Assembly: GCA_027324805.1 (NCBI GenBank)
Contig: DAHVRZ010000008.1
Coordinates: 1 to 34,743 of the forward strand
Origin: Candidatus Parcubacteria bacterium
GTDB lineage: Bacteria; Patescibacteriota; Minisyncoccia; UBA6257; 2-01-FULL-56-20
Direction: 5' to 3'
Length of the DNA: 34,743 bases
This document shows, in pieces, positions 1 to 34,743 of this stretch. The first letter of the stretch is position 1. Each line of letters starts with the position of its first letter. The notes under the pieces were generated by a model. It was not told where the DNA came from, did not search any database, and was given only the letters and a program-made list of their open reading frames with translations. A program made the position numbers and the translations under genes.

Positions 1-130
1 GGCGGATCTCGAACTCCTTTTACACATGGTAAATGAGCTTACTTATATATTACTCCCTAGACGGGAAAATGCAACAACTGGGGATAACTTACCCCTCTAA
101 ATGCTTATAAATAAAGGGAAAAGAGTGCTA

Positions 131-160
131 TTGACAATATAGATAATATAGTGATACAAT
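131..160 (+). promoter_or_regulatory. sigma70-type promoter TTGACA-N18-TACAAT
   Basis: TTGACA at 131-136, TACAAT at 155-160, predicted start about 167, upstream of the 245-1684 gene. Confidence 0.75.
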
Positions 161-182
161 ATGTTCAGTTCGTTTGCGATTG

Positions 183-238
183 TCCTCCTAGACATTTGCC
201 CCGCAGAATTGCCGCTGGGCGGCAGATGTCTAGGAGGA
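183..238 (+). promoter_or_regulatory. 5'UTR inverted repeat / hairpin sequestering the Shine-Dalgarno
   Basis: tcctcctagacatttgcc (183-200) pairs with ggcagatgtctaggagga (221-238): 18 bp with a single G-U. The right arm contains AGGAGG, 7 nt before ATG 245. Confidence 0.8.
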
Positions 239-244
239 GACATC

Positions 245-1684
245 ATGAACGCACAATCAATTGCAGACCAGACGCGCGAAAGGGCGAGAATTGCCCTCGA
301 GCAAGCCAAACTCAGCCAACAAGAAGCGGATGAACGGAAAAATCAGGAAGCGGCCCAGCGGCTGCGCTCCGACTATCCCGACATCCTCCGTGCCAAAATC
401 TCCGCCGGCCTGAACGTCGAAAAAACCGGCGACTACACACAGGACCTCGGCGCATTCCAGGGGCAGATGCGGGAGTTCGTCAACACGATCCCCGACGCTC
501 TGCTTCTTACCGCGGATTGCGACAAGCTGGCCCAAATCATCGGGTTCAGCGTCAGAATGCTGAGCGTCGTCCCGGATATTCCGGCCTTCGTTCTCGACAA
601 CAACCCGAGCGACGAGCGCCTCAAGCCGTACATCGACGCGGTGCTCAAACGGAACCTCCGCACTCGCACGTTCGCCAACCTTCTCGCAGATCCCGCGATC
701 CGCGAGCGACTGTATGCGACGTGTGAACCGGAAGCTCTGGAAGCTCGCATGAACACGCTGGCCTGGGAAATCCAGACAGCGGGCATCGCGGCAGACGACT
801 ATACCGACACCACAAGGTTCCAGGCGGAATGTCGCAATCGGTGGACGAAGATCTTTGAGGCGGTGGAAGCGGTCAACGCGACCGGCTACTGCCAGCTGAA
901 GAGCACCTACATCCTCGGACGGCGCATCGAGTGGCGGTCGGGGTGGAGCTACGACGAGACCCGTGGGTTCTATGGAGACGGCTCGATGATCGAGACATTG
1001 GATCGATCGTTTATCCTCTCCAAACTGAACGAGGGCAAGGAAGTTGCTCGCATCGCGAAGATCGTCGCCACCTTGAAGAGCTGGGCGGTTGCCATCGAGG
1101 CGTTGCCGACGGAAATCCAGTCGGCGATCGGTGAAATGGCCGGCGAATGCCCGGGGGAATGGACGGCGCTTCAGAAGCTCGTCTACAGCGCAGAGCGCTT
1201 CGGTGTCTGGTCAACCAACCAGTGCATCGATACCCATCAGCATCCGCTGTATATCGGCAAGCTCACCGAGCCACTGCTCGAAGTCCTGGATGGATACGCA
1301 ACGGCCAATCCGGCTGCGGCGGTAACCATTCTCCATTTCCTCGCCAACTGGATCGGGTCAGCGATGTTCTATAACTGCCCCGAGGAAAGCTTGGTGGACA
1401 ACGGGAAAGAACCAGAAGCATGGATTGAGGCGCTCAAACAGCCCGAGGCCCAGCTGGCATTCACCGCCGAGCAAGACCCAAAGCAGGTGCAACTCTACTT
1501 CCAACGCCTCCTGTCTGTGTGCGAACAGCACATCGACTGGCGCAAGTACGGGGACTTCAGCTTCCGTTGGTATCAGGACCGCACACCGGCAGAGGTCGCC
1601 GTCGAGTGGGTCGCCGTCTACAACGACGAACCCTACTGGCAGGCGAAGGCCGACGCGAAGAAGGCCGCCCCTGGTCTGGCATAA
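245..1684 (+). CDS. hypothetical protein (480 aa), no family recognised
   Basis: Long ORF, SD aggagga before ATG 245. The track start at 161 lies upstream of the predicted transcription start. Confidence 0.8.
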   Translation: MNAQSIADQTRERARIALEQAKLSQQEADERKNQEAAQRLRSDYPDILRAKISAGLNVEKTGDYTQDLGAFQGQMREFVNTIPDALLLTADCDKLAQIIGFSVRMLSVVPDIPAFVLDNNPSDERLKPYIDAVLKRNLRTRTFANLLADPAIRERLYATCEPEALEARMNTLAWEIQTAGIAADDYTDTTRFQAECRNRWTKIFEAVEAVNATGYCQLKSTYILGRRIEWRSGWSYDETRGFYGDGSMIETLDRSFILSKLNEGKEVARIAKIVATLKSWAVAIEALPTEIQSAIGEMAGECPGEWTALQKLVYSAERFGVWSTNQCIDTHQHPLYIGKLTEPLLEVLDGYATANPAAAVTILHFLANWIGSAMFYNCPEESLVDNGKEPEAWIEALKQPEAQLAFTAEQDPKQVQLYFQRLLSVCEQHIDWRKYGDFSFRWYQDRTPAEVAVEWVAVYNDEPYWQAKADAKKAAPGLA

Positions 1685-1721
1685 CCGCCAGACATGCAAT
1701 TGATGTGCGTTCCCTCTCAGA

Positions 1722-1754
1722 GGCCGCAGGACAAATCAGTCCCGCGGCCTTTTT
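1722..1754 (+). terminator. Rho-independent terminator
   Basis: ggccgcaggac-aaatca-gtcccgcggcc followed by ttttt. Confidence 0.8.
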
Positions 1755-1869
1755 CATTTCACTAAAGAAAATTTTCTCCTAACAAAGCGGTTCGGAAGTT
1801 TTCCAATTCCCGCAACAATCAAGGTTTTTGCCATATCTCCCTATGTGAGTTGTGATAGAATAAAGGGAA

Positions 1870-3234
1870 ATGATCAGCATCAATGCGCGGAGGGTGCTCT
1901 ATTCGCTGATTGGTATTGCGATAGCTTCCTTGATCGTCTTTTTCCTGGAATTATTCCTGGCTTTTTCCGGTGTCTTTAATATAACCTCAAACGGCAGTGC
2001 TTTGTGGTTCCAGCTCGTTTACCTGATTGTGGTGTATGGCATAGGCATCCTGATCGGATTGCTATGGGAAAAGTCATCCCGGGCTCGTTATATGGCTTAT
2101 GCCGCCAAGGTTGCGGGCGATCCAGTATTGCAGGAACGTGCGAAAAAAATCTATACGATAGCGCTGATCATAGCTATTATCATCGAAGCTTTCTATCTGC
2201 TTTCAAGCGCCGTAGTGCTTTTTTCGACCTTCACGAGCGGCGTCGTCATCATGCTATCTTCAGCTCAACTCGCCAGTTTGTGGATCGGAACCATTCGTTA
2301 TATTGTCTTCGGCCTTATCTTCTTGTGGTTATACAGTGAGCCTGCCCAAACGGATGTTCCATTCACGCTCAATCTGAAGAAGGGCATTCTTTCTTTCGTT
2401 ATTTTTTTCTTTGCGATGGCGGGCTTCAATATTTTCGGCCTTAGCATGTTCAGATTTTCATCCACTGCGGGTATGATGTCGGTTCAAACTTCGCAAACCG
2501 GCGCTATTGCGAGCACTACGCCGAGCGCTCTTTTTATCGATTCTCTTTCTCCTTCGTCCACCCCTGCATATTCGCAGGGAGGGAACGGATCGGCCGCAAC
2601 AATACTTGCCCAGCCACTGGAAGTTACCATCCACGGCAGCGGCTTCACGCCGACGGGCAACACGGTGAATTTCATCTATGGTCCGGTCGGCAATCTCACC
2701 TCTACAGACGGCAAGACTATCGTTTTCAGTTTCAGTAAACCGCAAAGCCAGCTTGCGCAATGCACGGGTGGCGTCATGGCGACGATATTCTGCGAGGATA
2801 TCCCGGTGGGCACCTACCCCGTTTCCGTAACCAACGCCAACGGCACGAGCAATCAGATACTGTTCAGCGTGACTTCGACCCCTGTTGATAATCAAAGCAA
2901 CAACACTCCGATTTCGGCAAAACCATCCATCGCCATCCTCTCGCCAAGCGGAGGTGAAACGTGGCAGGTGGGACAAGAGCAAACGGTCAGATGGACTTCT
3001 GTTGATGTAAAAAACGTTGCAATCTTTATCCATTTCTCAAACGGCGGTATGTGCCGTGAAGGAATCGTCCCTGCTTCGCCCGGAGAATATTCTTTCGTCC
3101 TTAGCCCGGCATGCCCCGGCATCCCGGCCACGCTCACCACCGGGCAGTACACCATAAACATTACCGATACCGATCCCGGGAGCAATAATCCCGAGGCCTG
3201 GAGCAGCCCGTTCACCATTGTTGCCGCGCAGTGA
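1870..3234 (+). CDS. membrane protein, N-terminal four-TM (DUF5671-like) region plus extracellular IPT/TIG-like and Ser/Thr-rich C-terminal domains
   Basis: Several hydrophobic segments in aa 1-200, then beta-rich motifs (LEVTIHGSGFTPTGNTVNF; SPSGGETWQVGQEQTVRWTS). Confidence 0.75.
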   Translation: MISINARRVLYSLIGIAIASLIVFFLELFLAFSGVFNITSNGSALWFQLVYLIVVYGIGILIGLLWEKSSRARYMAYAAKVAGDPVLQERAKKIYTIALIIAIIIEAFYLLSSAVVLFSTFTSGVVIMLSSAQLASLWIGTIRYIVFGLIFLWLYSEPAQTDVPFTLNLKKGILSFVIFFFAMAGFNIFGLSMFRFSSTAGMMSVQTSQTGAIASTTPSALFIDSLSPSSTPAYSQGGNGSAATILAQPLEVTIHGSGFTPTGNTVNFIYGPVGNLTSTDGKTIVFSFSKPQSQLAQCTGGVMATIFCEDIPVGTYPVSVTNANGTSNQILFSVTSTPVDNQSNNTPISAKPSIAILSPSGGETWQVGQEQTVRWTSVDVKNVAIFIHFSNGGMCREGIVPASPGEYSFVLSPACPGIPATLTTGQYTINITDTDPGSNNPEAWSSPFTIVAAQ

Positions 3235-3272
3235 TCGTGCGCGGCAACGATTTTTGAGGCGTATCCCCAGCG

Positions 3273-3668
3273 TTATGCCGCCAGGAGATTTTTCACTTCT
3301 TCCACAAGCTTGGAGAGATCGTCGGTCTTTCTTACAAAGCCTCCTGCGCCGGCCTCTTTTGCGAACATATTATCGGTCTTGTCGGTTTCGCCGTCGCGAG
3401 GATCGCCGAAGTTGGTCACGAAGATGACTTTGATTGAGGCGGTCTCGGGGTCTTGTCTCAGCTTCAGGAACGCTTCGTGACCATCCATGCCCGGCATCTG
3501 TACGTCGAGAAGGATGAGGTCCGGCTTGGCCGCTTTGGCTTGGGCAATGCATTCTCCGCCGTTTGATGCGGTCACTATGTTGTAGCCGAGGGATGCGAGC
3601 TTCTCGGAAAATATTTCACGGAAGTCGGCTTCGTCGTCCGTTATGAGGATGGTTTTTGGGGTGTCCAT
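3273..3668 (-). CDS. stand-alone response regulator receiver (CheY-like)
   Basis: MDTPKTILITDDEADFRE...LILLDVQMPGMDG...VRKTDDLSKLVEEVKNLL; ATG at 3668, just downstream of a TACAAT box. Confidence 0.9.
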   Translation of the reverse strand: MDTPKTILITDDEADFREIFSEKLASLGYNIVTASNGGECIAQAKAAKPDLILLDVQMPGMDGHEAFLKLRQDPETASIKVIFVTNFGDPRDGETDKTDNMFAKEAGAGGFVRKTDDLSKLVEEVKNLLAA

Positions 3669-3758
3669 ATTGATGATTGTACCACACGACATGTACACTG
3701 TAGGCAGCCCTTGCAAAAACGATCCATAAAGGGACATCACAGCGAAGGAGAAGGGACA

Positions 3759-5525
3759 ATGTTCAAAATCCGTTTGGCGGAACCGGACGACCTTCCGGCC
3801 ATTATGAAAATCGAGCGGCAAACTTTCGGGGAGGTCGGCGTTTCGGCGATGGCTTCCACTGAACTGATGTTGGAACGGATCTCGTTGCTGAATGCGGCGC
3901 CGCCGGGATGGTTTTTGGTGGCGATCAATGATCGCGGTGAGGTGGTTGGGGATGTTGTTCTTCAACCCACCGATCTCGATCCCGATCACTGCACTTCGTG
4001 GGCGAATGCCACGAACGGAGGCCGTTTGACCGGAACCTTCAAGGAGGACGGCAAGAATATTTATATCGTATCGTTCGCGGTACGGGCGGATGTTCCCGAA
4101 CTCCTTGTTTCATTGCCGCTTTTCCGTGCGTTGATTGATCGATGGAAGGAGCATGGCGGATTTCTTATGTTTTGTTCCCGTATGCCCGACTTTGGGCGCA
4201 TCCATGCGCAATCGGGGATAGGGCCGGAGGAATATATGCGGCTTCGCCGTGGCGAGGGGCCGCGGGATCCTGTATTGCGGCTCTGGTGGGCGGTAAGCGG
4301 AAAGGTGTGGCCTTACAAGCTGCTCCTGAACGGTTATCCACCCGATACGGAGTCCGGCGGACACGGGGCGCTTTTTGCGCTCGATGATCCGACGCGGGCA
4401 TTCTGTGCTGTCACCGAGTTGCCTCAAGGCGGAAGACGGAACAATGGCGCATTGCCGATCATTCAAGACAATGATATTCGTCCTGAGCTTCTTCAGGGCG
4501 GATGGCGTTCGTGGTGGGATGTCGGCGAACGACGTTTTGTCCGGGCGCTCACGCTCTATATCCCGTTCGGATGTCCCGATTGGGGCGAGACGGACGGCAA
4601 ACGCAACACAATGTGCACGTTCTGCGATCTGCCGAACAGCGTCGTCGGATATCGCGAGCAATTCTCCGGAGGCAAGTCAATTGAAGCACCGGAGCATATC
4701 GCGATGTTCCGGGCAACACTTCGAAGCGCGCTCGACGGGGCCGAACCCTTTCATACGCTCATGGTTTTCAATGCCGGTTCATTCCTTGCCATGCCTCCTG
4801 CGGTGCGGGAGGCTGTGATAAGGGATGTTGCGGCATATGAAGGGATCCGTCGGCTTGTCATCGAATCGCGAGCAGAGCTCATCACTGTCGATGCATTGCG
4901 TCCGATCGTGTCCGAACTCAACCAGCGTGGCATCGGGCTTACGATGCGCATCGGCGTCGAAACGCAGGATGAAAAGCTTCGGCGTACGGTGCTCCGCAAG
5001 GGACACACACGGAAACAGCTCCTTGCGGCTGTTGCGATCCTCAAGGAATTCGGCGTACGTGCGGGCGGCTATACACTGCTCAACCCGGCTCCCGGTCTTG
5101 ATCCGCAATGGGCGGTTGACGAATGTCTGAAGACGCTCGATTTCGTCCTTGGCTCCGGTGACGGATGCCTGGGGATGGATGAGGCGTATTTTTGCTCCAC
5201 AAACGTCGGCGGGCCCGTCATTGAAAAGGAATGGAGAGAGGGGCGATTCGTTCCTGCATCGCTTTGGATGGTGTATGCAACCCTGCGGCATGCCATCGAA
5301 CGCCATGAGGGGCGCATCCATCTTCTTCCGTTCAAGGACATGCCGGAGCTTAAGGCCGTTCCGTCGAATCATGTACTTCGGGGCATTCCTGAGAATCTTT
5401 CGGGGGCCAAGGGATGTGACCGTGCGTTTCATGCGATGTTCGATCGCTATCGCGAAACGATGGACCTCGCGGTTCTTATTCCGCCGGAATGCACCTGCAG
5501 ACCTTCGTGGATCGGGTCGCTATAA
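3759..5525 (+). CDS. GNAT acetyltransferase-like N-terminus fused to a radical SAM domain
   Basis: FKIRLAEPDDLPAIMKIERQTFGE (GNAT-like start); CPDWGETDGKRNTMCTFC (CX13CX2C) in a radical SAM/Elp3-RaSEA-like context; SD aaggag. Confidence 0.75.
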   Translation: MFKIRLAEPDDLPAIMKIERQTFGEVGVSAMASTELMLERISLLNAAPPGWFLVAINDRGEVVGDVVLQPTDLDPDHCTSWANATNGGRLTGTFKEDGKNIYIVSFAVRADVPELLVSLPLFRALIDRWKEHGGFLMFCSRMPDFGRIHAQSGIGPEEYMRLRRGEGPRDPVLRLWWAVSGKVWPYKLLLNGYPPDTESGGHGALFALDDPTRAFCAVTELPQGGRRNNGALPIIQDNDIRPELLQGGWRSWWDVGERRFVRALTLYIPFGCPDWGETDGKRNTMCTFCDLPNSVVGYREQFSGGKSIEAPEHIAMFRATLRSALDGAEPFHTLMVFNAGSFLAMPPAVREAVIRDVAAYEGIRRLVIESRAELITVDALRPIVSELNQRGIGLTMRIGVETQDEKLRRTVLRKGHTRKQLLAAVAILKEFGVRAGGYTLLNPAPGLDPQWAVDECLKTLDFVLGSGDGCLGMDEAYFCSTNVGGPVIEKEWREGRFVPASLWMVYATLRHAIERHEGRIHLLPFKDMPELKAVPSNHVLRGIPENLSGAKGCDRAFHAMFDRYRETMDLAVLIPPECTCRPSWIGSL

Positions 5526-5540
5526 TCGAAAAAAGGAAGC

Positions 5541-5567
5541 GGGACAGCGAATGCTGTCCCTTTTTTT
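5541..5567 (+). terminator. Rho-independent terminator
   Basis: gggacagc-gaat-gctgtccc-ttttttt. Confidence 0.9.
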
Positions 5568-5608
5568 ATTTTCCACGAGATCCTGCTTCCGCATGTTAGA
5601 ATGAAAAC

Positions 5609-7810
5609 ATGCTTATCGTTGGCACTGTAGTCGCCATTATTGTTGTGAACACGCTTTTTGGCCTTGGGGTCTTTTTGCGCGATCGAAGATCTGCGGAAAA
5701 TGTGTTTTACGCGTTTTTTGCGTTTTTTGCCAATGCATGGATTGCAAGCAACTTTCTTGAGAACGAGCCAAGCTTTGTCGGTATTGGTAATCTTTCGCTT
5801 TTTCTCCGCTTGGATTTCGCATTCGCGATTGGAGGATTGCTTTTATGGCTCCTTTTTTGTCATACCTTCATTGAAAGAGGGGCTGGTACAACCGGTATGC
5901 CGCGATGGTTATTATGGACCACTACGAGCGTTGGGACGATCCTTGCGGCATTGTCTTTTACGCCGGCCATCATCCGCAATGTATCGTTTTCCGACGGCAT
6001 CATTCATTTTAGTGAAGGGCCATTTTGGATTTTATATGCGATTATGCTGCTTGTGTTCGCCATCGGGGGATTGTGGCTCTTGTTTCTTGGTCATGCCCGC
6101 GCACGTCGCGCCGGGCGATGGCTTGTCCGCGAGCAGATCGACCTCATCCTTGGGGGGTTCTTCGTCTCGGTCGGGAACGCTATCTTCATCAATCTCTTTC
6201 TTCAGACATTCATACCGATCAGCCTCGATATTTCGCGCATCGGACTCTATGGCTTTGTGATCCTTGTCGCGGCGACCGGGTATGCGATGACCCGTACCTC
6301 CCTCTTTGACCTTAGGCTCGCGATCGCGCGGACAGTTTCTTTTGTCGTCCTTATGGCGGCGCTCGCATTGGGATATGTCGCCGTATTTTTCGTCATTGAC
6401 GCCGTGTTTGCGGGGAACCGGATCACCCTTCCGATCCTTGCGCCCCTTTTTGTCGTCACGCTTGCGGTCACACTTTCGTTCCAGCCCATTGCCCGCGCGT
6501 TCCGAAAAGCGACCGATAGGGTATTTTTTCAGGAACACTATGATCCGGAAAGACTTCTTGCCGACCTTACGCTCGTGATGGCGGAAACGATCGATCTCCA
6601 TTTGCTTTCGGAGAAGGTCCTCGATGTGCTTCTCAGCGGGATGCATATCACAAAGGGAGCGTTTTTCTTTGTGCGCGATCACGGGATCACCGGCGTCGAG
6701 CAGAAGAACTTCCGCTTTTTCTCGCCCTATCCCGCCGAGATCGAGAAGCTGTTCCATGCCGAGGGTCCGCATGCCGCAGACCGCTGGGTGCTCGCGGACG
6801 AACTCGAAGAAGGATCGTTCTTGCGCGCTGTGTTTGCGCGGTATGACATCGCTTTCGCAATGCCGATCAGAGTGGAGGGGAACGAGGTTGCCGTACTCGT
6901 GCTCGGGCCGCGCGGTTCCGGCGAACGCTATTACGAACAGGAGGTGAAGGCGCTTTCGGTGTTCGCCGAGGAGGCCGGCATCGCGATTCAGAACGCGGAA
7001 TCGTACGAGGCGATCCGTATGTTCAATATTGAACTGGAACATATGGTGGACGAGCGTACGAAGGAGCTCAGGGCCACCCAAGTACGGGAGCTCGCGAAGG
7101 CGAGGGATGTGGCGCGTCTCAAGGATGAATTCGTATTCGTTGCGGCGCACGAGTTGAAGGCGCCCGTCGCGGCGATCAAAGGATTCGTCGAACTTGCAGG
7201 GGAGTCGCAGGATGCGCTTCCGGACAAGGTGCGCCACTACATGGATTCCATTTCCCGCGTGAGCAACAATCTTTCGCAGCTTATCAGCGACCTGCTGGAG
7301 ATCGCCCGTTCCGATGAGGGCGCGCTCAAAGTGGAGACGACATCCGTATCGCCCACGGCCGTCGTGGAGGCGGTAGTGAAGGAGCTCAGGCCGCTTGCCG
7401 TCCAAGGAGGCGTCGACCTTCGTATAGGCTTGCACGAAGGCGTTCCCATGATCTCGGCCGATGAGGGGAAGCTGAGCGAGGTCATCACCAATCTCGTGAG
7501 CAATGCAATAAAATACAACCGTGGGGGTGGTTTTGTGGAAATATCGTTCCGCGGAATGCCGCCGTATCTTGCAATAGACGTGCGCGACGACGGCTATGGC
7601 ATTCCCGCCGCAGACCAAAAAAAGATATTCGGGAAATTCTTCCGCTCTTCGAATGTGAGCGCTGCGGGGAGGAGCATTCCGGGAACCGGCCTCGGTCTTT
7701 TCATCACGAGGATGCTCGTAGAGCGCATGGGAGGAGCGATCACCTTCACCTCCGAGGAGGGGAAAGGGTCCACGTTCACTGTGGCGCTTCCTTTAGAGAA
7801 GGCCGCGTAA
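5609..7810 (+). CDS. sensor histidine kinase: N-terminal 7TM region, GAF-like domain, HisKA + HATPase_c
   Basis: Hydrophobic N-terminus; FVAAHELKAPVAAIKGF H-box; NLVSNAIKYN N-box; DDGYGI and GTGLGLFI G-boxes. Confidence 0.92.
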   Translation: MLIVGTVVAIIVVNTLFGLGVFLRDRRSAENVFYAFFAFFANAWIASNFLENEPSFVGIGNLSLFLRLDFAFAIGGLLLWLLFCHTFIERGAGTTGMPRWLLWTTTSVGTILAALSFTPAIIRNVSFSDGIIHFSEGPFWILYAIMLLVFAIGGLWLLFLGHARARRAGRWLVREQIDLILGGFFVSVGNAIFINLFLQTFIPISLDISRIGLYGFVILVAATGYAMTRTSLFDLRLAIARTVSFVVLMAALALGYVAVFFVIDAVFAGNRITLPILAPLFVVTLAVTLSFQPIARAFRKATDRVFFQEHYDPERLLADLTLVMAETIDLHLLSEKVLDVLLSGMHITKGAFFFVRDHGITGVEQKNFRFFSPYPAEIEKLFHAEGPHAADRWVLADELEEGSFLRAVFARYDIAFAMPIRVEGNEVAVLVLGPRGSGERYYEQEVKALSVFAEEAGIAIQNAESYEAIRMFNIELEHMVDERTKELRATQVRELAKARDVARLKDEFVFVAAHELKAPVAAIKGFVELAGESQDALPDKVRHYMDSISRVSNNLSQLISDLLEIARSDEGALKVETTSVSPTAVVEAVVKELRPLAVQGGVDLRIGLHEGVPMISADEGKLSEVITNLVSNAIKYNRGGGFVEISFRGMPPYLAIDVRDDGYGIPAADQKKIFGKFFRSSNVSAAGRSIPGTGLGLFITRMLVERMGGAITFTSEEGKGSTFTVALPLEKAA

Positions 7811-8059
7811 CCCGCCGGCGGCACCCATCATCGTCTTTGCCATCCGTTTTTGAATGTTCTTTTGGGCCTCGTTGATGCAGTCCGCGAGCGCACGTTCCTG
7901 TTCCGCCTGCTCGAGCGCGGGATTGAGCATGATGCGCTCCACTTCGAGCGTTCCATTCACCGTAACGGTAATACCCTTCTTCTGCACGGTCTCATGCTCT
8001 TGCTTCATGGAATCCTGGAGCTTTTTCAATTCCTGTATCTGTTTGAGCTGGTCGAACAT
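7793..8059 (-). CDS. YbaB/EbfC family nucleoid-associated protein
   Basis: MFDQLKQIQELKKLQDSMKQEHETVQKKGITVTVNGTLEVERIMLNP typical of YbaB/EbfC; 88 aa. Confidence 0.85.
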   Translation of the reverse strand: MFDQLKQIQELKKLQDSMKQEHETVQKKGITVTVNGTLEVERIMLNPALEQAEQERALADCINEAQKNIQKRMAKTMMGAAGGLRGLL

Positions 8060-8077
8060 CGGGAATGATTAACAAGG

Positions 8078-8938
8078 TTATATTTTTTTCAATTCCGTAT
8101 CAGCATCGTCTGCGCCGCGTGCCACGGATTCGAGCGACGCATATTCCGATTTCAGTTCATCAATCTTCTTTATCGTCACATCGAATGATGCATTGCCGAG
8201 CGGCAGGTGATGGTTTGGTCCTCCCTTTTCGACGTCGGCGATGATGGCCGCTGCGGCCTTTTGGGGATTACCGGCCTGATGGCCGCTTGCCGCGCGGAGC
8301 ATCTCCATGCGTGCGCGGGCGGGCGTGCCGTCGTATGCGGCGATGGGATGGTGCGTGTCGTGCGCGGAGCTGCCGGCCCAGTTGGTACGGAAGCCACTCG
8401 GTTCGACGGCGAGCACGCGGATGCCGAACGGTTCTACTTCCTGGCCGAGCGCTTCGGAGATCCCCTCGACGGCGAACTTCGTCGCGTTATAGAAGCTCAC
8501 TGCGGGGCCGCCCTTCATGCCGGCCACGGACGCGATGTTCACGATCGTGCCGGACTTCTGCTCACGCATGACGGGGAGCACCGCTTTCGTCATATGGACC
8601 AATCCCCAGAAGTTTATCTCGAACATGCGGCGCACTTCGTCCTCCTCGCTCTCTTCGAACGCGGCGAAGTAGCCGATACCGGCGTTGTTCACGAGAACGT
8701 CGATCCGCCCGAACTTCTCCGTTGCGGCCTTTACCGCCGCCTCTATCTGTGCGGGATCGGTGACATCGAGTTTGAGAGCGACCGCATTTGCGCCGCCCGT
8801 CTTGTCCGTCGCTACGATATCAGCGACCGTCTGCGGATCGCGCGCCGTCACCGCTACACGATCACCGTTCACAAGCACCGCGAGCGCAAGCTCCCTTCCG
8901 AATCCCGTCGAGCACCCCGTGATGAACCACGTTTTCAT
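8078..8938 (-). CDS. SDR family NAD(P)-dependent oxidoreductase
   Basis: TGCSTGFGRELA glycine motif, NNAG, YNATK (YxxxK) catalytic motif. Confidence 0.93.
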   Translation of the reverse strand: MKTWFITGCSTGFGRELALAVLVNGDRVAVTARDPQTVADIVATDKTGGANAVALKLDVTDPAQIEAAVKAATEKFGRIDVLVNNAGIGYFAAFEESEEDEVRRMFEINFWGLVHMTKAVLPVMREQKSGTIVNIASVAGMKGGPAVSFYNATKFAVEGISEALGQEVEPFGIRVLAVEPSGFRTNWAGSSAHDTHHPIAAYDGTPARARMEMLRAASGHQAGNPQKAAAAIIADVEKGGPNHHLPLGNASFDVTIKKIDELKSEYASLESVARGADDADTELKKI

Positions 8939-9059
8939 ATTTATGATTTATTGATTTTATTGATTATGCGGCCTTCGTTCCAAGATTATAGCACACCATT
9001 GCCCTTGCCAACGCGGTCGGGCGCATATATAAAAGAATCAGCGCAAGGAGGCGCATTCC

Positions 9060-9638
9060 GTGAATGTCTGCAGTTTCGCTCTGATCCAGCAAAATCCTGC
9101 CGCGCTCTGTCCGCCGGAGATATTCGACAGGCAGGTCGCGGTACCGGTGCGCTTCTTTGATTTCAAGAGGTGCAAGAAATCGGGATTTATCGTCATTGAC
9201 CGCGAGCTCGAAGACGACATAAAGGGGCTGTTCGACCTCATCCTGCGGATACGGTTTCCGATCGCGTCCGCGACCCCCATCTCGTTCCCGCCGTTTTTCT
9301 GGAACGATGACCATTCGATGGCGCTCAACAACACCTCGGGATTCAATTTCCGGATGAAGTACGGGCGTCCTGCGCCCGCCGCGATGAGCCGGATCGATCT
9401 TGAAGATCTTTCGCTGCATGCGCTCGGTCAGGCCATCGATATCAACCCGCTCCTTAATCCTTGGATAAAGAACGGCGCGATCAAGCCCAATGGCGCCTCG
9501 TATGATCCTCATCGCCGCGGCACTCTTGCTTCCGATTCTCCGGTCGTGCTCTATCTCAAGGCACGCGGATGGATCTGGGGCGGCGACTGGGAGGACCCCA
9601 AAGACTATCAGCATTTTCAAAAAAGGATCATCTATTGA
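9060..9638 (+). CDS. M15-family peptidase (D-Ala-D-Ala carboxypeptidase / endopeptidase-like)
   Basis: SLHALGQAIDINP (SxHxxGxAxD), GWIWGGDWEDPKDYQHFQ; GTG start with SD aaggagg. Confidence 0.85.
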   Translation: MNVCSFALIQQNPAALCPPEIFDRQVAVPVRFFDFKRCKKSGFIVIDRELEDDIKGLFDLILRIRFPIASATPISFPPFFWNDDHSMALNNTSGFNFRMKYGRPAPAAMSRIDLEDLSLHALGQAIDINPLLNPWIKNGAIKPNGASYDPHRRGTLASDSPVVLYLKARGWIWGGDWEDPKDYQHFQKRIIY

Positions 9639-9660
9639 TCGGATAGCGGAAAGGATAAAG

Positions 9661-9694
9661 AAAAAGGCCCGGTACACGATGACGTGTTCCGGGC
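9661..9694 (-). terminator. Rho-independent terminator of the yvcK-like gene
   Basis: gcccggnncacg-atga-cgtgnnccgggc followed on the minus strand by ctttttctt. Confidence 0.75.
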
Positions 9695-9712
9695 AATTTT
9701 ATTCTTGGGCTT

Positions 9713-10759
9713 TCATTTGAGCGCTTTTGCGAGCGCCCGGGCGAGGAGCCGCGGGTCGTGGTAGAGCCATCCTTCCGGCGTGATGCCGAGAAGGGGGACC
9801 TTCACGAGCCGCGGGTCGCGTCCGAAGCCGTTCATGGAGAGGCGGACCTTCCGTTCCATGCGGTAGCGGGCGAGTGCGGCCTCCGGCACCGGCGTGCCGT
9901 TATAGAGAATGGCGTTGCACCGGCGGCCGATCTTATTTTCGATCTCCCGCACGAAATCCTCCGCGCGATAGCCGTCGGTCTCGCCGCGTTTCGTCATGAT
10001 GTTGAGCACCACGACGATGCGCGCCTTCGTCCGGCGGAACGCCCGCGCCATGCCCTGCGGCAGGAAAACGGGCAGGATGCTCGAGTAGAGGTCGCCCGGA
10101 CAGACCACGATGCGGTCCGCCGAGACGATCGCTTCCGTCGCGGGCCCCCATGCGCGCACGGCGGGCCGCAGGAATATCCGTTCGATGCCGTGGATGTCCG
10201 GCGACCAGAGCGGATTGCGGGCGAGCGTGTCAATGTTCGTTTCTCCGGCGATCTCGCCGCCCGACGTGAGCGTCGCGCAAAGTTCAGCCGGCTCCGCGGA
10301 AGCGGGGACGGCATGATGCAGGGGATCCACGCCGCACATGCGCTCCATCATCCAGATCGCCTTTTGGAGCGGGACGCCGTTCGCGCGCGCGAGACCGAGC
10401 ATGAGGATGTTCTTGAGAGAATGTCCGTGGAACGGCCCTCCTTCGAATCTTGCAATGAGCGCGTCGGCGAGTGTTTCGTCTGGGGTAAGCGCCGCGATGC
10501 ATTTGGTGAGGTCGCCGAGCCAGCCGACCGCGCCGTATTCGCGTGCGAGGACGCCCGTGGAACCGCCCGAGTCGGTGCCGGGGCATACGGCGGTTATGGC
10601 GAGGCCGGGGAGCGCCTTCAGTCCTTTGAGGACCTGGGCGTGGCCTCCTCCTCCGCCGATCGTTGCGATGCGCAAGGGACGATCTTCGGAAACGGTTTTT
10701 GTGCTGGTCATGATGGTGGCAAACCTCTGCTGATGATTTTTGTAACGATCTCCATCCAC
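9713..10759 (-). CDS. yvcK: YvcK/CofD-like family protein (gluconeogenesis factor type)
   Basis: RIATIGGGGGHAQVLKGLK, TDSGGSTGVLAREYGAVGWLGDL, CPGDLYSSILPVFL. GTG 10759 with SD gggagg, or internal ATG 10711. Confidence 0.85.
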   Translation of the reverse strand: MDGDRYKNHQQRFATIMTSTKTVSEDRPLRIATIGGGGGHAQVLKGLKALPGLAITAVCPGTDSGGSTGVLAREYGAVGWLGDLTKCIAALTPDETLADALIARFEGGPFHGHSLKNILMLGLARANGVPLQKAIWMMERMCGVDPLHHAVPASAEPAELCATLTSGGEIAGETNIDTLARNPLWSPDIHGIERIFLRPAVRAWGPATEAIVSADRIVVCPGDLYSSILPVFLPQGMARAFRRTKARIVVVLNIMTKRGETDGYRAEDFVREIENKIGRRCNAILYNGTPVPEAALARYRMERKVRLSMNGFGRDPRLVKVPLLGITPEGWLYHDPRLLARALAKALK

Positions 10760-10805
10760 GATACGCCTCCCGGCGCATCCCGCAACGGCGCTGTCATCAA
10801 AATTA

Positions 10806-10827
10806 TTGTCAATGAAAAATTTGACAG
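10806..10827. promoter_or_regulatory. putative operator, TGTCAA-N8-TTGACA, overlapping a -35 box
   Basis: Perfect 6-bp half-sites between divergent yvcK-like and TrmB genes. TTGACA (10821)-N18-TACGCT (10845), then 6 nt to ATG 10857. Confidence 0.45.
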
Positions 10828-10856
10828 ACGTTTGGGCGCGGACGTACGCTTTCCGT

Positions 10857-11612
10857 ATGCCTCCTTCGCATGCGCATCTTTTCGAAGCATTCGGTTTTTC
10901 CGAGAACGAAAGGAAAGTATATCTTTATCTCCTCCGCGGCGGCGCGGCTTCGATCCGCCAGGTCGCGGCGGATACGGGAGTGAATCGCGGGACGGTGTAT
11001 GAGGCGCTCAAGTCGCTCGCGGACCGCGGGCTTGTGAGCCATTCCGCCGACGCCGCGCGGCGGCAGTTCAGCGCGGAGGATCCGACGGCGTTCCATATGC
11101 TTGTGCGCGACGAAGAAGAGCGCGTCGCTGCGATGCGCGGCGAGCTCGGGAAGGCATTGCCCGACCTCGCGGCGCTCTACGGAACCGAGCATGCGCAGCC
11201 GGCGATCAGGGTGCACGAAGGACATCGGGGCACGAAGGTCATTCTCGAGGACGTGCTTCTCACGGTGGCGAAGGAACCCGACCGCATGTACCGCGTGTAT
11301 TCCGCGACGAATATACGCGAGCACCTCTATTACAACTTTGCGAGCTTCTCCGAGCGGCGCATCAAAGCCGGTATCAAGGCGAAGGTGATCGCGATCGGCG
11401 GGGGAGGCGAGGTGCGGGGCCTCGATGAGCGGCGGTGGATCATCTCGAAGAAGGCCGCGCCCGCGTACGTCATCGTCTACGGGAAGAAAATGGCCATCAT
11501 CTCGCTCGCCGAAGGGCGGCCGCACAGCGTCGTCATCGAGGACGCCGGCCTCGCCGAAACGCAGAAGCTCGTGTTCGATTCCCTTTGGAACAAGCTTGCC
11601 GCGGAGCATTGA
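10857..11612 (+). CDS. TrmB-family transcriptional regulator
   Basis: LFEAFGFSENERKVYLYLLRGGAASIRQVAADTGVNRGTVYEALKSLADRGLVS wHTH followed by a TrmB-type C-terminal region. Confidence 0.85.
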   Translation: MPPSHAHLFEAFGFSENERKVYLYLLRGGAASIRQVAADTGVNRGTVYEALKSLADRGLVSHSADAARRQFSAEDPTAFHMLVRDEEERVAAMRGELGKALPDLAALYGTEHAQPAIRVHEGHRGTKVILEDVLLTVAKEPDRMYRVYSATNIREHLYYNFASFSERRIKAGIKAKVIAIGGGGEVRGLDERRWIISKKAAPAYVIVYGKKMAIISLAEGRPHSVVIEDAGLAETQKLVFDSLWNKLAAEH

Positions 11613-11669
11613 AAAGCGGCCATGTTTCCTCTATAGTATTCTTCGTACGCGCCATGCATGCGCGGGTAT

Positions 11670-11742
11670 GCCGACGTAGCTCAGCGGTTAGAGCAGGGCT
11701 TTCATAAGGCCAAGGTCGGAGGTTCGATTCCTCCCGTCGGCA
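11670..11742 (+). tRNA. tRNA-Met (anticodon CAT; could be Ile2)
   Basis: GCCGACG/CGTCGGC acceptor, loop TTCATAA, T-arm GGAGGTTCGATTCCTCC; CCA not encoded. Confidence 0.93.
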
Positions 11743-11767
11743 CAACGGAAAATCAATAATAATCTTC

Positions 11768-12340
11768 ATGCTGCGTTATTTGGTACTCGTTGGCGCGGTC
11801 GTCAACATCGCCGGAGTCTGGGGGTATATCCACGATACGGTTGCGGGGAAGACAAAACCAAACCGTGTAACATGGCTGATGTGGTCCGTGATCCCGGCGA
11901 TCGCGGTGGCGGCCTCCATCTCGAAAGGGGTGACGTGGGCCGTGGTTCCTGTGGCGTTCGCCGGCCTCGCCCCGCTCCTTGTTTTTGTCGCGTCGTTCGC
12001 AAACCGCAATGCGTATTGGAAACTGAGCGCATTCGATTATTTTTGCGGCGCGCTGTCGCTTGCGGCGCTGGTCTTTTGGGCGCTTACCAAAGACCCTATC
12101 GTCGCCATCGGATTTTCTATAGCAAGCGATTGGTGCGCGTCGTGGCCTACGTACGCAAAATCATGGACCTCTCCCGAAACGGAATCCGGGATCGCTTATA
12201 CCACCGGCGCATTCAACGCATTCACCGGTCTTCTTGCGGTGCATTCATGGACTTTCCCCGAATACGGTTTTCCTCTTTATCTTATGATCAATTCCTTGCT
12301 TATTTCGTTCTTCGTATACCGAAAGAGGATCTTCCGGTGA
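11768..12340 (+). CDS. multi-pass membrane protein, unknown function
   Basis: 190 aa, strongly hydrophobic, several TM segments, KPNRVTWLMW motif. Confidence 0.75.
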   Translation: MLRYLVLVGAVVNIAGVWGYIHDTVAGKTKPNRVTWLMWSVIPAIAVAASISKGVTWAVVPVAFAGLAPLLVFVASFANRNAYWKLSAFDYFCGALSLAALVFWALTKDPIVAIGFSIASDWCASWPTYAKSWTSPETESGIAYTTGAFNAFTGLLAVHSWTFPEYGFPLYLMINSLLISFFVYRKRIFR

Positions 12341-12345
12341 GTGTT

Positions 12346-12437
12346 CAGGGCGGGAGTCGCCCGCGAGTCGCACTCGCCCCGCCGAGCTCGTGCGCTCTGG
12401 GCACCGCCTCACAGAATTTTTCTGCTGAAAAATTCTG
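12346..12437. repeat. hairpin cluster with tRNA-Leu 3'-end-like fragment
   Basis: cagggcgggagtcg (12346-12359) duplicates 12513-12526 in tRNA-Leu. Hairpins GCGAGT-CGC-ACTCGC (12363-12377) and CAGAATTTTTC-TGCT-GAAAAATTCTG (12412-12437). Confidence 0.6.
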
Positions 12438-12468
12438 CTCCGGCGTTCGACTCCTCCCAAGAACGAGC

Positions 12469-12504
12469 AACTAAAAGAAGCGCCTTAAGGCGCTTCTTTT
12501 AGTT
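12469..12504. terminator. perfect 36-nt palindrome, likely bidirectional terminator
   Basis: aactaaaagaagcgcctt/aaggcgcttcttttagtt, between the membrane protein gene and convergent tRNA-Leu. Confidence 0.8.
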
Positions 12505-12505
12505 G

Positions 12506-12591
12506 TGGTGCCCAGGGCGGGAGTCGAACCCGCACGACCTTGCGATCGGGGGATTTTGAGTCCCCTGCGTCTGCCATTCCGCCACCCGGGC
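12506..12591 (-). tRNA. tRNA-Leu (anticodon CAA), CCA encoded
   Basis: Minus strand gcccgggtggcggaatggcagacgcaggggaCTCAAAAtcccc...ggttcgactcccgccctgggcacca, with long variable arm. Confidence 0.95.
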
Positions 12592-12704
12592 CTGCAATTG
12601 CAAGTTCACTATACGGAAATCCCTTCTTTTTTTCAAATTGATTTTTGACTGGTTCATCATTATATTGACGGTGGAGTGAAATTTGACATCGCAAAGGAGG
12701 CGTC

Positions 12705-13847
12705 ATGCCTCAGGTAAAACGACTAGGGATCGCCGGCGCATCGTGCGCCGGGAAGTCCACTGCCGTTGCTCGAATCTCGGAGAAGATCCCCGCAATGACA
12801 GGATGGGATGTTTACCGCATCCCGGAATCCTTCACTACGTTCGTGGAGCTTTACGGAATGCCGCTCAACGACATCTTCAAGAGCGGCGATCGGAAAGCGG
12901 TCTGGGAAGCCGAACGCCTCCTTGTCCAGAATACGGTAGGGGTCTGCAGCCAGGCATACGGGCTTGCGCAGCTCCTCGACCGGAATTCGCTCATTCTCAT
13001 CGACAAACCAGTCAATGACTATGAGGTCTATTTCGGAGGGGATGCGCACGGGGAGGATCAGTTCCGGAATATCCTCTGGGAAGCCTGCCGGCTGACCCGC
13101 GAGGGATCGTTCGCGCTTTGCGACGCGGTCATCAAGCTGACCACCGCCGCGAAGGGGGCCGAACGGTTCTTTACGAATGCCAATAACAGCGCCCGTCGCG
13201 AGACCATCGAGGAGGCCCGTCACATGGACGACCTTCTTGAAGGGGCTTACAACGGCCATGGGCATCTCCGGATCATCGACAACTCGACGGACTTCGAGGG
13301 GAAGATGAACCGCGTTCTGCGGGAAGTGTGCCATCTCCTCGGATTCCCGGAACCTCTTGAGATCGAGCGCAAATACCGCGTCGGACTGCCGGATTTTGCA
13401 GCCTTTCCCGTTCCCGTCCGCACGGTGTTCATCGAGCAGGCATACCTGATCCCCGAACCCGGCGAGGAGCAGGTGCGCATACGGCGGCGTTCGACGGACG
13501 GGGTGCGATCCACGTACTACCGGACCGAGAAACGGCGCTACGACGGCGGCGGGCAGAGGATCGAGATCGAAAAGGAAATCGGCTGGCGCGAATACCACGA
13601 CCTGCTTCGCGAACGGCGCGACCTTTCGCGGGAGATCATCGTGAAGGACCGTCACTGCTTTGCATGGTCGGGCCAGTATTTCGAACTCGATGCATTCCGG
13701 AGCCCGGCGATCAAGGACCATCTCCTCGAAGTGGAGCTCACCGATATCGCCCAAGAGGTCGCGCTTCCGCCGTTCATCAACGTACTGGAAGACGTGACCG
13801 AAGATCCGGCGTGGACCAATTGGGAACTTTCACGCCGAAGCTCCTAG
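12705..13847 (+). CDS. P-loop NTPase (AAA_28/NadR-like) fused to CYTH domain; Ttd14-like architecture
   Basis: GIAGASCAGKST Walker A at N-terminus; LEIERKYRV (ExExK) CYTH signature at about aa 223, then alternating charged/beta CYTH strands; SD aaaggagg. Confidence 0.82.
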   Translation: MPQVKRLGIAGASCAGKSTAVARISEKIPAMTGWDVYRIPESFTTFVELYGMPLNDIFKSGDRKAVWEAERLLVQNTVGVCSQAYGLAQLLDRNSLILIDKPVNDYEVYFGGDAHGEDQFRNILWEACRLTREGSFALCDAVIKLTTAAKGAERFFTNANNSARRETIEEARHMDDLLEGAYNGHGHLRIIDNSTDFEGKMNRVLREVCHLLGFPEPLEIERKYRVGLPDFAAFPVPVRTVFIEQAYLIPEPGEEQVRIRRRSTDGVRSTYYRTEKRRYDGGGQRIEIEKEIGWREYHDLLRERRDLSREIIVKDRHCFAWSGQYFELDAFRSPAIKDHLLEVELTDIAQEVALPPFINVLEDVTEDPAWTNWELSRRSS

Positions 13848-13867
13848 GATCTAAGAAAGTCATACGC

Positions 13868-13900
13868 GGCCGTGCGATCCTATCGCGCACGGCCCTTTTT
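13868..13900 (+). terminator. Rho-independent terminator
   Basis: ggccgtgcg-N9-cgcacggcc-ctttttatt. Confidence 0.85.
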
Positions 13901-13938
13901 ATTGTGAAAAGCCCTTTTGTACCGTAAAATAAGGATAT

Positions 13939-14760
13939 ATGGCACGCGTCATTGCGATCTGCAATCAGAAAGGCGGCGTCGGGAAGACGACGACCGCCGT
14001 TAATTTGGGCGCATACCTTGCGGCGCAGGGGAGGCGCGTTCTTCTTGTCGATTTCGATCCGCAGGCGAATGCGAGCTCCGCGCTGGGCCACCTGCAGGTC
14101 CCCGACGGCCTCTCGGTGTATCACGGCATTCTCGGTGCGGCCGAACTTCCGCAGATCGTGCGACCGAGCATGATATACAATTTTCATTACATTCCGGGTT
14201 CGCCGCACCTTGCGGGTGCGCTTGTGGAACTCGTTGATATGCCGGAACGCGAATATTTTCTCCGCAAGTTCATCAACCGGCTGCGGCACGAGTATGATTA
14301 CATTCTGATCGACCTCCCGCCGTCACTTTCGCTCCTTACGGTGAACGGCATGATCGCCGCCGATGAGATCATCATTCCGGTGCAGACGGAATACTATTCA
14401 CTCGAAGGCATCGGCCAGCTTCTCGAAACAATCGACCTTATCCGCACGAACATGAACCATCCCATCCGCATCGCCGGCGCAGTGATCACCATGTACGATA
14501 AGCGAGAGCATCTCTCTCGCGAGGTATCGAAGAATATCCGACGGCATTTCCCGCATCATGTGTTCGGTGTGGAGGTGCCGCGCGCCGTCGCGCTCGCGGA
14601 AGCACCGAGTTTCTCCAAGCCGATCATCCTATATCGCCCCGATTCGCCCGGGGCCATAGCGTACGAAGCGCTCGCGAAGGAGCTTATCGCCCAGGAAGCG
14701 GAGCTCGATCCCTCGCGAACGGCGGTCATGCGGTCCGATTTCGGAAATTTCAATATTTGA
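13939..14760 (+). CDS. parA: chromosome partitioning ATPase ParA/Soj
   Basis: ICNQKGGVGKTTTAVNLGAYLA deviant Walker A, DFDPQANASSAL, DLPPSLSLLTVN. Confidence 0.95.
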   Translation: MARVIAICNQKGGVGKTTTAVNLGAYLAAQGRRVLLVDFDPQANASSALGHLQVPDGLSVYHGILGAAELPQIVRPSMIYNFHYIPGSPHLAGALVELVDMPEREYFLRKFINRLRHEYDYILIDLPPSLSLLTVNGMIAADEIIIPVQTEYYSLEGIGQLLETIDLIRTNMNHPIRIAGAVITMYDKREHLSREVSKNIRRHFPHHVFGVEVPRAVALAEAPSFSKPIILYRPDSPGAIAYEALAKELIAQEAELDPSRTAVMRSDFGNFNI

Positions 14761-14791
14761 CGTACTATTTATTTGTAATCCTCATTTATCC

Positions 14792-16096
14792 ATGCTCGGC
14801 AAAGGATTGGAATCATTGATACCGCAGAAAGGGAACCAGGGTCAGGGCGGCCAGCAGAACGGCGGACGTCCGCAAGGTTCGGGATTTTCGTCGCCGCAGC
14901 AATCATCGCCGCAACAGCAATCGTCGCAGCCTTCTGTCTCAAAGCCGCAGCAATCGATGCAGCCCGCACGACAGCCGTCATCGCCTTCGTCCGGGCAGTC
15001 CTACCAATCGCAATCCCAGCCCCCGCGACAATTCCAGCATCCGGGAACGCTGCAATCCACGCCGCTCATTCCCAAAAAGGAACCTGCCGTGCCGCAGGGT
15101 AGGCCGCAGCCGCAATCGGGCGTTCCGCAGCAACCACAATCCCATTCTCAGCCTCAGCAACAGCAGCAATCTCAACAACCTCAGCAACCGCAGCAGCATT
15201 CCACGTTTCAGATCGAGCTCGATAAGATCACGCCAAACCCCGATCAGCCCCGGCGCAGCTTCGATCAGGAGGGCCTTCGCGAGCTTGCGAATTCCATCCG
15301 CGAGTTCGGAATGCTGCAGCCGATCGTGGTCTCGCAGGTGAAGAAGGAATCGGCGAACGGGATCGATGTCGAATACCAGATCATCGCCGGTGAGCGGCGT
15401 TATATGGCGGCCAAGATGCTCGGCCTTGCGCGCGTGCCTGCCGTCGTGCGCAATGTGAGCCTCGAGCGCGAGAAGCTCGAGCTTGGCGTGATCGAGAACA
15501 TCCAGCGCGAAGATCTGAATCCGATGGAAATGGCCCGCGCATTCCAGCGACTCCAGGAGGAGTTCCGCATGACCCAGCGTGAGATCGCGGCGAAGCTCGG
15601 CAAATCGCGCGAGGTGGTGGCGAACAGCGTGCGCCTGCTCGATCTTCCGGAGGATATCCAAAAGGCGGTGGAGAACGGCACGGTTTCGGAGAGCAACGCG
15701 CGCATGCTGCTTGCGCTCGAAGATGCCGGATTGCAAAGGCGCCTGCTTCAGGAGATCGTCAATGATAAACTGACGACGCGCGATGTTCGCGAACGGATCC
15801 AGCGGTATGCATTCGTCAATAATAAAGAGGCGGGTATGGCGGCGAGCGGGAACGTGAATCTCGGTATCGTATCCGGAATGAAGGAAGGTCAACCAAGCGC
15901 GCCGCGCCGGGGCCGCCCGCCCTTGAAACCGATCATCCTTGCGCCTGAGGTCCGTATGCTGAAGGATGAGCTTTCGACCGAGCTCGGCGCGCCGATCGAG
16001 ATCAGAAAAACGGCGCACAATGGCCAGATCAGCATCACATTCTTTTCAGAAGAGGAGCTTGAGAATATTTTAAGGAAGCTGGGAGGGAGAGACTGA
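14792..16096 (+). CDS. parB: ParB/Spo0J chromosome partitioning protein with long Q/S/P-rich insertion
   Basis: LGKGLESLIP N-peptide, about 125-aa Q-rich segment, then ITPNPDQPRRSFD, GERRYMAAKMLGL, HTH and dimerisation regions. Confidence 0.94.
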   Translation: MLGKGLESLIPQKGNQGQGGQQNGGRPQGSGFSSPQQSSPQQQSSQPSVSKPQQSMQPARQPSSPSSGQSYQSQSQPPRQFQHPGTLQSTPLIPKKEPAVPQGRPQPQSGVPQQPQSHSQPQQQQQSQQPQQPQQHSTFQIELDKITPNPDQPRRSFDQEGLRELANSIREFGMLQPIVVSQVKKESANGIDVEYQIIAGERRYMAAKMLGLARVPAVVRNVSLEREKLELGVIENIQREDLNPMEMARAFQRLQEEFRMTQREIAAKLGKSREVVANSVRLLDLPEDIQKAVENGTVSESNARMLLALEDAGLQRRLLQEIVNDKLTTRDVRERIQRYAFVNNKEAGMAASGNVNLGIVSGMKEGQPSAPRRGRPPLKPIILAPEVRMLKDELSTELGAPIEIRKTAHNGQISITFFSEEELENILRKLGGRD

Positions 16097-16127
16097 TTGA
16101 AAAGGGATACCAGTCGGCCTATTATTG

Positions 16128-17894
16128 ATGGTAATCCCCATGGGCGCGATCAAAGATCTTATCAAACAGGAACCGGGCGGTCTCGTTGCGAGAGCATATA
16201 CGTTCGCTGAACGGGCCCACCGGGGCCAGCTTCGCAAGAGCGGCGAACCGTATTTCAATCATCCGCTTGCGGCGGCGGAGATCCTGCATGAGTGGCATCT
16301 TGACGACGCGACGGTCGCGGCGGCGCTTCTCCATGACACCGTTGAGGATACCGGCGCGCCGCTCGAGACCATCCGCAAAGAATTCGGCAATGAAGTGGCG
16401 TTCCTTGTGGATGGCGTGACGAAGCTTGGGCACATCAAATATCGCGGCTCTGGCGCCGACGCGGCATCGGCGGACAGCGAGGCCCAGAACAAGGCCGAAA
16501 ACCTGCGCAAGATGATTCTCGCACTCTCGGAGGACCTGCGCGTAGTATTCATCAAGCTTGCCGACCGCCTTCATAACATGCGAACGCTCGGCGCGCTTCC
16601 GCCGGCGAAGCAGCGACGCATCGCGCTCGAGACCGACGAGATCTACGCACCGCTCGCATACCGGCTCGGCATGCACAATTTGAGCGGCGAACTGCAGGAT
16701 CTCGCGTTCCCGTATCTTTACCCGAAGGAATACCGATGGCTTCTTTCCGTTTCGAAGGAACATTTCGAGGAGCGGATGAATTATCTCGAGGAGATCAAGC
16801 CCCGCATCGAAAGGCTGCTTGACGATCATGGCATCAAACCGCTCGCCATAGAGATCCGCGCGAAGCGCTACAGTTCGCTTTATAAAAAACTGCTCCGGCG
16901 CGACATGGACCTCGGCCGCATTTACGACCTTGTGGCGATGCGCGTCGTCGTGGAGACCCTGCCGGAGTGCTATGCGGCGCTCGGCGTCATCCACGAAGCC
17001 TATCCGCCCCTTCCGCGCCGCATCAAGGATTACATCGCCATGCCGAAGCCGAACGCGTACCGCAGTCTCCATACGACGGTGATCGGGCCGGAAGGGAAGA
17101 CGATCGAGTTCCAGATCCGCACGAAGGAGATGCACGAGGAGAACGAGTACGGCGTCGCGGCGCACTGGCTTTACAAACAAAAGACCGACCCGACGGGAAA
17201 AGGGAAGGCCCCTTCGGGACAGAAGCTCGCTGCCGAGCTCAAGTGGGTCCAGCAGCTGAAGAACTGGCAGGAGCGCCTTTCGGGTGAATCGGCCGCCGAT
17301 CCGGAGGAGTTCCTCCGGTCCATGAAAATCGATTTTTTCCAGGACCGCATCTTTGCCGTTACGCCCCGCGGCGACGTGATCGACCTGCCGTTCGCCGCGA
17401 CGCCGGTGGATTTCGCATATCACATCCATTCCGAGGTGGGGAACTCGGCGATCGGCGCCAAGGTGAACGGGGTTGTCGTTTCGCTCGACCATCCGCTGCG
17501 ATCCGGCGACGTTGTGGAAATCGTCACGCAAAAAGGGAAGAAACCGTCGGAGGACTGGCTCCGCTTCGTCAAAACTTCCGTGGCGCGCGACCATATCCGC
17601 CTCTCCCTCCGCAAAAAAGAATCGGCCATCCGCGCCGCCGCCGCAGGATCGAGGTCGCTCGCGCGCACCGAACTCAAGATCCTTGTCGAGGATCGCGTCG
17701 GCCTCATTAAAGACATTTCCGGCACGATCGCGCAATCGCGCATCGGCATCGTGAGTTTCCATACCGAAACGGCGAAAGGCGGCAAACTGCATGTGAACAG
17801 GGTGGATATCCAGACGAACGACAAAAGAAAGCTCGACAAGATCGTTGAGAAACTGCGCGGCGTCCGCGGCGTACGGGAAGTAAGCTACAAATAA
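16128..17894 (+). CDS. RelA/SpoT-family bifunctional (p)ppGpp synthetase/hydrolase, short form
   Basis: HD motifs (HPLAAAEIL, LLHDTVEDT, KLADRLHNMRTL), synthetase (DLVAMRVVV, KPNAYRSLHTTVIGPEG, EFQIRTKEMH), TGS, ACT. Confidence 0.94.
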   Translation: MVIPMGAIKDLIKQEPGGLVARAYTFAERAHRGQLRKSGEPYFNHPLAAAEILHEWHLDDATVAAALLHDTVEDTGAPLETIRKEFGNEVAFLVDGVTKLGHIKYRGSGADAASADSEAQNKAENLRKMILALSEDLRVVFIKLADRLHNMRTLGALPPAKQRRIALETDEIYAPLAYRLGMHNLSGELQDLAFPYLYPKEYRWLLSVSKEHFEERMNYLEEIKPRIERLLDDHGIKPLAIEIRAKRYSSLYKKLLRRDMDLGRIYDLVAMRVVVETLPECYAALGVIHEAYPPLPRRIKDYIAMPKPNAYRSLHTTVIGPEGKTIEFQIRTKEMHEENEYGVAAHWLYKQKTDPTGKGKAPSGQKLAAELKWVQQLKNWQERLSGESAADPEEFLRSMKIDFFQDRIFAVTPRGDVIDLPFAATPVDFAYHIHSEVGNSAIGAKVNGVVVSLDHPLRSGDVVEIVTQKGKKPSEDWLRFVKTSVARDHIRLSLRKKESAIRAAAAGSRSLARTELKILVEDRVGLIKDISGTIAQSRIGIVSFHTETAKGGKLHVNRVDIQTNDKRKLDKIVEKLRGVRGVREVSYK

Positions 17895-17979
17895 AAAAGG
17901 CGCCGGCGGGATTCATTTTTACAGGGTGACAATGTCCCGCCCTGTCCATCCGGGCGGGAAAATAGTATGATGTGCGCAC

Positions 17980-19794
17980 ATGGATCACATCCGCAATTTC
18001 GTCATCATCGCCCATATCGATTCCGGTAAGTCAACGCTTGCCGACCGTCTGCTTGAGATCACCGGCACGGTGCCGATGCGTTCGATGCAGGAGCAGTATC
18101 TCGACCGCATGCCGCTCGAGCGCGAGCGCGGCATTACGATCAAGATGGCACCGGTGCGTATGGAGTACGTCGCCGCATCCGGTCCGCATGCCGGCGCGAA
18201 GTTCGAACTCAACCTTATTGATACGCCGGGCCACTCCGATTTTTCATACGAGGTATCGCGCGCACTGAACGCCGTCGAAGGAGGCGTCCTTCTTGTTGAC
18301 GGGACGAAGGGGATCCAGGCGCAGACGCTTTCCAATCTCCGCGCAGCGCAGAAGGCGGGGCTTACGCTCATTCCGGCGGTGAATAAGATCGATCTTCCGT
18401 TGGCCCATATCGAGAACGTGGTTGCGGCGACCGCAGCTCTGCTTGGCGTCCGACCGGACGAAGTCTTCCGCGTATCGGCAAAGAACGGGCAGGGCGTCAA
18501 AGAATTGCTCGAAGCGGTCATTGCGGCGGTGCCGCCCCCAAAACCGGATACCGGCACGATCTCCCGTGCGCTTATTTTCGATTCGATGTACGACGACCAT
18601 AAAGGGATCATCGCGAACGTGCGCGTGTTCGGTGGATCGTTCTCCGCGGAGGAGATGCGTTTTGCCGCGCCGGGTGCGGCGTTCAAGGCGAAAGAAGTAG
18701 GATTTTTTTCACCCGATCTCAAAGCGGCCCTCTCACTGAAGGAAGGGGAGATCGGATACATTGCGACGGGGCTCAAAGAGCCGGCGCTCGTGAAGATCGG
18801 CGATACCATCGTTGCCGAACGCGATCTTTCGGTGACGGGTGCCGCCGCCGATGCCCGCACGGCGGCCCTGCCGGGGTACCGCGATCCCGCGCCTGTCGTG
18901 TTCATTTCGTTCTATCCCGACGGTGATACCAAGTATGACGATCTCAAGCGTGCGTTCGAAAAGCTGCGCCTCAACGATGCCGCGCTCCATTTCGAACCCG
19001 ACTCCAACGAGGCGCTCGGCCGCGGGTTCAAGGCGGGCTTCCTCGGCCAACTCCACTTTGAGATCGTTTCAAGCCGGCTCGAGCGCGAATACCACCTCGA
19101 GTTCATGACGAGCTTCCCTTCGATCGCATACCGCGTACAGGACAAAGGACGCGAATTCGTCATCACCCAGCCGCAGGATTTTCCCGACAAACCGGAGAAG
19201 GTATGGGAACCGGTCGTCAACCTTGAGATCCTTACGCCCCAGCAGTATCTGAGCACCGTTCTCGGCATGCAGACCGTGTTCGATATCGAGATCGCCGAGG
19301 TGCACAACATCGGCGACAATCTTTTGATCACCGCAAGGATGCCTTTGCGGGAGCTCATCCGCGATTTCGATGATCGTTTGAAATCCGCGTCGCAGGGATA
19401 TGCTTCATTCACGTACGATGTGACCGGGGAGCAGGAGACGGATGTCGAAAAGCTCGAGATCCTCGTGGTGGACGAGGTCGTTCCCGCGCTTACGCGCATT
19501 GTCCCGAAAAAGGACATCGAGCGCGAAGGACGGCAGACCGTCGAGCGGTTGAAGGAGCTTTTGCCGCGCGAGCAGTTCTCGCAGGCTTTGCAGGCGAAGG
19601 CGCAGGGCCGCATCATCGCGCGTGAGACGATCCCGGCAATGAAAAAGGAACTCGGCAATTTCGGAAAGAACGGCGGCGACCGGACGCGCAAGATGAAGCT
19701 TTGGAAGAAACAGCAGAAGGGCAAAGAGCGCCTCAAGGCGAACGCGCGCGTCACGATCGAGCCGGAGGTGTTCCGTGAGATTTTGAAGAAATAA
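17980..19794 (+). CDS. lepA: elongation factor 4 (LepA)
   Basis: IRNFVIIAHIDSGKSTLADRLLE, ERERGITIK, DTPGHSDF, NKIDLP, LepA-type C-terminus. Confidence 0.96.
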   Translation: MDHIRNFVIIAHIDSGKSTLADRLLEITGTVPMRSMQEQYLDRMPLERERGITIKMAPVRMEYVAASGPHAGAKFELNLIDTPGHSDFSYEVSRALNAVEGGVLLVDGTKGIQAQTLSNLRAAQKAGLTLIPAVNKIDLPLAHIENVVAATAALLGVRPDEVFRVSAKNGQGVKELLEAVIAAVPPPKPDTGTISRALIFDSMYDDHKGIIANVRVFGGSFSAEEMRFAAPGAAFKAKEVGFFSPDLKAALSLKEGEIGYIATGLKEPALVKIGDTIVAERDLSVTGAAADARTAALPGYRDPAPVVFISFYPDGDTKYDDLKRAFEKLRLNDAALHFEPDSNEALGRGFKAGFLGQLHFEIVSSRLEREYHLEFMTSFPSIAYRVQDKGREFVITQPQDFPDKPEKVWEPVVNLEILTPQQYLSTVLGMQTVFDIEIAEVHNIGDNLLITARMPLRELIRDFDDRLKSASQGYASFTYDVTGEQETDVEKLEILVVDEVVPALTRIVPKKDIEREGRQTVERLKELLPREQFSQALQAKAQGRIIARETIPAMKKELGNFGKNGGDRTRKMKLWKKQQKGKERLKANARVTIEPEVFREILKK

Positions 19795-19836
19795 ACCTCT
19801 TTTTATTTATCCGCCCGCGCGGTACACTGGAGCCAT

Positions 19837-20136
19837 ATGAAGATCGCCGCGATCATCGGACTTTCGATCGTTCTTATTATCCTGGGAGTCCAGGCATTCT
19901 CGTTCGTGCGGCAGGTAAACCAATTGAACGCCGCGTATGCGTCGGCGAGCGCCGAGCTCACGAAGGCGAAGGTGCAGGAGGCGAACCTGCAGGACGAACA
20001 GCAATATCTTGCGGACCCGGCGAACCTCGAAAAAGAGCTCCGCGCGCGGTTCAACTATGTGAATCCCGGCGAAAAAATGATCATCATCGTACCATCCTCG
20101 ACCTTGTCCGCGTCATCCGCCGCGGTGAGCGATTGA
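19837..20136 (+). CDS. septum formation initiator (FtsB/DivIC family)
   Basis: One N-terminal TM, coiled coil, LEKELRARFNYVNPGEKMIIIVP. Confidence 0.75.
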   Translation: MKIAAIIGLSIVLIILGVQAFSFVRQVNQLNAAYASASAELTKAKVQEANLQDEQQYLADPANLEKELRARFNYVNPGEKMIIIVPSSTLSASSAAVSD

Positions 20137-20153
20137 TCCGGCCACTGTTCCGC

Positions 20154-20179
20154 AAAAAAAGACCGCATATGGCGCGGTC
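20154..20179 (-). terminator. Rho-independent terminator of the minus-strand 180-aa gene
   Basis: Minus strand gaccgc-N7-gcggtc-ttttttt. Confidence 0.8.
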
Positions 20180-20211
20180 GTTGTGGATTCGGACGGTGTT
20201 GCGCCCGCCTT

Positions 20212-20754
20212 TTATTTTTTTCTGAACGCACGGTAGCGTCGCTCATTCACTTCTTTGATGAGCCCTTCCGTATTCCACGGCAGGGGTTTGGGTATCGCCT
20301 TCTGCGGAGGAAAAAATTCCAAAGCGATCTCGAGGAGTTCGCGTTCTTCCCTGAGGCGGTCTCTGAGGTCGCTCTTCCTCAGATTTCTGTAGATGGACTT
20401 GAGCGTCCGCAGCAGCAGCCCGGTGAGTTCCATATCGTCCAGCTTTGCAAGCGGGGGACATTCCCTGTATGATCCCTCGTCGCGGCGGCGGATGATCGGA
20501 CGCCGCCGCACCACTTCGGCGATGATCTCTTCGAAAGGCAGCATCTCGAGATCGATATACCGCGCAATGGAATTGAGCGGCAGGAGGTGCATTGCGGCCT
20601 CAAGGGCCATGTTCCGCGGATCGCGACCCATTGATGCGCCGCATTCGTCCTGAATATACCATATCCTGCGCAGCATCAGCCGCGCGAGTGCCGCATTCGT
20701 CAGTTCCTTCAATGCACGCGGATATGCCCTGTGTCCGTAAATGTCATTGACCAC
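20212..20754 (-). CDS. hypothetical protein (180 aa)
   Basis: GTG start with SD ggaggg at 8 nt, followed downstream by a terminator. Charged helical protein, no family recognised. Confidence 0.6.
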   Translation of the reverse strand: MVNDIYGHRAYPRALKELTNAALARLMLRRIWYIQDECGASMGRDPRNMALEAAMHLLPLNSIARYIDLEMLPFEEIIAEVVRRRPIIRRRDEGSYRECPPLAKLDDMELTGLLLRTLKSIYRNLRKSDLRDRLREERELLEIALEFFPPQKAIPKPLPWNTEGLIKEVNERRYRAFRKK

Positions 20755-20877
20755 TATTAAAACCCTCCGTCAGTTATTGTTTGTACCGGGCGATATTATA
20801 TCATTGCGGCATAATTTATACAACAGCATGTTCATTTTCTTTTCGTTTCCTGCTATGATTGAGCCGTTATTTGCGAT

Positions 20878-20951
20878 GCGGGATTAGTATAGTGGCAGTA
20901 CGCGACCTTCCCAAGGTTGAGGCGCCGGTCCGATTCCGGTATCCCGCTCCA
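20878..20951 (+). tRNA. tRNA-Gly (anticodon CCC), CCA encoded
   Basis: GCGGGAT/ATCCCGC acceptor, CGACC-TTCCCAA-GGTTG anticodon arm, CCGGTCCGATTCCGG T-arm. Confidence 0.94.
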
Positions 20952-20963
20952 GTAAACGCAAAA

Positions 20964-21734
20964 TCAATCCTTCTTTTTAAAGAGGCTCAATACGAAGAAG
21001 CCTGCGGCAGTGACGACGACGGTCGCGCCCGGTTCGAGGTTGTAGACGGAGGCGATCCAGAAGCCGACGGCGACGGCTGCGACGGCGAGAACGGCTGAGA
21101 CGATGAGGAACTTTCCGAGCGTGTGAGTGAGCTGCCGTGCGGCCGATGCGGGGATGATAATGAGCGATCCGACGAGGAGAGCTCCCAGGAAGCGGAGCGA
21201 CACGATGATCGCAAGGCCGAAGAGGAGCAGGAACCAGAGATTTATCGCATCCACGTTCACGCCTGCCGATCGTGCAAGTTCCGGCGAGAAGAGTCCGAGG
21301 ATGAGCTTGTTCCTCAGGACCCAAAGCGCGACGACGATGAAAATGCTCACCGCAACGCCGAAGATGAACTGGTCCAACGAGATCGCGCCGAATCCACCAA
21401 AGAGCGCATCCACAAGTGCTTCGGTGGAGTTGATGAGGAGCGCGCCGAGCGCCACCGAACTTGCAAAGAGCACGCCGATCGCCGCTTCGGCGGAAAGCTC
21501 CGTTTTCCGCTGGAGCATCCAGATGAGGATGATTCCTGCGAAAAGAGTGAGTCCGCCGCCGATGAGAGGATCGATGCGCCATATGATCGCGAGGCCGAGC
21601 CCCGGAATCGCGATATGCGACATGACGTCCCCTGCGAGGATGGTGCGCTTCATGAGCGCGAATGCGCCTACGAGTCCCGCTGCGGCGGCGCCGAAGAGGG
21701 GTAGGATTATTCCGTAAAGTTCATTTGCCGGCAT
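20964..21734 (-). CDS. metal (Zn/Mn) ABC transporter permease, ZnuB/MntB-like
   Basis: ABC-3 family: FALMKRTILAGDVMSHIAIPGLGLA..., many TM helices; start overlaps the ATPase gene end. Confidence 0.88.
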   Translation of the reverse strand: MPANELYGIILPLFGAAAAGLVGAFALMKRTILAGDVMSHIAIPGLGLAIIWRIDPLIGGGLTLFAGIILIWMLQRKTELSAEAAIGVLFASSVALGALLINSTEALVDALFGGFGAISLDQFIFGVAVSIFIVVALWVLRNKLILGLFSPELARSAGVNVDAINLWFLLLFGLAIIVSLRFLGALLVGSLIIIPASAARQLTHTLGKFLIVSAVLAVAAVAVGFWIASVYNLEPGATVVVTAAGFFVLSLFKKKD

Positions 21735-22473
21735 GGTCGTTATGGTTATCGGGGTTATCGTGTCCATCCGTATTGTGGACATGGTGGAAATAATGGAAAT
21801 ACTTATGCGGGCCATAGAGCTTTTCGAGAGCATTCGGCGTGAGCGCTTCCTCCGGTGCCCCGAACGATATTTCCGTTCGGTTCACTGCGAGAACCTTTGT
21901 CGCATAACGGTATACGAAACTGAGGTCGTGCGATACGAGGATGACCGTCATGCCGAACGCATCCTGGAGGCGGTGGATGAGTTCGTATACCTGTTCTTCC
22001 CCGGATTTGTCGATGCTTGCGGTCGGTTCATCGAGAAGGAGCACATTCGGCTTGCCGAGAAGTGCGAATGCGATGAGTCCGCGCTGGAACTGTCCGCCGG
22101 AAAGATGGCCCACCGGCGTTTCCATGATGCGCCGATCGAGGCCGACGGCCGTTTCGATTTCCGCGATCTCGCCGTGAGGAATGTTCCGCACGCGGGCCTT
22201 CGCCTCCAGAAGATTGCGGAAGTTGATGGGGAGATGCCGGTCGGCGTCTATTTTTTGCGGTACGTAGCCGAGGCGCGCTTCCGGACTCCAGGCAATCGTG
22301 CCCGAGTAGGGGACCATATTGAGGATCGCGCGGAGAAAGACACTCTTTCCTGCGCCATTCGGGCCGATGACCGCGAGCGAATCACCTTCATTCACGCTGC
22401 AATCAATGCCTCTTACGACCGTTTCTCCGTCGAACGAGACGGTAAGATCGGTGACACGAAGTATTTCGGACAT
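21721..22473 (-). CDS. metal ABC transporter ATP-binding protein, ZnuC-like, with His-rich C-terminal tail
   Basis: GPNGAGKS Walker A, LSGGQFQRGLIAFALL signature, LLLDEPTASID Walker B; tail HKYFHYFHHVHNTDGHDNPDNHNDH. Confidence 0.9.
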   Translation of the reverse strand: MSEILRVTDLTVSFDGETVVRGIDCSVNEGDSLAVIGPNGAGKSVFLRAILNMVPYSGTIAWSPEARLGYVPQKIDADRHLPINFRNLLEAKARVRNIPHGEIAEIETAVGLDRRIMETPVGHLSGGQFQRGLIAFALLGKPNVLLLDEPTASIDKSGEEQVYELIHRLQDAFGMTVILVSHDLSFVYRYATKVLAVNRTEISFGAPEEALTPNALEKLYGPHKYFHYFHHVHNTDGHDNPDNHNDHAGK

Positions 22474-22565
22474 ATCGAAGATTGTACCACAGCCCCGTTT
22501 CTTGCGCGCAACACGAAGACGCGATGATCGCGTGTTTATTCAATGAAATAAAAACGGAAAAAGCC

Positions 22566-22594
22566 TTGCCTTTTCTTCGATTTTGTGTTATATA
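22566..22594 (+). promoter_or_regulatory. promoter TTGCCT-N17-TATATA
   Basis: Upstream of the surface-protein gene; predicted start about 22601. Confidence 0.55.
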
Positions 22595-22615
22595 TACGGA
22601 AGCGTCTCTGTGTCC

Positions 22616-22630
22616 AGCTCTTTGAAAAAC
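22616..22630 (+). promoter_or_regulatory. boxA-like sequence AGCTCTTTGAAAAAC in leader
   Basis: Resembles the rRNA antitermination boxA (GCTCTTTAACA / GTTCTTTGAAA); about 15 nt after the predicted TSS. Confidence 0.35.
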
Positions 22631-22699
22631 ACATTTTTTCCGGCCCTTTTACATTTTCATTTCAGTTAAAAGTGTCGCGAAAAAATAAATAATGAAAGG

Positions 22700-25600
22700 A
22701 TGTATAAAACAATCCACAAACGTTCCCAGCCTGCGAAGGCTGTGGCGTTCGGATTGGTCAAGATGGCGTTGTTCGGGATCATTATCTCGAGCTCCCTCTT
22801 TCCGACGGCGTACATCCCTTCTGTGAATATGGCGCATGCGGCGGTGACTACGAGTTCGTCTTCGAGCAGCAGTTCGAGTTCGAGCTCCAGTTCCAGCAGC
22901 AGTTCGAGCAGCAGCTCGTCCTCGTCCTCTGGTTCCGACAGCGGTTCGACCTCGACCGGCACTTCCGGTTCGGGATCGACCGGTAGCGGCACCGTCGGTA
23001 CGGGTACGACCGGCACGACCTCGACCTCCACGTCGACCAGCAGTTCGACTTCTTCGTCGAACTCTTCTTCGACGGTGACCACCACCTCGAGCTCTACAAG
23101 TTCGGGTGGCGGATCCTCGTCGGGTTCGGCGTCGGGCTCCGGTTCTTCGTCCGGTTCCGCATCCGGCACTTCGAGTGGGAACGCAAGTTCCACCTCGGGT
23201 ACCTCCGGTACCGGTTCGACGTCCGGCAGTTCGGGCTCCTCGACGACCTCAACGTCGGGCTCCAATGCGAGCTCGACCGCGAGTTCCACCGCGAGCAGTT
23301 CCTCGAGCAGCAGCTCGTCTTCGGGCTCCAATTCGAGCTCGACCACGAACACCGGCCCGGGAACCTGCTCGGTCGCAACCGCGCTTACCGACAGCGTGAA
23401 CAACGCGACGCCGGGTGTGGGCGATACCATCGTCTACACGCTCACCGGCGCGCCGGCATTCACCACCTCCACGCAGATCACCGTGACCGACCAGCTCGGC
23501 GCGGGGCTCACGTTCGTTTCCGCGGCTCCGTCCACGGGAACCTACTCAAGCTCGACCGGCGTTTGGAGCGTGGGGACGCTGAACGGCGCCTCGACGATCA
23601 CCCTCACCATTACGGCGACGGTGAACGCGGGCACGGAAGGGCAGACGATCGCCAATGACCCCGGCATCTCGTACGTGCAGAGCAACTGCACCGAGAGCTC
23701 GGCGGTCACCGGCGTTTCGATCACCGTCCAGGGCGGGGCTCCGACCTCGACCACGCCGATTGCCGATATCGCGGTCACAAAGACCGCTGATGTCGCGACC
23801 ACCACAGAAGGGAGCACCATCCACTACACCGTTACGGCGCAGGACCTCGGTCCCGCGACGTCAACTGGCGTGGTGGCAACGGATACGCTTCCGTCAGACT
23901 TGACCTTCGAGAACGCTACGGCTTCCGTAGGCACCTACAGCAGTTCGACGGGCACGTGGACGATCGGCGATCTTATGCCGAACGCCACGGCGACCCTCGA
24001 CATTGCTGCGAAAGTAAACACAGGCACCGCCGGCACGACGATCGTGAACACCGCGATCATCGGCGAGTCCGCGAGCACGACCGACAATAACCTCTCGAAC
24101 AACAGTTCGAGTGCGTCGGTCTTCGTGGAATCGACCACCCCGGCCCCCTGTTCGCTCACCGCGGCCCAGTTCGAGGCTGCGGTAAACAGCGGCGAGATCA
24201 GCTGGAATCCCATTTCGGTGGGCACGACCACGGCGTCGTTCACTATAAAGAACGGCACCTCGTGCACCGCGCCGATCAGCCTGATCTCGTGGAAGATGTT
24301 CGTGGCCCAGGGCCAATCGCATTGGCTTTCGACCCAGCAGCGGTTTGACGTCGCTTCGACCTCGCTTTCGGCGAGTTCGACGCAGACGCTCACCGTGAAC
24401 CTGCCTACGTGCAGGGCGCAGGTCGATGCAATGTACGGCCAGGCGCCGACATCGCTCCTCGACAGCAATCCGTACAGTTATCCGAACGTTCCATTCAACC
24501 TCGCTTATGCGTTTGCGAATGCGAACCTTCCGCTCTGCGGCGCAACGTCGACGACCACCGGATTTTCGATATCGAAAACGGTGGACAACGGCTCGCCGAA
24601 GGCGGGGGACACGGTGCATTACACCGTGACGGTGGGTAATATCGGATCCGCCACGTCGACCGGAACGGTGGCGACGGACACCATCCCTGCGGGCCTGACC
24701 CTCGTTTCCGCGACCACGTCGCAGGGCTCCTATGCCTCTTCGACGGGCACGTGGACGATCGGCACCCTCGCGGCGAGCTCTACGGCAGTACTCCAGTACG
24801 CCGCGCTCGTTGATGCGTCGGATACCGCAGGCATGCAGATCACGAACACCGCCACCATCGCGAGCGATACGGCAAGCGTGACGATCACGGTCCAGGGCGG
24901 CGGCGGGCCTACGCCCGTCTACGCCGACATCAGCGTCCAAAAGACCGCCGATGTCACCTCGACCAGCGAGGGTGGCACCATCCACTACACGATCACGGCG
25001 AAGGACCTCGGTCCCTCGACCTCGACCGACGTGGTGGCGACGGACACCATCCCTGCGGGCCTGACCCTCGTTTCCGCGACCACGTCGCAGGGCTCCTATG
25101 CCTCTTCGACGGGTACGTGGACGATCGGCACCCTCGCGGCGAACGCCACGGCGACCCTTGAGATCGCCGCGACGGCGAACGCCGGCACGGCCGGCACGAC
25201 GATCGTGAACACCGCGATCATCGGCGAGTCGCCCTCGCTCACCGATACCAATCCGAGCAACAACAGCTCGAGCGTATCGGTCTACGTGCGGGGCGGCGGC
25301 GGAGGCGGCACCACGGCCGATCTCGGCATCGTGAAGACGGTGGATAACGCGACGCCCAATCCGGGCGACACGGTCCACTTCACCCTCACGGCGACCGATC
25401 ATGGCCCGTCGGATTCCCAGTTCACGGAAGTGACGGACAAGCTGCCCGCGGGGCTCAGCTTTGTATCGTCGACCGTGTCAACGGGCACTTACAATCTGAC
25501 GAGTGGCCTGTGGACGATCGGCAATCTCGCGGACAACGCGACGGCCACGCTTGATATGGCGGCCGTCGTCGGCTCCAACCAAGCGGGGCAAGCGATCGTG

Positions 25601-27337
25601 AACACGGCGTCGATTTCAACGACCCTTGCGTCGCAGATCGATCCGAATCCTTCGAACAACACATCGAGCGTAACGCTCAATGTGCAGACGCCCGGCGTCC
25701 CGGCAGCCGACCTTTCGGTCGTCAAAACCGCGGATGTCGCGACCACTACGGAGGGCGGCACGATCCACTATACGATCGCAGTGACCGATAACGGTCCCGC
25801 GACGTCGACGGGAGCGGTTGCCACCGATACATTGCCTTCCGGACTTACGTTCGAGAATGCAACGGCATCGGTCGGCGCCTACTCCAGCTCGACCGGCGTA
25901 TGGACGATCGGCGACCTCGCGCCCAGCTCGACGGCGACGCTTGATATCGCTGCACTTGTGAACTCCGGTACTGCCGGAACAGTCATCACGAACACAGCGG
26001 TCGTCGGCGAATCGACGAGCACCGTGGACAACAACCTCTCGAACAACAGTTCGAGCGTGTCGGTCTACGTGCAGGGCGGCGGCGGAGGCGGTCCCGTTGC
26101 GGACGTTTCCGTGGCGAAATCCGTCAACAATGCGAATCCCTCGACGGGCGACACCGTGACCTACACGATCACGGCGATGGATAAGGGTACGGCGACCTCC
26201 ACTGGCGTGGTGGCCACCGATACGCTTCCATCCGGCCTCACCTTCGTTTCGGCAACACCGTCGGTCGGGACCTACTCGACCTCGACAGGTGTCTGGACGA
26301 TCGGTGACCTTGGTCCGTCCGCGACCGCAACCCTCGCGATTGCCGCAACGGTGAACTCCGGCACTGCCGGACAGTCCATCACGAACACCGTGACGATCGG
26401 CGATACATCGCCGTCCGACACGGACACCTCCGACAAGACCGCGAGCGCAACGCTTACGGTACAAGGCGGCGGCGGTTGCACAAGCAACTGCGGCGGTTCG
26501 GTACCGACTGCCGAGATCGGCATCGTGAAGACGGTGGATAACGCGAACCCGGATGCGGGAGCGACGATCCACTATACCCTCGCGGTGACCGCTTCCGGCC
26601 CTTCACCTTCGATCGGTGTCGTCGCAAGCGACACTCTTCCGGCAGGCGTGACGTTCGTTTCCGCTTCGTCTTCGATGGGGTCGTATGATTCGGCCACCGG
26701 CGAATGGACGATCGGCAGTATGAACGTCGGCCAGACGGCAACGCTCGTCATCACGGCGACGGTCAATGCGTCCGATCCTTCGGGCGAGACGATCACAAAC
26801 ACCGGTACCGTCCACGAATCCCCGACGGTCAATGACCAGAACTCCGGCAATAACACTTCGAGCGTGACGATCACCGTCGCGGGCGGAGGCGGCGGAGGAG
26901 GGGGTACGGTGACGGTCGGCGGCGGTGGCGGCACGGTGCTCGGCACAAGCACCACACCCGGCCAGGTTCTCGGAATCTCCACGTGCGGCCTTTACCTCGA
27001 CGAGTATATTCACCCGATACGCAAGTATCTGAATACGCCGGCGCAGGTGATGAAGCTGCAGGAGTTTCTGAACGCCAACCTGGGAACCAACCTGCCCGTA
27101 ACGGGCTACTACGGCCCGCTCACGATCGCGGCGGTCAATCAGTTCCAGAATAAGTACCACACGGAGCTTCTGCTTCCGTGGGTACCTCTCGGGCTTACGA
27201 ACGAGTACACTCCGACGTCCTACGTCTATCAGACGACGTGGCGCTGGATCAATCTCATCGAGTGCCCTTCGCTCAATCTGCCGATGCCGACCCTTAAGGT
27301 CGATGACTTCGCCACTTCGTACACGTACACGTTCTAA
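22700..27337 (+). CDS. giant surface protein: signal peptide, Ser/Thr/Gly stalk, eight DUF11-type repeats, C-terminal peptidoglycan-binding-like domain
   Basis: 1545 aa; MALFGIIISSSLFPTAYIPSVNMAHAAV signal; ADIxVxKTxDxxxPxxGxTxxYTxT repeated 8 times; MKLQEFLNANLGTNLPVTGYYGPLTIAAVNQFQ. Confidence 0.9.
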   Translation: MYKTIHKRSQPAKAVAFGLVKMALFGIIISSSLFPTAYIPSVNMAHAAVTTSSSSSSSSSSSSSSSSSSSSSSSSSSGSDSGSTSTGTSGSGSTGSGTVGTGTTGTTSTSTSTSSSTSSSNSSSTVTTTSSSTSSGGGSSSGSASGSGSSSGSASGTSSGNASSTSGTSGTGSTSGSSGSSTTSTSGSNASSTASSTASSSSSSSSSSGSNSSSTTNTGPGTCSVATALTDSVNNATPGVGDTIVYTLTGAPAFTTSTQITVTDQLGAGLTFVSAAPSTGTYSSSTGVWSVGTLNGASTITLTITATVNAGTEGQTIANDPGISYVQSNCTESSAVTGVSITVQGGAPTSTTPIADIAVTKTADVATTTEGSTIHYTVTAQDLGPATSTGVVATDTLPSDLTFENATASVGTYSSSTGTWTIGDLMPNATATLDIAAKVNTGTAGTTIVNTAIIGESASTTDNNLSNNSSSASVFVESTTPAPCSLTAAQFEAAVNSGEISWNPISVGTTTASFTIKNGTSCTAPISLISWKMFVAQGQSHWLSTQQRFDVASTSLSASSTQTLTVNLPTCRAQVDAMYGQAPTSLLDSNPYSYPNVPFNLAYAFANANLPLCGATSTTTGFSISKTVDNGSPKAGDTVHYTVTVGNIGSATSTGTVATDTIPAGLTLVSATTSQGSYASSTGTWTIGTLAASSTAVLQYAALVDASDTAGMQITNTATIASDTASVTITVQGGGGPTPVYADISVQKTADVTSTSEGGTIHYTITAKDLGPSTSTDVVATDTIPAGLTLVSATTSQGSYASSTGTWTIGTLAANATATLEIAATANAGTAGTTIVNTAIIGESPSLTDTNPSNNSSSVSVYVRGGGGGGTTADLGIVKTVDNATPNPGDTVHFTLTATDHGPSDSQFTEVTDKLPAGLSFVSSTVSTGTYNLTSGLWTIGNLADNATATLDMAAVVGSNQAGQAIVNTASISTTLASQIDPNPSNNTSSVTLNVQTPGVPAADLSVVKTADVATTTEGGTIHYTIAVTDNGPATSTGAVATDTLPSGLTFENATASVGAYSSSTGVWTIGDLAPSSTATLDIAALVNSGTAGTVITNTAVVGESTSTVDNNLSNNSSSVSVYVQGGGGGGPVADVSVAKSVNNANPSTGDTVTYTITAMDKGTATSTGVVATDTLPSGLTFVSATPSVGTYSTSTGVWTIGDLGPSATATLAIAATVNSGTAGQSITNTVTIGDTSPSDTDTSDKTASATLTVQGGGGCTSNCGGSVPTAEIGIVKTVDNANPDAGATIHYTLAVTASGPSPSIGVVASDTLPAGVTFVSASSSMGSYDSATGEWTIGSMNVGQTATLVITATVNASDPSGETITNTGTVHESPTVNDQNSGNNTSSVTITVAGGGGGGGGTVTVGGGGGTVLGTSTTPGQVLGISTCGLYLDEYIHPIRKYLNTPAQVMKLQEFLNANLGTNLPVTGYYGPLTIAAVNQFQNKYHTELLLPWVPLGLTNEYTPTSYVYQTTWRWINLIECPSLNLPMPTLKVDDFATSYTYTF
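24667..24776 (+). repeat. 110-bp direct repeat copy 1 within DUF11 array
   Basis: Near-identical (one mismatch seen) to 25033-25142, offset 366 bp = 122 codons. Confidence 0.85.
25033..25142 (+). repeat. 110-bp direct repeat copy 2 within DUF11 array
   Basis: ggtggcgacggacaccatccctgcgggcctgaccctcgtttccgcgaccacgtcgcagggctcc... as in copy 1. Confidence 0.85.
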
Positions 27338-27388
27338 CGCGTATGCGCGACGGAGATCGGCGCAGTCGTCCGGTAGGGCGATAAAACG

Positions 27389-27428
27389 AAACAACACCTC
27401 TTGCTGCAGCAAGAGGTGTTGTTTTATT
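27389..27428 (+). terminator. Rho-independent terminator (18-bp perfect stem)
   Basis: aaacaacacctcttgctg/cagcaagaggtgttgttt followed by tattttt. Confidence 0.9.
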
Positions 27429-27453
27429 TTTGTGTTTGTGTTATAATAGACTC

Positions 27454-28605
27454 ATGGCTATCAATGAACGCGCACGGCGTACCGGACGGTGGTTCAAGGA
27501 TGTTTTCTTTCCCCACGAAGGCAACGATCATCGTCCGCACCTTTTGCGCCCCCGTACGGTCGCATTCGCGTGCATCGTGGCGATCGTCGCCGAGCTCGGC
27601 TTTTTCCTCGCGGCCACGTATTTCGTCCCCCGTACGAAATTCTTCGGCATCATTGATGCGAATGCGCTCGTGGACGAGACGAACCAGCAGCGCATCGAGA
27701 ACGGCGCCGCGGCACTTACCGTAAGTCCGCTCCTTACCCAAGCGGCCCAGGATAAGGCAAACGACATGGCTGCCAATAATTATTTTGCACATACGAGCCC
27801 CTCGGGCATCACGCCGTGGTATTGGTTCGAGAAAGCGGGATATATATTCAGCGCTGCCGGCGAAAATCTTGCGGTGAATTTCACCGATTCCCAGGCCGTG
27901 ACGAATGCGTGGATGAATTCGCCCGAACATCGCGCGAATATTCTCGATGGCCAGTTCACGCAGATCGGCATCGCGACAGCGCAGGGAACATATGATGGGC
28001 AGCCGGCGGTCTATGTCGCCGAGGAATTCGGCACGCCCGCCGCGGCCCCGATCGCGTTCATCAATGCGGCTTCCGCCGCGGAATCCGCTCCGGCGGCGGT
28101 CACGGGAACCGTTCCGACCCGGACGGCCGGCGGTACGTTCACGGTGACGATCCCCGCCAACGAAACGCTTGGAGGTGCGGTCGCAATGCAATCTGCCGCC
28201 AAGTCCGGAACGAAATCCGCGGTGAAAACGCCGCCGAAACCGGTTGCCGTGGTGCATGCCGTGGTCGCAACCTCGGCCGTGGCGTCATCGAATGCCCAGC
28301 CGATCACGATCACCATCCCTGCGGCGATGACGACGACCGTGCCCCAGGCGAACGCGGCCGCCATACAGCCTGCGGCCCAGGAGAATGCGCTCCAGCGCCT
28401 CGTCTCGAATCCCGCGGCGCTCGCCAATGATTTCTATTACGCGCTTATGGCGCTCTTCGCCGCCGCAATCATCCTTAATATGTTTTCGAAAGTACGGCTC
28501 CGCTATCCGCATCTCATTGCGGGGGGCATGGCGGTCATCGTTGTCGCAGGGTTGCTCGTGCTTTTCAACCAGAGCATCGGCATCTTCCACGCCGTGATAT
28601 TATAG
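27454..28605 (+). CDS. membrane-anchored CAP-domain (SCP/PR1-like) protein
   Basis: N-terminal TM; NQQRIENGAAALTVSPLLTQAAQDKANDMAANNYFAHTSPSG...GENLAVNF...WMNSPEHRANILDGQFTQIGIA; C-terminal TMs. Confidence 0.9.
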   Translation: MAINERARRTGRWFKDVFFPHEGNDHRPHLLRPRTVAFACIVAIVAELGFFLAATYFVPRTKFFGIIDANALVDETNQQRIENGAAALTVSPLLTQAAQDKANDMAANNYFAHTSPSGITPWYWFEKAGYIFSAAGENLAVNFTDSQAVTNAWMNSPEHRANILDGQFTQIGIATAQGTYDGQPAVYVAEEFGTPAAAPIAFINAASAAESAPAAVTGTVPTRTAGGTFTVTIPANETLGGAVAMQSAAKSGTKSAVKTPPKPVAVVHAVVATSAVASSNAQPITITIPAAMTTTVPQANAAAIQPAAQENALQRLVSNPAALANDFYYALMALFAAAIILNMFSKVRLRYPHLIAGGMAVIVVAGLLVLFNQSIGIFHAVIL

Positions 28606-28609
28606 AGGG

Positions 28610-29233
28610 ATGCGTACCGCGATCCTTTTCGATTTTGACGGCGTTATCGCCGATACGTTCGCAATGAACTACGAAGTGAGCAGGTCGTTCGACCCCTCGC
28701 TCACCGAGGACGAATATCGTGCACGATTCCTCGGGAACATCAACAACTACCGTTCGTGGGGCGATGATGGTGAGAGGAGGAAGAACGACGAGGCATTCTT
28801 CTCCCGCTACATTCCCAAGCTTCTTGCGGCGGACATGTATCCCGAGATGACGGCGGTGATAAAAGAGCTTGCAAAGGATCACATGCTTTTCATCGTCTCA
28901 TCCACACTTACCGCTCCCATCGCCGCTTTCCTTGAGCGGGAAGGGCTCGGCGGTTTTTTTTCGGGGATTTATGGAAACGATGTGCACCGGAGCAAAGTGG
29001 AAAAAATAAAAATGGCGCTCTCGGGACATTCACTTGAACCTTCAGGGTGCGTGTTCGTGACCGATACCGTAGGCGATATCCGCGAGGCGCGGACGTGCGG
29101 CGTCGATTCGATCGCCGTTTCGTGGGGTTTTCACGACGCCCTGCTTCTTGGAAGCGAACATCCATTCGGCGTTGCACATTCCGCGGACGACCTGAGGGGT
29201 CTGATTGCAAAGAAGCTTGGCGCGGCTGTGTGA
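28610..29233 (+). CDS. HAD-superfamily hydrolase
   Basis: ILFDFDGVIADTF motif I, SSTLTAPI motif II, KVEKIKMAL and VFVTDTVGDIREA. Confidence 0.9.
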   Translation: MRTAILFDFDGVIADTFAMNYEVSRSFDPSLTEDEYRARFLGNINNYRSWGDDGERRKNDEAFFSRYIPKLLAADMYPEMTAVIKELAKDHMLFIVSSTLTAPIAAFLEREGLGGFFSGIYGNDVHRSKVEKIKMALSGHSLEPSGCVFVTDTVGDIREARTCGVDSIAVSWGFHDALLLGSEHPFGVAHSADDLRGLIAKKLGAAV

Positions 29234-29292
29234 CGCGGCGCCGGGAAGGAGGGCTGGAGTATTTCGGGGATAGGCTCTAAAATCGAATCACG

Positions 29293-31062
29293 ATGCCCTC
29301 ATTCACCACGGAACTTATCAAAAGCAAACTCGACGTCGTCGAGGTCCTGAAGGGCTATATCGCGCTCCATCCGGCGGGCAAGAACCTCAAGGCGCTTTGT
29401 CCGTTCCACGGCGAGAAGACGCCTTCCTTTATTGTGTCGCCCGAACGCCAGACCTGGCATTGTTTCGGCTGCAATTCCGGCGGCGACATTTTCACCTTTG
29501 TGATGAAGTACGAGAACCTTGAGTTCGCCGATGCCCTGCGCCTCCTTGCCGAGAAGGCCGGCGTGGAACTGCGGCATGAGAATCCCGCGGAGTACCGCTA
29601 CAGCGGATTGCTTTACGACCTGAACGAATCGGCAAAAGATTTTTTCCGCAAGGCGTTCATTGCGGCGCCGGTCGCGCAGGAATATCTCACGGGGCGCGGC
29701 CTTACCAAGGAGACGATCGACGAATTCGAGATCGGATGGGCGCCCAATGAGCCCGAAGCCCTCACGATGGCGCTCCTCAACGGCAACCGTGCGACGCCGC
29801 AGGACCTCGTGCAGGCGGGACTTTCCATAAAGACAGAACGCGGACTCATGCTCGACCGCTTCCGCGGACGCATCATGTTCCCGATCCACAACCATCTCGG
29901 CAAAGTGGTGGGATTCACCGGCCGCATCCTTCCCCAGCTCGACCGCGGCGACATGGGCAAATACATCAACAGCCCCGAGACGCCTATCTTCCAGAAATCG
30001 AAACTCCTTTACGGCTTCTGGAAGAGCAAGGAGGGGATCCGCGAATCGAAGACGGCGGTGCTCGTCGAAGGGCAGATGGATTATCTGATGAGCTGGCAAT
30101 CGGGCGTGCGGAACGTGGTCGCGAGTTCCGGCACGGCGCTTACCGCGGAACATCTGCGTGCGGTGCATCGGCTTGCGGAAGAGCTCGTACTCAGCTTCGA
30201 CAACGATACCGCCGGAAGCGACGCCGCGGAACGCGCCATCGATCTCGGCGAGGCGAATGATTTCACCGTTAAGATAGCGACGATCGACGTGTCCGGCGCA
30301 AAGGATGCCGCGGATGCGGTGAAGGCCGATCCGGAGAGCATGAAGCGCGCGATCGCGCACGCGGTACCGGCGCCCGAATTCTATTTCAAAAAATATCTTC
30401 CCACCGCATCCGCCGGTTCGCCGGAGCTTACCGCCCAGCTCCGTTCGCGCGAGGGGCTTCAGCGGCTCCGGGCCGTGCTCGGCAAGCTGCGGCGTATTGC
30501 GAGTCCCGTTGAACGTGAATCATGGATGAAAGAGCTTTCGAAACGGGTGGGTATTCCGGAGAATACCCTCGAGGAAGAAGCCGCCCGTAATGCCGTACAG
30601 GAAGGGACGTCGTTTACGGCGCCGTCCGCACGGCAAGGCGCGCAGGGGGAGGCGGATGGAGATATTACGGCGGCACACCGCACGGCCACGCGCCGGGAAC
30701 GGTTGGGTGAGGATCTTCTTGCGATCGCCGCCGCACGCAGTGACTTCGGAATCTTCGACGGTTGCGAGGACTATCTCGTCCCCGCGGCGAAAGAAGCGCT
30801 CGTGCTTCTCAGAAAAGGGGAACGGCGCAGTAACGATGCCGCGCTCGACGCCTTGCTCGACGCAGTGCTTCTTCGTGACACCTCCGAACTTGCGGGCGTT
30901 TCGCAAGATGAAATAGCCGCGTTCAAGGCGGACCTTGCCCGCGAATATTATAAAGAGCGCCGCCAGGTCCTCACGCTTGCCATCCGCAACGCCGAAGCGA
31001 AGGGTGATGAAGCGGAGCTCGGAGCCGCCCTTGGTGAATTGAGGAGCCTTCCGGCCGAATGA
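29293..31062 (+). CDS. dnaG: DNA primase DnaG
   Basis: CPFHGEKTPSFIVSPERQTWHCFGC zinc finger, Toprim (VLVEGQMDYL, SFDNDTAGSDAA). Confidence 0.96.
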   Translation: MPSFTTELIKSKLDVVEVLKGYIALHPAGKNLKALCPFHGEKTPSFIVSPERQTWHCFGCNSGGDIFTFVMKYENLEFADALRLLAEKAGVELRHENPAEYRYSGLLYDLNESAKDFFRKAFIAAPVAQEYLTGRGLTKETIDEFEIGWAPNEPEALTMALLNGNRATPQDLVQAGLSIKTERGLMLDRFRGRIMFPIHNHLGKVVGFTGRILPQLDRGDMGKYINSPETPIFQKSKLLYGFWKSKEGIRESKTAVLVEGQMDYLMSWQSGVRNVVASSGTALTAEHLRAVHRLAEELVLSFDNDTAGSDAAERAIDLGEANDFTVKIATIDVSGAKDAADAVKADPESMKRAIAHAVPAPEFYFKKYLPTASAGSPELTAQLRSREGLQRLRAVLGKLRRIASPVERESWMKELSKRVGIPENTLEEEAARNAVQEGTSFTAPSARQGAQGEADGDITAAHRTATRRERLGEDLLAIAAARSDFGIFDGCEDYLVPAAKEALVLLRKGERRSNDAALDALLDAVLLRDTSELAGVSQDEIAAFKADLAREYYKERRQVLTLAIRNAEAKGDEAELGAALGELRSLPAE

Positions 31063-31127
31063 AGGTTTGCCTTGCAAAAATGTAAGAAATAGCGGATAAT
31101 AGGGTAATACATTCAGAGCATTCTCCA

Positions 31128-32408
31128 ATGCCGAAGGCGAAGGCGGGCAAGAAACCGAAACGTTCCCCAATGAAATCCAAGAAAGCTTCACAAAAGAAGA
31201 AGTTGGTTCGTGCGCCCAAGAAGGCGGCCGCGAAGACAATGAAGAAGGCCGCTCCCGTAAAGCGGAAGATTTCGAACGCCCGGGCGAAGGAGATCACGAA
31301 ACTCGAGAAAGCGCTTAAGGCGAATGCAAGCGAGATCAACGAACTTATTGAACGCGGCCGGCCGCGCGGCTTCGTGACCGACAACGAGATCCTCTATTAT
31401 TTCCCGAAAATCGAAGACAACGTTGATCTCCTCGATGAGATCTACGATCGCCTGGAGAAAGCCGGCATAAAAGTGATCGAGACGAGCGCACTCATCGATT
31501 TTTCCAAGGATTCATCCGGCGGTGCGGCCGGCGAGGCGAACTTCGACGATTCGATGGCGTTCGAAGGCGACGTGCCCGACGCGGTGCAGATGTATCTCAA
31601 GGAGATCGGCAAAACGCCGCTCCTCACGAAGGATGAAGAGCGTGAACTTGCGAAGCGCGCCGAGAAAGGCGACGAGGAGGCTCGCCAACGGCTTATGAAG
31701 GCAAACCTCCGTCTCGTGGTTTCCATTGCGAAGCGCTATGTGAACCGGACACCGCATCTTTCCATCCTCGACCTCATCCAGGAAGGGAATATCGGTTTGT
31801 CCCGTGCGGTCGAAAAGTTCGATTACCGCCGCGGTTTCAAATTCAGCACGTATGCCACGTGGTGGATCCGTCAGGCGATCACCCGCGCGCTCGCCGACCA
31901 ATCCCGCACGGTGCGTATCCCGGTGCACATGGTGGAGACCATTTCGAAATATACGCAGGTCCGCCGCCAGCTTATCCAGGAACTCGGCCGCGATCCGCTC
32001 GCCGAGGAGATCGCCGCCGAGATGGGAGTGGACGTGGATAAAGTGCGCCATATCCAGAAGATCTCGCAGGAGGTGCTTTCGATCGAGACGCCGATCGGCG
32101 ATGAGGAAGATTCGACGCTTTCCGATTTCATTCCCGATGAGCGCAATGCAACGCCTTCCCAGCTCACTGCGCGGGCGATGCTCCGCGACCTTATCCGCGA
32201 GATCATGATCGATCTCACCGAGCGTGAGCAGCAGATCCTCAAGATGCGCTTCGGCCTCGACGACGGCATCAGCCATACGCTCGAAGAGGTGGGCAAGGCG
32301 TTCGGCGTCACGCGCGAACGCATCCGGCAGATCGAAGCGAAGGCCCTCGAGAAGATCCGCGAGCACAACAAGGCCGCGGCGCTCGAAGGCTTCGAAAGTT
32401 TGACGTAA
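31128..32408 (+). CDS. rpoD: primary sigma factor RpoD/SigA with Lys-rich N-terminal extension
   Basis: [21 protein letters not shown], region 2 ([40 protein letters not shown]), region 4 ([28 protein letters not shown]). Confidence 0.97.
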
Positions 32409-32428
32409 GGCCCGCCCTCCGCTATACT
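32400..32428 (+). promoter_or_regulatory. promoter TTGACG-N17-TATACT
   Basis: Overlaps the rpoD stop region, upstream of bL28. Confidence 0.65.
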
Positions 32429-32457
32429 CTGTAAGTCAATTTATCCTTATTATTCCC

Positions 32458-32679
32458 ATGAGACAGTGCGCACGATGCGGTAAAGCTTCAAAAATGCAGG
32501 GCGCGCGGAAACTTCTCCGTGCCCACTACAATCCCGTCAACTGGTCCCGCAAGTACCCGAATTTGCAATACACGAAGATTGACGGCAAGAGGGCGCTCGT
32601 CTGCACGGGCTGCCTCCGCACGATCAACAAAGCTCCGCGGAAGCGGGCGGTGAAGACCACGGCTTCGGCGGCCAAATAA
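32458..32679 (+). CDS. rpmB: 50S ribosomal protein bL28
   Basis: MRQCARCGKASKMQGARKLLRAHYNPVNWSRKYPNLQY...ALVCTGCLRTI; CxxC pair as in L28. Confidence 0.8.
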   Translation: MRQCARCGKASKMQGARKLLRAHYNPVNWSRKYPNLQYTKIDGKRALVCTGCLRTINKAPRKRAVKTTASAAK

Positions 32680-32686
32680 TCTCGGC

Positions 32687-33880
32687 ATGATCAACGAGGG
32701 CTCCTTTGCAGATGCGGAGATAAAGCCCCCGGAGCAAGAACCCAGCCCGGAGGTTTTTTCGGAGCAGGAAGTCATATCCGCTCTCGATCATTTTCTCGCA
32801 ACCCATCGTTCCATTGATAATGCCGGCAAGAATGCGGTCATTTTAAAGCTGTTCAACAACGAACTTTCCCCGGAGGTGCGGAAGGTAATGGCGGCGGAGG
32901 AAAGCGAAGATAATCCGGAAGGATCGGTTTCCATCAAGGCCCTTAAAATATACAATCCCGGAGACGCGGAAAAGGAATACGATGCTTTGGTGGAAGCGCG
33001 ACGCATCGTCCAGGAAAGCGAAGATACCGATTCTCTTGCCCGCATCCCGCGGGCGTACGGCCATTATGAGATCCCCGTCGGCGCCGCTTTGAAGGAGTTT
33101 TTGAACAACAGCGGTGCACAGCTCACCGGTGAAAAAGCGGGACTCATTGTCATGGATTATATCGAGGGCGAGGATCTTGCCGCGGTATTGCATCGGGAGT
33201 ATCTTAAGCGTTTTTCGTCAGAGGAGGATCCGTATCCGTCGGAGGATGTTTCCACTCCTTCATTCGAAAGGCTTTTCCAGACACTCGAACGGAGCGACTT
33301 CGTGCTTCCGCGGGAGGTTGTCGCACAGATCGAGCGTACTGTCGAGGCGCTCCATGCGAACCGCCTCTATCACAACGATCTCCACGCGAGGAATATCATT
33401 CTTCGCAAGGCGGACCTCGAAAAACCCCAGGCGTTCATTATCGACTTTGCGACCGCAACGCACGACCGGCCGGCCGACGGCAAAGACGCTCTTGCCGATG
33501 GGAATATCATCAACCGTCTTATTCCTCTTGCAAAAACGAGCGAGGAGAAATTGCATGAAGAACGGATGCGGCACGAAGACGAATGGAATCGCCGTCTTGC
33601 CATCATCGAGGATAATCCGAAATCTCGACAGAAATATCTTGATATAAAAGAATGTTTCACCGGCGGTGACGACCGCCGTCTGGAGTCGCAGTTCATCGGT
33701 TCGTTGACATTCGATCAGGATTTCAAAACCTTTATGGGCGCTTTGCTCAAAATCTATCGCGAAGATCCCGTTCAGCAGGATCGCATCGCGCGGTTTGTCG
33801 TCGGACAGGAAGGCAATAGGGCGAACCGTCCGTTCATCATCAAGAAGATCCGTGAGTGGAAGGAAGTGGTAGGCATTTGA
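32687..33880 (+). CDS. protein-kinase-fold protein (eukaryotic-like / lipopolysaccharide-kinase-like)
   Basis: VSIKALKIY (beta3 Lys), LYHNDLHARNIIL (HxDxxxxN catalytic loop), AFIIDFATA (DFG-like). Confidence 0.75.
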   Translation: MINEGSFADAEIKPPEQEPSPEVFSEQEVISALDHFLATHRSIDNAGKNAVILKLFNNELSPEVRKVMAAEESEDNPEGSVSIKALKIYNPGDAEKEYDALVEARRIVQESEDTDSLARIPRAYGHYEIPVGAALKEFLNNSGAQLTGEKAGLIVMDYIEGEDLAAVLHREYLKRFSSEEDPYPSEDVSTPSFERLFQTLERSDFVLPREVVAQIERTVEALHANRLYHNDLHARNIILRKADLEKPQAFIIDFATATHDRPADGKDALADGNIINRLIPLAKTSEEKLHEERMRHEDEWNRRLAIIEDNPKSRQKYLDIKECFTGGDDRRLESQFIGSLTFDQDFKTFMGALLKIYREDPVQQDRIARFVVGQEGNRANRPFIIKKIREWKEVVGI

Positions 33881-33902
33881 GCTTTTCTGTAGTAAACTGA
33901 CT

Positions 33903-34023
33903 TTCGGGTTGGCCTGCCTGCGGCAGGCGTCCCTCGTTTCGTAAACGACTTCGGGCTGTATGATTGCTTCGCAATCATCAGCCCTCGCTCCAGCAGAAAT
34001 GTATGAGCTTCGCTCATCCATTT
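33903..34023. repeat. array of four short hairpins upstream of tRNA-Pro
   Basis: GCCTGCC-TGC-GGCAGGC; CGTTT-CGT-AAACG; GGGCTG-t-ATGATTGC-TTC-GCAATCAT-CAGCCC; GAAATG-t-ATGAGC-TTC-GCTCAT-c-CATTTC. Confidence 0.85.
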
Positions 34024-34033
34024 CGCTTCCGTT

Positions 34034-34104
34034 CGGGCTGTAGTATACCGGTAGTACGCATGCATGGGGTGCATGTAGACCGGGTTCAATTCCCGGCAGC
34101 CCGA
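34034..34104 (+). tRNA. tRNA-Pro (anticodon GGG)
   Basis: CGGGCTG/CAGCCCG acceptor, CATGC-ATGGGGT-GCATG anticodon arm, CCGGGTTCAATTCCCGG T-arm; CCA not encoded. Confidence 0.9.
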
Positions 34105-34265
34105 CACTGTTTCGTATTCTCTTTTGAAATGGTATACTGAATGTAAGTAAATTCCATACTGCCAATGGAAGGCTTTCTCTCGGAAGAGGGGAGGGAAGAG
34201 CGATGGATGGTAAAACGGCATCGGCGTTTGTCCGGGCGTGACAGGGAAACAAACCATTTTTATCC

Positions 34266-34743
34266 ATGAAGAGATCGTTTTGGAATCTGGTTATGATCGG
34301 CGGAGGGATACTCGCGGCTGCGGTGGCAATCGTCACATTCCAGGTCCTGCATCCGGCATTTCTTTCAAGGGCCGCGTTGGCCCAGGCTATTGTCACCAAT
34401 GGTTCCCAGGTGGTGACCACCCCCAACATAAATTCGCTGCAGTTCACCATGGATCCGTGCTGGCAGAACAACAGCGGTGCCTGGCGCACCGTAGGCAGCG
34501 GCAGTTGCCAGAATAATTACACAACCTCATATTCGAACGCACACGGCCTGTATTTTTCCATCCCTTCGAACGCGACGATAACCGGCGTCGAGTTTTCCTT
34601 CTACTCGGTGCAACAGGGTACGTGCGACGGGGGCAACGGCACTCCCGGTACGTACATCACGAACGTCGGGTTGTCCTACCAAGGGAACGTCATCGGTACC
34701 CCGGATAACGTGAACCAGCTCGTGAGCACGGGCGGCGTCACCG
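34266..34743 (+). CDS. secreted/anchored protein, partial (runs off the window)
   Basis: Open frame MKRSFWNLVMIGGGILAAAVAIVTFQVLHPAFLSRAALAQAIVTNGSQ...NQLVSTGGVT with signal-like N-terminus; absent from the ORF track because it has no stop in the window. Confidence 0.8.
   Translation, partial: MKRSFWNLVMIGGGILAAAVAIVTFQVLHPAFLSRAALAQAIVTNGSQVVTTPNINSLQFTMDPCWQNNSGAWRTVGSGSCQNNYTTSYSNAHGLYFSIPSNATITGVEFSFYSVQQGTCDGGNGTPGTYITNVGLSYQGNVIGTPDNVNQLVSTGGVT

What the first reader, a model, noticed from the sequence alone, without database searches (positions are those of the whole stretch)
131..250. Shine-Dalgarno buried in an 18-bp hairpin directly after a strong promoter (candidate riboregulator or operator)
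The 5'UTR arm TCCTCCTAGACATTTGCC is complementary to GGCAGATGTCTAGGAGGA over 18 positions (one G-U). The second arm carries the AGGAGG of the 480-aa ORF, so the left arm mimics the 16S anti-SD and continues the pairing well past it. With TTGACA-N18-TACAAT at 131-160, the transcript would start about 16 nt before the stem. Such a stem should silence translation unless opened by a protein, small RNA, temperature or processing. Alternatively the DNA inverted repeat is a repressor operator. The gene product has no family I recognise, so regulator and target may both be new.
Basis: partly seen in the sequence, partly recalled or inferred. Interest (0 to 1): 0.72.

Follow-up and report, generated by a model that had tools for sequence, protein, structure and literature searches.

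The report
RNA hairpin locks mobile cargo gene
In a tiny-genome bacterium, a gene of unknown function at the edge of a probable mobile DNA element starts with an RNA hairpin that should hide its ribosome-binding site and keep it silent until the start of the message is removed or opened; locks of this general kind are known from phages and toxin genes, but the gene behind this one is new.

Summary
Arms 183-200 and 221-238 pair over 18 bp (one G-U), just after an 11/12 sigma-70 promoter. The right arm holds the AGGAGG of a 479-aa orphan gene. The stem is far beyond chance: six shuffled windows reached at most 11-12 bp. Exposing the SD costs about 16-17 kcal/mol, against a median of 4.5 for 78 SD-led starts in held DNA. 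It drops to 1-2 kcal/mol once the 5' end lies at 190 or later. The stem therefore behaves as a cis translational lock that depends on the 5' end, not as a thermometer and probably not as an operator.

Covariation could not be tested. The only other copy found, in another species of the genus, is 100% identical over 1816 bp.

Following that copy showed what the locus is. The block ends exactly at a CCCGCAAC att core matching the 3' end of a CAU-loop tRNA-like gene upstream of ybaB. G004 shows a site without an insertion. G001 and G000 show tRNA-like genes with inserts. In G000 a serine-recombinase C-terminus runs into the tRNA-like gene. So this is most likely an SD-locked cargo gene at the right end of an integrative element. 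The release signal and the protein's function are unknown. It is a new member of a known kind.

The parts
131..160 (+). Sigma-70-type promoter TTGACA-N18-TACAAT with TG before the -10; inferred start of transcription about 167
   Evidence: 11 of 12 matches, TG present; start site inferred
168..182 (+). Leader segment predicted to pair with codons 4-9 (about 254-272), closing an outer helix around the start codon
   Evidence: predicted, not tested
183..200 (+). Left arm of the stem: anti-SD-like TCCTCC plus 12 further paired bases
201..220 (+). Apical part of the hairpin (further pairs 201-206/215-220 with a bulge, 8-nt loop)
221..238 (+). Right arm of the stem, containing the SD AGGAGG (232-237)
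245..1684 (+). Orphan gene, 479 aa, no known family, host-like GC3 of 0.75
1719..1752 (+). Probable intrinsic terminator hairpin (GGCCGC...GCGGCC followed by T-rich tail)
   Evidence: (fold) and sequence; the simple scan did not list it
1795..1816 (+). Right end of the shared block and probable attR, GAAGTTTTCCAATTCCCGCAAC; CCCGCAAC equals the 3' end of the tRNA-like gene
1..1816 (+). Block 100% identical in another species of the genus (L005 3865-5680); right end of the proposed integrative element
   Evidence: identity runs to the first base of this contig, so the true left edge here is unknown

Best explanation
The hairpin is a cis-acting translational lock on a cargo gene at the right (attR) end of an integrative element that uses a large serine recombinase and inserts at the 3' end of a tRNA-like gene upstream of ybaB. 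The strong promoter at 131-160 makes an mRNA whose 5' leader folds at once into an 18-bp (up to 24-bp) stem that swallows the SD. Neither this mRNA nor read-through transcripts from upstream should be translated appreciably. Translation should become possible when the 5' end of the mRNA lies beyond the first 7 or so bases of the left arm, through nuclease processing of the stem, 5' trimming or an internal start, or when a trans factor opens the stem. Shown here: the sequence, the predicted fold, the sharp dependence on the 5' end, the identical copy in a second species, the att-like boundary and the recombinase fragment at the tRNA-like gene. Inferred: that the RNA folds so in the cell, that release is by 5'-end shortening (most likely route, about 0.35), and that the gene is cargo.
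For: The stem holds the whole SD, and exposing it costs 16-17 kcal/mol for any 5' end tested from 1 to 183 but only 0.9-1.7 for 5' ends at 190 or later or with the left arm complemented. It is the top outlier of 78 SD-led starts and of the window's own genes, where the next highest is 4.9. z is about -6, and an 18-bp stem compares with 11-12 bp in shuffles. Promoter, stem, SD and ATG are in the right order and spacing. Mobile context: 1816 bp are 100% identical in a second species whose flanks differ. Identity stops exactly after CCCGCAAC, the 3' end of a tRNA-like gene upstream of ybaB in G001, G004 and G006. Native-looking AATCAAGG follows in the window, and AACCAAGG follows the tRNA-like gene of G004. 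The genome's own tRNA-like gene lies 380 bp from the end of contig C8, followed by an ORF that runs into it and matches the C-terminus of a 534-aa serine recombinase, E = 4e-16. The other copy's contig carries a resolvase-domain recombinase N-terminus and a PADLOC PDC-M04A/B candidate defence pair just upstream of the block.
Against: There is no covariation or other comparative evidence for the stem, because both copies are identical. No transcription data exist; the promoter and its start are predictions, and a start inside the left arm would leave the gene unlocked. The gene product has no homologue, so expression and function are unproven. In the window's genome the element body is not assembled: contig C59 starts with the block and C8 ends inside the recombinase, so the link is inferred. 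In L005 the sequence after attR does not resemble the native flank. Both genomes are metagenome-type draft assemblies, so a cross-assembly error is not fully excluded.
Confidence: 0.6

Rival explanations
1. T4 lysozyme-type read-through lock. The stem silences only long transcripts entering from upstream genes, while the true productive transcript starts inside or after the left arm and is freely translated.
For: Transcripts with 5' ends at 190 or later are open. T4 e, soc, 49 and I-TevI work this way (PMC3014915). In L005 the upstream genes run in the same direction and end 2 nt before the block, so read-through is possible.
Against: The only promoter-like site found lies upstream of the stem (131-160, 11 of 12 matches) and none lies between the arms.
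Confidence: 0.17
2. DNA operator: the inverted repeat is the binding site of a repressor and its RNA fold is incidental.
For: A long inverted repeat just downstream of a strong promoter is a common operator position.
Against: Half-sites of 18 bp with centres 38 bp apart are unusual. The imperfect position is a G-U pair. The repeat runs exactly to the end of the SD. There is no second site in the genome by its 9-mer, and no regulator is recognised beside it in either contig except the element's own HTH_36 protein in L005.
Confidence: 0.08
3. The stem makes an mRNA stabiliser, a nuclease processing site or a small RNA, and translation control is secondary.
For: A stem of about 18-24 bp near a 5' end is a plausible double-strand nuclease substrate; -39.3 kcal/mol for 183-238.
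Against: It covers the whole SD, which a stabiliser need not do. The mir-214 Rfam match is below that family's threshold and biologically meaningless here.
Confidence: 0.1
4. Assembly or binning artefact: the identical 1816 bp belong to one organism and were joined to the other by the assembler.
For: The block starts at the first base of the window's contig and is 100.000% identical across species. The other contig has a low listed coverage of 1.53.
Against: Both copies lie in the same syntenic neighbourhood and orientation upstream of ybaB and tRNA-Met, and the break falls exactly at an att-like core. Even then the hairpin would be real in one organism.
Confidence: 0.05

Closest known systems
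RBS-sequestering hairpins of phage T4 genes e, soc, 49 and I-TevI (PMC3014915) and phage Aeh1 mobE (title cited there)
   Same: A stem in the 5' leader sequesters the SD or start of a gene in mobile or viral DNA, and transcripts lacking the 5' half of the stem are translated.
   Different: Here a strong promoter lies upstream of the whole stem, so even the gene's own transcript should be locked; no internal promoter was seen. The host is a small-genome bacterium and the gene is an orphan.
Type I toxin mRNAs with inactive primary transcripts (reviewed in PMC11228461)
   Same: The primary transcript folds so that the SD is hidden and is expected to need processing or refolding before translation.
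   Different: The product is a 479-aa, apparently soluble helical protein, not a small membrane toxin. No antisense antitoxin RNA was found or sought experimentally.
IS10/IS200-type protection of transposase translation (from general knowledge)
   Same: A mobile gene with its SD hidden in leader RNA.
   Different: The protein matches no transposase family and the element ends are att-like, not terminal inverted repeats.
tRNA-targeted genomic islands (Islander, PMC4383910)
   Same: The 3' end of a tRNA-like gene is repeated at the far end of the insert, with a recombinase gene adjacent to the tRNA-like gene.
   Different: The recombinase is a large serine recombinase rather than a tyrosine integrase, and the target is an atypical CAU-loop tRNA-like gene not called by ARAGORN.

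Membership tests
SD-sequestering translational hairpin | SD fully inside a stable helix of the 5' leader | tested here: met
   (by prediction)
SD-sequestering translational hairpin | Removing one arm exposes the SD | tested here: met
   In silico only: cost 16.8 to 1.7 kcal/mol
SD-sequestering translational hairpin | Helix kept by compensatory changes in relatives | tested here: inconclusive
   Only an identical copy exists in the collections searched; viral scan gave no answer
SD-sequestering translational hairpin | Translation rises when the stem is broken | not testable with these tools
   needs a reporter
RNA thermometer | SD opens over a physiological temperature range | tested here: not met
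   9.6 kcal/mol still needed at 75 C
Known riboswitch or cis-regulatory RNA family (Rfam 15) | Match above the gathering score | tested here: not met
Type I toxin-antitoxin mRNA | Small hydrophobic toxin of less than about 60 aa | tested here: not met
   479-aa charged protein, helical in a low-confidence model
Type I toxin-antitoxin mRNA | Antisense RNA antitoxin | not tested
   no transcription data
tRNA-targeted integrative element | tRNA 3' end duplicated at the far end of the insert | tested here: met
   CCCGCAAC at 1809-1816 and at the tRNA-like 3' end in the same genome, L155; only 8 bp exact
tRNA-targeted integrative element | Recombinase gene in the element next to the tRNA | tested here: met
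   C-terminus of a large serine recombinase running into the tRNA-like gene
tRNA-targeted integrative element | Complete element with both ends on one contig | tested here: not met
   Split between contigs C8 and C59 in G000; the contig of L005 ends inside the recombinase
Insertion sequence | Transposase gene and terminal inverted repeats | tested here: not met
   no transposase family match; no terminal repeats listed

The most novel reading that the evidence does not exclude
A new family of mobile accessory proteins in small-genome bacteria is kept silent by an SD lock that acts on its own strong promoter's transcript, and is released only by a specific event such as processing on phage attack or after element transfer, so that translation can switch on from mRNA already present.
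Probability: 0.17. Interest if true: 0.65.

Novelty: new member of a known kind. Interest (0 to 1): 0.42.

Why it matters
It is a clean, testable example of a very strong cis translational lock in a bacterium of the small-genome kind where almost no RNA regulation has been studied, and it sits on a gene with no known relatives. If the lock is real, the gene is transcribed but held silent, which points to a costly or conditional product such as a defence or element-transfer function. The att boundary also gives a handle on integrative elements that use serine recombinases at a tRNA-like gene in this lineage.

Tried and rejected
Homologue searches for covariation: order, class, phylum and family genomes, GTDB contigs, plasmids, phages and E. 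coli all failed apart from one identical copy. The viral-contig scan did not complete. AlphaFold on the single sequence gave mean pLDDT 41, so no fold search was made. A TCCTCC-N-GGAGGA scan of the family found many terminator-like repeats; its gap limit (42) missed this very site (gap 44). The mir-214 Rfam match was rejected as generic long-hairpin similarity. Integron attC was considered and rejected: the ends lack the GTTRRRY/RYYYAAC cores. A cassette-array reading of repeated CCGCAAC...CCAAGG motifs in G001 and G007 was left open. An empty-site search using the gene right of the block in L005 gave homologues elsewhere but no matching junction.

Full report
What is there. The window is the whole of contig C59 of a 0.88-Mb, 96.5% complete genome. 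A promoter-like site TTGACA-N18-TACAAT with TG before the -10 lies at 131-160. At 183-200 and 221-238 lie two arms that pair over 18 positions with one G-U, extending to 24-nt arms with a bulge. The right arm contains AGGAGG, 7 nt before ATG 245 of a 479-aa ORF. A probable terminator hairpin follows the gene at 1719-1752.

More than chance. The leader folds at -54.6 kcal/mol with z = -6.0 and no shuffle of 200 as stable. Longest stems in six shuffled windows were 11-12 bp, against 18. Among 78 SD-led starts in held DNA this one has the highest cost of SD exposure, 15.2 against a median of 4.5 kcal/mol. Most other stems of 18 bp or more in 361 kb look like terminators, and none ends in an SD plus start codon.

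How it should work. The SD costs 16-17 kcal/mol to expose for every tested transcript that starts at or before 183, but only 0.9-1.7 once the 5' end is at 190 or later. Changing the left arm has the same effect, while heating to 75 C leaves 9.6 kcal/mol. The stem therefore acts like a switch read by the position of the mRNA's 5' end. The gene's own promoter lies upstream of the stem, so its primary transcript should be silent. Release by processing or trimming is the most economical route but is inference. The 9-mer CTAGGAGGA occurs nowhere else in the genome, which gives no support to a trans RNA or a regulon with that seed.

What the gene is. No family matched in Pfam, PHROGs, PADLOC or NCBIfam, and the PDB gave nothing usable. 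The single-sequence fold is unusable. Its GC3 of 0.75 is like that of the resident genes. The only other copy, in JAJYDL010000007.1 (L005; apparently the same contig as G002:C14, another species of the genus), is 100% identical over 1816 bp including the hairpin, so covariation cannot be tested.

Following the copy outward. The identity ends exactly at window 1816, after TTCCAATTCCCGCAAC. CCCGCAAC is the 3' end of a tRNA-like gene with a CAU anticodon loop that lies upstream of ybaB in G001, G004 and G006. ARAGORN does not call it, and Rfam gives only a sub-threshold tRNA-Sec match. In G004 the tRNA-like gene runs directly into AACCAAGG, as in a site without an insertion. The window has AATCAAGG after its CCCGCAAC. 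In G001 a second copy of the core, with a right end like the window's (GAAGTTTTCCAATCCCCGCAAC), lies 1.5 kb from its tRNA-like gene.

A prediction that held. If the block is the right end of an insert, the genome's own tRNA-like gene should be followed by foreign DNA. It was found on contig C8, 380 bp from that contig's end. It is followed by an ORF that runs into the tRNA-like gene and matches the C-terminus of a 534-aa serine recombinase of G001 at E = 4e-16. In L005 the block is preceded by a resolvase-domain recombinase, an HTH_36 protein and a PADLOC PDC-M04A/B candidate defence pair, whose last gene ends 2 nt before the block. Both copies lie upstream of ybaB, an M15 peptidase gene and tRNA-Met in the same order.

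Comparison. RBS-sequestering stems are well known from phage T4 genes e, soc, 49 and I-TevI (PMC3014915), and inactive primary transcripts from type I toxins (PMC11228461). This case works like them in outline but is a member of neither family. I file it as a new member of the general kind 'SD-sequestering leader hairpin', on an orphan mobile gene.

Limits. Everything about expression is prediction. The element is split across contigs, the att core is only 8 bp exact, and both genomes are draft, metagenome-type assemblies. The viral-contig collection could not be searched because the machine gave no answer.

Noticed in passing
L155 1045-1122 (G000:C8), L084 about 445-522, L087 about 1435-1512, L082 4859-4936 (-): Highly conserved tRNA-like gene with a CAU anticodon loop, missed by ARAGORN and scored below threshold by Rfam's tRNA-Sec model. 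The T-arm in G001 shows a compensatory change (AAGTCCGAGTCTT against AGGTCCGAGTCCT). It may be an atypical initiator tRNA.
   Followed up: partly
L155 1009-1500 (-): C-terminus of a large serine recombinase whose reading frame runs into the tRNA-like gene, at a contig end.
   Followed up: yes
L005 2658-3862: PADLOC candidate defence pair PDC-M04A (DUF3800) and PDC-M04B directly upstream of the block, lower in GC than the neighbours.
   Followed up: partly
L005 5682-5759: 25-codon ORF remnant (TIDDVIIKAMERRGSASVDDFGYRK) begins right after the att core and overlaps the next gene's start; possibly a gene cut by insertion.
   Followed up: partly
L085 1-654 and 707-796 (G007): Reverse transcriptase gene (group II intron-like match) followed by a perfect 32-bp inverted repeat, then a CCCGCAAC-AGCCAAGG junction upstream of ybaB: another probable insert at the same hotspot.
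   Followed up: partly
L005 2497-2560 and G002:C28 about 13361-13531: A 16-bp stem upstream of the HTH_36 region is kept in a 75%-identical second element in the same genome, with a compensatory A-T to G-C change.
   Followed up: no
L087 2457 and 3010, L085 677 and 890: Repeated motifs of the form GTTCC..CCGCAAC..CCAAGG between genes at the hotspot suggest serial insertions or a cassette-like array.
   Followed up: partly
window 22700-27337: 1545-aa protein with many DUF11-type repeats, a likely large surface protein.
   Followed up: no
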